Origin: Selenomonadales bacterium
Lineage (GTDB): Bacteria; Bacillota; Negativicutes; Sporomusales; UBA7701
Direction of reading: 5' to 3'
DNA length: 64,000 bases
Assembly (NCBI GenBank): GCA_029975165.1
Contig: JARKPR010000003.1
Location: 1-64,000 of the forward strand
Shown: one piece after another, positions 1 to 64,000 of the stretch
Layout: every line of letters begins with the position of its first letter
How positions within the stretch are numbered: position 1 is the first letter of the stretch
Translations under genes and position numbers: made by a program
The notes under the pieces: generated by a model
The model's input: only the letters and a program-made list of their open reading frames with translations
What the model was told of the DNA's origin: nothing
Databases searched by the model: none

Positions 1-13
1 TTCGGAGGGCAGC

Positions 14-892
14 ATGCAGTTTACCGGCGCTTTCACCGCACTCGTAACCCCCTTCAAGAACGGCAAGGTGGACGAGGAGGCTTACCGGGCGCACATCGAG
101 TGGCAGATCGAACAGGGCATCGACGGCGTCGTGCCCTGCGGAACCACCGGCGAATCCGCCACGCTGTCCCACGCCGAGCACGCGCAGGTGATCAAGATCT
201 GCGTGGACCAGGTCAAGGGCCGCGTGCCCGTCCTGGCCGGCGCGGGCTCGAACAACACCACCGAAGCCATCGAGCTGACCCGCTGCGCCAAGGACGCGAA
301 AGCCGACGGAGCCCTGCTGATCACGCCCTACTACAACAAACCCACGCAGGCGGGCCTGATCGCCCACTTCGCGGCCATCGCCCGCGAAGTGCCCATGCCC
401 TTCATCGTGTACAACGTGCCGGGGCGCACCTCCGTGAACCTGCTGCCGCAGACCGTGGCGGCCATGCGCAAGCAGATCCCCGAGGTCATCGGCATCAAGG
501 AGGCCACGGGCAACCTCTGCCAGGTCTCCGAGGTCATCGAGTACTGCGGCCGTGATTTCATCATCCTCTCGGGCGACGACTTCACGGTGCTGCCCACCCT
601 GGCCATCGGCGGCCACGGCGTGATCTCGGTGGTCTCCAACGTGGCCCCGGGCATGATGCGCAAGCTGTGCAAGGCTTGGCGCAAGGGCGACATCGAAAAG
701 GCCCAGCGGCTGCACTACAAGCTCTCGCCGCTCAACAGGGCCATGTTCATGGAGACCAACCCCATCCCGGCCAAGACCGCGCTCGGCCTCATGGGCCGCA
801 TCTCGCCCGAGCTGCGCCTGCCCCTGGTGCCCATGGGCGAGGAGAACAAGGCCAAGCTCGAGGGCATCCTCAAGAAGTCCGGGATTCTCTGA
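14..892 (+). CDS. dapA: 4-hydroxy-tetrahydrodipicolinate synthase
   Basis: Condenses pyruvate with aspartate semialdehyde in the first committed step of the lysine/diaminopimelate pathway, in the cytoplasm. The 292-residue length is usual for the family. The TIM-barrel hallmarks are present: GTTGES near residue 45, the catalytic tyrosine in YNVPGRTS (Tyr133) and the Schiff-base lysine in GIKEATGN (Lys162). A GGAGGG ribosome site lies just upstream at the window edge and supports the ATG. A strong terminator follows, so this is the last or only gene of its transcript; whatever precedes it is outside the window. Confidence 0.97.
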   Translation: MQFTGAFTALVTPFKNGKVDEEAYRAHIEWQIEQGIDGVVPCGTTGESATLSHAEHAQVIKICVDQVKGRVPVLAGAGSNNTTEAIELTRCAKDAKADGALLITPYYNKPTQAGLIAHFAAIAREVPMPFIVYNVPGRTSVNLLPQTVAAMRKQIPEVIGIKEATGNLCQVSEVIEYCGRDFIILSGDDFTVLPTLAIGGHGVISVVSNVAPGMMRKLCKAWRKGDIEKAQRLHYKLSPLNRAMFMETNPIPAKTALGLMGRISPELRLPLVPMGEENKAKLEGILKKSGIL

Positions 893-920
893 TCCCGGGC
901 CGCATCCGGTTCGTCTTGAA

Positions 921-949
921 AGCGCGGGGCCAAGCCCCGCGCTTTTTTT
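921..949 (+). terminator. Rho-independent terminator after dapA
   Basis: A ten-base-pair GC-rich stem (921-930 with 934-943) with a three-base loop runs straight into seven T residues. The stem sequence GCGCGGGGCCAAGCCCC recurs at about 962-978 without a T tract, so the terminator stem seems to have been partly duplicated. Confidence 0.9.
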
Positions 950-1055
950 GCCCCCGGCGGGGCGCGGGGCCAAGCCCCACTCGGCCGGCGTAGGCAAGCT
1001 GTCTTGCATTCCCTCCGGCATTGTTCTAATTATCGGTCATACCGGCAGACAGCCA

Positions 1056-1931
1056 ATGAACACGTCCCCTGTCACATCTTTTCTTTTGCGCAAGGCTTCC
1101 GCCATCTCGGACGAGGAATTCATCCAACTCCGGGACTTCATCTACGCCAAGTGCGGCATCTGGATCGACGAGAAGCGCAAATACCTGATCCAGAACCGTT
1201 TCGAGGGCCGCGTGGCCAAGCTGGGGATGAAGACCTTCACCGAATACCTGAAGTTCCTCCAGTACGACGCCAACCGCGACAAGGAACTGCCCTTCGTCTT
1301 CGAGCTGATCACCACCAACGAGACGAGCTTCTTTCGCGATCAGAAGCAGCTCGACGCCTTCACGGACCACATCCTCATGCCCGTGCTGGCCCAGCAGCGC
1401 GCCAAGAACAGGTTTGAGCTCTCCATCTGGTCTGCCGGTTGCTCCTCCGGCGAGGAGCCCTACACCCTGGCCATGATCCTCGCCGAGAAGCTGGGGCCGG
1501 AGCTCAGGAAGTGGCGCATAAGCATCCAGGGTTGCGACATCTCCCTGCCCATGCTCGCCAAGGCCAAGTCAGGCGTCTATTCCGATTACGCCTTCAAGAC
1601 CACGCCCGAGGCCATGCGCCGCAAGTACTTCACCCCGGTGGAGGGCGGCTTCAAGATCTCGCCTGCGGTGTCGTCGATGGTCAGCTTCCAGCACCTCAAC
1701 CTGAACGACGCCGCGGCCATGAAGCGCCTGCCCAAGTCCCAGGTGGTCTTCTGCCGCAACGTTATCATCTATTTCGACACGGCCATGCGCAAGAAGGTGG
1801 TGTCCGCGTTCTACGACAACCTGCAGCCCGGCGGCTACCTGATCCTGGGCCACTCCGAGACGCTCCACGGCATCACCATGGCCTTCGCGCCCAAGTTCTT
1901 CCCCGGCGCGGTTGCCTACCTCAAATCCTAA
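1056..1931 (+). CDS. cheR: CheR-type chemoreceptor glutamate methyltransferase
   Basis: Transfers methyl groups from S-adenosylmethionine to glutamates of chemoreceptors. The chosen ATG gives 291 residues, the usual CheR size, and starts just before the all-alpha N-terminal domain; the frame is open further upstream but that part is not conserved-looking and overlaps the terminator region. The SAM-binding motif SAGCSSGEEPYTLAM begins at about residue 126, and the FCRNVIIYF motif characteristic of CheR is near residue 232. It is followed 18 bases later by an HDOD gene on the same strand. No receptor or che operon is visible, so the partner receptor is unknown. Confidence 0.93.
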   Translation: MNTSPVTSFLLRKASAISDEEFIQLRDFIYAKCGIWIDEKRKYLIQNRFEGRVAKLGMKTFTEYLKFLQYDANRDKELPFVFELITTNETSFFRDQKQLDAFTDHILMPVLAQQRAKNRFELSIWSAGCSSGEEPYTLAMILAEKLGPELRKWRISIQGCDISLPMLAKAKSGVYSDYAFKTTPEAMRRKYFTPVEGGFKISPAVSSMVSFQHLNLNDAAAMKRLPKSQVVFCRNVIIYFDTAMRKKVVSAFYDNLQPGGYLILGHSETLHGITMAFAPKFFPGAVAYLKS

Positions 1932-1949
1932 GCGGAGCACACAAGCGCC

Positions 1950-3158
1950 ATGCCAACCATTGGAATCAACGAACTCAAACCGGGCGTCATCGTGGCCGAG
2001 GCCGTGGTTTCCCGGGACGGCCGGGTGCTCTTGGCCGCCGGAGGCAAGGTTGAGGCCAGGCACGTGGCGCTCTTCAAGGGGTTGGGGGTCTCGGGCGTAG
2101 TGGCGGCCGGGGGCGCGGGCGGCGCGCACGACGAGGCGGCGGCCGGATACGTGCGGGATTATTTCGTGTTCCTGAACCCGGATTCGCCCGTGGTGAACGA
2201 GCTTTTCTCCTACGCGGCCCAGGCCGTGGCGCGGCGCATGGAGTCCGGCTGGACGCTTCCCTCGCTGGCCGAGCGGCGCGCGGAGAACGTGGAGCACCTG
2301 AGCGACGTGCTGCCCATGGAGACGGCGGACCCGGACAAGATCGTGGACCACGAGGTGCAACTGGCCAGCTTCCCGGACGTCTACTTCAAGCTGCGCCAGG
2401 AGATGGACTCCCCCACCGGCTCGGTGCAGAGCCTCGCGGAGATCATCACCCGCGACGTCTCGCTCACGGCAAAACTGCTCAAGCTGGCCAACAGCCCGAT
2501 CTATTCGCTGCCCGAACCCGTGGAGAGCATCGCCCGGGCCATCGCGGTCATCGGCACCAACGAGCTCTCCACCCTGGCCCTCGGGGTGAGCACCATCAAC
2601 TATTTCAAGGGGATTCCCAAGGAACTCATCGACATGGCCGCCTTCTGGCGCCACTCGGTCAGCTGCGCCATCTTCGCCCACATCCTGGCCAAGGCGCTGG
2701 GGGAGCAGAACACCGAGCGCTTCTTCATCGCCGGGCTCCTGCACGACGTGGGCAGGCTGATCCTCTTCAAGGAGATGCCCTACGCCTCCTCGGAGGCGCT
2801 CCTGCACGCCCGCGAGAACTCCCTGCCCATTGTGGAGGCCGAGCGGGCCATGCTGGGCTTCACCCACACGGACCTGGGCAGGTCGCTGCTCGCGCGCTGG
2901 GACTTCCCCCCGCAGATCACCGTGCTGGTGAACCAACACCACGACCCCATGTCCGCCCCGTCCCCGCGCGAGGCGGCCATCGTGCACCTGGCGGACTTCT
3001 TCGCCAACGTGGCGGGCGTGGCCGCGGGCTGGCTCTACGTGCTGCCGCCCCTGGACGAGAAGGCCTGGGAGCTCACCGGGCTTCCGCCCTCCTCGGCTAG
3101 GCGCGTGATGAGCGACTTCGAGAGCCAGGCGGAAAAGACTTTCAGCGCGTTCTTCTAG
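1950..3158 (+). CDS. HDOD domain signalling protein
   Basis: A 402-residue protein with a central HDOD domain at roughly residues 135-330 (an HD-related fold that usually lacks the metal-dependent catalytic set), seen in the LLHDVGRLILF segment and preceding helices. HDOD proteins act in bacterial signalling, often beside chemotaxis or cyclic-di-GMP genes. The N-terminal 60 residues (an ELKPGVIVAE-type segment) resemble the short domain found ahead of HD-GYP or HDOD modules. It sits 18 bases after cheR and is probably cotranscribed. Its target cannot be told from sequence. Confidence 0.85.
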   Translation: MPTIGINELKPGVIVAEAVVSRDGRVLLAAGGKVEARHVALFKGLGVSGVVAAGGAGGAHDEAAAGYVRDYFVFLNPDSPVVNELFSYAAQAVARRMESGWTLPSLAERRAENVEHLSDVLPMETADPDKIVDHEVQLASFPDVYFKLRQEMDSPTGSVQSLAEIITRDVSLTAKLLKLANSPIYSLPEPVESIARAIAVIGTNELSTLALGVSTINYFKGIPKELIDMAAFWRHSVSCAIFAHILAKALGEQNTERFFIAGLLHDVGRLILFKEMPYASSEALLHARENSLPIVEAERAMLGFTHTDLGRSLLARWDFPPQITVLVNQHHDPMSAPSPREAAIVHLADFFANVAGVAAGWLYVLPPLDEKAWELTGLPPSSARRVMSDFESQAEKTFSAFF

Positions 3159-3233
3159 CGGGGCGTCCGCCGCGCGGCCCGAAACGCCCGCGTCCCGGCC
3201 GGACGGCGGGGATGGCCTTTCGACAAAGTGGCC

Positions 3234-3986
3234 TCAGGCCTGCCCCGCGCCGCCCTCCTCCATCCTGCGCTTGCAGTGCTCCAGGAACTTCTTCGCCTCC
3301 GCGAAGTCCGGGTTGATGGCCAGGGCGATGTCCAGGGCGTTGGCGCACTCGGCCAGGGCGTCCTTCTCGTAGTGCGCGCGGGCCATGTTGAAGTAGACGT
3401 GCTCGTCCATGGCGTCGAGCTCCAGGGCGCGCTCGTAGAACGTGAGCGCGGCGTCGTAGTGCCTGTTGCGCCGCAGGGTGATGCCGAAGGTGTTGAACTG
3501 CTCGCGGTACTCCTGGGAAAAAGCGTCCTCGATGTTGAGGAGGGTGTTTATGACCTTGGCGAGCTTCTGGAGGTCCTTCTTCTCCGAGTACACCGTGCCC
3601 AGGCCGTAGTTGGCCTTCACATGCTTCTCGTCGATCATCAGGGCCTTGATGAAGGCCTTCTCCGCCTCGTCGAGCTTGCCCTCGGCCAGGAGGTCCTCGC
3701 CTTCGGCCAGCTTGCGAGCCAGGCTGTTCAGGGCGGGCACGGTGTACATGCGGTAGTATTGCGGCTCGGGCGTGTATTTGCCCAGGAACTCCCCCGCGCC
3801 CAGGTGCGTGATCACGCCGGAGGGCACGTGGTAGATGTTCAGGGGCTGCACGTCGAAGCTCTCCGGCCCGGTCTGGCGTGCGAACCAGTAGGTCACGGTG
3901 TCGCGGCGGGTGGACGTGTCGCCCATGCCGATCCCGCTTTCCTGCTTGAGGGAGTAGACCCCGAGTATCACCGGGTATTCCGGCAT
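3234..3986 (-). CDS. Tetratricopeptide-repeat protein
   Basis: A 250-residue protein. The first 85 residues form a conserved-looking domain (MPEYPVILGVYSLKQ...) without a known name to me. From about residue 90 onward there are four to five helical TPR units with typical A-x-x-x-Y/F and A-L-x-x-P spacing. The ATG at 3986 is preceded by GGAGGAAA at good distance, so the longer open frame upstream is not used. It converges with the HDOD gene. TPR proteins scaffold protein complexes; no partner is evident. Similar proteins occur in Desulfovibrio, from memory. Confidence 0.8.
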   Translation of the reverse strand: MPEYPVILGVYSLKQESGIGMGDTSTRRDTVTYWFARQTGPESFDVQPLNIYHVPSGVITHLGAGEFLGKYTPEPQYYRMYTVPALNSLARKLAEGEDLLAEGKLDEAEKAFIKALMIDEKHVKANYGLGTVYSEKKDLQKLAKVINTLLNIEDAFSQEYREQFNTFGITLRRNRHYDAALTFYERALELDAMDEHVYFNMARAHYEKDALAECANALDIALAINPDFAEAKKFLEHCKRRMEEGGAGQA

Positions 3987-4291
3987 GCGCTTTCCTCCGC
4001 TGGCGTGGTTCCGGGATAGGTCCCGGAAACGGGCCACTTCAATAATACACACTCGCGCGGCGTTACAAGTGGTGAGGTGGGCTAAGGAACGCGGATAAAC
4101 TCCCGGAGTGGTTGCATCCGGAGGCTTCCGGCGCTATCAGGGGGGGCGGTCGGCAGTTCACCCAGGCGTCGCCGCCCCGCGAGGGGAGCTAAACCTGCCT
4201 TCATTTCGTTTCCTCCGACACCTTATCCCGTGCCGGGCCGGAAGTCGGCGACCACGGCGATCCTTCATGGATCGGCGCGAAAGGATAAGCC
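3987..4291. other. Intergenic region between divergent genes
   Basis: About 305 bases between the TPR gene and the DUF2087 gene. No convincing gene is seen. It must contain both promoters, but no clear -35/-10 pair stands out. A short palindrome CGATCC-ttcat-GGATCG lies at about 4258-4274, close to the downstream start. Confidence 0.5.
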
Positions 4292-4918
4292 ATGTCACCG
4301 AGGACCATCCTTCCCCTGCACGCGCAGGACATCTCCGTATTCGCCAAGTCCCTTCGCCGCCAGCTCGCCGAGTGCGGGCGCGTGCCCGGGCACCTGGAGC
4401 TTCTGAACATGCTGGCCCGGGCCACGGGCTTCCGCAACTTCCAGCACTTCAGGGCCGGGGCGGAGCCTTCGGCCGCTTTCGAGGGCCTCGCTTCGGATAC
4501 CGAGGCGGCCGCCGCGCCCATGACCGCCGAACCCGCCCGGGAGCCCGAGGCCCGCGAAACGCGCCAGGCCGCGCCGGAGCCCGGCCCTTCGGACGCGGCG
4601 CTCCTGAAGAAGCTCGCCCGCTACTTCGACCAGGGCGGCCGCCTGGTGCGCTGGCCGGGCAAGTTCAGCCACACCGGGCCGTGTCTGTGGGTGCTCTGGG
4701 CGGCCATGCCGTCCGGACGCGACCTGGGCGAGCCCGACGTGAACAGGATACTCGACGAGCGCCACCTGTTCGGGGACCCCGCGCTTTTGCGCCGGGAACT
4801 CTTCGACCGGAGGATGCTCGACCGCACGCCGGACGGCCGGGTCTACCGCAGGATCGAGAAGAGCCCGCCGCCGCTGGCCCTGGAGCTGATGCGCCGCCTG
4901 CGAGGTTCGACGGCATAA
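4292..4918 (+). CDS. DUF2087 domain protein
   Basis: A 208-residue protein. Residues about 105-195 match the DUF2087 pattern: YFDQGGRLVRWPGK, then a segment ending in DVNRILDE..HLF.DPALLRRELFDR and GRVYRRIE. This is a winged-helix-like domain of unproven function. The N-terminal 50 residues (AKSLRRQL..HLELLNMLARATGFRNFQHFRA) occur in many such proteins and are joined by an Ala/Pro/Glu-rich linker. AAGGATAAGCC precedes the ATG. It converges with ppaC and the stop codon runs into the shared terminator. Confidence 0.8.
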   Translation: MSPRTILPLHAQDISVFAKSLRRQLAECGRVPGHLELLNMLARATGFRNFQHFRAGAEPSAAFEGLASDTEAAAAPMTAEPAREPEARETRQAAPEPGPSDAALLKKLARYFDQGGRLVRWPGKFSHTGPCLWVLWAAMPSGRDLGEPDVNRILDERHLFGDPALLRRELFDRRMLDRTPDGRVYRRIEKSPPPLALELMRRLRGSTA

Positions 4919-4949
4919 AAAAAGCCCGGAGCGGGAGACCGCTCCGGGC
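4916..4949 (-). terminator. Terminator of ppaC
   Basis: An 11-bp perfect stem GCCCGGAGCGG with a GAGA loop, followed on the minus strand by a run of seven T residues. It lies between the convergent DUF2087 and ppaC genes and may stop both. Confidence 0.9.
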
Positions 4950-4972
4950 TTCGTCATTCAGGCGGGTTTCGC

Positions 4973-5896
4973 TCAGCCGGCGAAGACCTTCTCGAACTTG
5001 GGAACCACGTCCTTCTTGCGGCTCATCACGCCGGGCAGCCACACGGAAGAGCCGGCGGCCTTCACGCCGAAGGCCTTCTCGACCACGGAGGCGTCGTCGG
5101 TGGCGATCAGCATCTCGCTGCCTTCCTTCATGATGTCGGTGAGCAGCAGGAACACGGAGTGCAGGCCCTTCTCGCTCTTCACCTTGGCGATGTCGGCCTG
5201 GAGATCGGCCTTGTACTTGTCGAGGATGGCGAGGTCCACCACTTCGAGCTGGCCGATGCCCACGCCGGTGCCGGACATGCTGAAGTCCTTGTAGTCGCGG
5301 TAGACCAGCTCGCGGATGGGGGTGCCGTCCACGGCGGACTTCACCTTGAACATCTCCATGCCCAGGGCCATCATGTCGGCCACGCCCGCGATCTTGGCCA
5401 GCTTCTCGCAGGCCTTCTTGTCCTCGGGGGTGCAGGTGGGGGACTTGTACATGACGGTGTCGGAGAGAATGGCGCACAGCATGATCCCGGCCATGGCCTT
5501 GGGGATCTCGATGCCGTAGAAGTCGTACATGTTGGCGATCACGGTGCAGGTGCAGCCCACGGGCCAAACCCACATTTCCAGCGGGTTCGGGGTGGTCACG
5601 TCGCCCAGCTTGTGGTGGTCGACGACGCCCAGGATCTCGCCCTTGGAGAGGTTCTCCAGGCTCTGGGCCAAGTCGGAGTGGTCGACCAGGATGATCTTCT
5701 TGCCCTCGGCGTCGGTGACGATCTCGGGGGCCTTCACGCCGAACTTGCCGAGCACGAAGTCGGTCTCGGGGTTGGTCTTGCCCTGGGCGGCGGCCACGGC
5801 TTCGATGCCGCGCTTGGTCATCAGGTCCGCAACGGCAATGGCCGCGGCGATGGAATCGGTGTCCGGGTTTTTGTGTCCCACGACGTTCGCTGCCAT
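4973..5896 (-). CDS. ppaC: Manganese-dependent inorganic pyrophosphatase (family II)
   Basis: Hydrolyses pyrophosphate to phosphate in the cytoplasm. The 307-residue protein has the family II (DHH/DHHA2) layout: the N-terminal metal site GHKNPDTDS at residues 7-15, DHSD near residue 72, the DHH motif VVDHHKLGD near residue 95, and a C-terminal SRKKDVVPK substrate motif. GGAGGG lies upstream of the ATG. In sulfate reducers pyrophosphate removal pulls sulfate activation forward, which fits the inferred host of this part. It is the last gene before the PTS cluster on the same strand. Confidence 0.96.
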   Translation of the reverse strand: MAANVVGHKNPDTDSIAAAIAVADLMTKRGIEAVAAAQGKTNPETDFVLGKFGVKAPEIVTDAEGKKIILVDHSDLAQSLENLSKGEILGVVDHHKLGDVTTPNPLEMWVWPVGCTCTVIANMYDFYGIEIPKAMAGIMLCAILSDTVMYKSPTCTPEDKKACEKLAKIAGVADMMALGMEMFKVKSAVDGTPIRELVYRDYKDFSMSGTGVGIGQLEVVDLAILDKYKADLQADIAKVKSEKGLHSVFLLLTDIMKEGSEMLIATDDASVVEKAFGVKAAGSSVWLPGVMSRKKDVVPKFEKVFAG

Positions 5897-5990
5897 GGTC
5901 GAATCCCTCCTGAGGTGATGTGCAAATTGATCTTGTGGAAAATATCACAATGAAGCGCCCTTGCCAAGGGGCATCATCGCGGCCCCCGGC

Positions 5991-6685
5991 CTATACCACC
6001 AGCCTGGTGACGATGGCCAGCACCACCCCGCAGGCAAGAAGCACGTAGGCGGGCTTGTGCCTGAGCGAGAGCACCGCGCCGATGCTGGCCACCACCCACA
6101 GGTGCGGCCATTTCAGGGGAAGCGGCGCGAGGACGGCGGAGAGCGGCGGGAGCACCACGTGCGCCATGGCCAGGAGCAGGATGGTGGCCAGGGCGAAGGC
6201 CGCACCGCTCACGGGCAGCATCACCAGCATGGACCGGCGCGTGAGCGCGCGGGGGCCGTTGCCCCTCTCCGGGTGCTTGGCCCAGACCACCAGGCGGTTG
6301 TAGGCGTCGTTCTCGTACTGGCGGTGGTAGCGCTCGATGCGCGCGAAAATTCTCCCAAGCGGCAGGGCCGCGAGCATGATCACGGCCGCCTCGGCCGGTC
6401 CGGTCAGCGAGTACATGTGCATCACCGTGAGCGTGGCCAGGGCCGAGGCGATGGCGTTGGGCGGTATGATGGTCCCGGCCGGGAAGAGGTCCAGCCAATA
6501 GAGCTCGAAGAAGAGGCAGACTCCCAGGCTCGTGGCCCAGTCGCCGCTGAAGAGCCCCCAGAAGAAGCCCACGGTCAGCGGGCGGTCAAGCAAGGGAAGG
6601 TTGATTATGAAGCGGAAGCAGGAAAACAGGGCAAAAAAAAAGCGCTGGCGAGGATGAAGAGGACGGCGTTCGCTTGCAGTTCCAT
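5991..6685 (-). CDS. PTS mannose/sorbose-type EIIC, apparent 5' frameshift
   Basis: Membrane permease subunit of a mannose-type phosphotransferase system. The frame open from 6593 shows typical EIIC text (GLFSGDWATSLGV, FELYWLDLFPAGTIIPPNA) and several hydrophobic helices, but it lacks a good start and the first helix. An ATG at 6685 begins a 31-codon segment encoding a hydrophobic helix (MELQANAVLFILASAFFF...) that would join the same protein if one base were added to a run of nine A (plus strand) at 6633-6641. The start on the minus strand has only a weak ribosome site. This may be a sequencing or assembly error, a real mutation, or slippage. No EIID gene is visible. Confidence 0.8.
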
Positions 6686-6784
6686 GGATCGTTCCCGGGA
6701 AGCGTTTAGGCGAGGATGCACCAAAACGGGTGAATTGAAAAGCCCGCTGCCTCTCTCATGCCGCCCTCCCCGTTCTCCGGGCGC

Positions 6785-7240
6785 TCAGGAGATTTCCACC
6801 GGGTCGCTGGGGATGCAGCGGTAGTCCAGGTGCACTCCCTTGCCCTGCAAAAAAGACAGGCAGCTCTCGTCCTCCTTGCTCAGGGCGACGTGCTGGCAGA
6901 CCTGCTTCTTGCCCGGGCCGTAGTGCAGGTTGCCCAGGTTGAGCTTGCCGAAGCCCAGGCCCGCGTCGAAGGCCCGGCGCGCGTCCAGGCAGGAGGAGAA
7001 GAGCACGAGCACGTCCTTGTCCGTGAGCTTGCGCCCGACGAGGTAGGCGCCTATGGCGTCCACCTTCACGAAGGAGATGTCCACGCCCAGGGGGATGGCG
7101 ATGGACATGATCTGCTGGCGCAGCTCGTCCGAGGCCAGCTCGTCGTTGGCCACCACGATGTTGCGCGCGTCGGTGAAGGGCAGCCAGGATTCGATGATCT
7201 GTCCGTGCACCAGCCTGTTGTCGATGCGCACCCAGAACAC
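6785..7240 (-). CDS. PTS mannose/sorbose-type EIIB
   Basis: Phosphocarrier subunit of a mannose-type PTS, passing phosphate from EIIA to the sugar. The 151-residue protein carries the EIIB active site RIDNRLVHGQ, with the phosphorylatable histidine at residue 12, and keeps the family length. It lies four bases after the EIIA gene and upstream of EIIC on the same strand, so IIA-IIB-IIC form one operon. In deltaproteobacteria such incomplete sets are often thought to be regulatory as much as transport systems; that is background, not shown here. Confidence 0.92.
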   Translation of the reverse strand: MFWVRIDNRLVHGQIIESWLPFTDARNIVVANDELASDELRQQIMSIAIPLGVDISFVKVDAIGAYLVGRKLTDKDVLVLFSSCLDARRAFDAGLGFGKLNLGNLHYGPGKKQVCQHVALSKEDESCLSFLQGKGVHLDYRCIPSDPVEIS

Positions 7241-7244
7241 CGGC

Positions 7245-7682
7245 CTACTCCCCGGACACTTTCTTTCGCAGTATCTCTCCCGCCACCACGATGCCCTGCA
7301 CGCCCGCGCTCTTGGCGTCGGCGGCCAGCTGCTCCAGGGGCTTGGTCCTGGTGGAGAGGATCTTGATGAGCATGGGCAGGTTCACGCCGGTGACCACCTC
7401 GATGCGGTGCTGGCCGAAAAGCGACAGGGCCAGGTTGGTGGGGGTCCCGCCGAACATGTCGGTGAGGATCATGGCCCCGCCGCCCTGGTCCACGGCCTTG
7501 ATGGCGGCCTCGAGTTCCTTGACGGTCTGCGCCGTGTCCACGCCCACGTCCACGGCCACGGTCCTGGCGTTCAGCTGGGGGCCGATGATCATCTCGGCCG
7601 CCTTCAGGAGCTTCTCGGCGTAGTCGGTGTGGGTCACGATGACCACGCCCACGGGGGCGTCGGTCGGAGTAATCTTGCTCAT
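7245..7682 (-). CDS. PTS mannose/fructose-type EIIA
   Basis: Cytoplasmic phosphocarrier of the mannose-type PTS. The 145-residue protein has the EIIA-Man active-site histidine at residue 18 in VIVTHTDYAE and the conserved LTDMFGGTPTNLA segment near residue 73. It starts ten bases after rapZ and precedes EIIB by four bases, so cotranscription is likely. The phosphoryl donors HPr and EI are not in the window. Confidence 0.93.
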   Translation of the reverse strand: MSKITPTDAPVGVVIVTHTDYAEKLLKAAEMIIGPQLNARTVAVDVGVDTAQTVKELEAAIKAVDQGGGAMILTDMFGGTPTNLALSLFGQHRIEVVTGVNLPMLIKILSTRTKPLEQLAADAKSAGVQGIVVAGEILRKKVSGE

Positions 7683-7692
7683 CGTTGAAATA

Positions 7693-8580
7693 TCAGCCTT
7701 TTTCTATGTGGCGGTGTTCCAGCGACACCGTGTAACCCGCCTTGCGCAAGGTGTCAAAAACCGCCTCGGCCGTGGCCACGGAGCGGTGCCGCCCGCCCGT
7801 GCAGCCCAGGGACACGGTCAGGCGGTAGCGGCCCTCGCGCGCGTAGCGGGGCACCAGGTCCAGGAGGAACTCCTTGAGCCTGGGCAGGAAGGTCCTGCCC
7901 TCCTCCGAGCCCAGCACGTACTCCACCACTGCCTGGTCCTGCCCGGAGAGCGGCTTGAGCTCCGGGTCGAAGTACGGGTTGGGCAAAAAGCGCAGGTCCA
8001 TGACCAGGTCGGATTCCGTGGGGATGCCGTACTTGAACCCGAAGCTCATGATGTGGATCTTCATGGCCGGGCCCTGGCCTTCCAGGAACTTCCACTTGTC
8101 CTGGAGCTGGCGGCGCAGGTCGTGGATGGAGAAGCCCGTGGTGTCCATGACCAGGTCGGCGGCCTCGCGTAGCGGGGCCATGCGCCTACGCTCCTCCTCC
8201 ACGGCCTCGCCCAGGCCGTAGCCCTCGGACTCGAAGGGGTGGGGCCTGCGCGTGGTGGCGTAGCGGCGCATGATCTCCTGGGTGGACGCCTCCACGAACA
8301 CGATCTGCGGCGAGTCGCCCGCGGCCCTGAGATCGGCGATGGCCGGCTCCCAGCCCGTGACGAAATCGGCCTCGCGCAGGTCCATGCCCAGGGCCAGGCC
8401 CCGGTAGCGGTTGGCCCCCTGGCCCTTGAAGAGGCTCACGAGCTTGGGCATCAGGCTGGCGGGCAGCCCGTCCACGCAGAAATAGCCCAGGTCCTCGAAG
8501 ACGTTGAGCGCCGTGGACTTGCCCGATCCGGACAAGCCCGAAATCACGACGACCGGCAGGTCGGCACCAGCACCCGGCAT
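7693..8580 (-). CDS. rapZ: RapZ-family nucleotide-binding protein
   Basis: A 295-residue RapZ/YvcJ-type P-loop protein. In enteric bacteria RapZ binds small RNAs that control glucosamine-6-phosphate synthase; in other phyla the role is less clear. The Walker A motif GLSGSGKS is at residues 15-22, and the C-terminal signature [12 protein letters not shown] is present. The ATG at 8580 is chosen because AAGGAG lies eight bases before it; a second in-frame ATG 30 bases upstream has no such site. Order ptsN-rapZ-EIIA is the common PTS-Ntr arrangement. Confidence 0.93.
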
Positions 8581-8596
8581 AGCCCAGCTCCTTGTG

Positions 8597-8628
8597 AAAA
8601 GTCCCCGCACGCTTTCGCGGGCGGGGAC
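8597..8628 (-). terminator. Weak hairpin between ptsN and rapZ
   Basis: GTCCCCGC pairs perfectly with GCGGGGAC across a 12-base loop, followed on the minus strand by only four T residues. It lies just before the rapZ ribosome site. It may be a partial terminator or a processing site that sets rapZ expression relative to ptsN. Confidence 0.5.
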
Positions 8629-8694
8629 TTCCTAGCACGACATCGGTCCGGTTGCATGACGGAAGCGGCCGCGCCTTCCCGAGGCTTCACGCCA

Positions 8695-9147
8695 TCAGGA
8701 ATGGCTGGCCAGTACCCGCCAGAGGCCGTCCTGGTCCTGGGCTTCGAGGAAGGACTCCCTGAAGCCTTCGTCCGAGAGTAGCCTCGATATCTGCGCGAGG
8801 ATGCGCAGATGCATGCCCGCCACGTGTTCCGGGGCGAGCACCAGGAAGAATATCCTGCACCGCTTGTGGTCCAGGGCCTCGAAATCCACCCCGGACTTGC
8901 TGCGGCCGACCACGATGACGATCTCCCCCAGGGAGTCCATCTTTCCGTGCGGAATGGCCACGCCATCGCCGATGCCGGTGGTGCCCAGGTTCTCCCTGTC
9001 GAGCAGGACCCTCAAGGCCTTTTTCGGGTCCACGTCCGCGAAGGCTTTCGCCACGGGCGCCACCAGTTCGGCCAATACCTCGGGCTTGTCCGAGGCCTTG
9101 AGGTCGTCCAGCACGAAATCCCTGCGCAGGAACTCTCCCAGCCGCAT
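8695..9147 (-). CDS. ptsN: PTS EIIA-Ntr family protein
   Basis: Regulatory phosphocarrier of the nitrogen PTS. The 150-residue protein has the EIIA fructose/mannitol-type fold and the active-site histidine at residue 67 in GVAIPHGKM. The ATG shares one base with the hpf stop codon, so translation is probably coupled. In proteobacteria ptsN is usually downstream of rpoN and hpf, exactly as here; its phosphorylation state signals nitrogen and potassium status. Confidence 0.94.
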   Translation of the reverse strand: MRLGEFLRRDFVLDDLKASDKPEVLAELVAPVAKAFADVDPKKALRVLLDRENLGTTGIGDGVAIPHGKMDSLGEIVIVVGRSKSGVDFEALDHKRCRIFFLVLAPEHVAGMHLRILAQISRLLSDEGFRESFLEAQDQDGLWRVLASHS

Positions 9148-9683
9148 CAGAGGGATACTCCAGGGTCGATCAGGCCGTAGTCGGCGTTCTTGCGCTTGTA
9201 GATCACGTTGATGCGCTCGCTCTCGGAGTTGAAGAACACCAGGAACTCGAACTTCATGGCGTCGAGCTGCAGGGCGGCCTCTTCCACGCTCATGGGCTTC
9301 GGGTTGTACTTGTCGGACTCCTCGATGGAGCTGACCTTGCCCTCGGCCATGCTGACCACGCCCATGGTCACGGAGGCGGAGGCGGCCTTGCGGCGGTCCT
9401 TCATCTTCTCGCGCATCTTGCGCATCTGGGCTTCGAGCTTGTCCGTGATCATGTCGATGGTGGAGTACATGTCGTCGGTGCGCTCATGGGCGGAGATGTG
9501 CATGGCGTCGGCGTCGATGACCACGTCCGCGATCTGGCGGGTCTTCTCCACGGAGAGGGTGACCACGACCTCGGCGTTCTCGGCGTTGGGCATATATTTG
9601 TTGAGCTTGTCGAAACGCTTGCCAGCGTATTCGCGCAGACCGGGAGACGGCTCGAAATTCTTGAAATGGAAAGCGATGTTCAT
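9147..9683 (-). CDS. hpf: Ribosome hibernation promoting factor, long form
   Basis: Binds the 30S decoding region and promotes ribosome dimers in stationary phase. The 178-residue protein has the N-terminal ribosome-binding domain (residues 1-100, starting MNIAFHFKNFEPSPGLREY) and a C-terminal dimerisation domain (MSVEEAALQLD...FLVFFNSES...VIYKRKNADYGLIDP), so it is the long form that can form 100S ribosomes without RMF. GGAGGATATC lies upstream of the ATG. It follows rpoN in the operon. Confidence 0.95.
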   Translation of the reverse strand: MNIAFHFKNFEPSPGLREYAGKRFDKLNKYMPNAENAEVVVTLSVEKTRQIADVVIDADAMHISAHERTDDMYSTIDMITDKLEAQMRKMREKMKDRRKAASASVTMGVVSMAEGKVSSIEESDKYNPKPMSVEEAALQLDAMKFEFLVFFNSESERINVIYKRKNADYGLIDPGVSL

Positions 9684-9724
9684 GATATCCTCCGGAAATG
9701 GCCGCTTTGGACGATGCGGCGTTT

Positions 9725-11164
9725 TTACAGGACTTCCTTGCGCTTGGACGAGGACTCGATGCCCATGGCCATGCGGTACTTGGCCACGGTGCGCCGGGCT
9801 ATGTTCACCTGAAGCTTCTGCTTGAGGATGTCCGCGATCTGCTCGTCGCTGACGGGCTTTTTCGGGTCCTCCGCGGCGATGAGCTGCTTGATGAGCGCCT
9901 TCACCGACTCGGAGCCCACGCTCGACCCGTCGTCGAGCTCCAGGGCCGAGTTGAAGAAGAACTTCAGCTCGAAGATGCCGTGGGGGGTGGCCACGTACTT
10001 GCTGGTGGTGATGCGGCTGACGGTGGATTCGTGCATGCCGATGTCGTCGGCCACGTCCTTGAGGATCAGCGGCTTCAACTTAGTCACGCCTTCCTCGAAG
10101 AAATCGCGCTGAAACTTGACTATCGATTCCAGCACCTTGAACAGCGTGCGCTGGCGCTGGTAGAGGCTCTTCATCAGCCACTGGGCCGAGCGCATCTTGT
10201 CCTGGAGGTAGTCCTTGTCCTTGCCCGTGCCGATGCGGGACATGTCCTCCATGTAGTACGGGGAGAGCTGGAGCTTGGGCAGGCCGTCCTCGTTGAGCAC
10301 GATGACGAAATCCTCGCCGTACTTGTACACGTAGGCGTCCGGGCTCACGTAGACGGGATCGGATCCGCTGAAGTGCGAGCCGGGCATGGGGTCGAGGGAC
10401 TGGATGATCTCAAGGTATTCCTTGATGTCCTCCAGCGTGATCCTGAACTTCTTGGCCAGCTGCTTGTAGCGCTTCTTCTCCAGGTCCTCCAGGTGGTCGC
10501 GGACGATCTCCAGGAGCACCGGGTCCTTGTAGCGGTAGACCTCCAGCTGCACCAGCAGGCACTCCTGCGGGGTGCGGGCGGCCACGCCCACGGGGTCGAA
10601 GCGCTGGAGCGTGTAGAGAACCTTCTCCACCATGGCGGGCTCCACGGCGCAGTCGGCCGCGATGTCCTCCACGGACTCGCCCAGGTAGCCCTGGGCGTTC
10701 AGGTTGCCCACGATGCCCTCGGCCACACGGCGCTCTTCGAGCGTGAAGGGCGAAAGATTGATCTGCCAGGCGAGGTGGCCCTCCAGGGAGGGCTTGGAGG
10801 AAAGCCTGGCCTCGAAGGACATACCCTCCTCCGGGGCCTCGTACTCGCGCACGGTGGCCTGGCGGGAGGTGGAGGCGAAGTCGCCGATGTAGTCGTCCCA
10901 CTCGGCGGTCTTGAGCAGCTCGCGCTGCATGGCCCCCTCTTCCTGGGTGGCGTCCGGCGCGTGGGAGTCTTCCGCGATGGTGGGCTCGGGCCGGTCGTCG
11001 TCCTGGTAGGTCTCCTCCAGAAGGGGATTCTCGAGCATCTCCTTCTGGACGGTCTCCACCAGCTCCAGCCTTGAGAGCTGCAACAGCTTGATGGCCTGCT
11101 GCAACTGCGGAGTCATCACCAGTTGCTGCGAAAGCTTGAGTTGCTGTCTGAGCTCAAGAGCCAT
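9725..11164 (-). CDS. rpoN: RNA polymerase sigma-54 factor
   Basis: A 479-residue sigma-54. Region I is the glutamine/leucine-rich N-terminus that contacts activators (LRQQLKLSQQLVMTPQLQQA); the acidic region II follows; the core-binding and helix-turn-helix parts (HESTVSRITTSKYVATPHG) come next; and the RpoN box ARRTVAKYR is near the C-terminus. All domains are intact. It leads the rpoN-hpf-ptsN-rapZ-PTS block. The 190 bases upstream contain no clear sigma-54 or sigma-70 promoter. Confidence 0.97.
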   Translation of the reverse strand: MALELRQQLKLSQQLVMTPQLQQAIKLLQLSRLELVETVQKEMLENPLLEETYQDDDRPEPTIAEDSHAPDATQEEGAMQRELLKTAEWDDYIGDFASTSRQATVREYEAPEEGMSFEARLSSKPSLEGHLAWQINLSPFTLEERRVAEGIVGNLNAQGYLGESVEDIAADCAVEPAMVEKVLYTLQRFDPVGVAARTPQECLLVQLEVYRYKDPVLLEIVRDHLEDLEKKRYKQLAKKFRITLEDIKEYLEIIQSLDPMPGSHFSGSDPVYVSPDAYVYKYGEDFVIVLNEDGLPKLQLSPYYMEDMSRIGTGKDKDYLQDKMRSAQWLMKSLYQRQRTLFKVLESIVKFQRDFFEEGVTKLKPLILKDVADDIGMHESTVSRITTSKYVATPHGIFELKFFFNSALELDDGSSVGSESVKALIKQLIAAEDPKKPVSDEQIADILKQKLQVNIARRTVAKYRMAMGIESSSKRKEVL

Positions 11165-11357
11165 GCGCGCTCGGTACCTCTCGGTCGGGTTCAGGGGCTA
11201 GCAAGAAAAATGCCGGAAACACCTAATCGGCAACGGCGGTTATGCACTAAAAGAGGGAACGTGGCAAGACTTGACGCGGTTTCTCCGCAAGGCCCAAGGG
11301 TGCGCCGGGCGGTTTTGCAGGTCGCAAGGGGAGCAAGGCGGCGTTTTCGGGGCCGTT
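11165..11357. other. Gap between kdsC and rpoN
   Basis: 193 bases without a supported gene. A TTGCCA and a CATAAC on the minus strand about 17 bases apart could be a weak promoter for rpoN. The lipopolysaccharide transport genes (lptC, lptA, lptB) that I recall between kdsC and rpoN in related genomes are not here. Confidence 0.4.
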
Positions 11358-13594
<2,237 letters not shown>

Positions 13595-13628
13595 TTATCC
13601 CAAGCATGGCCGTAATCGTATACGCTGC

Positions 13629-13994
13629 CTACTCGCTTTCCTCCGCCTCCGGGCCCGCGGCCTGGAAATCCTGCTGGATCTCGGCCAGCAGCTTCTCGCG
13701 GCGCAGGCTGAAATCGGACGAAACCGTCGCCGCCGTCTCCTCCGCCACCTTTACGCCGCGCTGCGGCAACCATTCGGTCAGCCCCCACGTCCCTTTGCCG
13801 ACGTGCGCGAAACGGCTGTCCATATTAATCTGGGTATGCACCTCGGCCATGGCATGGGCAAGCGAGGCTACGGGCCGTCCCTTGCCCTCGAGGACCTTGC
13901 CGATCAGATCGCGGAAATACATCGGCGATCCCCTTTCTGCCAAAACCTGATAAGCCAAATCAACATCCGACAACTGCTTCACAAATTCGCCCAT
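13629..13994 (-). CDS. rpoE: RNA polymerase delta subunit (HARE-HTH domain)
   Basis: A 121-residue protein with the winged HARE-HTH domain of the Firmicute delta subunit (residues 8-75: SDVDLAYQVLAERGSPMYF...INMDSRFAHVGKGTWGL) and a short acidic C-terminal tail ending in EAEESE, shorter than the Bacillus tail. The delta subunit recycles RNA polymerase and tunes promoter choice. Gene order argS-rpoE-pyrG on the minus strand matches Firmicutes. A CCTTAT-CGT-ATAAGG palindrome at 14087-14101 lies about 100 bases upstream of the start. Confidence 0.85.
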   Translation of the reverse strand: MGEFVKQLSDVDLAYQVLAERGSPMYFRDLIGKVLEGKGRPVASLAHAMAEVHTQINMDSRFAHVGKGTWGLTEWLPQRGVKVAEETAATVSSDFSLRREKLLAEIQQDFQAAGPEAEESE

Positions 13995-14166
13995 TCCAGG
14001 CCCCCCCGCAGTGTTTGTACCAAAATTACTTGCTAATATTCACCGCAGGCCAATAAAATCCTCCTTTTGCAGGCGGACGGCAAAGCCTTATCGTATAAGG
14101 GCCGGCGTTATTCTACGCCAAAAAACCGGCAAAATTTGACGAATTTTTTCTCCGTTTTGCCTGTTT

Positions 14167-15873
14167 CTACATCCGTTCGGGCGCGTCCACGCCGAGGATG
14201 GCCAAAGCCGACCGCAGCGTATCCCGCACCGCCGCCGCCAGCGTCAGGCGGGCGGCCTGCGCGTCGGGCGGGGCGCCGATCACCCGGCACTGGTTGTAGA
14301 ACGAATGGAACAGGGCCGCCACCTCGTGGGCATAGCGGGCGATGTGGTGCGGGGCCCGTTCGCGGGCGGCCGCCGCCACCTCCTCCGGATAATCGCCCAG
14401 CTTCTTGATCAGGTCGGCCTCGTACTCGGTCGCCAGCGCGTCGAGCGGCGCCTCGCCGGCCGCCGGCACCGCAATGCCGGCCTCGGCCGCCTGGCGGAAA
14501 ATGCTGGCGATGCGGGCGTGGGCGTACTGGATGTAAAAGACGGGGTTCTCGTTCGTGCGCGACTTCGCCAGATCAAGGTCGAAATCGAGCTGGCTGTCGG
14601 TCGAGCGCATGATGAAAAAGAAGCGGGCGGCGTCGCGGCCGACCTCCTCCATCAGCTCCGCCAGCGTCACGCCCTGGCCGGTGCGCTTCGACATCTTCAC
14701 GACCTCGCCGTTTTGGTACAGGTTGACCATCTGGAGAATGAGCACCTCCAGATGCGTCGGGTCGTAGCCCAAAGCCGCCACCGCCGCCCGCACCCGGCTG
14801 ATGTAGCCGTGGTGGTCGGCCCCCCAGATGTTGATCACCCGGTCGAAGCCGCGGGCGAACTTATCGCCGTGGTAGGCGATATCGGCCGCCAGGTACGTCG
14901 GCACGCCATTGTCGCGGATGACCACCCGGTCCTTGTCGTCGCCGTAGGCAGTCGACTTCAGCCACAGCGCCCCGTCCCGCTCGTACATATGGCCGCTGGC
15001 CTTCAGCCGGTCGCAGGTCGCCGCGATCGCCCCCGACTCGTGCAGCGTCCGCTCGCTGAACCACACGTCGAACGTCACCCCGAAGGCCTCCAGGTCCTCG
15101 CGCAGCAGCGCCAGCTTCTCCTCGCGGGCCAGTTCCTTGAACACGGCCAGCCGCTCCGCCGGCGACACCAGCAGATAGCGGCCGCCCTCCCGGTCGATGA
15201 TCCGCCGGGCGGTATCGACGATGTCGCGGCCGTGGTAGCCGTCCTCGGGGAAGTCCGCCTGTTGGCCCAAAAGCTCGCGGTAGCGGGCGTCCACCGACGC
15301 CGCCAGATTGTCGATCTGGTTGCCGGCGTCGTTGATGTAAAACTCCGTCGCCACGTCGTAGCCGGCCACGCGCAGCAAATTGGCGAGCGCGCTGCCCACC
15401 GCCGCCCCCCGGCCGTGGCCCACATGCAGCGGCCCTGTCGGGTTGGCGCTCACGAACTCCACCTGGACGCGTTCGCCGCCGCCGCTGTCCGAGCGGCCCC
15501 AGTCGGCCCCGGCGGCCGCGATTTCGGCCAGCAGGGCGTACAGCCAGTCCGGCCGGAGATAAAAATTTATGAACCCGGGGCCGGCCACCCTGGCCTCGGC
15601 CAGCCACGGCAGCGCCTCCCGGTCGTGCTTGTCCAGCGCGGCCCGCGCGTTCAGGCGGGCGGCGATGCCCTCGGCCAATACCCGCGGCTTCTGCCTGGCC
15701 GCACGGGCCAGCTGCATGGCGATATTGGTCGCAAAATCGCCGAACTCCTTCTGCGGCGGCACCTCCAGCAGCACCGCCGGCACAGCGGCCGCATCCGCCT
15801 CCGGGCTCCGGCCTCTCAGCTCGGCCGCCGCCGCCGCGCCCACCGCCCCGGCGAGCAGTTCTCTTACATCCAT
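14167..15873 (-). CDS. argS: Arginyl-tRNA synthetase
   Basis: Class I synthetase charging arginine tRNA. The 568-residue protein has the N-terminal additional domain, the HIGH-type motif HVGHGRG after FVSANPTGPL near residue 130, the KMSKRT loop near residue 395, and the anticodon-binding helical domain with the C-terminal VDAPERM. It starts directly after the DUF1934 stop with no spacer, so the two are in one operon, as ywiB and argS are in Bacillus. Confidence 0.96.
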   Translation of the reverse strand: MDVRELLAGAVGAAAAAELRGRSPEADAAAVPAVLLEVPPQKEFGDFATNIAMQLARAARQKPRVLAEGIAARLNARAALDKHDREALPWLAEARVAGPGFINFYLRPDWLYALLAEIAAAGADWGRSDSGGGERVQVEFVSANPTGPLHVGHGRGAAVGSALANLLRVAGYDVATEFYINDAGNQIDNLAASVDARYRELLGQQADFPEDGYHGRDIVDTARRIIDREGGRYLLVSPAERLAVFKELAREEKLALLREDLEAFGVTFDVWFSERTLHESGAIAATCDRLKASGHMYERDGALWLKSTAYGDDKDRVVIRDNGVPTYLAADIAYHGDKFARGFDRVINIWGADHHGYISRVRAAVAALGYDPTHLEVLILQMVNLYQNGEVVKMSKRTGQGVTLAELMEEVGRDAARFFFIMRSTDSQLDFDLDLAKSRTNENPVFYIQYAHARIASIFRQAAEAGIAVPAAGEAPLDALATEYEADLIKKLGDYPEEVAAAARERAPHHIARYAHEVAALFHSFYNQCRVIGAPPDAQAARLTLAAAVRDTLRSALAILGVDAPERM

Positions 15874-16296
15874 CTATTCTTCCTCCCGTATCTCCACAGC
15901 TAGAGTGTTGTAACTCTGCCAGCGGCCGTTGATCTCCAGGTCGTAGCCGGCCGTCACCGCGTCGATTCCGCCGGCCGCCGCCCGCTCCAGGCTGCGGGTC
16001 GCCACCGTCAGCTTCATGCTGCCGTACGGCGTTATGTACGTGCCGTGGCTTTTCAGGCCGGGGGCGAACTCCTGCTTGAGCTCCACCGCCCCCATGCGCA
16101 CCAGCGTCATGCGGCCGGGATACAGCTTCAGCAGCGTCGTCGTGCCCTCCAGGCCGGACACCTCGCTCTCCCGGTAAGTGATATAGCTTACCCCGTCCTT
16201 ATCCCGGCGCGAGCCTACCGTCACCAGCTCGATGCGGCTCTCCTCGCCGGCGGCGTCCGTCTGCGTCCCGACCACCGTCACGATCACCTTGCGCAT
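15874..16296 (-). CDS. DUF1934 (YwiB-like) protein
   Basis: A 140-residue predicted lipocalin-like beta-barrel of the DUF1934 family. Family text is visible: YRESEVSGLEGTTTLLKLYP and GAVELKQEF..G..SHGTYITPYGSMKL. The ATG at 16296 is favoured because AGGAGA lies six to seven bases upstream. Function is unknown, but it is conserved next to argS in Firmicutes. It leads the operon and has a good promoter (16323-16352). Confidence 0.85.
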   Translation of the reverse strand: MRKVIVTVVGTQTDAAGEESRIELVTVGSRRDKDGVSYITYRESEVSGLEGTTTLLKLYPGRMTLVRMGAVELKQEFAPGLKSHGTYITPYGSMKLTVATRSLERAAAGGIDAVTAGYDLEINGRWQSYNTLAVEIREEE

Positions 16297-16322
16297 GCAT
16301 TTTCTCCTAACCACATTCTTAT

Positions 16323-16352
16323 ATTATAGCCCAACATGGCCAAACTTGCCAA
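16323..16352 (-). promoter_or_regulatory. Sigma-A promoter of the DUF1934-argS operon
   Basis: On the minus strand TTGGCA (16352-16347) and TATAAT (16328-16323) are 18 bases apart, placed about 27 bases before the DUF1934 start codon. Confidence 0.7.
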
Positions 16353-16510
16353 GAGAATGCGGCGCCAAAAACCGTAGCGCCGCCACCCGTATTCCGGGAA
16401 GGCGGCGCCTATTTCGGGGAGGCGTGCGGACGCTGCCTCTCCACTATCAGTCTATGCCGGCGGCCGGGCAAAATTGCCGCTGCCGCGGCAGATTCGCCGC
16501 CTGTCCGCCG

Positions 16511-17005
16511 CTAATAACCGATGATCGCCAGGCTGTCCACGAACGCCAACACCTTCTCGATGCCGGCCAGCCTTTTCAGCGTGTCCTGGTAAAACTCGCT
16601 CCGCACCCGCTGCCCCTGGCGGACGACCGGCACCATTATCACCCCGTGGCGGATGACCGGCGACTCGGCAAACTTGCACAAATTCTTCCAGATATTGCTG
16701 ATCTCGCCCTTCTCCACCTCGACCGCCACCCGGAAATCGGGGTGATAGAAATCCACCTCGAAATTCATCCCCTTGGCAAACAGCGGCGGAAACTTGCGGT
16801 TGGTCACCGAATGCCAGAAACCCAACCCGGCCATGTCGTCCTTCATGATCCGTTCCGCCTCAACGCTCTTGCGGAACGGCGTCGCCGCCACGGCGGCCAG
16901 CTCGTCGCGGCGGGCGGCCACCACCGCGCACAGGCATTCGAGATACACGTTCGGCTGTTGCCGACGGAGATACCGCCACGGCGGATAAGGCGCCTCTATT
17001 GCCAA
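16511..17005 (-). CDS. Nuclease-like hypothetical protein
   Basis: A 164-residue protein of unknown role. The middle carries NFEVDFYHPDFRVAVEVEKG, with D and E-x-E spacing like a PD-(D/E)XK nuclease core (the last position is Lys-Gly rather than the usual order), and resembles BglII-type small endonucleases in a general way. The TTG start at 17005 overlaps the spoIID end by ten bases and has GAGG upstream; the frame is open further but would run deep into spoIID. It looks translationally coupled to spoIID. No methyltransferase is nearby, so a restriction role is not supported. Confidence 0.55.
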   Translation of the reverse strand: MAIEAPYPPWRYLRRQQPNVYLECLCAVVAARRDELAAVAATPFRKSVEAERIMKDDMAGLGFWHSVTNRKFPPLFAKGMNFEVDFYHPDFRVAVEVEKGEISNIWKNLCKFAESPVIRHGVIMVPVVRQGQRVRSEFYQDTLKRLAGIEKVLAFVDSLAIIGY

Positions 17006-18003
17006 ATCTTCTTGACCTCGGCGCCCACGTAATAATGGCGGACGATATCCTCGGCCTTCCAGCCGTCCATAGCGTACGTATACGCCCCCCACTGGCAGAG
17101 GCCGACCCCGTTGCCCCAGCCGCGGCCCTTGAAGACGAACAGCCTGCCGTCGTAGGTCATCTCATCCACCAGCGTCGACTTCAGCCGGTCGAAGCCCACC
17201 GCCTTGCGGAACTCCGCCCCGTACACCTTCTTGTCGCCGGCGCCGATCCAGAGGATGCGGCCGGAAGGCCCCTTCTCGAGAATCTTGATATCGGCGGGGC
17301 TGCCGCCGTAGCCTACCGCCGCCGCCACCTCCGGGCCCGGGATGGCCACCCGCCAATACTGGAGATTCGGGGGCGTATACTTATAGCTGTTGTCCGTCAC
17401 CGGCTGGAAATACGGCGTGGGCTCGGGAATTTCCTTGGGGAAACTCTCCTCGCGGGTGGCGGCGATCTGGCCGTTGCTCGAACTGTAGATGGCGTTTATC
17501 AGGCTGCCGGCATACAGCAGCAATTGGCCGCGGGTCGAGCGCACCGCCTCGCGGACCCGGTCGTTGACCTTCGCCGGAGCGTACGCTTGCAGCTCCTCCT
17601 TCGCCGTGCTCACGTCGGCGTTATGCAGCTCTCTGATCGTCCCCGCCTCGATGGCGTGCACCGTCAAGGTGCGGGACACGATGGCCTGGGCCTTCAGCGC
17701 TTCGAGCGGCCAGTCCGGCTCCATCTCCTGGGCGACCACCCCTTCGAGATAGCTCTCCAAAGCCATGCTGTCGCGGCTGCCCCTGTCGGCCAGCCACACG
17801 GTTATCACCGGCTCCTTGGCATACTTGGCCGCGTCGAACTGGGGCACGCCCGGTATGGGCTCGGGCGCCGGGGCCAGGGGCGCCGGGGCCGGTCCCCCCG
17901 GCTCTTTGGCGGCGGGAGGGCGTAAGAGCGAATAAGCTCCCGCGAACAATGCTACAGCGATGACTGCGGCCAGGGCGATATTGTAATACCACGATTTACG
18001 CAT
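16996..18003 (-). CDS. SpoIID/LytB domain protein
   Basis: A 335-residue exported or membrane-anchored protein: a hydrophobic segment at residues 8-27, a Pro/Ala-rich linker, then a SpoIID domain (residues about 65-330) with LEGVVAQEMEPDWPLEALKAQAIVSRT, split here as LEGVVAQEM and LEALKAQAIVSRT, and the terminal GWGNGVGLCQWGA motif. SpoIID is the lytic transglycosylase that trims peptidoglycan during forespore engulfment. It may be SpoIID itself or a paralogue. It follows the vanW-type gene by 40 bases on the same strand. Confidence 0.88.
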   Translation of the reverse strand: MRKSWYYNIALAAVIAVALFAGAYSLLRPPAAKEPGGPAPAPLAPAPEPIPGVPQFDAAKYAKEPVITVWLADRGSRDSMALESYLEGVVAQEMEPDWPLEALKAQAIVSRTLTVHAIEAGTIRELHNADVSTAKEELQAYAPAKVNDRVREAVRSTRGQLLLYAGSLINAIYSSSNGQIAATREESFPKEIPEPTPYFQPVTDNSYKYTPPNLQYWRVAIPGPEVAAAVGYGGSPADIKILEKGPSGRILWIGAGDKKVYGAEFRKAVGFDRLKSTLVDEMTYDGRLFVFKGRGWGNGVGLCQWGAYTYAMDGWKAEDIVRHYYVGAEVKKIWQ

Positions 18004-18043
18004 CCTCCCACCTCGCTGGTAGTATGGGCCGCCCGCCCCGTTC

Positions 18044-18865
18044 CTATTCGCGCCGGGGGAGGGTTAACAGCTCTACCGTCAGCTTTTTTCCGGCCACGAC
18101 CGCCCGCATGACGAGCGGGCGGCGCGTGGTATTCACGAAGCGCAGATCCTTGTCGGTGTAGGTCGTGGCGTCCTTGCCCGGCGGCACGTAGCTCACCGGC
18201 CGGGAATGGGCGTGGCGCTCCGTCACCTTCAACCCGGCCGCCAGCACGGCGTTGTACAGCGTGCTCGACACCTGGCACATCCCGCCGCCCAGCTCCTCCT
18301 CATGCCGCCCGTCGACGAACACCGTCGCCGGCCGGAAGCCCCGCTCGCGCGTCGGCTCGCCGGTGCGGCCGTTGAACGAAAACTCGTCGCCGGCGGCGAT
18401 AACGGCGTTGTTGAGCAGGGCGGCCGTCAGGCGGATATTCTCCACCCTGCCCGGGCTGGCGTCGAGGATGGGCGTCGTATACGCGCCCGCCGGCCGGGCG
18501 GCGGCCAGCGCCGCCGCGGTCACATCCGGGGCCAGCAGCCGGTAGACGCCCGCCACGTCCGCCCCGGCAGGAGCGGCCAGCGCCGTCGCCGCCGTCGCCG
18601 CCATGTCCAGCAGGCGGCCGGGCTGCTCGGCCACAATCGCCCCGTCCTCATCGGCAAAGCGGGCGTTCACCGCCGGCACATGGCGCGCGGCCGCCAGGCC
18701 CTGCAGAGCCGCCAGCGCCTCGCCCCGCGTCAGGCCGCCCACCGCCACCCCCTCAACCGTCACCGCGGCCGCCGCCCGCGGCTCCGGCTTGGGCGCCGGC
18801 CGCAGGCCGCACGCCGCCGCCAGCAGGCAGCCGACCATCAGCAAGACAACCGCCGTCAATCTCAA
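18044..18865 (-). CDS. VanW-family lipoprotein
   Basis: A 273-residue protein with a lipoprotein signal (hydrophobic residues 4-18, lipobox LAAAC with Cys at about 19), so it should be anchored outside the cytoplasmic membrane. Residues about 135-250 are a VanW domain (LLNNAVIAAGDEFSFN, ERGFRPATVFVDG, GGGMCQVSSTLYNA, HAHSRPVSYVPPG). The biochemical role of VanW is unknown. An upstream Ala-rich peptidoglycan-binding-like segment precedes it. It is cotranscribed with spoIID and divergent from the MurE-like gene. Confidence 0.88.
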   Translation of the reverse strand: MRLTAVVLLMVGCLLAAACGLRPAPKPEPRAAAAVTVEGVAVGGLTRGEALAALQGLAAARHVPAVNARFADEDGAIVAEQPGRLLDMAATAATALAAPAGADVAGVYRLLAPDVTAAALAAARPAGAYTTPILDASPGRVENIRLTAALLNNAVIAAGDEFSFNGRTGEPTRERGFRPATVFVDGRHEEELGGGMCQVSSTLYNAVLAAGLKVTERHAHSRPVSYVPPGKDATTYTDKDLRFVNTTRRPLVMRAVVAGKKLTVELLTLPRRE

Positions 18866-18984
18866 AACCCATCCTCCTCTATCGCCGATCTCCTTTTTAG
18901 TTTCCGCTGAAAACCCTTTTACTCACCGCCGCTCCCCCACCGCCATAAACTATACTGCATTTCGGCCGTACTGGAGGTAAAAGC

Positions 18985-20469
18985 GTGGAAACAACCGACC
19001 CCATCGGCACCCTGCTAACCGAGGCCACCGGCGTCACCTGCGACTCGCGCCAGGTCGCCCCCGGCCACCTCTTCGTCGCCGTCCGCGGCCACAGCCGCGA
19101 CGGCAATACATACGCGGCCGCGGCCGTCGCCGCCGGCGCGCTCGCCGTCGTCAGCGACCGGCCCGCCGGCCTGCCCGCCCTCGCCGTCCCCGTCGTCGCC
19201 GTTCCCGACGCCCGCCGCGCCCTCGCCGAGCTCGCCGCCCGCTTCCACCGCCACCCCTCCCGCGGCCTCGCCCTCGTCGGCGTCACCGGCACCAACGGCA
19301 AAACCACCGTCGCCTGCATGCTGGCCCACATCTTTCGCCAGGCCGGCCACGCCGCCGGCCTCATCGGCACGCTCGGCGTCAGGGTGGGCGACGCCTCCTA
19401 CCCCGGCACCCTCACCACCCCCGACGCCGCCACCCTCCAGGGGTACCTCGCCGCCATGCGCGACAGCGGCGTCACCCACGCCGCCATGGAGGTCTCCGCC
19501 CAGGGCCTCCAGCAGGGGCGGGCCGACGCCGTCCGCTTCTCCTGCGGCATCGCCACCAACATCAGCCCCGACCACCTCGACTTCCCCGGCGGCTTCGCCG
19601 CCTACCTCGCCGCCAAACAAGGCTTTCCCGCCCTGCTCGGCCCGGCGGCCCCGCTCATCGTCAACGCCGCCGACCCCCGCTGCCTGGCCATGGCCGCCGC
19701 CGCCCCCGCGCCGGCCCTAACCTGCGCCGTCGGCGCTCCCGCCGACTTCACCGCCCGCATCGCCGGCCTCACCAGCCGCGGCAGCCGCTTCACCGTCGCC
19801 GCCGCCGCCCTGCCGGGCGGCGAACTGGCCGCCAGCCTGCCCCTGCCCGGCCGCCACAACGTCGAAAACGCCCTGCTTGCCACCGCCGCCGCCCTCCTCC
19901 ACGGCATTGCCCCGCAGACCATCGCCCGCGCCCTGGCCACCTTCGGCGGCGTGCCGCGCCGCTTCGCCGTCTCCCGCCCGGCCGGCCTCACCATCGTCGA
20001 CGACACCGCCCTCAACCCCGCCAGCATCGACGCCGTCTTCCGGGCCCTCGGCGCCTTCCGCCGGCGCCGCCTCGTCGTCGCCTTCGCCGTCCGCGGCGGC
20101 CGCGGCCCGGCCATCAACGCCGCCTGCGCCGCAGCTTTGGCCCGCTGGTGGCAGCAGGAGCCCTTCGCCCTCATCGTCACCGCCGCCGCCGGCGCCGTCG
20201 GCCCGGCCGACACCGTCGCCGGCGACGAAAAAAGCGCCTTCTGCGCGGCGCTCGACACTACGGGAACGGACTATATCTACCGCGAAACGCTGGCCGCGGC
20301 CATCGACGACGCCGTTGCGGCCGCCGGCCCCGGCGACCTCGTCGCCCTCCTCGGCGCCCAGGGCATGGACGACGGCTACCGGCTGCTGCGCCGCCGCCTC
20401 GAGGACGGGGCCGCCGTCAGGGCGCCTTCTCTGCCGGCGGCGGCGGCTCTTTCTGGACATAACCGGTGA
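18985..20469 (+). CDS. MurE-like Mur ligase paralogue, degenerate
   Basis: A 494-residue Mur ligase. The N-terminal domain (CDSRQVAPGHLFVAVRGHSRDG), the ATP loop GVTGTNGKTT and the UDP-substrate motif TLTTPDA are MurE-like. However, the C-terminal domain lacks the DNPR amino-acid motif (VTAAAGAV stands in its place), the YAHTP-type motif reads DDTALNPASID, and GKGHE is replaced by GAQGMDD. So it probably does not add diaminopimelate; it may act on another substrate or be regulatory. Start GTG with GGAGGTAAAAGC upstream. Very high GC. Its last 53 bases overlap the convergent cytochrome gene. Confidence 0.8.
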   Translation: METTDPIGTLLTEATGVTCDSRQVAPGHLFVAVRGHSRDGNTYAAAAVAAGALAVVSDRPAGLPALAVPVVAVPDARRALAELAARFHRHPSRGLALVGVTGTNGKTTVACMLAHIFRQAGHAAGLIGTLGVRVGDASYPGTLTTPDAATLQGYLAAMRDSGVTHAAMEVSAQGLQQGRADAVRFSCGIATNISPDHLDFPGGFAAYLAAKQGFPALLGPAAPLIVNAADPRCLAMAAAAPAPALTCAVGAPADFTARIAGLTSRGSRFTVAAAALPGGELAASLPLPGRHNVENALLATAAALLHGIAPQTIARALATFGGVPRRFAVSRPAGLTIVDDTALNPASIDAVFRALGAFRRRRLVVAFAVRGGRGPAINAACAAALARWWQQEPFALIVTAAAGAVGPADTVAGDEKSAFCAALDTTGTDYIYRETLAAAIDDAVAAAGPGDLVALLGAQGMDDGYRLLRRRLEDGAAVRAPSLPAAAALSGHNR

Positions 20470-21019
20470 AAATCGCCTGCAGCTTGGCCGGGTCCTCGGT
20501 GAAAACGAGGGCCAGGTGGAAGGGGATGGTGGCGACGAAAAAGGCGGCCACGAGGAAATGGACGCTGCGGCAGGCGTTCAGTCCGCCCAGCAGCCGCTGC
20601 AGGCCGACGGCGTCGTCCGGAAACATCTGCGCGGCGCCGGTGACGGCGGCGGCGGTGATCGCCAGCCACCAGGCCGTGAACAGCGCCTTCTGGCCGGGGT
20701 TGTAGCGGCCGAAATTCGGATGGTGCTCGGTGACGAACAGGAAATAGCGCAGGAAACTGCGCATATTGGCCCAGTCCCTCGGCAAAAACACTATCTCGGT
20801 AAACTTGCCGGTATAGACGTAGTAATAAATCTGGCCGGCGAAATTGACGATCAGCACCGCCGCGGCCGCGCCGTGCAGCTCGCGCAGCAGATTGACCGGC
20901 AGAAGCAGCCACGCCGGCGGGCTGTGGAAGTAAAGCCCGGTGAGCAGCAGCGTCGTCACGCAGGCCACCATCGTCCAATGGAAGATGCGGACCGGCAGGG
21001 GATGGAGCAGCAGCTTCAC
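20417..21019 (-). CDS. b-type cytochrome (cytochrome b561 / hydrogenase b-subunit type)
   Basis: A 200-residue membrane protein with four hydrophobic helices (about residues 12-30, 38-65, 110-130, 148-172). Histidines fit haem ligation in such proteins: RIFHW at 12-16, ELHGA near 47, SVHFLV near 152 and IPFHLAL near 166. Such cytochromes pass electrons between quinones and hydrogenases or formate dehydrogenases. No hydrogenase or dehydrogenase is nearby. The start overlaps the stop of the upstream 134-residue gene by four bases (ATGA), so they form a pair. Confidence 0.8.
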   Translation of the reverse strand: MKLLLHPLPVRIFHWTMVACVTTLLLTGLYFHSPPAWLLLPVNLLRELHGAAAAVLIVNFAGQIYYYVYTGKFTEIVFLPRDWANMRSFLRYFLFVTEHHPNFGRYNPGQKALFTAWWLAITAAAVTGAAQMFPDDAVGLQRLLGGLNACRSVHFLVAAFFVATIPFHLALVFTEDPAKLQAIFTGYVQKEPPPPAEKAP

Positions 21020-21420
21020 GGCAGGAATTTCACCGTCAGGGCCGGCAGGTGTTTCAGCATCGCCGGAAAGAGATCGGCCATGATCGCCGCCTCGTCGCCG
21101 ATGATCCGCTCCAGGTCGCCGCGCTCGACGACGAGATACGGCCTGATCGTGCCGGCATAAGGGAGCTGTATACCCGACTCAAGCTTGCCGGGCTCGGCAT
21201 GGGTAATATCGACGCCCTGCACGTGGAGCGTGTATTCGCCGGCCACCCGGCCGCCCTCCGTCACCTGCACGCCCACCTTGCTCGTCTTGCCGGCCAGCGC
21301 CGCGCTCGCCATGCCGAAAAGATACGGGTGCTTGTCGTGAAACGCGCCGGTCAGCCGGTTGCGGAACGGCACCAGCCCCTCCATCACCAATTTGTCCACA
21401 TCGTTAACCGTTGCCTGCAT
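21016..21420 (-). CDS. Conserved hypothetical protein, coupled to cytochrome b
   Basis: A 134-residue soluble protein without signal peptide, membrane segment or recognised motif. It contains regularly alternating strands (GVQVTEGGRVAGEYTLHV, IRPYLVVERGD) and no cysteine. Because it overlaps the b-type cytochrome start, a role in that cytochrome's function or assembly is plausible, but nothing in the sequence proves it. GGAGGAATT precedes the ATG. Confidence 0.65.
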   Translation of the reverse strand: MQATVNDVDKLVMEGLVPFRNRLTGAFHDKHPYLFGMASAALAGKTSKVGVQVTEGGRVAGEYTLHVQGVDITHAEPGKLESGIQLPYAGTIRPYLVVERGDLERIIGDEAAIMADLFPAMLKHLPALTVKFLP

Positions 21421-21495
21421 ATCAATTCCTCCTTCTAGCGGCTATTGCCCCACCTCCAGTATCCCATCCCCGCGTCCGCAATATACCGGCAACAC

Positions 21496-21525
21496 AAAAA
21501 CCCCCGCCCGTCCTCGGGCGAGGGT
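21496..21525 (-). terminator. Terminator downstream of purL
   Basis: A stem of nine paired positions (CCCCCGCCCG against CGGGCGAGGG, one mismatch) with a four-base loop and five T residues on the minus strand. It lies beyond structured repeat copy A, so the purL transcript would carry the repeat in its 3' untranslated region. Confidence 0.8.
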
Positions 21526-21539
21526 CAAATTATAGGCAC

Positions 21540-21668
21540 GTCAGGCTGGCGAGAAAGGTCTAGATGCAAGGCGCACCGGAGGCTGCCACCGGAAACATAC
21601 ACGGGACGTACGTTGAGGATGGTAGCCGAGGAGCAACGCCGCAGATGGGCCTTTATCGCCAGCCTGAC
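21540..21668 (-). repeat. Structured 3'-UTR repeat, copy A (after purL)
   Basis: 129 bases beginning two bases after the purL stop. The ends form an inverted repeat (GTCAGGCTGGCGA-type arms, near perfect over about 21 bases). Inside, in purL orientation, are CCATCTGCGGCGTTGCTC, a middle core CATCCTCAACGTACGT and GGTGCGCCTTGCATCT. The TGC-GGCG part of the first core can pair with CGCC-TT-GCA of the last, leaving a conserved internal loop. It shares cores with copies at 43052, 63179 and, partly, 30411. Confidence 0.85.
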
Positions 21669-21670
21669 CC

Positions 21671-24600
21671 CTACCGGAAGTACTTAACCCCGGCGGCGAA
21701 CAACCCCTGCTCCTTCTCGCCCGGCACATTGACCGCCACGTACGGGCCGGTCCGCTCCGAATGGGCCATCTTGCCGAAAATGCGGCCGTCGGGGCTGGTG
21801 ATGCCCTCCACCGCGGCGACCGAGCCGTTAGGGTTGAAGCGGATGTCGTTCGACGGATTTCCGGCCAGGTCGACGTACTGGGTGGCGATCTGGCCGCCGG
21901 CGATCAACTTTTCCACCGCCGCCGGCGTGGCCACGAAGCGGCCCTCGCCGTGCGACACGGCGATCGTGTGGACATCGCCCGCTTCCGTGCCCGCCAGCCA
22001 GGGCGACAGCACCGACGCCACCCGCGTCCGCACCAGGCAGGCCACATGGCGGCCGATCCTGTTGAACGTCAGCGTCGGGTCGGCCTCGTCCAGTTCGTCG
22101 ACGATGCGGCCGTAAGGCAGCAGCCCCAGCTTGACGAGGGCCTGGAAGCCGTTGCAGATGCCGAGCATCAGGCCGTCCCGCCGCTCCAGCAGCTCGGTCG
22201 TCGCCTCGCGGACGCGCGGGTTGCGGAACACGGCGGTAATGAACTTCGCCGAGCCGTCCGGCTCGTCGCCGGCACTGAAGCCGCCCGGCAGCATGATTAT
22301 CTGGCTGCGGCCGATGGCCTTTGCCAGGGCGGCCACCGACTCCTCGACCGCCGCGGCCGTCAGGTTGCGGAAAATCAGCGTCTCGGCCTTCGCCCCGGCC
22401 TTGGCGAACGCGCGCATGCTGTCGTACTCGCAGTTCGTGCCCGGGAAAACGGGGATGATCACCTGCGGCCCGGCTGTTTTCACTGCCGGCCGCACGGCGC
22501 TGCGCCGCGTATGGCTGACGGCCGGCGGCGCGGGCGCGTCGCCCTCCTGGGCGCGGGTCGGGAAAATATTCTCCAGCGGTGCCTCCCAGGCGGCCAGAGC
22601 CTCGTCCAGCGTTATCTCCGCCCCATCCACGCTTATCACCGGCCGCTCCTGGGTTTGGCCCAGCTCGCGCCACGCCGCCCCCGCCAGGGCGGCCGCCAAA
22701 TCCGTATCGCCCGGCAGCTCCAGGACTATCGAGCCGTAGTCGGGGGCGAACAGCGCCCTCCCGTCCACGCCGGCGGCGAACGCCACGCCGATGTGGTTGC
22801 CGAACGCCATCCTGCTCACCGCCGCCGCCGCGCCGCCGTGCCTCACCGTGCCGGCGGCCAGCACCCTGCCGGCGCGGACAAGCTCGTAGACCTTGTCAAA
22901 ATTCCTTTTCAGCACCGCGAAATCAGGCAGCCCGTCCGCGCCGCGCGGCGCCGGCACGAGCACTATCCTGCTTCCGGCCTGCTTGAACTCCGCCGACACC
23001 GCCTGCCGCACGTCCAGCGGGCAGACGGCGAACGCCACCAGCGTCGGTGGCACGTGCCTATCCATGAACGTCCCCGACATGCTGTCCTTGCCGCCGATCG
23101 CCGGCACGCCCAGCTCCTTCTGGGCGCGGTACGCCCCCAACAGGGCGGCGAACGGCTTGCCCCAGCGCTCGGGGTCCCTGCCGAGCTTCTCGAAGTACTC
23201 CTGCAGCGTCAGCCTGGCCCGGCGCCAGTCGCCGCCCAGGGCGGCCACCTTGGCCACCGCCTCCACCACCGCGTACAGCGCGCCGTGGAACGGGCTCCAC
23301 TTGCCGATCAGCGGGTTGTAGCCGTACGTCATGATCGTGCCGGTCGTCGTCTCGCCCTCCGGCACCGGCAGCTTGGCCACCGCCCCCTCGGCCGGCGTCG
23401 CCTGGCGCACGCCCCCGAAGGGCATCACCACCGTCGCCGCGCCGATGCTGCTGTCGAACCTCTCCACCAGCCCCTTCTGGCTGGCGACGTTCAGATCGGC
23501 CAGGTTGGCCAGCCACGCCGCCTTCAGGTCGGCCTTGTCCCGCCCCGCCGGCGGCGGTGCGGCGAAAAAGTCGTCCTCCTCCCGGGGAGCGGCAACCCTT
23601 ACGCTTGTCCGCTGGCGGACGCCGGCCGTATTGAGGAACTCGCGGCCGATATCGACGATTGCCTTGCCGCGCCAGCGCATCACCAGCCGCCGGTCGCCCG
23701 TCACCACCGCCACCTTCGTCACCTCGAGGTTCTCGGCGTCGGCGTGGTGCGCGAATTCCGCCGCGTCGGCCGCCGCCACCACCACCGCCATCCGCTCCTG
23801 CGACTCGGAAATGGCCAGCTCGGTGCCGTCCAGCCCCTCGTATTTCTTCGGCACGGCGTCGAGGTCGATATCCAGGCCGTCGGTCAGCTCGCCGATGGCC
23901 ACCGACACCCCGCCGGCGCCGAAATCATTACACCTTTTTATCATCCTGCTCACCGCCGGGTGGCGGAACAGGCGCTGGATCTTCCGCTCGGTCGGCGGGT
24001 TGCCCTTCTGCACCTCCGCCCCGCAGCTCGCCAGCGACTCCGCGGTATGCTCCTTCGACGAGCCCGTAGCCCCGCCGCAGCCGTCGCGGCCGGTGCGGCC
24101 GCCCACCAGCAGCACCACATCGCCGGGCGCCGGCTCCTGCCGCACCACGTTGGCCCGCGGCGCCGCGCCGATGACCGCGCCCACCTCCATGCGCTTGGCC
24201 ACGAAGCCCTCGTCGTACACCTCCGCCACCTGGCCGGTCGCCAGGCCGATCTGGTTGCCGTACGAGCTGTAGCCCGTCGCGGCGGCGATCGTGATCTTGC
24301 GCTGCGGCAGCTTGCCGGGCAGCGTGGCGGCGATGGCGGCGCGCGGGTCGCCGCTGCCGGTCACCCGCATCGCCATATACACGTACGAGCGGCCGGACAG
24401 CGGGTCGCGGATGCACCCGCCCAGGCAGGTCGCCGCGCCGCCGAACGGCTCGATCTCCGTCGGGTGGTTGTGGGTCTCGTTCTTGAACATCACCAGCCAC
24501 TCTTCGCGGCGGCCGTCCACATCCACCGGCACCACGATGCTGGCCGCGTTGATCTCCGCCGACTCCTCCAGGTCGGCCAGCAGCCCCTGCCGCTTGGCCT

Positions 24601-25453
24601 CCTTCATCGCCAGCGTCGCCACGTCCATCAGGCACAGCGGCTTCTTCGCCGCCCCGTACACCGCGTCGCGGGCCGCCAGGTACTCCCCGTAGGCCGCCGC
24701 CGCCGGCGCGGCGAACCGCCCGGCCTCGATCGCCACATCCTCGATCTCGGTCATAAACGTCGTATGACGGCAGTGATCCGACCAGTACGTATCCAGCACC
24801 CTGAGCTCGGTCAGCGTCGGGTCGCGCCTCTCCGTGTCACGGAAATACGCCTGGCAGAACGCCAGGTCCTCGGCGCTCATCGCCAGGCCCATCTCCTCGC
24901 GCAGCACCGCCAGCCCCGCCGCGGCTTTAGCCGTGAAGCCGGCCAGCACCGGCACGTCGGGCGGCGTCTCGGCCTTCATCGCCAGCGTCGCCGGCTTTAA
25001 AAGCGACGCCTCCCGCGATTCCACCGGGTTGATGCAGTACGCCTTGATGCGGGCGAAATCCCCGTCGCTTATCCGCCCCTTGAGCACGATCACCTTGGCG
25101 GTCGCCACCTCCGGCCGCTCCTTCTGGGTCAGGAGCTGCACGCACTGCGCCGCCGAGTCGGCCCGCTGGTCGTACTGGCCGGGCAGGTACTCCATCGCGA
25201 ACACGCGGTCCGCCCGCTCCAGCGGAAACTTCTCGTCGTACGCGTAGTCGGCGTTCGGCTCGGCAAAGATCGTCTGGCGCGAGCGGGCATACTCCTCGTC
25301 GGATATGCCGGCCACGTCGTAGCGGTTGAGCACCCGCACCGCCTCTAGAGCGGCGATGCCCAGATTATGCCTGAACTCGTTCAGCAAGCTGCGGGCCTCC
25401 ACGTCGAACCCCGGCCGCTTCTCGACATAAATGCGCTTGACCTGATCTGCCAT
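21671..25453 (-). CDS. purL: Phosphoribosylformylglycinamidine synthase, single-chain
   Basis: Fourth step of purine synthesis, converting FGAR to FGAM with glutamine and ATP. At 1260 residues it combines the PurS-like N-terminus, two AIRS-type halves (DHCRHTTFMTEI; FKNETHNHPTEIEPFGGA; PVPEGETTTGTIMTYGYNP, read in parts) and a C-terminal glutaminase domain with the nucleophile in LGICNGFQA. Most Bacilli split this into purS, purQ and purL; large single-chain forms occur in some Clostridia and Negativicutes. AAGGAGCGTACGCC precedes the ATG. No other pur gene is adjacent. Confidence 0.96.
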   Translation of the reverse strand: MADQVKRIYVEKRPGFDVEARSLLNEFRHNLGIAALEAVRVLNRYDVAGISDEEYARSRQTIFAEPNADYAYDEKFPLERADRVFAMEYLPGQYDQRADSAAQCVQLLTQKERPEVATAKVIVLKGRISDGDFARIKAYCINPVESREASLLKPATLAMKAETPPDVPVLAGFTAKAAAGLAVLREEMGLAMSAEDLAFCQAYFRDTERRDPTLTELRVLDTYWSDHCRHTTFMTEIEDVAIEAGRFAAPAAAAYGEYLAARDAVYGAAKKPLCLMDVATLAMKEAKRQGLLADLEESAEINAASIVVPVDVDGRREEWLVMFKNETHNHPTEIEPFGGAATCLGGCIRDPLSGRSYVYMAMRVTGSGDPRAAIAATLPGKLPQRKITIAAATGYSSYGNQIGLATGQVAEVYDEGFVAKRMEVGAVIGAAPRANVVRQEPAPGDVVLLVGGRTGRDGCGGATGSSKEHTAESLASCGAEVQKGNPPTERKIQRLFRHPAVSRMIKRCNDFGAGGVSVAIGELTDGLDIDLDAVPKKYEGLDGTELAISESQERMAVVVAAADAAEFAHHADAENLEVTKVAVVTGDRRLVMRWRGKAIVDIGREFLNTAGVRQRTSVRVAAPREEDDFFAAPPPAGRDKADLKAAWLANLADLNVASQKGLVERFDSSIGAATVVMPFGGVRQATPAEGAVAKLPVPEGETTTGTIMTYGYNPLIGKWSPFHGALYAVVEAVAKVAALGGDWRRARLTLQEYFEKLGRDPERWGKPFAALLGAYRAQKELGVPAIGGKDSMSGTFMDRHVPPTLVAFAVCPLDVRQAVSAEFKQAGSRIVLVPAPRGADGLPDFAVLKRNFDKVYELVRAGRVLAAGTVRHGGAAAAVSRMAFGNHIGVAFAAGVDGRALFAPDYGSIVLELPGDTDLAAALAGAAWRELGQTQERPVISVDGAEITLDEALAAWEAPLENIFPTRAQEGDAPAPPAVSHTRRSAVRPAVKTAGPQVIIPVFPGTNCEYDSMRAFAKAGAKAETLIFRNLTAAAVEESVAALAKAIGRSQIIMLPGGFSAGDEPDGSAKFITAVFRNPRVREATTELLERRDGLMLGICNGFQALVKLGLLPYGRIVDELDEADPTLTFNRIGRHVACLVRTRVASVLSPWLAGTEAGDVHTIAVSHGEGRFVATPAAVEKLIAGGQIATQYVDLAGNPSNDIRFNPNGSVAAVEGITSPDGRIFGKMAHSERTGPYVAVNVPGEKEQGLFAAGVKYFR

Positions 25454-25514
25454 GGCGTACGCTCCTTAAATATTGCTAGTTATTGTTTTATTGTACCAAA
25501 TACCGCCACACAGG

Positions 25515-25906
25515 TCAAAGCATCAGGCCGAGCTCCACCGGGTCGGTATCTCCTCCATCAGGTGGCGGTGCTTGTAGCCGATACCATGCTCGCCCGGCAG
25601 CTTGCCGCACCGCAACTCGTCCGGGCTGTCCCCCTGGAGGATGGACAGTGGATGTTGCCGTCGCCGGCATGGCTGACATTGCGGGCCACGGCGCTGTGCC
25701 GCGGGGGCGCCAGCCCCATGCCGCCGCCTGCTCCGTCGCCGTTGGGCGGTAGACCACCGCCTCGGGCATATGATGATAGCGGGGCTCGGTCACCTCATCG
25801 CGGCTGTAGCATGCAGCTTCTCGGAGTACACGGCCACGCCCCTCGTGCCCACGATCGTCCTCAACTCGTCGACGATCGCCGGCGTGACAGGACTGTACTC
25901 GGACAT
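25515..25906 (-). pseudogene. Remnant of a glycolate-oxidase-type FAD oxidase (GlcD-like)
   Basis: Begins with a good ribosome site (GAGGAGGAATT) and ATG and reads MSEYSPVTPAIVDELRTIVG, as GlcD-like FAD-linked oxidases do. It hits a stop about 45 codons in; one inserted base restores YSRDEVTEPRYHHMPEAVV. Then roughly 300 residues are missing and the text jumps to C-terminal pieces in different frames: VSHAGDGNIHCP, then GEHGIGYKHRHLMEE, then DPVELGLM. So it carries a large internal deletion and at least two frameshifts. No intact copy lies in the window. Confidence 0.85.
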
Positions 25907-26138
25907 TGCACAATTCCTCCTCATTAATGCTTCGATTGACGTCAGTAAATATCAAGAATTATATCACTAAATAAAAACTTATATAGTCATACAAGTTAGC
26001 AAATATCAGGCTCGATAAAGGAAATATGGACTATCGTCGCTTTTTTTCATCTCATGCTATTTTATATTGGAACCGACAGGGTTTTTCGGATAGCATGTAT
26101 AATTCCTTTTAATGGTATTTTTCCGATGGAGGTGAGCA
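25907..26138. other. Intergenic region before the PAS kinase
   Basis: 232 AT-rich bases. A TATAAT at about 26099-26104 may be the kinase -10 box, but no matching -35 is clear. GGAGGTGAGCA ends the region as a strong ribosome site for the ATG at 26139. No gene seen. Confidence 0.4.
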
Positions 26139-27794
26139 ATGACCTTACTAGAACTGGCTATCCTCTCCTCGTTCGGGATCAAAACCGTCGTATTTCTGAT
26201 ATACGCCTACCTCTATTCCCGGTACCGGGAACGGTTCCTCGGCATATGGACGGCGGCGTGGGCTATGGTCATGGTCAAAACGGCCATGGATCCCTTCACG
26301 TTTACCATCATAAAAAACCTTCCCATGCTGATGTTCTACGAAACCATCGCCATGCTGTGCGTCATCCTTCTCGCCTGGGGCACCGCCAATTTCGTCGGCA
26401 AACGCTTATCCCCCTTCTGGATATACTCGACCGCCTCCCTGATAGTAATCACCGGCATAGGATTGTGGCTGGGCTGGTCGCTTGTCCACCTTATTTTTCT
26501 TAACATCGCGGTTTACAGCCTCATTTACGTCTACACCGGGTGGATACTGCTGCGGACCGGCGAATCGCACGGCCCGAGCAAAAAAATAACCGCTCTTGCC
26601 TTTATCGTCGTGGGTCTCCATCAATTCAACTGGCCGCAGTTTCGCGCCGACGAGTCGATCGCCCACTGGGGCTACATACTGGATTCCTTCCTGCGGCTCG
26701 GCATCGGCGTCGGCTTCCTCCTCACCTATTTCGAAAAAACCAGATACGACCTGCTCGAAAAAGAGGCCCAATTTCGCCTGCTGGCGGAAAACGCCCGGGA
26801 CATCATCTTCCACTTCCGCCTCAAACCCCGGCCGCACCTGGACTACATCAGCCCGGCCGCAGCAGCCATCACCGGCTACACGCCCGAGGAATTCTACGCC
26901 GATTCCAGGCTGCTGATAAACCGCGTCCATCCTGAGGATCGGCCCCTCATCTGGAGCAACGGGAAACTCGCCCTGAAGGAAACCCCGCTCTCCTTCCGCA
27001 TCCTGACGCGGGAGCGAAAACTCATCTGGGCGGAGCTGCACTTCACCCTCCTGCGCGGCCGGGACGATGAAATAACCGCCGTCGAAGGCATCGTCCGCGA
27101 CGTCACCGCCCGCAAGGAATTGGAGCAGGAGCTTTTCCGCCTCGACCGGCTGAACATCGTCGGCCAGATGGCCGCCAACATCGGCCACGAAATCCGCAAC
27201 CCGCTGACGACGGTGCGCGGCTACCTCCAGGTCCTGTCCCGCCGCCCCGAACTCGGGCAGTACGACGCCACCTTCGGCCTCCTCCTCGACGAACTCGACC
27301 GGGCCAACGCCCTCATCACCGAATACCTCTCCCTCAGCAAAAACCGCCTCACCGACCAACAGCCCCGCAACCTCAACGCCATCGTCAAATCCCTCGCACC
27401 CCTCATCCTCGCCGACGCCGTCAGCAGCAACCACGTCGTCAGGCTCGAGCTGGGCGCCGTGCCCGACCTGCACCTGGACGAGAAAGAAATCCGCCAGCTG
27501 CTCCTCAACCTCGTGCGCAACGGCCTCGAAGCCATGGAACCGGGGAAAGCCATGACGATAAAAACGGTGGCCACCCAAGAGGCCGTCGTCCTGTCCGTCC
27601 GGGACCAGGGCCGGGAAATCCCCCCCAACATACTGGAAAAACTTGGCATGCCCTTCTTCACCACCAAGGAAAACGGCACCGGCCTCGGGCTGGCCATCTG
27701 CTACAGCATCGCCAACCGTCACCGGGCCAAAATCCAGGTCAATACCTCCTCATCCGGGACTACCTTCGCGGTTTTCTTTCCCCGAGCCGACTAA
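26139..27794 (+). CDS. Membrane PAS-domain sensor histidine kinase (sporulation-kinase type)
   Basis: 551 residues: about seven membrane helices in residues 1-205, a PAS domain at about 215-330 (ENARDIIFHFRLK, YISPAAAAITGYTPEEF), then HisKA with the phosphorylated His350 in GHEIRNPLTTVRGYLQ and an HATPase domain (LLLNLVRNGLEAM; GTGLGLAI). The layout matches orphan kinases that feed the Spo0A phosphorelay. No response regulator is adjacent, which fits that view. Its transcript ends at the hairpin at 27876. Signal sensed by the membrane domain is unknown. Confidence 0.88.
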   Translation: MTLLELAILSSFGIKTVVFLIYAYLYSRYRERFLGIWTAAWAMVMVKTAMDPFTFTIIKNLPMLMFYETIAMLCVILLAWGTANFVGKRLSPFWIYSTASLIVITGIGLWLGWSLVHLIFLNIAVYSLIYVYTGWILLRTGESHGPSKKITALAFIVVGLHQFNWPQFRADESIAHWGYILDSFLRLGIGVGFLLTYFEKTRYDLLEKEAQFRLLAENARDIIFHFRLKPRPHLDYISPAAAAITGYTPEEFYADSRLLINRVHPEDRPLIWSNGKLALKETPLSFRILTRERKLIWAELHFTLLRGRDDEITAVEGIVRDVTARKELEQELFRLDRLNIVGQMAANIGHEIRNPLTTVRGYLQVLSRRPELGQYDATFGLLLDELDRANALITEYLSLSKNRLTDQQPRNLNAIVKSLAPLILADAVSSNHVVRLELGAVPDLHLDEKEIRQLLLNLVRNGLEAMEPGKAMTIKTVATQEAVVLSVRDQGREIPPNILEKLGMPFFTTKENGTGLGLAICYSIANRHRAKIQVNTSSSGTTFAVFFPRAD

Positions 27795-27809
27795 CCCTAT
27801 AAAAGTTTT

Positions 27810-27816
27810 TTCGACA
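27810..27816 (-). promoter_or_regulatory. Spo0A-box-like site 1
   Basis: TTCGACA, the complement of the consensus 0A box TGTCGAA, just after the kinase gene and upstream of the acyltransferase-like gene. A seven-base match alone can occur by chance. Confidence 0.35.
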
Positions 27817-27875
27817 ATAAAGCGCGTGACAAAAATTCATAAAATTGTGAAAGACCCTTGAATCCGTCCATTTTT

Positions 27876-27903
27876 GCGGCCGATACGCGGCCTTTCTTTT
27901 TTT
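27876..27903 (+). terminator. Terminator of the PAS kinase gene
   Basis: Stem GGCCG/CGGCC with a five-base loop followed by a T-rich tract (TTTCTTTTTTT). Confidence 0.7.
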
Positions 27904-27910
27904 GCCAAAT

Positions 27911-27917
27911 TGTCGAA
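27911..27917 (+). promoter_or_regulatory. Spo0A-box-like site 2
   Basis: Exact TGTCGAA 22 bases upstream of the -35 hexamer at 27940. Position fits an activator or repressor site for that promoter. The host sporulates, so Spo0A should exist, but it is not in the window. Confidence 0.45.
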
Positions 27918-27939
27918 AAATAACTTATTATATATTTTT

Positions 27940-27968
27940 TTGACATTACATGTAAATTATAGTAAAAT
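27940..27968 (+). promoter_or_regulatory. Consensus sigma-A promoter
   Basis: TTGACA (27940-27945), 17-base spacer, TAAAAT (27963-27968). The spacer holds the palindrome TTACATGTAA, a possible operator. It drives the acyltransferase-cNMP gene starting at 28047, leaving a leader of about 75 bases that contains a TTGCC/GGCAA hairpin around 27989-28005. Confidence 0.85.
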
Positions 27969-28046
27969 ATTAGTAGATAAATAGGTTTTTTGCCGTTTTT
28001 TGGCAAATTCCGGCTCAGTAAAAATTGGCGAAAGGGCGTGGCACTC

Positions 28047-29222
28047 ATGGGTCAATCTTTACCCCGAGCGGAACATTCCCTCCCGGCCGGCGCTCCCCCG
28101 GCAGCCGAACAGATCAGCATCGAACTGGCGACAACCCGGAAAGAGAAAGAAAAAGTCTATCGGTTCCGTTATCAGGTATACGTAGAAGAGATGGGCAAGC
28201 AGCTCGCCAGTGCCGACCACAGGCACCGCATCGTTGTCGACGATGAAGACGACTGGGGCCTGCTGTTCTATGCCAGGACCGAGTCGGCAGTCATCGGCAC
28301 CATGCGTCTGCACATCGGGGCGGCGAACGATTTTCTTCCCTATCTCCTCGAACACATGGCCCTCGAAAGATTCCAGAAGTTCCCCGGCGCCGACCCGACC
28401 ACCCGAATCTCCTACACCTCCAAAACCATGGTCGATCCCCGCTACCGTCGTTCGCAGGCCTTCTACCTGCTTTCCGCCACCCTCTACGACACCCTCCGCA
28501 AACAAGGCTGCCCCTTCAACTTCACCGTCGGCGCTCCCTATATGGTGGCCTTGTACGAGCAGCTCGGCCATCGCCGTTACAAAAGCAACTTTTCCGTCCC
28601 AGGTTACGGTTACATGGCCCCCATGGTAATCCTCACCGAAGACGTCGACCATCTCCGCCAGGTCCGCTCGCCGTTGTGGCGTATCGCCCGCAAGCTGGAA
28701 AACTCGCCGGCGGCGACCGAATGGTTCGCCCGCGAATTCCCCGGCGCCGCCCGCTACGTCAACCGGCAACTGATCGGCAAGGAAGACATCTGGCGGATGC
28801 TGACCGACAAACTCGGCCGGCCGCTAGAACGGGCGGTCTCCATATTCCGGGGCATGAGCGAGGCCGAAGCCATGACCTGCGCCGACGCCGGCCACATCAT
28901 CCTCTGCGAGGCCGGCGACCCAATCGTCAGCCCCACCGACATGTGCAACGACATTTTCGTCATCATGTCGGGCGTAGTGTCGGTACGCCGCCAGGCGCCC
29001 GACAGGCGCCTGTCCGTCGCGATCCTGCGCCCCGGCCAGGTCTACGGCGAAAAAGCGTACATCGCCCAGGGACGGCAGAACACCACCGTCATCGCCCAGA
29101 CCGACACCGAGATTCTCGTGCTGCCGCGGCACGCGCTGGAACGCCTCGAACTCCAGCATCCCGACGTCGCCGCCAAGCTGCTGCACAACATGGGCGTCCG
29201 GACGGTGCGCAAATACGCCTAA
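28047..29222 (+). CDS. GNAT-like acyltransferase fused to a cyclic-nucleotide-binding domain
   Basis: 391 residues. Residues about 20-230 look like the acyl-homoserine-lactone-synthase/FeeM branch of the GNAT fold (KVYRFRYQVYVEEMGKQ, VIGTMRLHIG, SKTMVDPRYRRSQAFYLL, FTVGAPYMVALYEQLGHRRY). Residues about 260-391 are a Crp-type cNMP-binding domain (GHIILCEAGDP, CNDIFVIMSGVVSV, LRPGQVYGEKAYIAQG) without a DNA-binding helix-turn-helix. So an acyl transfer activity may be gated by a nucleotide. The ATG at 28047 is chosen over a TTG 57 bases upstream that lies in the leader hairpin. Substrate unknown. Confidence 0.75.
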   Translation: MGQSLPRAEHSLPAGAPPAAEQISIELATTRKEKEKVYRFRYQVYVEEMGKQLASADHRHRIVVDDEDDWGLLFYARTESAVIGTMRLHIGAANDFLPYLLEHMALERFQKFPGADPTTRISYTSKTMVDPRYRRSQAFYLLSATLYDTLRKQGCPFNFTVGAPYMVALYEQLGHRRYKSNFSVPGYGYMAPMVILTEDVDHLRQVRSPLWRIARKLENSPAATEWFAREFPGAARYVNRQLIGKEDIWRMLTDKLGRPLERAVSIFRGMSEAEAMTCADAGHIILCEAGDPIVSPTDMCNDIFVIMSGVVSVRRQAPDRRLSVAILRPGQVYGEKAYIAQGRQNTTVIAQTDTEILVLPRHALERLELQHPDVAAKLLHNMGVRTVRKYA

Positions 29223-29229
29223 CATAAAT

Positions 29230-29270
29230 AAAAAAAGAGGACACGCCGCGCGGCGTGTCCTCTTTTTTTA
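29230..29270. terminator. Bidirectional terminator
   Basis: A perfect 26-base palindrome (12-bp arms GAGGACACGCCG plus CG centre) flanked by A and T runs on either side. It separates the fusion gene (plus) from the nitroreductase gene (minus) and can end both. Confidence 0.93.
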
Positions 29271-29837
29271 CTCCAGCCAGAAAATGTCCGCATGCTTGCG
29301 CGGCGGCACCGGCGGCACCTGATCCGGCCAGCCCACCGGCGTAAGCGCCAGCAGCCGCCAGCCGTCCCTGTGGCTGAGGAAATCCAGCAGCTCGTCCTCC
29401 ACCCACAGCGGTCCCGTCATCCAGCACGTGCCCAGACCGGCCTCATGGGCCAGCAGCACGAAATTGTAAAACGCCGCCGCCACCGACTGGAAGCTGTCGT
29501 CCATGTACCCTTCCGTCTCCGGTTCCCTGGCCAGCGCCACCACCACCGCCGGCGCGCCGCCGAGATCGCGGAAATAGCCGTGAACGAGGGCGCGCATATT
29601 ATCCTTGAACAGAATCCTCAGCCTGATGTCGAGCTTGGCTATACACCTGCCGGCGATCGCCACCAGCTCGTCCTTCTTCTCGCCCGTCAGCACGAAAAAG
29701 CGCCACGGCTGGGTATTCATTGCCGACGGCGCCCACAGCGCCTCGCCGAGGATCTTCGTCAACAGTTCGCGCGGTACCGGATCAGGCTTGAAGCGGCGAA
29801 TGCTGCGCCTTTCCCGGATGGCTTGAAACAATTCCAC
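29268..29837 (-). CDS. Nitroreductase-family flavoprotein
   Basis: 189 residues of the NfsA/FRase-type nitroreductase family, FMN-dependent and cytoplasmic. Family text: FQAIRERRSIRRF at the N-terminus, ALWAPSAMNTQPWRFFVL, and GLGTCWMTGPLW with LALTPVGWP near the end. The start is taken as the GTG at 29837, nine bases after GGGGGAG. Physiological substrate unknown; such enzymes reduce quinones, nitro compounds or activate flavin ligands. Confidence 0.85.
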   Translation of the reverse strand: MELFQAIRERRSIRRFKPDPVPRELLTKILGEALWAPSAMNTQPWRFFVLTGEKKDELVAIAGRCIAKLDIRLRILFKDNMRALVHGYFRDLGGAPAVVVALAREPETEGYMDDSFQSVAAAFYNFVLLAHEAGLGTCWMTGPLWVEDELLDFLSHRDGWRLLALTPVGWPDQVPPVPPRKHADIFWLE

Positions 29838-30051
29838 GACGTCATCTCCCCCTGGCCGTCGATGAGGCCCCATCTGCCGTGCCCTGCCCGGCGTCCTTGC
29901 GTCCGGGGCTTTCCGAACAGCCTCTAAATCTCTCTTGATTCAATTCGCCCCGGTAAAGCGGACTCCTTCTCGGCAGGCGTTCCGCGGCGCCGGAAGCATA
30001 TATTGTAGCAGGAGGCCCGATAGGTTACAATATTACCAGGAGGGATGCCCC

Positions 30052-30405
30052 ATGGACACCACCACCGGCGAACAAAAACTGCTGGCCATCATCGCCCATC
30101 TTTCCTACCTGCTCGGCGGCCTGGGCTTCATCATCGCCCCGCTGCTCATCTTCCTGCTGAAAAAGGACGACAGCTTCGTCTACGAGCACGCCCGCCAGGC
30201 GCTCGTCGCCCACCTGGCCATCCTCGTCGCCTCGGCCCTCGTCGGCCTGCTGTGCTTCCTGCTCATCGGCATCCTGCTCGTGCCCGTCCTCGTCATCCTC
30301 TGGCTCGTCCTCCTCGTCACCTCGATTATCGCCGGCGCCCGGGCGCTGAACGGGGAATATTACCAATACCCCTTCATCCAAGGGCTTGTCGGCAAATTAC
30401 AGTAG
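30052..30405 (+). CDS. DUF4870 (Tic20-like) membrane protein
   Basis: 117 residues with three hydrophobic helices: about residues 10-35 (LLAIIAHLSYLLGGLGFIIA), 50-70 and 75-100. The pattern of an N-terminal E-x-K and the central Y-E-H-A-R-Q-A-L motif is typical of DUF4870. Function unknown. AGGAGG before the ATG at 30052 decides the start; the frame is open 117 bases further upstream without such a site. Repeat copy D follows the stop directly. Confidence 0.85.
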   Translation: MDTTTGEQKLLAIIAHLSYLLGGLGFIIAPLLIFLLKKDDSFVYEHARQALVAHLAILVASALVGLLCFLLIGILLVPVLVILWLVLLVTSIIAGARALNGEYYQYPFIQGLVGKLQ

Positions 30406-30410
30406 AGCCG

Positions 30411-30462
30411 CCCAGCAGCCTCCATCTGCGGCGTTGCTCCTCAAAACTCTTGAGGCTGCCTG
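30411..30462 (+). repeat. Structured 3'-UTR repeat, truncated copy D (after DUF4870)
   Basis: Starts six bases after the stop codon and contains the first core of the repeat family, CCATCTGCGGCGTTGCTC, but not the last core. The arm AGCAGCCTC before it can pair with GAGGCTGC of the terminator that follows, so the copy could compete with terminator folding. Confidence 0.65.
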
Positions 30463-30480
30463 TCCAGGCAGCCTCTTTTT
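30452..30480 (+). terminator. Terminator of DUF4870 gene
   Basis: Perfect 11-bp stem GAGGCTGCCTG/CAGGCAGCCTC with a two-base centre and five T residues, ending at the stop codon of the convergent PHP gene. Confidence 0.9.
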
Positions 30481-31253
30481 CACACCTTCACATACTCCGG
30501 CTTGCGTTCCTTATAATACACCGGCTTCAGCCCGCAGGCCGCCGCCATATCCACCGCCACCGCAAAATGCTTGCCGATCTCCCCCGGCCGGTGGGCGTCC
30601 GAGCCGATCGTCACCAGCTTCCCGCCCAACTGGCGGAACCGGTGGTATATCGGCAGCAGCGCCGCCACCGCATCGGCGTCCCCCAGGCGGCGGGTGTTGA
30701 TCTCCAGCGCCTTCTCGGCCTGCGCCAGCCGCGCCAGCACCGCATCGAGCGCGGCGGCGAACTCGCCGTAATGCAGCTCGGGGTCCTTGTAGCGGGCATA
30801 GCGGGCGATATAATCGACATGCCCCAGGCTGTCGATGAAATCGTAGCACCCCAGGCAATCGGCCATCGACGCCAGATACTGACCGTAAACCTCCGCCTTG
30901 CTGCGGCGGAGATAAAAGCCCTCCTGATAAATGTCGATGCGGTCGATCACATGAATCGAACCGATCACGAAATCGAAACCATGGCCGCCGACAACCGCCG
31001 CGTTCCCCGGCGTCTGGTCGACCCGCATGCCGATCTCGATCCCCAGCAGCACCCTATCGCTGCGGTAGGCGGCATACGCGCGCAGATACTCGTCTACATC
31101 GAACACGAACGCCTTCGGCTCGGGATAATCGAGGTCCAGGTGCTCGGTCACGATTATGCCGAGGCCCAGCTCGCGACCCCTGGCCGTCGCCTCGTCGATC
31201 GTCATCCGCGAATCGGTGGAAAACCTGGTATGCATATGCGTGTCGTACAGCAT
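30480..31253 (-). CDS. PHP-domain histidinol-phosphatase-like protein
   Basis: 257 residues of the PHP superfamily. Metal ligands are visible: DTHMHTRFS at residues 4-12, EHLD near 38, GIEIG near 72, GSIHVID near 98, SLGHVDY near 142, and GSDAHRPG near 219. The layout is that of HisK-type histidinol phosphatase, the last-but-one steps of histidine synthesis in Firmicutes, but no his gene is adjacent, so another phosphoester is possible. It is followed upstream by an EamA transporter on the same strand. Confidence 0.85.
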   Translation of the reverse strand: MLYDTHMHTRFSTDSRMTIDEATARGRELGLGIIVTEHLDLDYPEPKAFVFDVDEYLRAYAAYRSDRVLLGIEIGMRVDQTPGNAAVVGGHGFDFVIGSIHVIDRIDIYQEGFYLRRSKAEVYGQYLASMADCLGCYDFIDSLGHVDYIARYARYKDPELHYGEFAAALDAVLARLAQAEKALEINTRRLGDADAVAALLPIYHRFRQLGGKLVTIGSDAHRPGEIGKHFAVAVDMAAACGLKPVYYKERKPEYVKV

Positions 31254-31270
31254 AGACGCCTCCGCTACAC

Positions 31271-32185
31271 TTATTGCCGCTCCGCGGCGCCGGCCGGCGC
31301 GGGCGTCTTCGGACGGGCGCGGTACACGCCCCAGAATATCACCGCCGCCCCGGCCGCCTGCAGCAGTCCGAACTCCTCGCCCAGCAGCAGGTACCCGGAC
31401 GCCACCGCGAAAACGGGGGAAATATTATTATATAGCGACGTCCGCGCGCTGCCGAGCTTGCCTACGCCCCACACCCACAGGAAGTTGCCCGCGCAGATGG
31501 CGATCACCCCCGAATAGGCGATACTCAGCCAGGCCGCCGGCGTCACGTTCCGCCAGGACAGGGCGAGGAAATCGGGCAGGGCGATGAACGCGAACAGCGC
31601 CGCCGAAACAGTCACAACAAAAGCCGTCACCTGATAAGCCGAATACTTGGCCAGCGGCCGCGAAAAAACGGTGAAATACCCGTAGCCGAACTGGGCCGTC
31701 AGCAGCAGGAGCGCGCCCAGCCAGTGCTCGCTCGCCAGGCTCACCGCCTTGCCCGAACCGGCGACGATCAGCGCCACCCCGGCCAGCGACGCCGCGATCC
31801 CGGCCGCCACCCGGCCAGTGATCGGCTCGATCCGCCACACGCGGTTGATGACCGCCACCGCCACCGGCAGCAGGCAGCCGATCAAGGACGTATTGCCGGC
31901 CGTCGTCCGCTCCACCCCGGCAACGAAGCCCAGTTGAAAAACGAAAAACCCGCACAAGCTGACCTTGAGCATCGGCACCACATCCGCCCGGTCGAGCGGC
32001 CGGTAGCCGCCGGCGGCGAACACCGCCGCCCAGGCCACCGCCGTCGCCAGCAGCAGGCGCAAAGCGTTGTAAGCGACGAACGGGACGGTAGCGAGGCCGA
32101 TCTTCACGATCGCCGGATGAATCCCCCAGATGAAAGCGACCGAAAGCAACACCAGCTCAATAAAGACAAAACTTCTGCCCTGCAT
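31271..32185 (-). CDS. EamA/DMT-family transporter
   Basis: 304 residues with ten hydrophobic helices in two EamA repeats (first repeat from LVLLSVAFIWGIHPAIVKIG; second from LGALLLLTAQFGYGYFTVF). Such proteins export amino acids or small metabolites. The ATG at 32185 is chosen because AAGGTGGGGGG precedes it. It lies 17 bases upstream of the PHP gene on the same strand and is probably cotranscribed. Substrate unknown. Confidence 0.85.
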   Translation of the reverse strand: MQGRSFVFIELVLLSVAFIWGIHPAIVKIGLATVPFVAYNALRLLLATAVAWAAVFAAGGYRPLDRADVVPMLKVSLCGFFVFQLGFVAGVERTTAGNTSLIGCLLPVAVAVINRVWRIEPITGRVAAGIAASLAGVALIVAGSGKAVSLASEHWLGALLLLTAQFGYGYFTVFSRPLAKYSAYQVTAFVVTVSAALFAFIALPDFLALSWRNVTPAAWLSIAYSGVIAICAGNFLWVWGVGKLGSARTSLYNNISPVFAVASGYLLLGEEFGLLQAAGAAVIFWGVYRARPKTPAPAGAAERQ

Positions 32186-32406
32186 GTCCCCCCACCTTAT
32201 AGCTGCGCAATATATCATAGTACGGCCGGGCAGAGCCCACATGCACTATTATATTCCGGGCCGGAGCGGCAAATCCTCCCCTGCCGCGCATCGCGGGGAA
32301 AATTCCGCCCGCCGCGCGGGTCTTTTTATTTTGCCGGCCAGGCAGGTTACCGGCCCCGCCGCGGACAATATTAACACGACAACGACTATCGGGACGGTGG
32401 ACACCC
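32186..32406. other. Intergenic region between EamA and MFS genes
   Basis: 221 bases between divergent genes. No gene supported. It is GC-rich apart from short AT stretches around 32210-32260; no consensus promoter stands out. Confidence 0.4.
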
Positions 32407-33651
32407 ATGCCGCAAAAAACCTTCTACCGGGGCAGCGTAATAGCGACCATCTTTTTAACCGCCATGGTCGCCTTCGCCGGCCGCGTCAACATCAGCGTCA
32501 TCCTGCCCGCCGTCAAGGAAGAATTCCTCATCAGCAACTTCGAGGCCGGGGCGCTGTTCAGCTTTTTCTTCCTCGGCTACGTAGTCACCCAGTTGCCCGC
32601 CGGCTACTGGCTCCGCCGCTGCGGCGCCCGCGGCACCGCCGCCCTCATGGTGCTCGGCTTCTCCGTCATGACCGTCCTCATCGGCACCGCCGGCTCAGTG
32701 GCGGCGCTGAAATTCTACCGCTTCGGCCTCGGCTTCACCCAGGGCCCGGCCACCGTCGCCTACGCCGTCCTCATCAACAACTGGTTCCCGCCCCGGGAGA
32801 AAGGCACCGCCGTCGGCGTCTACCTCGCCAGCCTCATGGTCGCCCCCATCCTCGTCCCGCCGCTGTGCGTCTTTATCATGCTCACCTACGGCTGGCGCGA
32901 CGTGCTGTACCTCACCGCCCTCCCCGGCTTCGTCATGGCGGCCGTCTGGTACGCCGTCATGCGCACCACCCCCGAGGAATGCCCGCGCTGCTCCGCAAGC
33001 GAACTGGCCCACATCCGCGCCGGCGAAGGCCCGGTCGACGCCGACCGCCCGGGGCTGCTCGCCACCGGCCGGCAGGTCTTCACCTCCTGGAACATCTGGG
33101 GCGACACCCTCGCCTACCTGCTCTTCCTGGCGGTATTCTACGGACTGATGACCTGGGTGCCCTCCTACCTCGTCACCGCTAAACAGTATTCCTTCGCCCG
33201 CATGGGCTTCGTGGCCGCCGCCCCCTGGCTCGGCGGCGCCCTCGGCGTAGTCTTCGGCGGCTGGCTGTCCGACCGCGTCTTCGCCAAGCGCCGCAAGCCC
33301 AGCATGCTGCTCACCTGCGCCGCCACGGCGGTAATGATGTTCCTCATCCCCCACGCGCCCGACAGCCCGGCCGCCGTCGCCGCCGTGCTGCTCGCCGCCG
33401 GCTTCCTCCTCAACATCGGCTTCTCGTCCTTCACCGCCTACCCGATGGCCCTGACCACCCAGCGGACCTACCCGCTGGCCATCGGCCTCGTCAACGGCTG
33501 CGGCAACATCGGCGGCTTCTTCTCGCCCATGGTCGCCGGCCACCTTTTAGACATCTACGGCAGCTACACCGCCGTCTTCACCTTCTTCGCCCTCTGCGCC
33601 GCCGCGGCGTCGGCCATCCTCCTCACCATCCGCGAGCCGGCCCAAAAATAA
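32407..33651 (+). CDS. MFS transporter
   Basis: 414 residues with twelve predicted helices. The loop between helices 2 and 3 reads GYWLRRCGARG, and the N-terminal signature FAGRVNISVILPAVKEEF resembles the anion:cation symporter branch of MFS, which moves organic anions and nitrate-type substrates. The ATG has GGTGG upstream. It stands alone between an intergenic region and a terminator. The substrate cannot be assigned. Confidence 0.85.
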   Translation: MPQKTFYRGSVIATIFLTAMVAFAGRVNISVILPAVKEEFLISNFEAGALFSFFFLGYVVTQLPAGYWLRRCGARGTAALMVLGFSVMTVLIGTAGSVAALKFYRFGLGFTQGPATVAYAVLINNWFPPREKGTAVGVYLASLMVAPILVPPLCVFIMLTYGWRDVLYLTALPGFVMAAVWYAVMRTTPEECPRCSASELAHIRAGEGPVDADRPGLLATGRQVFTSWNIWGDTLAYLLFLAVFYGLMTWVPSYLVTAKQYSFARMGFVAAAPWLGGALGVVFGGWLSDRVFAKRRKPSMLLTCAATAVMMFLIPHAPDSPAAVAAVLLAAGFLLNIGFSSFTAYPMALTTQRTYPLAIGLVNGCGNIGGFFSPMVAGHLLDIYGSYTAVFTFFALCAAAASAILLTIREPAQK

Positions 33652-33691
33652 CCGCCGGCGATACCCGCCCCGCCTCCCGGCGCATACGCCA

Positions 33692-33727
33692 AGCCCCGCC
33701 AGCCATCCCGGCCGGCGGGGCTTTTTC
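33692..33727 (+). terminator. Terminator of MFS gene
   Basis: AGCCCCGCC pairs with GGCGGGGCT across a 13-base loop, followed by five T residues. Confidence 0.85.
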
Positions 33728-33762
33728 CCGTTGCAGCGCTGTCCCTTGTAGCGGCCTCCGGC

Positions 33763-34452
33763 CTACGCCGGATTAAACCGGTAGCCCGAGCCCCACAACG
33801 TCTCGATATACTCGGGGTTCGACGGGTCCTTCTCGATCTTCTTGCGGATCTTCTGGATATGCACGGCGACAGTGGCGGCATCGCCGCAATACTCGTCCCC
33901 CCACAGCGTATTGAAAATATGCTCCTTGCTGAAAACGATATTCGGATTCGCGGCCAGGAAAACCAGCAGCTCGTACTCCCTAGCCGTAAGCTGCACCTCC
34001 CGGCCGTTTACGAACACCTTATGGGCGGCGGTATTGATCTCCAGCCCCTTATGCTGGATGACCTCCGCCGCGGCGCCGCGGCCTTTCAGCCGCTCGTACC
34101 GCCTGACGTGGGCCTTGATCCTCGCCGTCAGCTCGGCCGGGCTGAAGGGCTTGGTCAGATAATCGTCCGCCCCGCAATCCAGGCCGCGGATCTTATCGAT
34201 ATCCTCGCTCCGGGCCGACACCACGATAATCGGTATCTCCCGGTTCCGCCTTATTTCCTTGATGATTTCGTAGCCGTCCTTCTGCGGCAGCATCAAATCG
34301 ACGACCACCACGTCATACCGGCCGGAGACCGCCTTCTTCAGCCCCTCCAGGCCATCCTGGGCAATGTCGGCCTTATAGCCGTGCAATTGCAGATAATCGC
34401 GCTCCAGTTCGGCGATATCCAAGTCGTCCTCGACAATCAGAATACGTTTCAT
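33763..34452 (-). CDS. OmpR-family response regulator
   Basis: 229 residues: receiver domain 1-120 with acidic pocket EDD near residue 8, phosphorylated Asp in VVDLMLPQKDGYE near 53 and KPFSPAEL with the conserved lysine; winged-helix DNA-binding domain 130-229 (LTAREYELLVFLA, VAVHIQKIRKKIE, ETLWGSGYRF). It overlaps the histidine kinase start side by four bases (kinase stop and regulator start, ATGA), so it is the cognate partner. Probable targets are its own operon and metal or redox genes, by context only. Confidence 0.94.
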   Translation of the reverse strand: MKRILIVEDDLDIAELERDYLQLHGYKADIAQDGLEGLKKAVSGRYDVVVVDLMLPQKDGYEIIKEIRRNREIPIIVVSARSEDIDKIRGLDCGADDYLTKPFSPAELTARIKAHVRRYERLKGRGAAAEVIQHKGLEINTAAHKVFVNGREVQLTAREYELLVFLAANPNIVFSKEHIFNTLWGDEYCGDAATVAVHIQKIRKKIEKDPSNPEYIETLWGSGYRFNPA

Positions 34453-35633
34453 TCGCCAACCTCACCCCCGCCGTCACAGGCAATCGGCAGCATCACGGTA
34501 AAACGGCTGCCCTCGTCCCGCGCGCTCGCCACGGTTATCCGCCCGCCGTGGGCCGCCACCAGCTCCCTGGCGATGGCCAGCCCCAGGCCGGAATTCAAGT
34601 CCTTGGGCCGTTCGCCGGCCACGCGGTAAAAGCGGTCGAAAATGAACGGCAGCTTATCCGCGGGAATCCCCGGCCCGTTGTCGGCGATAGCGACGCAAAC
34701 GAAGCCCTCCTGCCGGTAAAGCCTCGCCTTTATCGCCAGTCCCGTTTCCGGGCCGTGCTGGACGGCGTTGCCGAGAATATTGTTCAGCGCCTGGTGGATT
34801 CGCTTGCCGTCGAGCTTCAGCCGGCAATCGTCCGCCAGCTCGTCGCGGTACTCGAACCCGACGCCCCGCTCCGCGAAATCGAACTTGTATTCCTCCATCA
34901 GGTCGCCCATAAAAGCGCGGACCGGCACAGCCTCGAAAACGAACTCCAGCTTTTGCATATCCAGTTTCGCAAACAGAAACAGATCGTCGATGAGCTTATT
35001 GACATAAACAATATTGTGATGGATGGTCTGCAGGTACCTGGCCTCGTTCCCCGCTTGGGCCGGCGCCCCTTCCAGCAGCGCCTCAACGTACCCCTGGATC
35101 GCTGCCAGCGGCGTCTTCAAATCATGCGAAATATTGGCGATCAGCGCCTTGCGGTTTTCCTCGTACTCGGCCTGCATCTTTTCGGCCGCCGACAGCTTGG
35201 CCGTCATCGCGTTGAAAGCGGCGATCAGGAAGCCCAGATCGTTGGGCTTATCGTATTCCACCTTGACGTCGTAGTTCCCGTCGGCGACCTCGTCCAAGCC
35301 CCGTTTCAAGCTTTCCACCGGCTTGAACACCCTTTTTTCCAGCCGCAGCAGGAAAAAAAACTGCAAGGCCTCCTTGGCGACAATCAACGCCGCGAAAAAA
35401 ATGCCGACCCCTTTGAACCCCACCCAGCTGAACAGCAGATAAAGGATTACCAGGCTGAACAGCGCGGCGCCGGGCCGGAAATAGCGGAAATACCGGTAAT
35501 GCCGCAGGAACTGGCCGTGATGGCGCTGCGCATGGAGCTCGTGCAGCCGCCGGAACTTCTCCTTCATCTGGCTGCGGCACTGTTCGTCGGAACAATGCCG
35601 ACACGGGTGATGCCGGAACTCGTGCCTGAACAT
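34449..35633 (-). CDS. Sensor histidine kinase with Cys/His-rich N-terminus
   Basis: 394 residues wait in this order: a cytoplasmic N-terminal tail rich in His and Cys (HEFRHHPCRHCSDEQC, then HELHAQRHHGQFLRHY), two adjacent hydrophobic helices at about 65-105, a HAMP-like linker, HisKA with NISHDLKTPLAAIQGYVEA, and HATPase (NNILGNAVQHG, DNGPGIP, GLGLAIA). The N-terminal tail could bind a metal ion or cluster, so the signal may be metal or redox; that is inference. The ATG at 35633 has CAGGTGG upstream. It overlaps the response regulator gene. Confidence 0.88.
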   Translation of the reverse strand: MFRHEFRHHPCRHCSDEQCRSQMKEKFRRLHELHAQRHHGQFLRHYRYFRYFRPGAALFSLVILYLLFSWVGFKGVGIFFAALIVAKEALQFFFLLRLEKRVFKPVESLKRGLDEVADGNYDVKVEYDKPNDLGFLIAAFNAMTAKLSAAEKMQAEYEENRKALIANISHDLKTPLAAIQGYVEALLEGAPAQAGNEARYLQTIHHNIVYVNKLIDDLFLFAKLDMQKLEFVFEAVPVRAFMGDLMEEYKFDFAERGVGFEYRDELADDCRLKLDGKRIHQALNNILGNAVQHGPETGLAIKARLYRQEGFVCVAIADNGPGIPADKLPFIFDRFYRVAGERPKDLNSGLGLAIARELVAAHGGRITVASARDEGSRFTVMLPIACDGGGEVGE

Positions 35634-35737
35634 TATTACCACCTGCCGGGATTTTTCGTGCTTTCGTACATCATTATAGTGCACGGGAACGCGGGGCGCA
35701 AAACAATCCTGCGCCCCGCGCCATATGCATTATCCCC

Positions 35738-35941
35738 TCAACACTGCAGCCGCACGCGGTACACGATCGCCCGCTGCCGGCAGACCTTCCTGCAAACGCC
35801 GCAGCGCCGGCATTTATTCTTATCGATCTGCATCTCCCCCGCCGCCGACGGCCCGATCGCCCCCGCCGGGCAGGCAGCAAGGCACCGGCCGCAGCTCATG
35901 CACAGCACGGGACGGATGAGATATTCCCGCCGGAGATTCAT
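35738..35941 (-). CDS. Small 2[4Fe-4S] ferredoxin-like protein
   Basis: 67 residues with two cluster motifs, CMSCGRCLAACP and CRRCGVCRKVC, in the usual ferredoxin spacing. The second motif ends without the usual proline. It carries basic rather than acidic surface residues, unusual for ferredoxins. Twelve bases separate it from the upstream His-rich gene and about 100 from the downstream kinase, so the four genes form one probable operon. Confidence 0.85.
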   Translation of the reverse strand: MNLRREYLIRPVLCMSCGRCLAACPAGAIGPSAAGEMQIDKNKCRRCGVCRKVCRQRAIVYRVRLQC

Positions 35942-35953
35942 CCGCTTATCCCG

Positions 35954-36610
35954 TCACCAGGCCAAGGACAGCTCCGCCCTGGCCGTCAGGTCATGCGGCG
36001 CGTCCGGCCCGTCCTTGCGGGTCCCGGCAAAGGTGGCGACCAGCTTCTCGACCTCGGAATTCTTATTGGCGAAGATCTCGACGTCGAAATCGACGTCGTC
36101 CGCCCCCCAGAACTCCTTCATAAACCCGTGCCCGCGATGCTGGCACGCCTCCGCCCATTTCAGCCTCTCGCGCAGCAGCGCCTTGGCATCCTCGGGCAGG
36201 TCGGCGGCGCTGAGGGAAATAACCGTCGTCCTGTCCTCCCGCTCCTCGGTCCGCACGGCCGTCAACACACCCAGGGCGAACGCCAGCCTGGCCAGCCCGC
36301 CTTTCAGGCCCGCGTGCCCGCAGCCGTGGGCATGGTGCATGGGCCGGAAGAACCCGTGATGCCGGCACTCGCCCGCGCCAGGCATGGCAAACTCGGTGAC
36401 GCTCTCGTGCTTTACCGCCTTGCCCTCGCAATCCAGCTCGGTGGTGATTTTGGCCTTGGTCCGGCCGCTCGGGAGATCCTTCACGAAATCGTTGCGGAGG
36501 GAAAAGACCTGCGTCCCGCCCTTGCTCACCTGCACCGCAAGCGTCCCGTCGAATACCTCCTTGTTCTTCATCGTCCTGACCACATCGTACAAAATCTTAA
36601 GTTTGTTCAC
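35954..36610 (-). CDS. His/Cys-rich hypothetical protein
   Basis: 218 residues, no signal peptide. Residues 1-75 look like a small beta-rich domain (LAVQVSKGGTQVFSLRNDF). A striking central stretch, GECRHHGFFRPMHHAHGCGHAG at about 79-100, is full of metal-ligand residues (given here as GECRHHGF and MHHAHGCGHAG). The rest is helical and acidic. Start GTG at 36610 with AGGGAGG upstream. Together with the kinase whose N-terminus is also His/Cys-rich, this suggests metal or haem binding. I do not recognise the family. Confidence 0.7.
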   Translation of the reverse strand: MNKLKILYDVVRTMKNKEVFDGTLAVQVSKGGTQVFSLRNDFVKDLPSGRTKAKITTELDCEGKAVKHESVTEFAMPGAGECRHHGFFRPMHHAHGCGHAGLKGGLARLAFALGVLTAVRTEEREDRTTVISLSAADLPEDAKALLRERLKWAEACQHRGHGFMKEFWGADDVDFDVEIFANKNSEVEKLVATFAGTRKDGPDAPHDLTARAELSLAW

Positions 36611-36878
36611 AGCTCATAACCTCCCTGTCGTTGATGAGGTTATTATAAAAGCAGATATTAAACCGCCGATAAAGCATTTTTAAAAAAACTATAAAAAGGC
36701 CTTAAACCTTTTTAAACGCCAAGCGGCCGCGCACGGGAAGCCCCGCCACATCGCTTTTCCCTATGGGGCTATAATTCTTTTTCGCATTTGTAATCCAGGC
36801 TACAAAGGGTCGGCGGGAGCAAGTGATAAGCTTAACGTAGTAACGGAATCACGAATATTGCGAAAGTGAGGCCGCCTC
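36611..36878. other. Regulatory region between the His-rich gene and gcvH
   Basis: 268 bases, divergent. Contains an AAAAAGG/CCTTTTT inverted repeat near 36692-36713, a TATAAT at 36770-36775, and the TTTGTA-N8-TACAAA palindrome annotated separately. On the minus strand TATAAT at about 36646-36641 probably serves the His-rich gene. No coding sequence seen. Confidence 0.55.
36787..36806. promoter_or_regulatory. Crp/Fnr-type palindrome upstream of gcvH
   Basis: Perfect inverted repeat TTTGTA-N8-TACAAA. The form TGTA-N8-TACA suits a Crp/Fnr-superfamily dimer, and such a regulator is encoded at 41352 in the same locus. If the -10 is the TGATAAG near 36824-36830, the palindrome centre falls near -41, the class II activator position. 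If the TATAAT at 36770 is used, the site would sit just after the transcription start and repress. Confidence 0.6.
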
Positions 36879-37289
36879 ATGAGCAACGGCACGAAACCGG
36901 TCGACGCGCTGCGCTTCCCCGCCATCCTCTACCACCGCGAACACACCTGGCTCCAGGCCGACGGCGACGCCGCCAGAGTCGGCATATCCGACTACGCCCA
37001 GGACGAACTGGGCGACATCATCTTCTTCGAGCTGCCCGCCGTCGGCCAGCGCTTCGCCGCCGGCCAAAGCTTCGGCAGCGTCGAATCCGTCAAAGTCGTC
37101 TCCACCCTCTACATGCCGGTCGGCGGCGAAGTGCTGGCCGTGAACGACGCGCTTGCCGATACCCCCGAACTCGCCAACCGCGACCCCTACGGCGATGGCT
37201 GGATAATCGCCGTCAAGCCCGACGGCCCCGGCCGCGGCGGCCTGCTGACCAGCCGGGAATACCGCGAATACCTTAAAACCCTGAAATAA
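36879..37289 (+). CDS. gcvH: GcvH-like lipoyl carrier protein
   Basis: 136 residues of the glycine cleavage H protein family. The lipoylated lysine lies in VESVKVVSTLYMPVGGEV, here at about residue 70; the N-terminal HEHTWL-type signature reads HREHTWLQ. Length and fold are those of GcvH. But no gcvP, gcvT or other glycine cleavage gene is near; instead it leads a probable operon with a glutaredoxin-like fusion and an arylsulfotransferase, and a lipoate ligase lies 5 kb on. It may therefore carry lipoate for sulfur chemistry, as LbpA proteins do in the sHdr system. That is inference. Confidence 0.85.
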   Translation: MSNGTKPVDALRFPAILYHREHTWLQADGDAARVGISDYAQDELGDIIFFELPAVGQRFAAGQSFGSVESVKVVSTLYMPVGGEVLAVNDALADTPELANRDPYGDGWIIAVKPDGPGRGGLLTSREYREYLKTLK

Positions 37290-37331
37290 CCCTTAACCCG
37301 CCATCCGCATACAGAGTCAGGAGGCGATACG

Positions 37332-38174
37332 GTGTACACCATCTACTCCGCCACCGGCTGCACGCGCTGTAAAATCGTCATGGCCCGGCTGCGCCAGTTG
37401 GGCCTCGACTTTGCCGAACACGACATGAAAGCCGCCGGCAAGGAAGCCTTCCAGCGCTTCTACGCCGCCAACCGCCGCGCCATCTTCCGCGGGCCGGAAG
37501 GCGTCGAATTCCCCCTCCTCACCGACGGGCAAACCATCCGCCAGGGCCTCGGTCCGGCGCTCGCCTGGCTCCAGGCCGGCCCCGACGCCCTCGCCGGCTT
37601 CTTCCAGGTCGGCGTCCTCCACAAGGAATGGCTCGACGGCATCGACATTTCCGGCGGCGACCCCGCCCGCGCCGACGACTTCCTCGCCGTCCTGCGCCAC
37701 CTCAAGCAAAACGCCATGAAGCTCGAAATCGCCACCGACGGCGGCAACGCCGCCCTCCTCGCCGCCGCCGTCCGCGAAGGCCTCGCCGACAGGCTGGTCA
37801 TGAATGTCCGCGGCCCGGCCCACCTCTACGGCCAGCTCGCCGGCCGGCCGGTCGACCCGGCCGACATCCGCGCCACCATCGCCCTCGTGGCCGCCTTCCC
37901 CGCCAAACAGTTCCAGACCGTCGTCGCCCCCCTCCGCCGCGCCGACGGCGCCGTCGCCTACCTCGCCCCCGGCGAAGTCGGCCAGGCCGCCGCCCTCATC
38001 GCCGAGGCGGCCGGCGACAACCACCAGCCCTACCTGCTGCGCCCCTTCCGCCCGGAAGCCGCCGCGGACGAAACGCTGCGCCGGGCCGAGCCCCTGGCTG
38101 CCGCCGCGCTGCTGCCCCACCGCTCCGCCGCCAGGACCCATCAGGTGAAAACCGAGATCGAGAAAACCGGCTGA
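37332..38174 (+). CDS. Glutaredoxin-like domain fused to a radical-SAM-like domain lacking the cluster motif
   Basis: 280 residues, GTG start with AGGAGG upstream. Residues 1-75 are glutaredoxin-like with the redox motif CTRC at 10-13. Residues 90-230 resemble the activating-enzyme branch of radical SAM proteins: VLHKEWLDGIDISGGDPARADDFL (in parts: GIDISGGDP), an MKLEIATDGG strand, and LVMNVRGPAHLYGQLAG. The N-terminal CX3CX2C that would hold the 4Fe-4S cluster is absent, so it cannot be a standard radical SAM enzyme. It lies 42 bases after gcvH. It could be a thiol or persulfide handling protein. Function unknown. Confidence 0.7.
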   Translation: MYTIYSATGCTRCKIVMARLRQLGLDFAEHDMKAAGKEAFQRFYAANRRAIFRGPEGVEFPLLTDGQTIRQGLGPALAWLQAGPDALAGFFQVGVLHKEWLDGIDISGGDPARADDFLAVLRHLKQNAMKLEIATDGGNAALLAAAVREGLADRLVMNVRGPAHLYGQLAGRPVDPADIRATIALVAAFPAKQFQTVVAPLRRADGAVAYLAPGEVGQAAALIAEAAGDNHQPYLLRPFRPEAAADETLRRAEPLAAAALLPHRSAARTHQVKTEIEKTG

Positions 38175-38235
38175 GACCACGCGGCCGCGCTGCGGCCGGC
38201 AGATAAATCCCCCACCGACAAGGAGGAGAAACGGC

Positions 38236-39672
38236 ATGACTTATCCAAGCGTCTACCCGACAGGCACCACCGTGTACGATCCGGCCAAATGCTGGAACGG
38301 CTACACCATCTTCCAAGCCGCCGAGGAAGGCGCCCTGCTCGTCGACATGAACGGCACGGGCGTCAACCTCTGGAAAGGGCTGCACGGCTTCCCCAACAAG
38401 CTGCTGCCCGGCGGCCAGGTCTTCGGCCACCTCGGCGTCAGGAACCCGGCCTACGGCATGCAGGACCAGACCGACCTCGTCCAGGTCGACTGGGACGGCA
38501 ACGTCGTCTGGAAGTTCGACAAGCTCGAATACATCGAAGACCCCGGCGAGACCCCGCAGTGGATGGCCCGCCAGCACCACGACTTCCAGCGCGCCGGCAA
38601 CCCGGTCGGCTACTACGTCCCCGGCATGGACCCGCAGACCGGCGAAGGCAACACCCTCATCCTCTGCCACAAGAACATCAAGAACCCCAAAATTTCCGAC
38701 AAGACCCTCCTCGACGACACCATCATCGAAGTCACCTGGGACGGCGACATCGTCTGGGAATGGACCTGCAGCGACCACTTCGACAGCTACGGCTTCGACG
38801 AAGCCGCCAAAAACATCCTCGCCCGCGACCCCAACTACCGCCCCGCCGGCGGCGGCCAGGGCGACTGGATGCACATCAACACCATGTCCCTCCTCGGCCC
38901 CAACAAATGGCACGACGCCGGCGACGAACGCTTCCACCCCGACAACATCATCTGGGACGGCCGCGAAACCAACATCTGCGCCATCATCAGCAAACAAACC
39001 GGCAAAGTCGTCTGGCAGATCGGCCCCAACTACGACACCACCGACCAGCTCCGCAAACTCGGCTGGATCGTCGGCATGCACCACGCCCACATGATCCCCC
39101 GCGGCCTGCCAGGCGAAGGCAACATCCTCATCTTCGACAACGGCGGCTGGGCCGGCTACGGCATCCCCAACCCCGGCGCCCCCAAAGGCAGCAAAAACGC
39201 CCTGCGCGACTACTCCCGCGTCATCGAAATCGACCCCGTCACCCTCAAGATCGTCTGGCAGTACACCCCCGCCGAGGCCGGCTACATGATGCCCTACGAC
39301 GCCAACCGCTTCTACAGCCCGTTCATCAGCAGCGCCCAGCGGCTGCCCAACGGCAACACCCTCATCACCGAAGGCTCCGGCGGCCGCATCATCGAAGTCA
39401 CCGCCGGCCACGAACTCGTGTGGGAATACATCAGCCCCTACTGGGGCAAGCAGCTCAAGCTCAACATGGTCTACCGCGCCTACCGCGCCCCGTACGAATG
39501 GGTGCCGCAGCTGCCCAGGCCCAAGGAGACCCCCATCGCCAAAATCGACGTCGCCACCTTCCGCGTCCCCGGCGCCGCCCCCCTCGCCCCGGTCAAGCAA
39601 ACGGCCGTGGCCGGCGCCAGGCCCTACCTGCTCGACCCCGGCGTCCTGTGCGTGGGCGCCGCCGACGAATAA
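38236..39672 (+). CDS. Arylsulfotransferase (ASST) family protein, no signal peptide
   Basis: 478 residues of the ASST beta-propeller family, recognised by repeated blades with VDWDGNVVWKF, VTWDGDIVWEW, KQTGKVVWQIG and VTLKIVWQY, and by histidine segments RQHHDFQ, WMHINTMS and MHHAHMIPRG; one of these probably supplies the catalytic histidine that is sulfated. The family moves sulfate between phenolic sulfate esters. Known enterobacterial AssT is exported, but this protein starts MTYPSVYPTGTTVYD with no signal, so it should be cytosolic. AAGGAGGAG precedes the ATG. It is 61 bases after the glutaredoxin-like gene. Confidence 0.85.
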   Translation: MTYPSVYPTGTTVYDPAKCWNGYTIFQAAEEGALLVDMNGTGVNLWKGLHGFPNKLLPGGQVFGHLGVRNPAYGMQDQTDLVQVDWDGNVVWKFDKLEYIEDPGETPQWMARQHHDFQRAGNPVGYYVPGMDPQTGEGNTLILCHKNIKNPKISDKTLLDDTIIEVTWDGDIVWEWTCSDHFDSYGFDEAAKNILARDPNYRPAGGGQGDWMHINTMSLLGPNKWHDAGDERFHPDNIIWDGRETNICAIISKQTGKVVWQIGPNYDTTDQLRKLGWIVGMHHAHMIPRGLPGEGNILIFDNGGWAGYGIPNPGAPKGSKNALRDYSRVIEIDPVTLKIVWQYTPAEAGYMMPYDANRFYSPFISSAQRLPNGNTLITEGSGGRIIEVTAGHELVWEYISPYWGKQLKLNMVYRAYRAPYEWVPQLPRPKETPIAKIDVATFRVPGAAPLAPVKQTAVAGARPYLLDPGVLCVGAADE

Positions 39673-39685
39673 TACGACAGCTCCT

Positions 39686-39732
39686 TTTTCGGCGGGGGAG
39701 CTGCCGGCGGAACAAGCTCCCCCGCCGGAAAA
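39686..39732 (+). terminator. Strong hairpin between ASST and MFS genes
   Basis: Thirteen-base-pair perfect arms (CGGCGGGGGAGCT with AGCTCCCCCGCCG), extended by TTTT and AAAA, around a 12-base loop. It lacks a T run after it, so it may be a processing or stabilising element rather than a full stop. Confidence 0.6.
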
Positions 39733-39810
39733 GGCGGACAAATTTTTGCCTGGTTAGTGAAAGTTATCACTCAACACTTCTCCGCATAATCGATAAGGAG
39801 GTGGCAAAAA

Positions 39811-41202
39811 ATGTCTCATTCCCCGGACGTTCCCGGCAACGACGGCAAAAACTGCTCCTTGCCGCTTAGCTTCACTCCCGGCGAAAAGCGGGCCAATAAT
39901 TACTTCGACGGCCTGCCTGTGTCGCGCTTCCACAAGTTCCTGTTCTATATCATAATGATGGCCTACTTCTTCGAGCAGATGGACAACTGGAACTTCGGCT
40001 TCATCGCCCCCCAGCTCGTCAAAACCTGGGGCCTCACCATGGCCGACATCGGCACCATCAATTTCTGGTACTTCCTCGGCATGACTGTCGGCGGTTTGAC
40101 GGGCGGGTTCATCTCCGACATCATCGGCCGCCGCAAAACGTTTCTGTTTGCCATCCTGCTCTTCTCCGCCATGTCGGTTCTCAACGGACTGACCAGTAAC
40201 TTCGCCATATTTACCATCTCCCGCGCCTTGACCGGTTTCGGCGTATTCTGCCTTATGGTCTGTTCCCAGGCGTACATCGCCGAAATATCGCCGGCCGAGA
40301 GCCGCGGCAAGTGGCAGGGCCTGATCGCCGCCGCCGGCTTCTCCGCGGTTCCCGTTATCGGGCTGCTCTGCAAAATCATCATCCCCTTGGGCCCCGAGGC
40401 CTGGCGCTGGATTTTCCTCTTCGGCGGCTTAGGGCTTTTCGGCTTCGGCTTCGGCCTGAAATACCTCGAAGAGTCCCCCCGCTGGCTGATCACCAAGCGC
40501 CGCCAGGCGGAGGCGGAAGCGGCCGTGGAAAGAATTACCGGCGTTAAAGTCGACTTGACGGAAGCGGCGCAAAAGGTGGAAACGAAGGAAAACGTTTGGG
40601 ATACGCTGCTCGGCATGTTCTCCGCCAAATACATCAAACGGACCCTCGTGCTGTTCGGCTATAACTGGCTTTTCGTCCCCGCCACCTTTGTCGTGACCGT
40701 CTGGACGCCGATGATGATCAGCCAAAAGGGATTTAGCATGGAGGATACGCTGACCGCCTCGTTCATCCTGATGATCGGCGTGCCTTTCGGCTGCTATGTC
40801 GCCTCCCTGGTTTCCGACCGCGGCGGGCGAAAAATTCCGCTGGTCGCAATTACCGTGGTCGGCGGGGCATTCGCATACGCGTTCACGCAAATCGAAGGCC
40901 TTGTGCCGTTGACGATCACCGGCTTTTGCCTCATTTCCTGCGTCATGGCCGCAAGCTTCATCAACTTCAGTTACATCGCCGAATCTTATCCGACCCGCAT
41001 GCGCAATACGGCTGTCGGCATCCACAACGCCATGGGCCGTTTCTGCACCTCCTTCATGCAAAAACAAGTGCCCGTTCTGTTCGCCGCCGGCGGATTCGCC
41101 GGGGTCTACAACACCGTCGCCCTGCTGATGCTGGCCCCCTGTATCATCGTGCTCCTTTTCGGCATGCGCACCGGCGGCAAATCCCTGGAGGAAATATCCT
41201 GA
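39811..41202 (+). CDS. MFS transporter (organic-anion/aromatic-acid type)
   Basis: 463 residues, twelve helices, with the MFS loop motifs GGFISDIIGRRKT and SDRGGRK and the sugar/aromatic porter signature YIAESYPTRMRNTA. A soluble 40-residue N-terminal tail precedes helix 1. AAGGAGGTGGC is a very strong ribosome site. It follows the arylsulfotransferase gene and may import or export its aryl substrate. A terminator follows. Confidence 0.85.
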   Translation: MSHSPDVPGNDGKNCSLPLSFTPGEKRANNYFDGLPVSRFHKFLFYIIMMAYFFEQMDNWNFGFIAPQLVKTWGLTMADIGTINFWYFLGMTVGGLTGGFISDIIGRRKTFLFAILLFSAMSVLNGLTSNFAIFTISRALTGFGVFCLMVCSQAYIAEISPAESRGKWQGLIAAAGFSAVPVIGLLCKIIIPLGPEAWRWIFLFGGLGLFGFGFGLKYLEESPRWLITKRRQAEAEAAVERITGVKVDLTEAAQKVETKENVWDTLLGMFSAKYIKRTLVLFGYNWLFVPATFVVTVWTPMMISQKGFSMEDTLTASFILMIGVPFGCYVASLVSDRGGRKIPLVAITVVGGAFAYAFTQIEGLVPLTITGFCLISCVMAASFINFSYIAESYPTRMRNTAVGIHNAMGRFCTSFMQKQVPVLFAAGGFAGVYNTVALLMLAPCIIVLLFGMRTGGKSLEEIS

Positions 41203-41229
41203 CACCCGCCTGCCATGGGTTGTTATAGG

Positions 41230-41270
41230 AAAAAGGCCTTAGCCGGCTCCGGCCGGATGAGGCCTTTTTC
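41230..41270 (+). terminator. Terminator of MFS gene
   Basis: AAAAAGGCC pairs with GGCCTTTTT, enclosing an inner CCGG-rich hairpin; T run included in the stem. Works on either strand. Confidence 0.85.
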
Positions 41271-41351
41271 CCCTGGATAGCCAGCAGCCGGCAGGATTAA
41301 CGCCCGCCCTGCGGAATTTGATAATATTGCCGATATGCAGGAGGTTCCCCC

Positions 41352-42071
41352 ATGCACGAAAAAGACAAGCCCCTGCTGCTCACGTCCCCGGTCATCACCC
41401 CCAGCCTGCTCGGCGAAACGGGCACCGCCCTCACCGCCGCCGACATTGCCTACCTGAAAAAGTGCGACGTCGTCCGCCACTACGCCAAAGACGCCCTCAT
41501 CGCCCGCCAGGGCGGCTACATCGACAACCTCCATTTCCTGCTCAGGGGCCTCGCCCGCGTCGTCGGCCTCGGGTCCGACGGCGCGGAACGGACCTTCCTT
41601 TACCACAGCGCCGGCTGCTTCATCGGCATCGAGGGCTTTTTCCACCGCCAGCCGGTCATCTTCGACCTCAGGATCCTCGAAGACGCCGACATCCTCGTCA
41701 TCGACCGCGCCGCCTTCGGCGACCTGCTCACCCAGAGCAACATCTGCCTCTACCTGCTCAAATCCATCGCCCTCGCTTCGCGCGTCCTCGCCCACCAGAT
41801 CGAGGACGCCGCCTTCCGCACCACCGAACAGGCCGTCTGCCGCATCCTTTACTGCCTCAGCGACGACGCCCAGCTCACCTACAAGCCCCACTTCACCCAC
41901 CAGGAAGTCGCCGACCTCGTCGGCGCCCACCGCGTCACCGTCACCCACATCCTCGGCCAGCTGAAAAAAGAAGGCATCGTCCGCGACCAGCCCCGCGGCC
42001 ACATCGCCCTCGCCGACCGCGACAAACTCCACGAAAAAATCTACGGCTGCGGCCGGACACAGGAGAAATAG
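41352..42071 (+). CDS. Crp/Fnr-family transcriptional regulator
   Basis: 239 residues: N-terminal cNMP-type sensory domain (about 30-140, IARQGGYIDNLHFLLRGLARVV, in parts GGYIDNLHFLLRG; SAGCFIGIEGFF) and C-terminal winged helix (about 170-235) with HTH text HFTHQEVADLVGAHRVTVTHI. Four Cys-poor N-terminal residues argue against an Fnr iron-sulfur sensor; the effector could be a small organic or redox signal. It is cotranscribed with lplA (5-base gap). The palindrome at 36787 is a good candidate target. Confidence 0.88.
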   Translation: MHEKDKPLLLTSPVITPSLLGETGTALTAADIAYLKKCDVVRHYAKDALIARQGGYIDNLHFLLRGLARVVGLGSDGAERTFLYHSAGCFIGIEGFFHRQPVIFDLRILEDADILVIDRAAFGDLLTQSNICLYLLKSIALASRVLAHQIEDAAFRTTEQAVCRILYCLSDDAQLTYKPHFTHQEVADLVGAHRVTVTHILGQLKKEGIVRDQPRGHIALADRDKLHEKIYGCGRTQEK

Positions 42072-42076
42072 CGCCC

Positions 42077-43051
42077 ATGCTCATCTACCGCAACCCCGAA
42101 ACCGATCCCTGCCTTAACCTCGCCCTCGAGGAACGCCTCCTCGCCGCCGCCCGCGAAGACTGCTTCATGCTGTGGCGCAACCGCCCGGCCATCATCGTCG
42201 GCCGCAACCAGAACACCGCCGAAGAAATCAACGCCACCTTCGTCAGCGACCACGGCGTCGCCGTCGTCCGCCGCCTCTCGGGAGGCGGCGCCGTCTACCA
42301 CGACCTCGGCAACCTCAACTACACCTTCGTAGCCCCCGACAGCCGCCACGCCTTCGACTTCGCCCGCTTCGCCCAGCCCGTCCTCGCCGTCCTCCGCGAC
42401 CTCGGCGTCGCCGCCGAATTCTCCGGCCGCAACGACCTCCTCATCGCCGGGCGCAAATTCTCCGGCAGCGCCCAGTACGTGCGGGGCGGCAAAGTCCTCC
42501 ACCACGGCACCCTGCTGTTCGACTCCGACCTCACCGTCCTCGGCCAGGCCCTCGCCGTCCGGCCGGACAAATACGCCGGCAAAGGCATCAAATCCGTCGC
42601 CAGCCGCATCACCAACATCGCCCCCCACCTCCCCCGGCCGCTCACCATCGCCGCCTTCGCCGCCGCCCTCGCCGACCACGTTAAAAACGCCTTCACTGGC
42701 AGCGACGCCGCCTTCGCCGCCGCCGACTACGCCGCCGCCCGCGCCCTCGTCGCCGCCAAATACGGCTGCTGGGAATGGAACTACGGCAAATCGTCGCCCT
42801 ACAACTTCAGCAACGGCGAGCGGTTCGCCGGCGGCCTCGTCGAATGCCGCCTGTTCGTCGAAGGCGGCGTCATCCGCACCGCCAGGATTTACGGCGACTT
42901 CTTCGGCGACCGCGACATCGGCGAACTCGAGCAGGCCCTCGCCGGCGTCCGCCACCATCCCGGCGCCATAGCCCGCGTCCTCGAGGCCGCCGGTCCTGCC
43001 CGCTACTTCGCCGGCATCGGCTGCGACGAACTCCTCCGCCTCTTCCTGTGA
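42077..43051 (+). CDS. lplA: Lipoate-protein ligase
   Basis: 324 residues. Attaches lipoate to carrier proteins using ATP. Family signatures: NPETDPCLNLALEE at the N-terminus, RNQNTAEEIN, VVRRLSGGGAVYHDLGNLNY, and the catalytic-lysine region GRKFSGSAQ; the C-terminal accessory domain (about 245-324) is present. AGGAG at 42061 lies within the end of the crp gene. Its natural local client would be the GcvH-like protein at 36879. Structured repeat copy B starts directly after the stop codon. Confidence 0.92.
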   Translation: MLIYRNPETDPCLNLALEERLLAAAREDCFMLWRNRPAIIVGRNQNTAEEINATFVSDHGVAVVRRLSGGGAVYHDLGNLNYTFVAPDSRHAFDFARFAQPVLAVLRDLGVAAEFSGRNDLLIAGRKFSGSAQYVRGGKVLHHGTLLFDSDLTVLGQALAVRPDKYAGKGIKSVASRITNIAPHLPRPLTIAAFAAALADHVKNAFTGSDAAFAAADYAAARALVAAKYGCWEWNYGKSSPYNFSNGERFAGGLVECRLFVEGGVIRTARIYGDFFGDRDIGELEQALAGVRHHPGAIARVLEAAGPARYFAGIGCDELLRLFL

Positions 43052-43241
43052 AACCCAGGCTCGCGATAAAGGCCCATCTGCGGCGTTGCTCCCCCCGGGC
43101 GCTATGCCGTCCATGGCGCGCCCGGGACTAGGCCCATCCAGGGCCGTCGTCGGCTGCCATCCTCAGCGTACGTTCCGTGTACGCTTCCGGTGTCATCCTG
43201 CGGTGCGCCTTGCATCTGGACCTTTCTAGCCAGCCTGGGTT
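43052..43241 (+). repeat. Structured 3'-UTR repeat, copy B (after lplA)
   Basis: 190 bases starting at the base after the lplA stop. Ends are inverted repeats (AACCCAGGCTCGCGATAAAG against CTTTCTAGCCAGCCTGGGTT, few mismatches). Internal cores match copy A: CCATCTGCGGCGTTGCTC, CATCCTCAGCGTACGT and GGTGCGCCTTGCATCT. Compared with A it has about 60 extra bases after the first core that form their own palindrome (CCCGGGCGC...GCGCCCGGG-like). Confidence 0.85.
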
Positions 43242-43298
43242 TGTCTTCAAAACACAATAAAAAGCCCCGTCCACCGGGAACCGGTCGACGGGGCCTTT

Positions 43299-43622
43299 TT
43301 ATCTTCTCTGCGGCCGCTGCGGCGGCTTATTCACCGGCACCGCCCTCACCACCACCTGGTCGGCCTCGCAGGCCACCTTCAGCTTGAAATCCACCACGCC
43401 CTGCTTGTACAGGTTCACCTTCAGCGTCAGCAGCGCCTTGCCGATGTCCTCCTGCACCTCCGGCGTGAAAAACGCCGCGTACGCCGGCGGCGGCGCCTCC
43501 TTCTTCGCCGGCTTCGCGGCCGGCCGGCCGGCGGTGCCGTCGCTCAGATGCTCGAACGTCGCCTCCTCCGCCGGGCCGCCCATCATCTCCGCATCCCCGC
43601 GGTTTTTCGGAATCTTGACCAT
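43299..43622 (-). CDS. Conserved hypothetical protein
   Basis: 107 residues, soluble. Residues 1-30 are polar, 30-55 a Lys/Pro/Ala-rich linker, and 55-107 a compact domain (YAAFFTPEVQEDIGKALLTL, FKLKVACEADQVVVRAV). GGAGGG before the ATG at 43622 sets the start. No family recognised; a similar small protein is common in Negativicutes as far as I recall. A hairpin of the type CCCCGTC...GACGGGGC at 43264-43295 downstream may terminate it. Confidence 0.65.
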   Translation of the reverse strand: MVKIPKNRGDAEMMGGPAEEATFEHLSDGTAGRPAAKPAKKEAPPPAYAAFFTPEVQEDIGKALLTLKVNLYKQGVVDFKLKVACEADQVVVRAVPVNKPPQRPQRR

Positions 43623-43808
43623 CGTTCGCCCTCCTTCCGTACGCCCCCAGTATACCACAAACGGCCGCCGCCTTCAGCAAACCGCCGTCCTCCCCATTTC
43701 CGCGAAAATCCAGCCCGCGCCATACATGCTAAAGGCTGGAAAGGGTAAAAATACTGCCGTTGCTCGGATTTTATCGAAAAAAGACGATTATTGGCAGGAG
43801 ATGATCTG

Positions 43809-44366
43809 ATGCCCGAAATCCCCCCAGGCTTCGCGGAAATTATGCGCCTCAAGGTCCAGCTGCAGGAGGCCAGGACGCTCTACTGGCACACGTCCGTGCT
43901 GCTCACCTTCCAGTGGTGGTTCAGCGTACTGACGCCGCTGTGCTTCATCGGGCTATGGGTCAGGCTCCACAAGCGCGCCGGCCTGCTGGAGACGGCGCTC
44001 TACGGGTCGCTGTGGGCGATCGTCGCCATCTGCCTCGATGCCGCCGGCACGGAGTTCCTGCTGTGGGAATACCCGTACACTATCATCCCCCACGCGAGCA
44101 AAATCATCTCCGCGGACCTGACCGCCCTCCCCCTCTCGCTCATGCTCGTCTACCAGTACTGCCCGACGCCGCGCACCTTCGCCTGGGGAACCCTGGCGCT
44201 CGCCGCCCTCTTCGCCTTCGTCATCGAGCCCTTCCTCGTCTGGCTGGGCATCTACAAGCTCTACCACTGGTCATACCTTTACTCTTTCGTCCTTTACATC
44301 CTGCTGTCGTTCCTCTGCAGGAAAATCGCCAAAAGCATCGTCACCGCCTCTTCGCCCTCAGAATAG
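43809..44366 (+). CDS. CBO0543-family membrane protein
   Basis: 185 residues with five to six hydrophobic helices. It matches the CBO0543 family found in spore-forming Firmicutes: YWHTSVLLTFQWWFSVLTPL, LLWEYPYTIIP and a late YKLYHWSYLYSF. Function unknown. The ATG at 43809 follows AGGAGATGATCTG; an earlier in-frame ATG 18 bases upstream lies inside this ribosome site. Its end overlaps the convergent Smr gene by nine bases. Confidence 0.8.
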   Translation: MPEIPPGFAEIMRLKVQLQEARTLYWHTSVLLTFQWWFSVLTPLCFIGLWVRLHKRAGLLETALYGSLWAIVAICLDAAGTEFLLWEYPYTIIPHASKIISADLTALPLSLMLVYQYCPTPRTFAWGTLALAALFAFVIEPFLVWLGIYKLYHWSYLYSFVLYILLSFLCRKIAKSIVTASSPSE

Positions 44367-44705
44367 CACGACCGTAATCCCCGCGTTGCCGCGCTCGAAA
44401 TCGCGGTCGCGGCTGAGGTCGGGGCAGGCGTCCAGTATGCGGCGGGCGCCAGCGTCGAAGATGCTCCAGTCCTCGCCGGCCACCGCCTCCTTTATCGCAC
44501 CGCGCCGCTTGCGCTCCGCCAGGGCGGCGCGGACGCCCACACGCAGCTTGCCGCCCACGCCGGACGAGCCGTAGCCGTGAATTATCTTCGCCGCCTTGGC
44601 TCCCTGGGCGCGGGCGCGGATGAGCTCGCCGGCCAGCCGGTGCGTCGCCTGCTCCACGCTCGGCATGCCGAGCTCGAGATTGATAATCGCCATCTTCGTC
44701 GCCAT
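44358..44705 (-). CDS. Smr-domain protein
   Basis: 115 residues forming a stand-alone Smr domain as at the C-terminus of MutS2: NLELGMPSVEQATHRL, then IIHGYGSSGVGGKLR, and VRAALAER. Smr domains nick DNA or RNA, and some bind stalled ribosomes. The usual D-L-H motif at the start reads N-L-E, so catalysis is uncertain. No MutS2 part is attached. Confidence 0.85.
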   Translation of the reverse strand: MATKMAIINLELGMPSVEQATHRLAGELIRARAQGAKAAKIIHGYGSSGVGGKLRVGVRAALAERKRRGAIKEAVAGEDWSIFDAGARRILDACPDLSRDRDFERGNAGITVVLF

Positions 44706-45047
44706 ATCCGTCCGTCTCCCCCCTATGCTACCAGTATAGCACGATTGTTCCGGCTATGGGACGTTTGCCGCCAACCCATCCCCCCGCAGGCGCGACCCTC
44801 CCGGCTCTCACGGCCAAGACCTTACCGGCGGCCGCGCTGCTGCCGTCCTTCCTATTGCCGCGCAATGGAAAACACGATTATTCCGCGGCCACGCGCCAAG
44901 TTTTCACCGGCCGTCACATATTTGACATATTTGCCTTATATCCTTATAAATAACACCAGTTTAGCCGCGGACGGGCCTGCGGTGCCGGCGGCGTCCGGAC
45001 CGGCCCGGCGTTGACATATGCGGGCGACCGGAAGGAGTGGAGCAATT
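44706..45047. other. Intergenic region before the RND operon
   Basis: 342 bases between divergent genes. No coding sequence is supported. It ends in an AT-rich stretch with the consensus promoter at 44922-44950. Confidence 0.5.
44922..44950 (+). promoter_or_regulatory. Consensus sigma-A promoter of the RND operon
   Basis: TTGACA (44922-44927), 17-base spacer, TATAAA (44945-44950), about 98 bases ahead of the GTG start. The long leader has no obvious operator repeat. Confidence 0.85.
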
Positions 45048-46307
45048 GTGGACGACACACCAAACATCAGGCAGCGTTGGCTTACGGCCGACAAAAAGAT
45101 AAAACTGGCGGCCGGAATAGTGCTTGTGGCCTTCCTGGCCCTGGCCGTACATAGTCTCCTGCCCCCAAAAACGGCCACCCGGCCGCGGGCCGCCGACCTC
45201 AAACCAGCGGTCGATGTCATGGCCATGCAGCGCCGCGACATGACGAAAAAAATCGAACTGGCCGGCAAAACCGTGCCCGAATCGCAGGTCGACATCGCCG
45301 CCAAATACGCCGGCAAAATCACCCAGATCAACGTCGTCCTCGGCCAGCGCGTCGAACCCGGGCAGATCCTGCTCGTGCAGGACACCGGCGACATCGACGC
45401 CGCCCTGGCGCAGAGCGAAGCCGCCCTGCGCGGCGCCGCCGCCGACGCCGTCGAAAGCAACGCCTCCTTCCAGGCCAGCTACCAGAAGGCCAAGGCCGAT
45501 TACCAGCTCGCCGTCACCAACTACCAGCGCTACAAAACGCTCTACGAAATCGGCGCCGTATCCAAACAAGCCCTCGACAACGCCGAGCAGGCCGTCATCG
45601 CCGCCCAGGCCGCCGTCGACACCTGGGCCCACCAGCTCATGGCCGGCAGCTCGGCCGCCGTCGTCTCCAAGCAGGCCGCGCGCGACAAAGCCCAGGGCGC
45701 CATCGACGCCCTCCACAACCAGCGGAACGACATGGTCATGCGCGCCCCGCGGGCCGGCATCATCGGCTTCCGCCAGGCCGAAGTCGGCAGCCTCGCCCAG
45801 GCCGGGCAAAAGCTGCTGTCCATCATCGACAACAGCAAAATCTACGTCGACTGCCCGGTGTCCGAACAGGACATCGGCCAGATCGTGCCCGGCATGCCGG
45901 CCGCTGTCGCCGTCGAATCCCTCGGCAAGACCTACGCCGCCAAAATCGTCTACATCAGCCCGGCCATGGACGCCGCCACCCAGTCCTTCTCCGTCCGCCT
46001 GCTGCTCGACGGCGTCGACGACACCCTCAAAGCCGGCATGTTCGCCCGCACCGAAATCAGCCTCCTCCTCCGCCCGCAAACGCTGTTCGCCCCCAAAGAG
46101 GCCGTAATATCGCTCAATGGCAAAGACCGGGTGTTCGTCATCGGCGACGACGGCAAAGCCGTCGAGCGCATCGTCACGCTCGGCCTGCGCACCGACACAG
46201 ACATCGAAATCGTCAGCGGCGTCGACGCCGGCGAGCGCCTGGCCGTCTCCAACCTGGCGCGGCTGAAAACCGGCACCGCCGTCAGCCCCACCGAGGTGTC
46301 GCCATGA
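45048..46307 (+). CDS. RND efflux periplasmic adaptor (membrane fusion protein)
   Basis: 419 residues. A cytoplasmic N-terminus, one hydrophobic anchor at about 18-37, then the adaptor order: barrel-sandwich half (LAGKTVPESQVDIAAKYAGKI, in parts), a long coiled-coil hairpin (about 120-225), the second half (MRAPRAGIIGFRQAEVG) and a beta-barrel. GTG at 45048 follows GGAAGGAGTGG. It links the inner-membrane pump to an outer-membrane channel, so a diderm envelope is implied. Its stop overlaps the pump gene start (ATGA). No TolC-type gene is adjacent. Confidence 0.92.
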   Translation: MDDTPNIRQRWLTADKKIKLAAGIVLVAFLALAVHSLLPPKTATRPRAADLKPAVDVMAMQRRDMTKKIELAGKTVPESQVDIAAKYAGKITQINVVLGQRVEPGQILLVQDTGDIDAALAQSEAALRGAAADAVESNASFQASYQKAKADYQLAVTNYQRYKTLYEIGAVSKQALDNAEQAVIAAQAAVDTWAHQLMAGSSAAVVSKQAARDKAQGAIDALHNQRNDMVMRAPRAGIIGFRQAEVGSLAQAGQKLLSIIDNSKIYVDCPVSEQDIGQIVPGMPAAVAVESLGKTYAAKIVYISPAMDAATQSFSVRLLLDGVDDTLKAGMFARTEISLLLRPQTLFAPKEAVISLNGKDRVFVIGDDGKAVERIVTLGLRTDTDIEIVSGVDAGERLAVSNLARLKTGTAVSPTEVSP

Positions 46308-49300
46308 ACATCACCCGCTTCGCCATCAGGCGCCCCATCGGCATCGCCATGATCATCCTCCTGTTCGTCGTCCTCGGCCTGTTCAGCCTGCAGCGCATCG
46401 GCGTCGAACTCCTCCCCGCCCTCAACACCCCCTACGTCACCGTCTCCGTCCGCTACCCCGGCGCCGGCACCGCCGAAATGGAGACCCAGATCATCAAACC
46501 GCTCGAAGACGCCCTGTCGTCCGTCGCCCACCTCAAGCACCTCACCTCGATCGCCAGCCCCGAGAACGCCCGCATCATCATGGAATTCGACATGACCGCC
46601 AACGCCGACATCGCCTCCATCGACGCCACCAAGCAGGTCAACTCCGCCCGGCGGCGGCTGCCCGACGGCATCGACGAGCCGGTCGTCGTCAAGCGCGACA
46701 TCAACGCCTCCCCCATCCTGGAAATCGCCGTCCTCGCCGACGAACCGCTCGGCGACGTCTACTCCAAGGCCAACAACATCTTCAAGGAACGGCTGCAGCG
46801 CGCCGACGGCGTATCCGAAGTCGAGCTGAACGGCGGCCGCGACAAGGAAGTCGCCGTCGAAGTCGACCGCAACAAACTGCGCTTCTACAACCTCACCCTC
46901 GGCCAGATCGTCGGCACCATCAAAAACGAAAACATCCTCCTCCCCTCCGGCACCGTCTACAGCGACAAAACCCAGGCCGACGTCCGCCTCATCGCCCAGT
47001 TCCGGACCCCCGAAGAAATCGCCAAGCTCAAAGTCCCCAACGCCGCCGGCGTCGCCGTGCCCCTCAAAGACGTGGCCTCCATCAAGCGGCAGGAGGCCAG
47101 GGTCAGCCGCTACAGCCGCACCAACGGCGCCGACGCCGTCTCCCTGTCCGTCTACATGAACAGCGACGCCAACATCGTCACCACCGCCCAAAACGCCCGC
47201 GCCCAGCTCGCCACCCTCGAAAAGGAATATCCCAACTACCGGTTCGTCATCGTCACCGACGCCGCCAAATACGTCAGCACCTCCCTGCAAAACACCTTCG
47301 GCAGCCTGCTCGAAGGCCTGTGCACCACCGGGCTCATCCTCTACCTCTTCCTGCGGGGCTGGCGGTCGACCGTCGCCGTCATCATCGCCATCCCCACCTC
47401 GCTCATCGCCACCTTCTTCGTCATGTACCTCGCCGGCTTCAGCTTCAACATGATGTCCCTCATGGGCATGGCCCTGTGCATCGGCATCCTCGTCGACGAC
47501 TCCATCGTCGTCCTCGAAAACATCCACCGCCACATGCACATGGGCAAACAGGCGGACCTCGCCGCCGAGGAAGGGCGGACCGAGATCGGCATGGCCGCCA
47601 TCGCCATCACCCTCTGCGACGTCGTCGTCTTCATGCCCATTGCCTTCATGACCGGCATGACCGGCCAGTTCTTCCGCCAGTTCGGCCTCACCATCGTCTT
47701 CGCCACCCTCTTCTCCATGTTCGTCTCCTTCACCCTCACCCCCATGCTCGCCTCCCGGCTCTTCAAGCACGGCCTCACCGCGCCTAAAGGCCGCGCGTGG
47801 GCCTTCATGGAGCGGCTGGAAACGGCCGCGATCGCCAAGTACGAACAACTCCTCCGCCAAGCTTTGGCCAACCGCAAAAAGGTCGTCGCCGGCGTCCTCG
47901 CCCTGTTCGCCTTCGCCGCCGCCCTCGTCCCCCTCGGCGTCATCGGCGCCGAATACATGCCGCGCACCGACGAAAGCAGCTTCCGGATAAACGTCGAACT
48001 GCCCGTCGGCCAGAACATCGAACAGACCGACAAAGTCGTCGCCAACCTCGAACAGTACGTCCAGACCATCCCCGAAGTCACCAACTACCTCTCCGGCGTC
48101 GGCCGGCCGACCACCAACGCCGGCTCCATCTCCGTCCAGCTCCTCGACCGCAAGGACCGCTCGCGCAGCGTCTGGGAAATCACCGACCAGGTAAGAGCCT
48201 ACGCCGCCCAAAACATCCCCAGCGCCGCCGTCCGGGTCAACGAAACGCAATCCTCCGTCGCCGGCGTATCGGGCTCGGGCGGCGGCGGCGCACCCGTGCA
48301 GATCCAGCTGCTCGGCGCCAACATCGACAGCCTCGTCAAAGCCAACTACAACGTGCAAAAAACGCTTGCCCAGGTCAAAGGGATCAAAGACGTCAAAAGC
48401 AACTACACCGAAGGCATGCCCGAGATCCAGCTGTCCGTCGACCGCGAGAAAGTCAAGGTCTTCAACACCTCGGTCGCCGAGGTCACCAACGTCTTCGGCG
48501 TCGCCATCGCCGGCCAGAAAGCCGGCGTCTTCGCCAACGACCCCGCCAACGACGGCCAGGACACCGACATCGTCGTGCGTCTCAGAGGCAGCGACGGCTT
48601 CGGCGTCGCCGACATCCGCGCCCTGCCCGTCCAGGCCGGCCAAAACCAGATAGCCCTCGGCGACGTCGCCCGCATCACCGAAGGCACCGGCCCCGTGCAG
48701 CTTTTCCGCTACGACAAGCAGCGCTCCATCACCATCCAGGCCAACATCACCGACCGGCCGCTGCAGGAAGTCCTCACCGACATCGCCGGCAAACTCACCC
48801 CCGCCGTGCTCGGCGACGGCGTCACCTACCGCTTCGCCGGCCAGGCCACCAGCATGGACGAGACCTTCGGCGAAATGCTCCAGGCGCTGGCCCTGTCGCT
48901 CATCCTCGTCTACATGCTGCTCGCCGTGCTGTACGAATCGCTCTCCACCCCGCTCATCCGCATGTTCTCGCTGCCCCTCGGCCTCATCGGCTCGCTGCTC
49001 ATCCTCGCCCTCACCGGCAACACCATCAACCTCTACTCGCTCATCGGCATCCTCGTCATGGACGGCCTCGTCGCCAAAAACGGCACCCTGCTGCTCGACT
49101 ACACCCTCACCCTCATGGAGCGCGGCTACAGCGCGGCCGACGCCATCGTCGAAGCCGGCAAGACCAGGCTCAAGCCCATCTTCATGACCACGCTGACCAT
49201 GGTTGTGGGGATGCTGCCGACCGCGCTGGCCATGACCGAAGGGTCGGAAACCAGGGTATGCATGGCCTGGGTGCTCATCGGCGGCCTCCTCACCTCCACC

Positions 49301-49444
49301 GTCTTCACCCTCATCATCATCCCCATCGTCTTCCTCTACTTCCAGACCCACCCGTTCAACAGATTCCTCAACTTCGTCGCCCTCGCCGACCGGCTCAAAG
49401 GGCTGAAGGCCAACGTGGCCGCCGCCCTGGGCAACGGCAAATAA
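46304..49444 (+). CDS. RND efflux pump, HAE1/AcrB type
   Basis: 1046 residues with the twelve-helix, two-repeat RND design. The N-terminus ITRFAIRRPIGIAMIILLF is typical of HAE1 pumps; large periplasmic loops follow helices 1 and 7. The helix 4 proton-relay acid pair lies in GILVDDSIVVLENIHRH. LYSLIGILVMDGLVAKNGTL is the helix 10 counterpart. It probably expels drugs or lipophilic compounds with the adaptor just upstream. Long antisense open frames across it are only a GC effect. Confidence 0.95.
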   Translation: MNITRFAIRRPIGIAMIILLFVVLGLFSLQRIGVELLPALNTPYVTVSVRYPGAGTAEMETQIIKPLEDALSSVAHLKHLTSIASPENARIIMEFDMTANADIASIDATKQVNSARRRLPDGIDEPVVVKRDINASPILEIAVLADEPLGDVYSKANNIFKERLQRADGVSEVELNGGRDKEVAVEVDRNKLRFYNLTLGQIVGTIKNENILLPSGTVYSDKTQADVRLIAQFRTPEEIAKLKVPNAAGVAVPLKDVASIKRQEARVSRYSRTNGADAVSLSVYMNSDANIVTTAQNARAQLATLEKEYPNYRFVIVTDAAKYVSTSLQNTFGSLLEGLCTTGLILYLFLRGWRSTVAVIIAIPTSLIATFFVMYLAGFSFNMMSLMGMALCIGILVDDSIVVLENIHRHMHMGKQADLAAEEGRTEIGMAAIAITLCDVVVFMPIAFMTGMTGQFFRQFGLTIVFATLFSMFVSFTLTPMLASRLFKHGLTAPKGRAWAFMERLETAAIAKYEQLLRQALANRKKVVAGVLALFAFAAALVPLGVIGAEYMPRTDESSFRINVELPVGQNIEQTDKVVANLEQYVQTIPEVTNYLSGVGRPTTNAGSISVQLLDRKDRSRSVWEITDQVRAYAAQNIPSAAVRVNETQSSVAGVSGSGGGGAPVQIQLLGANIDSLVKANYNVQKTLAQVKGIKDVKSNYTEGMPEIQLSVDREKVKVFNTSVAEVTNVFGVAIAGQKAGVFANDPANDGQDTDIVVRLRGSDGFGVADIRALPVQAGQNQIALGDVARITEGTGPVQLFRYDKQRSITIQANITDRPLQEVLTDIAGKLTPAVLGDGVTYRFAGQATSMDETFGEMLQALALSLILVYMLLAVLYESLSTPLIRMFSLPLGLIGSLLILALTGNTINLYSLIGILVMDGLVAKNGTLLLDYTLTLMERGYSAADAIVEAGKTRLKPIFMTTLTMVVGMLPTALAMTEGSETRVCMAWVLIGGLLTSTVFTLIIIPIVFLYFQTHPFNRFLNFVALADRLKGLKANVAAALGNGK

Positions 49445-49500
49445 GCCGCACAGTTGCCGCCGTCCTTCATACAATGGAGTAAAAAAACGGTGGTGGAAAA

Positions 49501-49620
49501 ATGGAAGCGGCGATCATCCTCGCCGTTGTCGTTACGCTCCTGCTGGCGGTCATCGTTATCCTCCTGCTGCCCGGCGGGTGCCCCTGCTCCGGCGGCGGTG
49601 GCCGGCATGGACGTATCTAA
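49501..49620 (+). CDS. Small membrane peptide
   Basis: 39 codons: MEAAIILAVVVTLLLAVIVI is one clear membrane helix, followed by LLLPGGCPCSGGGGRHGRI, with two cysteines. GGTGGTGG lies six bases before the ATG. Its end overlaps the start of the coiled-coil ORF by 14 bases in another frame, so the two may be translationally coupled. Unknown function; could be a spurious frame, but the helix and ribosome site speak for it. Confidence 0.5.
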   Translation: MEAAIILAVVVTLLLAVIVILLLPGGCPCSGGGGRHGRI

Positions 49621-49852
49621 GCTCGACCCGAACTGCCTGGCCCTGCTCGGCACCCTGATCAGTGCGGTCGGCGACCTTTTGCAGGGGGTGGCGACCGAGC
49701 TCCAGATAATACAGGGCCAGGCCCAGGCCCAGGCGGCAAAGGCGCAACAAAAAGAGGGCAAGAAGCAGGGGGAGAAACTGGCGGAGCTGGAGGACGAGCT
49801 CGCCGCCCTGAAACAAGAACTCGCCGCGTTGAAACAACAGCTGGGCAAATAA
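49607..49852 (+). CDS. Small coiled-coil protein
   Basis: 81 residues. The first 30 are hydrophobic-amphipathic (LALLGTLISAVGDLLQGVAT), followed by a Gln/Ala/Lys segment and a heptad-repeat coiled coil (LAELEDELAALKQELAALKQ). GGCGGTGG lies before the ATG. It probably binds the membrane or oligomerises, perhaps with the small peptide that overlaps it. No family recognised. Confidence 0.6.
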   Translation: MDVSKLDPNCLALLGTLISAVGDLLQGVATELQIIQGQAQAQAAKAQQKEGKKQGEKLAELEDELAALKQELAALKQQLGK

Positions 49853-49886
49853 AAACCCCGTCAACCGGGTATTCGGTGACGGGGTT
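49851..49886 (-). terminator. Terminator facing the minus strand
   Basis: AACCCCGTC pairs with GACGGGGTT across a 15-base loop; five T residues follow on the minus strand. It lies directly behind the small pseudogene at 49890 and may also stop the coiled-coil gene. Confidence 0.75.
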
Positions 49887-49889
49887 CGT

Positions 49890-49995
49890 TCATCGTGCGA
49901 TTGGGCTTGCTGCCCTATCGCCGCGCAGGGCGCGAAACCAGTTAGCCTCCTGGCCGCCGTATTTCTCGACCTTCCCGTCGCACACATAGCCGGCC
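49890..49995 (-). pseudogene. Remnant of a small YVCDG-family gene
   Basis: On the minus strand it reads YVCDGKVEKYGGQEANW and then diverges to a stop at 49890. The intact relative at 51114-51308 reads WYVCDGRVEEYGGQEADWD. The copy lacks a start codon and the C-terminal half, so it is a decayed duplicate 1.2 kb from its parent, on the other side of fabH. Confidence 0.75.
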
Positions 49996-50059
49996 GCCGA
50001 ACTTCCGCCTCCGCGCCTTGAAAAAGCTCCTGATTCGTGGTATAGTTGTGGTTAAATAT

Positions 50060-50088
50060 TATCATCTAGTATTATTATCTAGTATAAT
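50060..50088 (+). promoter_or_regulatory. fabH promoter with tandem CTAG repeats
   Basis: A perfect TATAAT (50083-50088) is preceded by two near-identical units, ATCTAGTATTA and ATCTAGTATAA, 15 bases apart. They cover the spacer and -10 box, where a repressor would bind. A clear -35 is missing. Confidence 0.6.
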
Positions 50089-50108
50089 ATCGATTGTGGG
50101 GGGTAACT

Positions 50109-51086
50109 ATGAACAGCCGGTCGCGAATTGTCGGCTTGGGGGCCTATTTGCCGCCAGGAAAGCTGACCAACGATGATCTTGAAAAGCTGGTCGATACCAG
50201 TGACGAATGGATAATCCGCCGCACGGGCGTGAAAGAAAGAAGGCTGGCCGCAAAAGAAGAATTCGCCAGCGACCTGGCGAAAAAAGCCGTGGAAAACCTG
50301 GTCGAAAAAAACAAAGTCCGCATTGACGATGTCGATATGGTCATCGTGACCACGTTTACCCCCGACCACCTGGCGCCTACGGTCGCGGCGCTGGTGCAAG
50401 GCCATTTCGGCCTGGCGGCGGCGGGAACCATGGACATAAACTCCGTCTGCGCCGGCTTCGTCTATGCCTTATGCGTGGCCGACTCCCTCATAACCGCCGG
50501 CCACAGCAGCAAGGTCCTCGTCGTTGCGGCGGAGGCGCTCTCCAAGGTTGTCGACTACTCCGACCGCAATACCTGCGTGCTGTTCGGCGACGCGGCGGTG
50601 GCCACGCTCCTCGAAAGGACCGGCGGCAAAGGCGGCGTCATCGCCTCGCATTTCACCTCCGACGGCAAGCTGGCGCACAACGTCGCCTGTGGCAATCTAT
50701 CGTCCCGGGTCAACGGCCGGGAGCTGCGGAAGGAACGCACCTTCCAGCAGGAAGGGAAGCTCCTGTACGAGTATGTCGTCAAGAACATCCCCGACGGCAT
50801 CGGCGCTTTGCTGCAAAAAAGCGGTCTGGCTGCCGGCGACATCGACTGGTTCGTGCCCCATAGCGCCAATCTACGCATAGTGCAGGCTATTGCCGACCGG
50901 GCCGGCTTCCCGCCGGAAAAAACGCTGGTAAGCAACGAGTTCTACGGCAACACCTCGTCCGCCTCGATTCCGCTCGCCCTCTGGCTGGCCCTGGAGCAGT
51001 CCCGCATCAAGCCGGGCGACAAGCTGCTCCTCTACGGCTTCGGCGCCGGCCTGACCCACGGCGGCGTCGTGCTCGAATGGCAATAA
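50109..51086 (+). CDS. fabH: Beta-ketoacyl-ACP synthase III family protein
   Basis: 325 residues. Condenses acetyl-CoA or another acyl-CoA with malonyl-ACP to begin fatty acid chains. The triad is present: Cys in NSVCAGFVYAL near 112, His in VPHSANLRI near 245 and Asn in YGNTSSASIP near 275. ATG at 50109 with a GGGGGG site upstream. It is not within a fab operon, and has its own AT-rich promoter, so it may be a specialised FabH-like enzyme rather than the housekeeping one. Confidence 0.9.
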   Translation: MNSRSRIVGLGAYLPPGKLTNDDLEKLVDTSDEWIIRRTGVKERRLAAKEEFASDLAKKAVENLVEKNKVRIDDVDMVIVTTFTPDHLAPTVAALVQGHFGLAAAGTMDINSVCAGFVYALCVADSLITAGHSSKVLVVAAEALSKVVDYSDRNTCVLFGDAAVATLLERTGGKGGVIASHFTSDGKLAHNVACGNLSSRVNGRELRKERTFQQEGKLLYEYVVKNIPDGIGALLQKSGLAAGDIDWFVPHSANLRIVQAIADRAGFPPEKTLVSNEFYGNTSSASIPLALWLALEQSRIKPGDKLLLYGFGAGLTHGGVVLEWQ

Positions 51087-51113
51087 GCCCTATGCGCCAC
51101 CCCATCGACCGGG

Positions 51114-51308
51114 CTAGGAAATCACTTCTATCCCTTTGCCCTCCCACAATATTTCGATACGTTCCATCTTCCGCAGGTGGTATTTCATCACCTTCAGCAG
51201 GGCGTCCTCGGGCGACCTGGCGAACACGATTACCGAGTTGTCCCAGTCAGCCTCCTGCCCGCCGTACTCTTCGACTCTTCCGTCGCATACGTACCAGACG
51301 AATTTCAT
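51114..51308 (-). CDS. Small YVCDG-family protein
   Basis: 64 residues: MKFVWYVCDGRVEEYGGQEA begins a small domain; the C-terminus is basic and helical (ALLKVMKYHLRKMERIEIL). GGAGGCAAGG before the ATG. It has a consensus promoter and a decayed duplicate at 49890. Unknown function; the Cys and the compact beta-type start suggest a small folded protein. Confidence 0.7.
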   Translation of the reverse strand: MKFVWYVCDGRVEEYGGQEADWDNSVIVFARSPEDALLKVMKYHLRKMERIEILWEGKGIEVIS

Positions 51309-51346
51309 CCTTGCCTCCACTGCCGCACGCATTATTAGCCAAACCC

Positions 51347-51376
51347 ATTATAACTATATATGGTTAATAGTGTCAA
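51347..51376 (-). promoter_or_regulatory. Consensus promoter of the small YVCDG gene
   Basis: On the minus strand TTGACA (51376-51371) and TATAAT (51352-51347), both perfect, 18 bases apart, about 38 bases before the start codon. Confidence 0.85.
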
Positions 51377-51419
51377 TATTTTGAAGTTAATGGTTTCCCC
51401 TTCCGTTTTGCTATACTCT

Positions 51420-51438
51420 TAATAACGAACTATCGTTA
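51420..51438 (+). promoter_or_regulatory. Probable XRE operator
   Basis: AACGA-ACTA-TCGTT inverted repeat, extended by TTAA on both sides, just downstream of a TATACT (-10-like) and immediately before the ribosome site of the XRE gene. Typical position for autorepression. Confidence 0.6.
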
Positions 51439-51451
51439 AAGAGGTAGCCGG

Positions 51452-51760
51452 ATGAACATCGCACTACGCATCTTAGAACTATGCAACGAACGGAATATCA
51501 GCATCAATAAGCTGGCTGACCTTTCCGACCTCACCCAGTCGACCCTGAACAACATCATGAATAACAATGATCCCAACCCGCGGTATAAAACCCTCGAAAG
51601 GATATGCGCAGGGCTCGGCATTACGCTCGCCGACTTTTTCGCCGCGGACAAGCCCGACCCTGAACCCGAACTCCGGCGCCTGCTCGCCACCGCCAGGAAA
51701 CTCACGCCCGAGCGAAAGAAACTGGCGCTACGACTATTGGAAGCCCTGAGCAAAGATTGA
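51452..51760 (+). CDS. XRE-family transcriptional regulator
   Basis: 102 residues: HTH_3 domain at about 5-62 (ISINKLADLSDLTQSTLNNIMN, with DPNPRYKTLERICAGLGITLADFF), then a short Leu/Arg-rich C-terminal helix pair that could dimerise. GAGGTAGCC precedes the ATG. A palindrome overlaps its leader, so it probably represses itself and perhaps the divergent small gene. No toxin or phage gene is adjacent. Confidence 0.88.
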   Translation: MNIALRILELCNERNISINKLADLSDLTQSTLNNIMNNNDPNPRYKTLERICAGLGITLADFFAADKPDPEPELRRLLATARKLTPERKKLALRLLEALSKD

Positions 51761-51780
51761 ATAACGTGCCAAAACAATGC

Positions 51781-51816
51781 TGCCCGGAGGGGAATCCCCC
51801 TCCGGGCACTGTTTTT
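51781..51816 (+). terminator. Terminator of the XRE gene
   Basis: TGCCCGGAGG pairs with CCTCCGGGCA across a short loop, with five T residues after it. Confidence 0.88.
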
Positions 51817-51879
51817 CGTGTCTATACCCCCTCCTTCATTCGCGCTCATCGGGGTCGGCCAGATACAACTCCTGTTCGG

Positions 51880-52035
51880 CTATGGGCAGGCCTCTTCGAC
51901 CTCCTCCAGCCGCACGACGTTCTTGTAGGTGAGGGGCAGCGAGGTCGCCACGTCCGCGTAGGCGTCCTGCGGGCTGGAGGCGGCGACGTAGTCGCCCGTA
52001 TCCTTGTCGTCGACGAAAACCCTGTACACCGGCAT
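51880..52035 (-). CDS. Small hypothetical protein
   Basis: 51 residues, acidic: MPVYRVFVDDKDTGDYVAAS, a DAYADVATSLPL helix and an acidic end. GGAGGTG seven bases before the ATG at 52035 sets the start within a longer open frame. It resembles the 64-residue YVCDG protein in design (short strand, D-rich turn, S-P-x-D-A-helix), so the two may be distant relatives. Unknown function. Confidence 0.6.
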   Translation of the reverse strand: MPVYRVFVDDKDTGDYVAASSPQDAYADVATSLPLTYKNVVRLEEVEEACP

Positions 52036-52069
52036 AGCAAGCACCTCCGCTTTTTTCTTATTGTCGGCC

Positions 52070-52108
52070 AAAACCCCGCCGTCCATACGCACCGCAAACC
52101 CCGCCGCG
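52070..52108. repeat. 39-bp repeat, copy 1
   Basis: AAAACCCCGCCG, CCATACG, ACCGCAAACCCCG and CGCG blocks match copy 2 at 55851 with three differences over 39 bases. It lies just upstream of the 51-residue gene and downstream of dcyD. Confidence 0.75.
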
Positions 52109-52128
52109 TATCCGCCTTTGGAAGCTTG

Positions 52129-52162
52129 AAAAATGCGTTCCCGTGACCGGGAACGCATTTTC
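52129..52162. terminator. Bidirectional terminator downstream of dcyD
   Basis: AAAATGCGTTCCCG pairs perfectly with CGGGAACGCATTTT with a four-base loop. It ends the dcyD transcript on the minus strand, 100 bases after the stop. Confidence 0.85.
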
Positions 52163-52264
52163 GCCGTATTCGTCGTATTCGTTTCTTCGGCGGCGCGGAG
52201 CGGTGCCGCCGATGCCCGGCTCTTTAGCCGCTGCCTTGACAGACCGGCCCACCCATGACTGGCG

Positions 52265-53257
52265 CTAGAATATTTGCTGGTAAGCGTACAGGGCGGGCGA
52301 ACCGCCGGTATGGACGAAAAGCACCTTGTCGTCCTTTTTGAAATAGTTGCCGCGTATCAGCCCGATCAGGCCCGCCATAGCCTTGCCGGTATAAACCGGA
52401 TCGAGGAGGATGCCCTCGGTCGTGGCCGTAAGTCTGACCGCCTCGACCATTTCCGCCGTCGGCAGCGAGTAGCCCGGCCCGACGTATCCGTCGAAGCAGA
52501 CCACCGCCTCGCGGGGGATGGGCTGCCTGATGCCCAGTCTGGCCGCGGTGCGCTCTACCAGGCCGAAAACAAGCTCCTCCTGGACATCCTTTTTGCGGCT
52601 GATATTGATGCCGATAACCGGAATGTTGGTGTTATTGCCGTAAAACCCTACGAGCAGGCCGGCGTGCGTGCCGGCGCTGCCGCTGGTCGTGACGACGTAA
52701 TTGAAGTTTATGCCTTTATCAAAGGCCTGGGCGATGATCTCCTCGGCGCAGGCGACATAGCCGGTCGCGCCGATGGCGTTGGAGCCGCCGCCGGGGATAA
52801 TGTACGGTTTGCGGCCCTGGGCCGTAAGCTCGTCGGCGACGGCCCGCATCTCCTTCATCATATCCGACCCGCCGGGCACGACCTTCACCGCTTCGACCCC
52901 CAGCAAGTGGAAGAGAAAATTGTTGCCGCTCGCGTCGGCCTTATAGCTGTTGGGGACGCGCTCTTCCAGTACCAGCCGGCACTTAAGGCCCTCCTTCACG
53001 GCCGCCGCCAGCGTCAGCCGGCAATGGTTGGACTGGACCGCCCCGCAAGTGATAAGCGTATCGGCATCCTGGGCCAGAGCGTCGGCTACCAGAAACTCCA
53101 GCTTGCGCGTCTTGTTGCCGCCGGCGGCAAGACCGAGCAGATCGTCCCGCTTGATAAAAAGCTGCGGTCCGCCGAGCGTTGCCGATAACCGTTTCAACTC
53201 CTCAATGGGGGTAAAGCCTTCCGTATAGCGTTTGCGCGGAAATTGCGCCAAATTCAT
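52265..53257 (-). CDS. dcyD: D-cysteine desulfhydrase
   Basis: 330 residues of the fold-type II PLP family (ACC deaminase/D-cysteine desulfhydrase). PLP lysine lies in GGNKTRKLEFL near residue 47; QSNHCRLTLAAA and TSGSAGTHAGLL are conserved; HTGGSPALYAY ends the protein. The enzyme turns D-cysteine into pyruvate, sulfide and ammonia. GGGAGG precedes the ATG at 53257. It is the last gene of a ridA-symporter-dcyD operon, which supports a D-amino-acid role over ACC deamination. Confidence 0.88.
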   Translation of the reverse strand: MNLAQFPRKRYTEGFTPIEELKRLSATLGGPQLFIKRDDLLGLAAGGNKTRKLEFLVADALAQDADTLITCGAVQSNHCRLTLAAAVKEGLKCRLVLEERVPNSYKADASGNNFLFHLLGVEAVKVVPGGSDMMKEMRAVADELTAQGRKPYIIPGGGSNAIGATGYVACAEEIIAQAFDKGINFNYVVTTSGSAGTHAGLLVGFYGNNTNIPVIGINISRKKDVQEELVFGLVERTAARLGIRQPIPREAVVCFDGYVGPGYSLPTAEMVEAVRLTATTEGILLDPVYTGKAMAGLIGLIRGNYFKKDDKVLFVHTGGSPALYAYQQIF

Positions 53258-53287
53258 GTAAACGACCTCCCTGTCCAAAAATATTCG

Positions 53288-54532
53288 CTAAGCGCTTACG
53301 CCGCCGTTCGCCGGCTCGTCGGTTATGTCCTTGCCGCCGAATTTATGCAACAAAATGGCGGCAATCGTATTGCCGAATACGTTCACGGTCGTCCGCCCCA
53401 TATCCATGAACCGGTCGACCCCGGCAAGTATGGCGATGGCCTCCACCGGCAGACCGATCGAAGTGAGGATGACGGCGAGCACCACCAGTGAAGCGGCCGG
53501 AACATTGGCCGTTCCTTTGTTCGCGATAAGGGTTGTTACGAGAATGGTCAGCAAGGAAGAGGCGTCAAGGGGGATTCCGTAGGCTTCCGCCAGGAAACAG
53601 ACCGCCAGCGACTGGTAGAGCGCCGCTCCATCCAGGTTGAAGCTGTAACCCAGAGGCAAAACGAACGAAACCACCTTGTTGGGAATGCCGGTCCGCTCCA
53701 GTATTTCCATATGCACCGGCAGGGTAACCTCGGAAGAGCAAGTGGTGAAGGCCAAAAGCAGCGGTTCCATGACCTTCTTGGTGGTCGCGAAGGGATTCAG
53801 GCCCAGGAAATAAACGATGACCCAGAAGACCACCATGACGATCAGCAGCCCGACATACAAAGTGCCGATCAATTTGGCCATCGCCCACAGCATCTTGCCG
53901 CCCTGCGTGGCGAACACCCAGGCCATGATGCCGGCGACAGCCAGCGGCGCGGTGGCCACGACGCCTTTGGTCAGCCTGAACATAGCCTCCATGATTCCTT
54001 CGAGCACATTGACGACGCCCTTGGCCTTTTCGCCGATAGCCCCCAGGCACAGGCCGAAGCAGATCGAGAAGAAGAGGGTGGGGATGATCTTCTGGTTGGC
54101 AACCGCATTCACGATATTATCGGGGATGATATCCAGGAAAAACTTGGCCCAGTCGATTGACGTGGCCAGATTCTGGGGTATTTTGCCGGTCGCCTGCAAG
54201 GCGACGCCGGCTCCCGGATGAAAAACCTCGTTCAAGCCGATCCCCAGCAGCACCGATATCCCGGTGGCCAGATAAAACCAGACGAAAGCGATGAGGCCCA
54301 AACGGCCCAACTGCTTGATGTCCGAGCCCATTTTATAAATGCCGAGAGTGACGGCGGAAAAGACCAGCGGCATAACGATCATTTTGATCGCTTTGATAAA
54401 AGCCAGGCCCAACGGTTGCAAAGCTGTACCGATCTTCGGCCACAAGGCGCCGATAACGACCCCGATAAAAAGGCCTACTAAAATTTGCGCCCAAAGCGGG
54501 AATCTGCTAGACTTTTTTGCATTCTCCACCAA
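53288..54532 (-). CDS. Dicarboxylate/amino acid:cation symporter (DAACS family)
   Basis: 414 residues with the glutamate-transporter fold: eight helices and two re-entrant loops. The serine-rich loop reads TTCSSEVTLPV (Thr-Cys-Ser-Ser instead of the usual three serines) and the NMDGT motif reads NLDGAALY, so substrate choice differs from glutamate carriers. The operon suggests uptake of cysteine, cystine or a D-amino acid. It lies between ridA and dcyD, 30-50 bases from each. Confidence 0.9.
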   Translation of the reverse strand: MVENAKKSSRFPLWAQILVGLFIGVVIGALWPKIGTALQPLGLAFIKAIKMIVMPLVFSAVTLGIYKMGSDIKQLGRLGLIAFVWFYLATGISVLLGIGLNEVFHPGAGVALQATGKIPQNLATSIDWAKFFLDIIPDNIVNAVANQKIIPTLFFSICFGLCLGAIGEKAKGVVNVLEGIMEAMFRLTKGVVATAPLAVAGIMAWVFATQGGKMLWAMAKLIGTLYVGLLIVMVVFWVIVYFLGLNPFATTKKVMEPLLLAFTTCSSEVTLPVHMEILERTGIPNKVVSFVLPLGYSFNLDGAALYQSLAVCFLAEAYGIPLDASSLLTILVTTLIANKGTANVPAASLVVLAVILTSIGLPVEAIAILAGVDRFMDMGRTTVNVFGNTIAAILLHKFGGKDITDEPANGGVSA

Positions 54533-54581
54533 GCTCGCCTCCTTTAAAAATCAGTCGCGATACGGGGGCTACGGGCTTCGC

Positions 54582-54962
54582 TTATTTTACGCAGGCTATC
54601 ACCTCGATTTCAATAAGGGCATCCTTGGGCAGCCTGGCGACTTCGACGCAGGATCTTGCCGGCGGATTGGCGGGAAAAAAGCCGGCATATACCGCGTTGA
54701 TCCTGGCGAAATCATCCATGTTCTTAATAAAAACCGTTGTCTTGATGACGGCATCCAAGCCGCTGCCCGCGGCTTCAAGGACGGCCTGCACATTTTTCAG
54801 GACCTGCTCGGTCTGTTGTTCGACCGTGCCCGTGGCCAGCTGCCCGGAAACAGGGTCCATCGGCAGCTGCCCGGAAGTGAAAAGCAAGTTTCCCGTCCGG
54901 ATCGCCTGGGAATAAGGCCCAATTGCCGCTGGCGCAGCTGGAGTACAAATGGTCTGCAACAT
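54582..54962 (-). CDS. ridA: RidA-family enamine/imine deaminase
   Basis: 126 residues of the YjgF/RidA family: AIGPYSQAIRTGNLLFTSGQ at the N-terminus, catalytic arginine in FARINAVYAGFF near 101, and ARSCVEVARLPKDALIEIEV. RidA hydrolyses reactive 2-aminoacrylate made by PLP lyases such as cysteine desulfhydrase, which fits its place at the head of the dcyD operon. GAAGGGG precedes the ATG at 54962. Confidence 0.93.
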   Translation of the reverse strand: MLQTICTPAAPAAIGPYSQAIRTGNLLFTSGQLPMDPVSGQLATGTVEQQTEQVLKNVQAVLEAAGSGLDAVIKTTVFIKNMDDFARINAVYAGFFPANPPARSCVEVARLPKDALIEIEVIACVK

Positions 54963-54981
54963 TTTTATCCCCTTCTCTGCC

Positions 54982-55001
54982 ACAAACTTGTCCAAGTTTG
55001 T
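54982..55001. promoter_or_regulatory. Perfect 20-bp palindrome, probable operator of the D-cysteine operon
   Basis: ACAAACTTG-TC-CAAGTTTGT. It starts about ten bases downstream of the expected transcription start of ridA, and lies between ridA and the divergent DauR-like regulator gene. This is the expected site for repression by that regulator. Confidence 0.7.
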
Positions 55002-55016
55002 CATATTTTTGTTTTG

Positions 55017-55045
55017 AGTGTAAAACAATTTCAACTTCTTGTCAA
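55017..55045 (-). promoter_or_regulatory. Promoter of the ridA operon
   Basis: On the minus strand TTGACA (55045-55040), 17-base spacer, TACACT (55022-55017). Confidence 0.8.
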
Positions 55046-55179
55046 TATTTTATTAAAAAATTTTAAGTAATTTTGCTAAATAATTTTAGACATATTGTAA
55101 ACTTTCAGCTGTTCTTATAAAATAAAAACAGAGCACAGATGGCAAATTTGCGAGTTAATGGATGCTCGGAGGTATAATT

Positions 55180-55824
55180 GTGAATGAAATCCACGAAGAG
55201 CTGAAAAAACTGATACCCTACATCGACGCCGTACAGGCGACGATGGGCCCGCATTGCGAGATGGTCTTGCATGACTTCGCGAATCCCGAACGGTCGTTGG
55301 TATACATCGCCGGCAACGTTACAAACCGCCGGATAGGCGCGCCTATAACCGATTTCGTCTTGGCCAAGCTGCATAAATACGGGGACAATTGCAATAACTT
55401 CATGAATTACACGACAACAACCCAGACCGGCAAAACGTTGCGGTGCTCTACCATTTTCGTTCGCGACGCAGACGGGAAAGTGGTCGGCTGCCTATGTATA
55501 AATATTGATATCACCCCGATGATCGCCTGGAAGCATTTCGTGGATGCCAATCTATCGGTAAACAGCGCTCCCATGGACGAAAACTTCTCCAACGACGTCT
55601 TCGATGCGCTCAATAATATCATAAAAAATACCCTGGCCCAGCATCAGATGCCGGCCGCGAACCTGCCGAAAGAAGGGAAGCTCGACATCGTCAGCCATCT
55701 GGACGAAAAAGGGGTTTTCCTGGTCAAGGGGGCTGTCGAGCAGGTCGCCGCCACACTCGGAGTTTCCCGTTACTCCATTTACAACTACCTGGATGAAGTC
55801 CGCAGCCTAAGAGGAACAAAGTAA
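55180..55824 (+). CDS. YheO/DauR-type transcriptional regulator
   Basis: 214 residues. The N-terminal part is a YheO-like PAS domain (about 8-120: YIDAVQATMGPHCEMVLHDF, IGAPITDFVL, CLCINIDITPM). The C-terminal part (about 150-210) is an HTH_22 domain with LDEKGVFLVKGAVEQVAATLGVSRYSIYNYL, here in parts VAATLGVSRYSIYNYL. DauR of Pseudomonas represses D-arginine catabolism. GTG start with CGGAGGT upstream. Divergent from ridA, so it probably controls the D-cysteine operon. Confidence 0.88.
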   Translation: MNEIHEELKKLIPYIDAVQATMGPHCEMVLHDFANPERSLVYIAGNVTNRRIGAPITDFVLAKLHKYGDNCNNFMNYTTTTQTGKTLRCSTIFVRDADGKVVGCLCINIDITPMIAWKHFVDANLSVNSAPMDENFSNDVFDALNNIIKNTLAQHQMPAANLPKEGKLDIVSHLDEKGVFLVKGAVEQVAATLGVSRYSIYNYLDEVRSLRGTK

Positions 55825-55850
55825 ACGCTGACCCCACATTCGAGCGCAGC

Positions 55851-55889
55851 AAAACCCCGCCGCCCATACGAACCGCAAACCCCGTCGCG
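55851..55889. repeat. 39-bp repeat, copy 2
   Basis: Matches copy 1 at 52070 with three differences. It follows the stop of the DauR-like gene and runs into the terminator stem. Confidence 0.75.
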
Positions 55890-55912
55890 CCGTTTCCGGC
55901 CGACGGGGTTTA
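55878..55912 (+). terminator. Terminator of the DauR-like gene
   Basis: AACCCCGTCG pairs with CGACGGGGTT across a 13-base loop; only a short T tract on the plus strand. Confidence 0.7.
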
Positions 55913-55914
55913 TC

Positions 55915-56043
55915 TCAATGGCTCATTTTCTCCTTTCCGTCCTCGGCCTCCCATTCGGCGAGCAGCGCCGTGCTGCGGATAATCGTGGCGAGAATCCAGT
56001 ATGCGGTCAACAGGACCAATAAAATTCCCTCGTACAGGTTCAT
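55915..56043 (-). CDS. Small single-helix membrane protein
   Basis: 42 residues: MNLYEGILLVLLTAYWILAT is a membrane helix, followed by an acidic amphipathic tail ending in EKMSH. AGAAGGTGC precedes the ATG. It follows the CGGC-like gene by 24 bases on the same strand and is probably cotranscribed. Function unknown. Confidence 0.6.
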   Translation of the reverse strand: MNLYEGILLVLLTAYWILATIIRSTALLAEWEAEDGKEKMSH

Positions 56044-56066
56044 TTCAGCACCTTCTGTCCCGCGTT

Positions 56067-56384
56067 CTAAACACCGAGGCCGTTGCGGCAGTCGAGGATG
56101 ATCGTCGGGCTCACCCGCCGGGAAAGCTCGTTGAGGATGCGGTCGCTATGCGGACCGTCGCTGTCGCCGAAAGAAAGGGCGATAATGTCGGCGCCCCATT
56201 TCGCCAACAGCTTGGCACCGTCGAATATCCTTTTTTCCGGGTGCCTTTGGCAGGCGACGCAGCCTACGAGGTCTACGGGGCCCAATTCCTTGAACACCCC
56301 TTTCGCTTCTTTCGCGGCGGCCGCCAAGGCGGTCAATTCCCGGCATGCATACTGCGAACAGTCCAATATGCCCAGTCTGGCCAC
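56067..56384 (-). CDS. CGGC-domain-like protein, variant motif
   Basis: 105 residues with the overall pattern of the CGGC domain: an N-terminal MARLGILDCSQYACREL, a KGVF segment, then VDLVGCVACQRHPEKRI where the family normally has CGGC, and GAKLLAKWGADIIAL. Cysteines remain (Cys9, Cys14, Cys42, Cys45) but the CGGC itself is CVAC, so metal or thiol binding may still occur. AGGAAGA precedes the ATG. Unknown function. Confidence 0.7.
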   Translation of the reverse strand: MARLGILDCSQYACRELTALAAAAKEAKGVFKELGPVDLVGCVACQRHPEKRIFDGAKLLAKWGADIIALSFGDSDGPHSDRILNELSRRVSPTIILDCRNGLGV

Positions 56385-56583
56385 AGATCTTCCTCCCTCA
56401 AACTTTCTTTTTCACTATATCGTATGCCCTCCCCCGAAATTAGGTGTGCCGTTATGCCGTTATTCTTCCCTAAACCAATCCTGTTTTTTGCTATTCCCTT
56501 ATTTAATACTGTCGTCATCAATACGGCCAATCGCGGAGCATAACATCGGAACACCGGGTCTTCCGCACCGCCGGCGACGGCAA
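56385..56583. other. Intergenic region, no gene
   Basis: About 200 AT-rich bases upstream of the CGGC-like gene and beyond the DUF1836 terminator. It probably contains the promoter of the CGGC-like gene; no clear pair of hexamers. Confidence 0.4.
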
Positions 56584-56621
56584 TAAAAAAGATATGTGGT
56601 AGTGTGCGTTACCACATATCT
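56584..56621 (-). terminator. Terminator of the DUF1836 gene
   Basis: AGATATGTGGTA pairs perfectly with TACCACATATCT around an eight-base loop, followed by six T residues on the minus strand. Confidence 0.92.
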
Positions 56622-56634
56622 GCAAAGGGTTTCG

Positions 56635-57225
56635 CTATTCCGTCCTGGCGAGGAAGGTGTCGATCAGCTTCTCCGCCAGGCGCTTGGAGGCACTGGCCTG
56701 GGCGACCAGCATCAGCACGATCAGGAACAATTCGGCCGTAGCCTGGTTGGCGGTCTCGTTATCCGCCAGGTTGCTCTTGATGTCCTGGGACTTCGCCGCG
56801 AACATCGCCTGAAATTCGGCGAGCTGTTTGCGCTTCAAGTCGAGGAATTTTATATAGATTTCCTCCAAAGGGATGACATCGTCGTCAGGGGTGTTGATGT
56901 CGTTCAGTACGGGCGAGAACAATCTCTTTATATCGTTTATCGACAGCACGCTTTTCAGTTGGCAGATCAGCGTCAGGAGCATGATATGCTGTTTCCCGTA
57001 CTTCCGGTTCTGCGGCGGGATCAGCAGCTGATCCTTGGTGTAGTTGTTGACCATCGTTTTCGTCAGGCCCTTGTCGAACGGGTCTCTTTTCAGCCATTTG
57101 AGCCTGTTGTTCAGAAACTCCAGCACCTGGTCCATATAAAGCTCGAGTTCGGGAATATCGCTGGTTTGAATCTCTTCGTCAAGGCCGAGCCCCGCGATGA
57201 TTTCCTGTATTTTATCGAAGTCCAT
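56635..57225 (-). CDS. DUF1836 family protein
   Basis: 196 residues. DUF1836 text: LTKTMVNNYTKDQLLIPPQN and KYGKQHIMLLTLICQLKSVLSINDIKRLF (parts). The domain looks like a MerR-like winged helix with a long helical tail, so a regulatory or sporulation role has been guessed for the family. A hydrophobic stretch near residue 165 (AELFLIVLMLVAQASASK) is seen. AGGGGGACAGAC precedes the ATG. Function unproven. Confidence 0.85.
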   Translation of the reverse strand: MDFDKIQEIIAGLGLDEEIQTSDIPELELYMDQVLEFLNNRLKWLKRDPFDKGLTKTMVNNYTKDQLLIPPQNRKYGKQHIMLLTLICQLKSVLSINDIKRLFSPVLNDINTPDDDVIPLEEIYIKFLDLKRKQLAEFQAMFAAKSQDIKSNLADNETANQATAELFLIVLMLVAQASASKRLAEKLIDTFLARTE

Positions 57226-57312
57226 GTCTGTCCCCCTAACGGCAGGTTCGGCTGGCCCTTACTAGATTATAATATTTTCCGCCTGTCTTTTCTATGACCT
57301 TCACGCCCGGCA

Positions 57313-58071
57313 TTATTCTTCATAAATCATCTTCACCGTCATCCCGCCGTCCACCACCAGGTTCGCGCCGGTGATGAAGCCGGCCTCGGGCGAGACGAGG
57401 AACAGGCAGGCGGCGGCGATATCCTCCGGCCGCCCCACCCGCCCGGCGGGATGCTGGGCATGGTCGGCATGGCGGAGCACCGCCGGCCGGCCTCCCCCCT
57501 TTTTCAGGCCGCTGGTGTCGATCCAGCCAGGGCAGATGGCGTTGACCCTGATGCGCCTGCCGCCGAGCGTTACGGCCAGCGACCGCGTGAGGGCCAGCAG
57601 GCCGCCCTTGGCGGCGTCGTAGGCGTGCCAGCCGGGCTCGGACATCAGCGCCCTGGTCGAGGCGATGTTGACGATCGCCGCCCCGTCGGCGAGCAGTGGC
57701 AGGGCGTACTTGGTCACTACATACGGGCCGCGCAGGTTGACGGCGAGCACCGCGTCCCAGGCGGCCAGCGGCCCGTCAAGCGGCGTCGGCCCCGACACGC
57801 CGGCGTTGTTGACGAGCGCCTGCAGGACTACGCCCCGCCCGGCCAGGTCGGCGCAGGCGCGGGCCACCGCCTGCTCGTCGCCGACGTCGACAGTGTAGAC
57901 CAGGCAGGTGCCGCCGGCAGCCGCGATCGCCGCCCGCGCCTCTTCGCCCGCCTCGCCGTCGCGCTCGAGGATGACGACGCTCCAGCCCCGGCCGGCGAAG
58001 GCTGTGGCTGTAGCCCGGCCGATCCCCTGTCCCCCGCCGGTTATGAGCGCGTATTGCCGGTCGCTGGCCAT
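57313..58071 (-). CDS. Short-chain dehydrogenase/reductase
   Basis: 252 residues, classical SDR: NAD-binding GGGQGIGRA near residue 11, NNAGVSGP near 91, catalytic YDAAKGG near 152 and ICPGWIDTSG after it. Serine of the triad would be in NIASTRAL. C-terminal GGMTVKMIYEE. The ATG at 58071 is chosen because AAGAGGTG precedes it; the open frame upstream consists of a repeated AAAATGCCAGCG-type tract. Substrate unknown. It could be a glucose or 3-oxoacyl dehydrogenase type. Confidence 0.88.
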   Translation of the reverse strand: MASDRQYALITGGGQGIGRATATAFAGRGWSVVILERDGEAGEEARAAIAAAGGTCLVYTVDVGDEQAVARACADLAGRGVVLQALVNNAGVSGPTPLDGPLAAWDAVLAVNLRGPYVVTKYALPLLADGAAIVNIASTRALMSEPGWHAYDAAKGGLLALTRSLAVTLGGRRIRVNAICPGWIDTSGLKKGGGRPAVLRHADHAQHPAGRVGRPEDIAAACLFLVSPEAGFITGANLVVDGGMTVKMIYEE

Positions 58072-58264
58072 GGTTTCACCTCTTTGACATTTTCGTGCAT
58101 TTGCCCGGTGTTTTCGCTGGCATTTTCTCTGCCATTTACCCTGGCAAACGGTCTGGTACCAGTCTGACAACTTGGCCTCGCCAGAAGACAGTTCGGCCGG
58201 CGGCTGGTGCCCGCCGACCATTATGTTTATTTTTTCTGTTTACTTCACGCCGGACGGCCGGGGA

Positions 58265-58669
58265 TTATTTGAAGGAGTCGTAGATTTCCTTGTATTCGGG
58301 GGTCGGCGGGATAAGGTTGTAGATGTAGATGTGGACGCCGTTGGGGTCGTCGACGACGAAGCTGCGCTCGCCCCAGGGCTTGTCGACGAGGTCCTGGACG
58401 ATCTCCAGCCCCTCGGCCTTGAGGCGGCGGTATTCGGCGTCGACGTCGTCGACTTCGAAGGAGAGGATGAGGCCTTTGCGGAAGAATTCGCCCGCCTCCC
58501 GCTGCGGCAGGGTGAAGCTGACGCCGATGGCGGGGGCGTCGGTGGCGAGGAGTTCTATGTACCAGTCGCTTTCGTAGACGAGCCGGAAGCCGAAGTGTTT
58601 CATGTAGAATTCCTTGGATTCGCGGAGCTTGTTGGTGCTGATGGTGGAGTCGACGCGTTTGATTTTCAT
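58265..58669 (-). CDS. Glyoxalase/VOC-superfamily protein
   Basis: 134 residues with the VOC beta-alpha-beta-beta-beta repeats: STISTNKLRESKEFYMKHFGF at the N-terminus and SFVVDDPNGVHIYIYNL near the end. Possible metal ligands are few (Glu45 region, His in GVHIYIY, Glu59), so it may be a binding rather than catalytic protein. GGAGG precedes the ATG. It may be in an operon with the macrodomain and AbrB genes upstream. Confidence 0.85.
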   Translation of the reverse strand: MKIKRVDSTISTNKLRESKEFYMKHFGFRLVYESDWYIELLATDAPAIGVSFTLPQREAGEFFRKGLILSFEVDDVDAEYRRLKAEGLEIVQDLVDKPWGERSFVVDDPNGVHIYIYNLIPPTPEYKEIYDSFK

Positions 58670-58693
58670 GGTTTTGCCTCCTTTAAAGGCGAC

Positions 58694-59245
58694 TTACTGT
58701 TTGCTGACGGCGGTTTCGGCGGCCAGCAGGCGCCGGTAGACTTCGTAGTCGCGGGCCGAGAAGAGGACGAAACGGACTTCGGCCAGCGGATAGTCGGGCA
58801 GGGCGGCGAGGACGGCGGCGATGGCGACGGGGGCGGCTTCTCCGATGGGGTAGCGGTAGACGCCGGTGCTGATGGAAGGGAAGGCGAGCGTCCGCAGGCC
58901 GTGTTCGTGGGCGAGGCGGAGGCTGTTTTTGTAGCAGGCGGCGAGGAGTTCGGGGTCGGAGGGGCGGCCGCTATAGACGGGGCCGACGGTGTGGATGACG
59001 TAGCGGGCGGTAAGCGCGCCGCCGCCGGTTAAGACGGCTTGGCCGGCGGGGCAGCCCCCCTGACGGGCGCGGATGACGTCGAGCTCGCGCATGATGGCCG
59101 GACCGCCGCGGGCGTGGATGGCGCCGTCGACGCCCCCGCCGCCGGCGAGGCGGCTGTTGGCGGCGTTGACGAGGCCGTCGGCGTCCTGGAGGGTGATGTC
59201 GCCGACGAGGGCGGTGATGAGCGTGTCGCGGAATTTAACCTTCAT
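58694..59245 (-). CDS. Macrodomain protein (ADP-ribose hydrolase type)
   Basis: 183 residues of the MacroD/YmdB type: ALVGDITLQDADGLVNAANS, GGGGVDGAIHARGG, VIHTVGPVYSG and SISTGVYRYPIGEAA. Such proteins remove ADP-ribose from proteins or O-acetyl-ADP-ribose. The ATG at 59245 overlaps the AbrB gene stop (ATGA), so it is translationally coupled to the transporter gene. No ADP-ribosyltransferase is nearby. Confidence 0.9.
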   Translation of the reverse strand: MKVKFRDTLITALVGDITLQDADGLVNAANSRLAGGGGVDGAIHARGGPAIMRELDVIRARQGGCPAGQAVLTGGGALTARYVIHTVGPVYSGRPSDPELLAACYKNSLRLAHEHGLRTLAFPSISTGVYRYPIGEAAPVAIAAVLAALPDYPLAEVRFVLFSARDYEVYRRLLAAETAVSKQ

Positions 59246-60291
59246 GGCCCCTTCCCTTCTCCCAGCCAGCGGCGCAGAAAGAGCGGCATCACCAGCAGGA
59301 TGAACAGCACGCGGAACAGGTTGTAGCCGACGACGACCGGGATGTCGGCGCCGACGATGATGGCGGTGAGGCCCATTTCGGCCATGCCGCCGGGGGCGGC
59401 GGCGAGGAAGGCGGTGACGAGGCTGGCGGGGATGGCGGCCGCCAGGGCGTAGCCGATGAGCAGGGCGACGAGCAGGAGGGCGGCGACGTTGAGGAAGGTG
59501 GTGAGGAGGAGTTTTCGCCAGTTGCCTAAAGCGGCGAAGTCGATGGTGGTGCCCAGGTAGGTGCCGATGCAGATCTGGGCGGCGATGAGCAAGGGCTGCG
59601 GCACGGCGGGCGCCGGCAGGCCGTAGATGACGAGCGGCGCCGTCGCCAGGACCGGCCCCAGCAGGTAGGGGGTCGGCAGGTGGGCGCGCCTGGCCAGCCA
59701 GGCACCGGCAGGGACGGCGGCGACGAAGGCGAGGATGTCGGCCGCGCCGGCGGCGATCGGCGCCGCCGCCGGCGCGGCGGCGGCGGACGGACCGGCGGGG
59801 CCGAGCCCGTGCATGGCGAGGAAGGGGACGGTGAAGACGACGGACAGCATGCGCAGGGTCTGCATGACGGTGACGATGCCGACGTCGGCGCCGGGGAATT
59901 CCGCGCTGAGGATGGCCATCTGCGACAGGCCGCCGGGTACGGTGGCGAGCACGGCGGTGGACAGGGACAGCCCGGTCTGCTTGTGGGTGACGTAGCCGGC
60001 CGCGAGGCTGAAGAAGACGAAGGTTGCGGTCATGGCCAGCATGAGCGGCAGCTGGGCGAGGATGAAGAGGCCGACTTCGGCGGTGAAGGGCCGGCCCATC
60101 ATGTAGCCGAGGACAAGCTGGCCGTACTCGCGGAGCCTGATGGGCCAGCAGATGCGGCCGGGGCTGAATTTCCCCAGGACGAGGGTGGCGGCCAGGGGGC
60201 CCAGCGTCCAGGGCAGCGGCGTGTGGAGACGGGTAAAAATAAATCCGCCCGCAAGCGCGGCCGCAAAGGTGAAAAGAATATTTTTTGCCAT
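59242..60291 (-). CDS. AbrB-family membrane transporter
   Basis: 349 residues with about ten helices in two AbrB repeats (first: LHTPLPWTLGPLAATLVLGK; second: AHLPTPYLLGPVLATAPLVI). Formerly called putative ammonia monooxygenase; the family is now seen as transporters. GTVPGGLSQMAILSAEF and AAAPGGMAEMGLTAII are the paired family motifs. Upstream of the macrodomain gene and coupled to it. Substrate unknown. Confidence 0.88.
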   Translation of the reverse strand: MAKNILFTFAAALAGGFIFTRLHTPLPWTLGPLAATLVLGKFSPGRICWPIRLREYGQLVLGYMMGRPFTAEVGLFILAQLPLMLAMTATFVFFSLAAGYVTHKQTGLSLSTAVLATVPGGLSQMAILSAEFPGADVGIVTVMQTLRMLSVVFTVPFLAMHGLGPAGPSAAAAPAAAPIAAGAADILAFVAAVPAGAWLARRAHLPTPYLLGPVLATAPLVIYGLPAPAVPQPLLIAAQICIGTYLGTTIDFAALGNWRKLLLTTFLNVAALLLVALLIGYALAAAIPASLVTAFLAAAPGGMAEMGLTAIIVGADIPVVVGYNLFRVLFILLVMPLFLRRWLGEGKGP

Positions 60292-60384
60292 GGTTCACCA
60301 TTTATGTTTGCCGTGATTATCGCGAATAAACCTGTCGTTTATAATATTTCGCCCGCCGGGCGAAATTCCTGCGGCCGGACGGGC

Positions 60385-60418
60385 AAAAAAAAGAAGACGG
60401 CTTTTCAGACGCCGTCTT
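60385..60418 (-). terminator. Terminator of the HD-GYP gene
   Basis: AAGACGGC pairs with GCCGTCTT with a nine-base loop and eight T-type residues on the minus strand. It overlaps the last codons of the gene (stop at 60405). Confidence 0.85.
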
Positions 60419-61040
60419 TGTCCTCTAAGCCATAGCCGAAGCGTTCGCGGATGAATTCGACGAACACGGCCGCGACGACCGGGTCGAACTGGCTGCCGGC
60501 GCAACGGCAGATTTCGCGGACGCATTCGCGCAAGGAGACGGGCGTCCGGTAGCAGCGGGCCGCCGTCATGGCGTCGAAGGCGTCGCACAGGGCCAGCATT
60601 CTGCTGAAGAGGGGTATGTCGCCGTTTTTGAGGCCGTCGGGGTAGCCGCTGCCGTCCCAGCGTTCGTGGTGGTGGCGCATGATGCCGACGATGGGCTCGA
60701 CGCCGGGCACGCAGGCGAGCATGGCGGCCCCGTCGGCGGCGTGGCGCTTCATGACCGCGAATTCCTCCGGCGTTAGGCGCCCCGGTTTGGCGAGGACGGC
60801 GTCGGGGGTTTTTATTTTGCCGACGTCGTGCAGGACGCCGACCATGTAGGCGAGGTTGATTTCGTCGGAGTCCATGCCCATCTGGCTGGCGAGGCCGGCC
60901 ATGAGGTCGGCGACGTGTTCGGCGTGCATGGCGGTGCTGGGGTCGCGGTAATATATCTGCCGACAGAATTCCTCGATGGCTTCCATGTTGACCTGCTCGA
61001 TAAGGGGGCGACCTTCCGCCTTCGGCTTGGTGTGCTTCAC
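60405..61040 (-). CDS. HD-GYP domain protein
   Basis: 211 residues: a short N-terminal helix, then HD-GYP (about 30-205) with HAEHVADLM, the HD pair GVLHDVGKI, HHHERWDGSGYPDGL and DAFDAMTAARCYR. HD-GYP proteins hydrolyse cyclic di-GMP. GTG start at 61040 with GAAAGGTG upstream. A TGTCGAA (Spo0A-box-like) lies at 61130-61136 on the minus strand ahead of it. A stand-alone HD-GYP without sensor domain. Confidence 0.88.
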   Translation of the reverse strand: MKHTKPKAEGRPLIEQVNMEAIEEFCRQIYYRDPSTAMHAEHVADLMAGLASQMGMDSDEINLAYMVGVLHDVGKIKTPDAVLAKPGRLTPEEFAVMKRHAADGAAMLACVPGVEPIVGIMRHHHERWDGSGYPDGLKNGDIPLFSRMLALCDAFDAMTAARCYRTPVSLRECVREICRCAGSQFDPVVAAVFVEFIRERFGYGLEDKDGV

Positions 61041-61374
61041 GTCTGCACCTTTCGAGCCGCGTCCGGGGCGACGCGGAGAATCGGTAATAGTAAAGCGATT
61101 CAACGTATAAATGTTACATTCCTGCATAATTCGACAAATAATCCCTTTTGGGGGCTGCTAGCCTTGCCGTAGCCGGCATATCGTGAAGAAACACCCGCAC
61201 GGGGCGGGTGTTTTGCGTTGACTCCGGCGCCGCGGCTCCGGAAGCACGCGCCGGCCCGGGAATCGGGCCGGCGGCTGCGGGCGGGAGTTGCTTGTCGCTG
61301 CGCCAATGCGCGCTCACGATAAGCAACTCCTTTATACTTGGCTGAGGCGGAGGCCATTCGGAAGGAAATCCTGA
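61041..61374. other. Intergenic region with hairpins
   Basis: 334 bases between the HD-GYP gene and the FMN reductase gene on the same strand. It holds a terminator-like stem (AACACCCGC/GCGGGTGTT, 61189-61215) and a long imperfect inverted repeat GGAGTTGCTTGTCG...CGATAAGCAACTCC (61286-61333). A 70-codon frame across it (start GTG after AAGGAG) has no recognisable protein content and contains the terminator, so I did not call it. Confidence 0.5.
61189..61215. terminator. Terminator-like hairpin
   Basis: Nine-base-pair stem with a short loop and four T residues on the plus strand; on the minus strand T-rich too (TTTCTT). Confidence 0.6.
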
Positions 61375-61950
61375 TCAACGGCCAATTCTTTCGAGTAACC
61401 AGGCCATGTTTTCTCCCAGAGCTTTCATCGTGGCCATCCCTTCTTCGTCGTTTTCGACTTCGCCGATTTCGCGGCCGTAGACCATGTTCCAGTAGGGGGC
61501 GCAGACGGGGAACATCTGGGTGATGTGGAGGAAGTTGTACATGGTGTCGAAGGTGTGGATGGCTCCGCCGCGCCGGACGGCTGTGACGGCGGCGCCGGCT
61601 TTGTATTTGAACATGTTGTCGTTGGCGCGGGCGACGAAGCCGGCCCGGTCGATGAGGGCTTTCATTTCGGCGTTGACGTCGGCGAAGTAGGTGGGCGAGC
61701 CGAGGACGATGCCGTCGGCGGCGTCCATTTTGGCGATGTAGCGGTTGACGAGGTCGTCGTCGATGGCGCAGCGGCGATCGCGGTTTTTGAAGCATCCGCG
61801 GCAGGCGGTGCAGCCGCGGATGGGCTGGCCGGCCGTCTGGAGGAGTTCGGTTTCGATGCCGCGCGCTTCCAGTTCGGCAAGGACGGTCCTGACGAGGAGG
61901 GCGGTGTTGCCGTCCTTGCGGGGGCTGGTGCTGATGCCGACAACTTTCAT
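61375..61950 (-). CDS. Iron-sulfur flavoprotein (NADPH-dependent FMN reductase type)
   Basis: 191 residues: flavodoxin-like start MKVVGISTSPRKDGNTALLV, the cluster motif CTACRGCFKNRDRRC near residue 47 (spacing as in archaeal and clostridial Isf proteins), LGSPTYFADVNAEMKALIDR and a C-terminal helix. Such proteins carry FMN and a 4Fe-4S cluster and reduce oxygen species or quinones. AAGGAGCGAACCCCC precedes the ATG. Next to it lies a ferritin-like/VIT fusion; both point to oxidative or iron stress. Confidence 0.9.
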   Translation of the reverse strand: MKVVGISTSPRKDGNTALLVRTVLAELEARGIETELLQTAGQPIRGCTACRGCFKNRDRRCAIDDDLVNRYIAKMDAADGIVLGSPTYFADVNAEMKALIDRAGFVARANDNMFKYKAGAAVTAVRRGGAIHTFDTMYNFLHITQMFPVCAPYWNMVYGREIGEVENDEEGMATMKALGENMAWLLERIGR

Positions 61951-61992
61951 GGGGGTTCGCTCCTTCCGTTTGCTGGGATGGCTGGCCTGTGT

Positions 61993-63129
61993 TCAGCCGA
62001 GGATGGTGACGCCGATGAGGCGGCCGACGATGTAGGTGGCGGCGGCGGCGGCCAGGCCGAAGAGGGTCTGGCGGAGGCCGGCGAAGAGGACGGGTTTGCC
62101 GGTGAAGAGGGTGATGGCGGCGCCGATGGCGAACAGGCCGGCGGCGCTGGCGGCGGCGCTTAGGGCGACGGCGGCCGTGCCGCCGAGGAAGAGGAAGGGC
62201 AGGACGGGGACGACGGCGCCGACGGCGAAGAGGAGGAAGGAGGTGACGGCCGCTTCCCAGGCGTTGCCGCCGAGTTCGTCGGGGTCGAGGCCGAGTTCGT
62301 CGCGAGCGAGGGCGTCCAAGGCGGTGGCGGGGTCGGACATGAGGCGGGCGGCGAGGAGGCGGGCGGTTTGTTCGTCGAGGCCGCGGGCCTGGTAGATGAG
62401 GACGAGTTCTTCGGTTTCTTCCTCCGGCATGGCGGCGATTTCGTAGCGTTCGGTGCCGAGCTGTTTTTCGTAGAGTTCGCGCGAGCTCTGGACGGAGATC
62501 CATTCGCCGAGGGCCATGGAGATGGCGCCGGCAAGGAGGCCGGCGAGGCCGGTGAGGAGGATGCCGCCGCCGGCGATTTCGGCGCCGGCGACGCCCATGA
62601 CGAGGTTGAAGTTGGAGACGAGGCCGTCGCTGGCGCCGAGGACGGCGGCGCGCAGGGCGTTGCCGCCGGCGGCGCGGTGGCGGCCTTCCATTCTGGCGAG
62701 GAAGCTGCCTTCGGCGCCGGCGCCGTGGCCGGCGCGGCTCATCTGCCGGAGGACGACGGCGTGGGAGCGTTCTTCGGCGATCATGCCGCCGGCTTCGGGC
62801 TGGGCGGCGTAGCCGGCCGAGGCCTGGCGCTCGGTGTCGGCGAGGGTGGGGATGACGAGTCCGGGACCAAATTTGCCGGCCAGCCAGATGAGGGTGCGGG
62901 TGCGCCAGTCGGGCCGGAAGGCGGGAACGGCGCCGCCGGCGGCGATGATGCGCCGCTCCCATTCGGCGGCGTGCCTGGTTTCGGTGGCGGCGAGGCGGCG
63001 GTAGACTTCGGCGAGCCGGGGGTCGGCCTCTTTGTCCGCGAGGGCGGCGTAGAGGGCGGCGCTGTTGCGCTCGTCGGCGAGGTTGTCGAGGTAACGGGCA
63101 AGGTCGGGTTTATCATGGGTTGCGGTCAC
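61993..63129 (-). CDS. Ferritin-like domain fused to a VIT1/CCC1-type iron transporter
   Basis: 378 residues. Residues 1-145 are a rubrerythrin/ferritin-like helical bundle (LADERNSAALYAALADKEAD, ETRHAAEWERRI, AEERSHAVVLRQM) with E-x-x-H ligands. Residues 150-378 are a VIT1/CCC1 transporter (VLGASDGLVSNFNLVMGVAG, MALGEWISVQSSRELYEKQL, and C-terminal helices). MbfA-type proteins with this order export iron or manganese. GGAGGAATGATAAGTG precedes the ATG. Known architecture; well supported. Confidence 0.92.
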   Translation of the reverse strand: MTATHDKPDLARYLDNLADERNSAALYAALADKEADPRLAEVYRRLAATETRHAAEWERRIIAAGGAVPAFRPDWRTRTLIWLAGKFGPGLVIPTLADTERQASAGYAAQPEAGGMIAEERSHAVVLRQMSRAGHGAGAEGSFLARMEGRHRAAGGNALRAAVLGASDGLVSNFNLVMGVAGAEIAGGGILLTGLAGLLAGAISMALGEWISVQSSRELYEKQLGTERYEIAAMPEEETEELVLIYQARGLDEQTARLLAARLMSDPATALDALARDELGLDPDELGGNAWEAAVTSFLLFAVGAVVPVLPFLFLGGTAAVALSAAASAAGLFAIGAAITLFTGKPVLFAGLRQTLFGLAAAAATYIVGRLIGVTILG

Positions 63130-63178
63130 TTATCATTCCTCCGTAAGTAAAGCGTCCCTCCGTCTTCTTGAACTGTGC

Positions 63179-63340
63179 GCAGGCCGTTCAGGGCCGCCAG
63201 ATGCAAGGCGCACCGGAAGGGCGAGCCGCGCCGCGTACATGGAAGTACGCAAGCAATCGCCCTGATAAGTCAGACGCACGACGCTTCAGCGACGATGCGG
63301 CCGCTTACAACGCCGCAGATGGCGGTCATCAACGGCCTGC
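63179..63340 (-). repeat. Structured 3'-UTR repeat, copy C (at the DUF523 stop)
   Basis: 162 bases. Arms GCAGGCCGTTCAGGGCCGCCA and the complement of TGGCGGTCATCAACGGCCTGC pair at 18 of 21 positions; the second arm contains the DUF523 stop codon and last codons. Cores CCATCTGCGGCGTTGT and GGTGCGCCTTGCATCT are as in copies A and B, while the arms have wholly different sequence. Middle differs (GCGTACTTCCATGTACGC hairpin). Confidence 0.8.
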
Positions 63341-63811
63341 CCCCAATATCTGCGATATCACCTCTTCGGTGAGGTCGAGTTCGGTGTATAACTGTATGCC
63401 TATTGCGGCGAGGGCAGCGGCAAGCACTCCGTTCCCTGGTATTTGGCGGTGGGTGAACGTACCGTCGTAGATGCGGCCGACGCCGCAGGAGGGGCTGCGG
63501 GCTTTGAGGATGGCGGCGGCGACGGCCTGGGCGCCGGCGAGGCGGGCGAGCTGTTCGGCGCCGCGGACGAAGGGGACGGTGAGGTCGGTGCCTTGGGGGT
63601 CGATGACTTTGGCGCGGCCGGCGAGGACGTCCGCCCCCGTGCCGCCGAGGATTTCGCACGGCTGGCGGGGGGTGGGCAGGCCGCCTAGCTGCTCGGGACA
63701 GACGGGGAGGCAGCGGGCGGCGACGCCGGGGGCGAGGAGGGACGGACAGAGGTTGTGGCCGCCGTCGTAGCGGGTGCAGAGGCCGAGGAGGCAGGCGCTG
63801 ACGAGTATCAT
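63329..63811 (-). CDS. DUF523 family protein
   Basis: 160 residues of DUF523: MILVSACLLGLCTRYDGGHN, PVCPEQLGGLPTPR, then AILKARSPSCGVGRIYDGTF. The conserved cysteines (Cys7, Cys12, Cys38, SCGVG) suggest a metal or thiol site. Related domains act in 2-thiouridine desulfidation (TudS). GGAAAGGAAACC precedes the ATG at 63811. It runs into repeat copy C at its 3' end. Confidence 0.88.
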   Translation of the reverse strand: MILVSACLLGLCTRYDGGHNLCPSLLAPGVAARCLPVCPEQLGGLPTPRQPCEILGGTGADVLAGRAKVIDPQGTDLTVPFVRGAEQLARLAGAQAVAAAILKARSPSCGVGRIYDGTFTHRQIPGNGVLAAALAAIGIQLYTELDLTEEVISQILGAGR

Positions 63812-64000
63812 TTTGGTTTCCTTTCCGGAGCGAGTTTCCTTTTCCAGATTATTCCCATGCCGGCCGGCAAAATCCTGCCGGCGGAAGAAATGTTTGTTTC
63901 GCCGGGAAACAAAAAAAGAAGCAGACGGTGCTGCTTCGGGGTTTTGCGAGCGGAGAACGCAGGCGTACTGCGCCCATGCTCCGGCCAAACGCGCCGTAGG
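63812..64000. other. Upstream region of DUF523 at window edge
   Basis: 189 bases with no supported gene. It includes a GCCGGCAAAATCCTGCCGGC-like hairpin (63859-63882) and a run of A residues at 63909-63915; the promoter of the DUF523 gene should be here. Confidence 0.4.

Follow-up and report, generated by a model that had tools for sequence, protein, structure and literature searches.

The window, a stretch of 64 kb, carries three complete copies and one fragment of a structured repeat. Copy A (21540..21670, minus strand; type I arms) consists of a left arm (21648-21670), a core (21634-21647), an inner module, a second core (21563-21576) and a right arm (21540-21562). Its first base is the base immediately 3' of the stop codon (21671-21673) of purL (21671..25453, minus strand), an open reading frame for phosphoribosylformylglycinamidine synthase that matches TIGR01857 with 1801 bits. 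Downstream of the copy, direct reading of the sequence revealed an intrinsic terminator in the form of a GC-rich hairpin followed by a T run (21496..21524, minus strand). Likewise, copy B (43052..43243, plus strand; type I), with left arm 43052-43074, core 43075-43088, inner modules, second core 43203-43216 and right arm 43217-43243, begins one base past the stop codon (43049-43051) of the lipoate-protein ligase gene lplA (41318..43051, plus strand; TIGR00545, 380 bits). Copy C (63170..63344, minus strand; type II) has its left arm at 63322-63344, its core at 63308-63321, inner modules, a second core at 63200-63213 and a right arm with tail at 63170-63199; a gene with a 2-thiouracil desulfurase domain (63329..63988, minus strand) has its stop codon inside the left arm. 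Fragment D (30406..30442, plus strand) retains the left arm and the first core (30423-30436) without a second core, and its core begins 17 nt past the stop of a DUF4870 gene.

A first-pass annotation of the window had described the four as sharing two cores and as starting at or close to stop codons. Both cores are exact and the arms are paired in copies A, B and C, but only the first core is present in D. The starts of A and B next to stop codons and the naming of purL and lplA were borne out.

Abundance, architecture and placement

The first core occurs 76 times exactly and 105 times with at most one mismatch in the 4.19 Mb genome, as compared to 0-1 matches for a reversed control pattern, and the second core gave 88 near-exact matches against none for its reversed control, which puts the repetition well beyond chance. 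We estimate that there are about 75-105 copies in this genome and tens in each sister species, and the 77 copies with both cores were extracted for analysis. Each copy is laid out as left arm, core CATCTGCGGCGTTG, interior, second core GTGCGCCTTGCATC and right arm, with a total length of about 75-290 bp, and the cores are enclosed by an outer stem of about 17 bp whose sequence varies. The cores are 21 to 240 nt apart, a range that results from an interior composed of a handful of hairpin modules joined at fixed points. An interior of 85 nt is identical in three copies whose paired arms differ, so the modules are exchangeable. Type I arms are of the form CAGGCTGG... and a type I tail like TTTGTCTACAAGC recurs at the end of the element, hence the ends are not as wholly inconstant as had been claimed. 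One contig in another genome (G018:C1) contained four equal-scoring copies at 22909, 48657, 74405 and 100153, spaced by exactly 25,748 bases, reflecting either repetition of a 25.7 kb segment in tandem or an artefact of the assembly.

With regard to gene context in this genome, 36 copies are located between codirectional genes, 17 between convergent genes and none between divergent genes, while 16 are reversed. Divergent gaps hold 2 of the 61 copies in the sister genomes. The orientation relative to the preceding gene had been described as the same for the copies in the window, but 16 of the 77 copies are oriented opposite to both flanking genes. The stop codon is located within 30 nt of the core in 47 of the 55 sense copies, so that the arm begins only a few bases past the stop. 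The most common placement is 0-6 nt past a stop codon or beside an intrinsic terminator, and six genes terminate within the left arm of a copy. A test based on open reading frames only yielded 37 copies at stop codons versus 3.6 expected in this genome and 14 versus 0.5 in other phyla; relative to the 3' intergenic space these enrichments are overstated, since the random points covered more than that space, but a narrow peak remains. A copy in the genome G403 lies directly 3' of the end of a tRNA and upstream of a gene for a small SRP RNA, which indicates that the placement rule concerns the 3' ends of genes and that stop codons are not the sole case. The 3' end of purL bears some structured element in five species: a type I copy in this genome, a type III copy in G004, and the TwoAYGGAY RNA in G001-G003 (loci L136, L094 and L157).

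Orientation was also compared with GC skew. Within this genus, the strand first annotated coincides with the C-rich strand for 87 of 119 copies, and for 72 copies against 16 where the absolute skew exceeds 0.1. The bias extends to the copies that run against their genes (18 to 6), and the genes themselves are unbiased (0.49). Only 11 of 33 copies at Geobacteraceae-type loci are on the C-rich strand, and the bias is therefore not claimed for the whole family. Single strands exposed at replication forks are the mobile form of IS200/IS605 elements and attC sites. By analogy, the bias in the genus would fit single-strand mobility at replication forks, which we take as a lead only. The skew domains switch several times along the chromosome. 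In G001 (contig C1, 1.85-3.24 Mb, loci L101-L140) and G004 (contig C4, L141-L152), the sign of the skew flips in blocks of approximately 100-500 kb across which gene orientation is mostly unchanged, and one flip is approximately orthologous in the two genomes.

Pairing of the outer stem and the folding strand

The first-pass annotation had claimed that the outer arms differ between copies and yet pair in each of them, and the whole family agrees. Pairing energies were -28.1 kcal/mol for a copy's own arms versus -17.2 kcal/mol for swapped arms, and none of 10,000 permutations reached the observed value. The 77 copies have 1036 paired positions, as compared to at most 846 in 2000 shuffles. The corresponding values for 65 copies from the sister genomes were 910 and at most 698, a comparison somewhat favoured by the selection of these copies for at least 10 paired positions. 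In an alignment of 46 copies, changes on both sides were observed at 25 of 40 pairs, and the covariation score was 0.324, versus 0.126 after shuffling (0 of 500 replicates) and at most 0.163 in slid controls. Compensatory changes, as expected of a structured RNA, exceed both types of control. Another genus of the order provided an orthologous site shared by three species, downstream of a gene for a membrane protein that is putatively YitT-like; three pair changes were identified there, and all were compensated and none uncompensated. We conclude that the outer stem is kept paired by compensatory change. Some core pairs covary as well (TGC/GCA to TAC/GTA), the internal loop at the cores is constant, and a T.C mismatch at pair 8 persists in 35 of the 77 copies. 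A lack of further copies or unpaired outer arms had been named as grounds for rejecting the family; both were examined and neither was found.

Mismatches in the outer stem were counted on the strand as first annotated, which is the mRNA strand of sense copies. A.C mismatches outnumbered G.T pairs by 99 to 18 in this genome (53 to 18 by unique context), by 68 to 9 in the sister genomes (36 to 9) and by 40 to 10 elsewhere in the class, with the limitation that related copies are not independent. The asymmetry was weak in the Geobacteraceae set (21 to 14), and the inner modules displayed the reverse stability preference. Since A.C on one strand corresponds to G.T on the other, the fold of the opposite strand is the one that is tolerated, and this strand is probably, albeit not provenly, the one that folds. 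The description of the family as a structured RNA of the 3' untranslated region is upheld with respect to a covarying stem at gene 3' ends, but not with respect to the strand, and roughly one copy in five has the reverse orientation.

Taxonomic range and signs of mobility

A covariance model built from the family matched 66 of 380 genomes of the class, representing 35 of 102 genera, as well as 71 of 146 genomes in the class to which a Geobacteraceae bin belongs and, within the phylum Omnitrophota, 16 of 145 genomes. The copies are often located directly past stop codons. A scan with the exact cores had pointed to one genome each of Geobacteraceae, another deltaproteobacterial lineage, Myxococcota and Omnitrophota, which contain 26, 7, 2 and 6 copies, respectively. 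All four are metagenome bins in which single contigs may be misbinned, but the matches in many genomes of the Geobacteraceae bin's class and of Omnitrophota weigh against misbinning as the general explanation. One contig labelled Paludibaculum (JARKQJ010000244.1) contains two copies, one of them a near-perfect example of the genus type (129 bits), and is probably misbinned.

No matching Rfam family was found at relaxed thresholds (E <= 0.5), neither for the copies scanned from this genus nor for those in other phyla. Within the window, a COG3860 RNA (RF02940) at 4147-4200 on the plus strand (74 bits) is the single hit to Rfam that exceeds the gathering score; TwoAYGGAY RNA (RF01731) is also found from about window position 63976 onward (L004:2169-2321). 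A literature search with the core sequence retrieved no paper. However, a 2009 account of Geobacter metallireducens presents 24 unnamed "predicted short RNA elements" with the central palindrome GRCGTAGCGCTGCTACGCC (PMC2700814, Figure S1), described as intergenic and multicopy, with one copy between co-transcribed genes; the alignment covers one species, and similar sequences are mentioned in two other Geobacter species and Desulfotalea. Because GRCGTAGCGCTGCTACGCC is also present in the inner hairpin of two Geobacteraceae copies (L319 and L323), it is likely, though not proven, that the two families are the same. In its accessible part, that account reports neither covariation nor a rule on stop codons, and mentions no target duplication and no broader distribution. 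The family can thus not be called new, being present in other phyla and probably noticed in part before, but it is not characterised in the searchable literature.

The first-pass annotation had also stated that the repeat is not a transposon. This is contradicted by duplicated flanks, empty orthologous sites and swapped inner modules. Eleven copies in three genomes (five of seven in the genus g2, four in this genome and two in G001), nearly all of type I, are flanked by direct duplications of 21-32 bp, nearly always comprising a hairpin. These duplications are exact or nearly exact, with local scores of 18-31 as compared to a 99% point of 9-10 in the controls, and represent the target-site duplication expected of a MITE. 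Type I copies are often found next to intrinsic terminators. The duplicated hairpins are mostly terminators, and the right-hand copy is followed by a T run where it was read. The same search around type II and III copies, which are located at stop codons, yielded none above the control, so insertion is shown directly only for the terminator copies of type I and by the empty sites. In comparisons of orthologous sites between species that are 15-20% diverged, clean empty sites were identified for L013 and L016, and a hairpin without a core for L073. The arms are the same and the interior exchanged at L018/L131, and in part also at L063/L105, while copy C is inverted as a whole in G004. The empty sites could also have arisen by loss.

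Candidates for a mobilising partner were searched for in several ways. RAYT (Y1 transposase, PF01797) is absent from this genome, which is 96% complete, and from G003 and G005 despite many copies, and reverse transcriptase (PF00078) is absent from G001, G003, G004 and G005; both were rejected as partners since their presence is not consistent across genomes. A search of the extracted loci for autonomous relatives, with cores 331-5000 nt apart, found none in which arms that pair convincingly flank a gene: L121 consists of a couple of independent, degenerate copies, and L130 is a chance partner of a normal copy. Composite-looking pairs of inverted copies in the genus g8 (L170, L193 and L197) enclose a gene for a transketolase subunit, as judged from the translations. 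A search for plasmid and phage carriers gave no match.

Origin and possible role of the repeat

In our judgement, the family is probably a dispersed, non-autonomous mobile repeat, similar to REPs and MITEs, with a single-stranded fold that is under selection. A trans-acting enzyme would recognise the fold of one strand, probably the one opposite to that first annotated, in the form of single-stranded DNA or RNA, and would insert copies at gene ends; selection would subsequently remove copies from harmful positions. The inserted hairpin would then belong to the 3' end of the mRNA and may influence the termination of translation or decay, as do the REPs of E. coli. An insertion preference alone does not, however, explain the exactness of the stop-codon placement. 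More speculatively, and with considerable doubt, the family may represent a mobile class found across phyla, in which transposition reads a single-stranded hairpin, targets stop codons and terminators and is coupled to the strand asymmetry of replication, with an enzyme that is neither RAYT nor reverse transcriptase.

The exact placement at stop codons in several phyla, and the stop lying no more than 30 nt from the core in 47 of 55 sense copies, would be accounted for if the repeat were a functional, REP-like RNA of the 3' untranslated region whose stem stalls terminating ribosomes or blocks 3'-5' exonucleases, with mobility being secondary. The arms retained by compensatory change at orthologous sites and the structured elements, of one kind or another, at purL ends in five species also point in this direction. 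According to two articles that cite Liang 2015 (PMC12306157, PMC5082802), E. coli REPs located within 15 nt of a stop codon stall ribosomes, which makes the same effect plausible here, for either orientation, and a role at mRNA 3' ends possible by analogy. Yet the mRNA strand tolerates A.C over G.T, the opposite of what is expected of an mRNA hairpin, 16 of 77 copies are reversed, and the copy is missing at some orthologous sites of sister species. We regard this explanation as rather unlikely. Even less probable is a small RNA encoded antisense to the abutting gene and spread by mobility. The wobble asymmetry does favour the antisense strand, which is also the strand matched by the TwoAYGGAY RNA at the purL site of sister species, but the 3' end of such an RNA would lie against the stop codon and has no terminator, and direct reading, as opposed to a systematic scan, revealed no promoter common to the copies at the 5' end; the inner modules do not have the same asymmetry.

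Covariation may also arise without any selection on the fold, if one arm is rewritten from the other by template switching in the course of repair. Quasi-palindromes are corrected in this manner in bacteria, and the arms are long inverted repeats. Such a neutral origin is nevertheless improbable, since specific mismatches stay uncorrected (T.C at pair 8 in 35 of 77 copies), the mismatches are strand-asymmetric and the internal loop at the cores is constant. The location after stop codons, the folding of the opposite strand and the variable stem and terminal structure are reminiscent of the folded recombination sites of integrons, but the copies are single and scattered over contigs past core genes such as purL and lplA, and no conserved R or L box was noticed by eye at the ends. 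With cassette arrays lacking, an identity as attC was rejected, and we give a site of this type hardly any credence. A mobile repeat with a selected fold thus remains the reading that we favour. If so, strong stem covariation among dispersed repeats can reflect the fold of a mobile element and not regulation of the preceding genes, which calls for caution.

The repeat, with copy numbers per genome that reach about a hundred, is distributed over Negativicutes, Geobacteraceae and their class, and Omnitrophota; it has no entry in Rfam, yet is found past the stop codons of core genes. The placement rule and the hairpin-sized duplications make both the moving enzyme and the effect of a hairpin directly past a stop codon testable. 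MITEs and ERIC-type repeats are short and non-autonomous, with internal inverted repeats. The terminal repeats of MITEs are constant within a family, whereas the outer arms studied here vary and covary, and the duplication of 21-32 bp comprises a whole hairpin. REP elements are dispersed extragenic palindromes, some directly past stop codons (PMC12306157, PMC5082802), as in E. coli, where the distance is often at most 15 nt, and in Pseudomonas, and the present family shares these features. It differs from them in being much longer (at least about 75 nt) and modular, with hairpin-sized target duplications and a genome that lacks RAYT, and the information profile of its left flank contains no tetranucleotide like the GTAG/GTGG at the 5' foot of REPs. 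Finally, TwoAYGGAY RNA is likewise a multicopy structured element of the same genus, located at the identical purL site in three sister species, but the present copies have no match to RF01731 (E <= 0.5) and differ in core and loops. One inner module of the family contains GTCCATG loops similar to those of TwoAYGGAY RNA.
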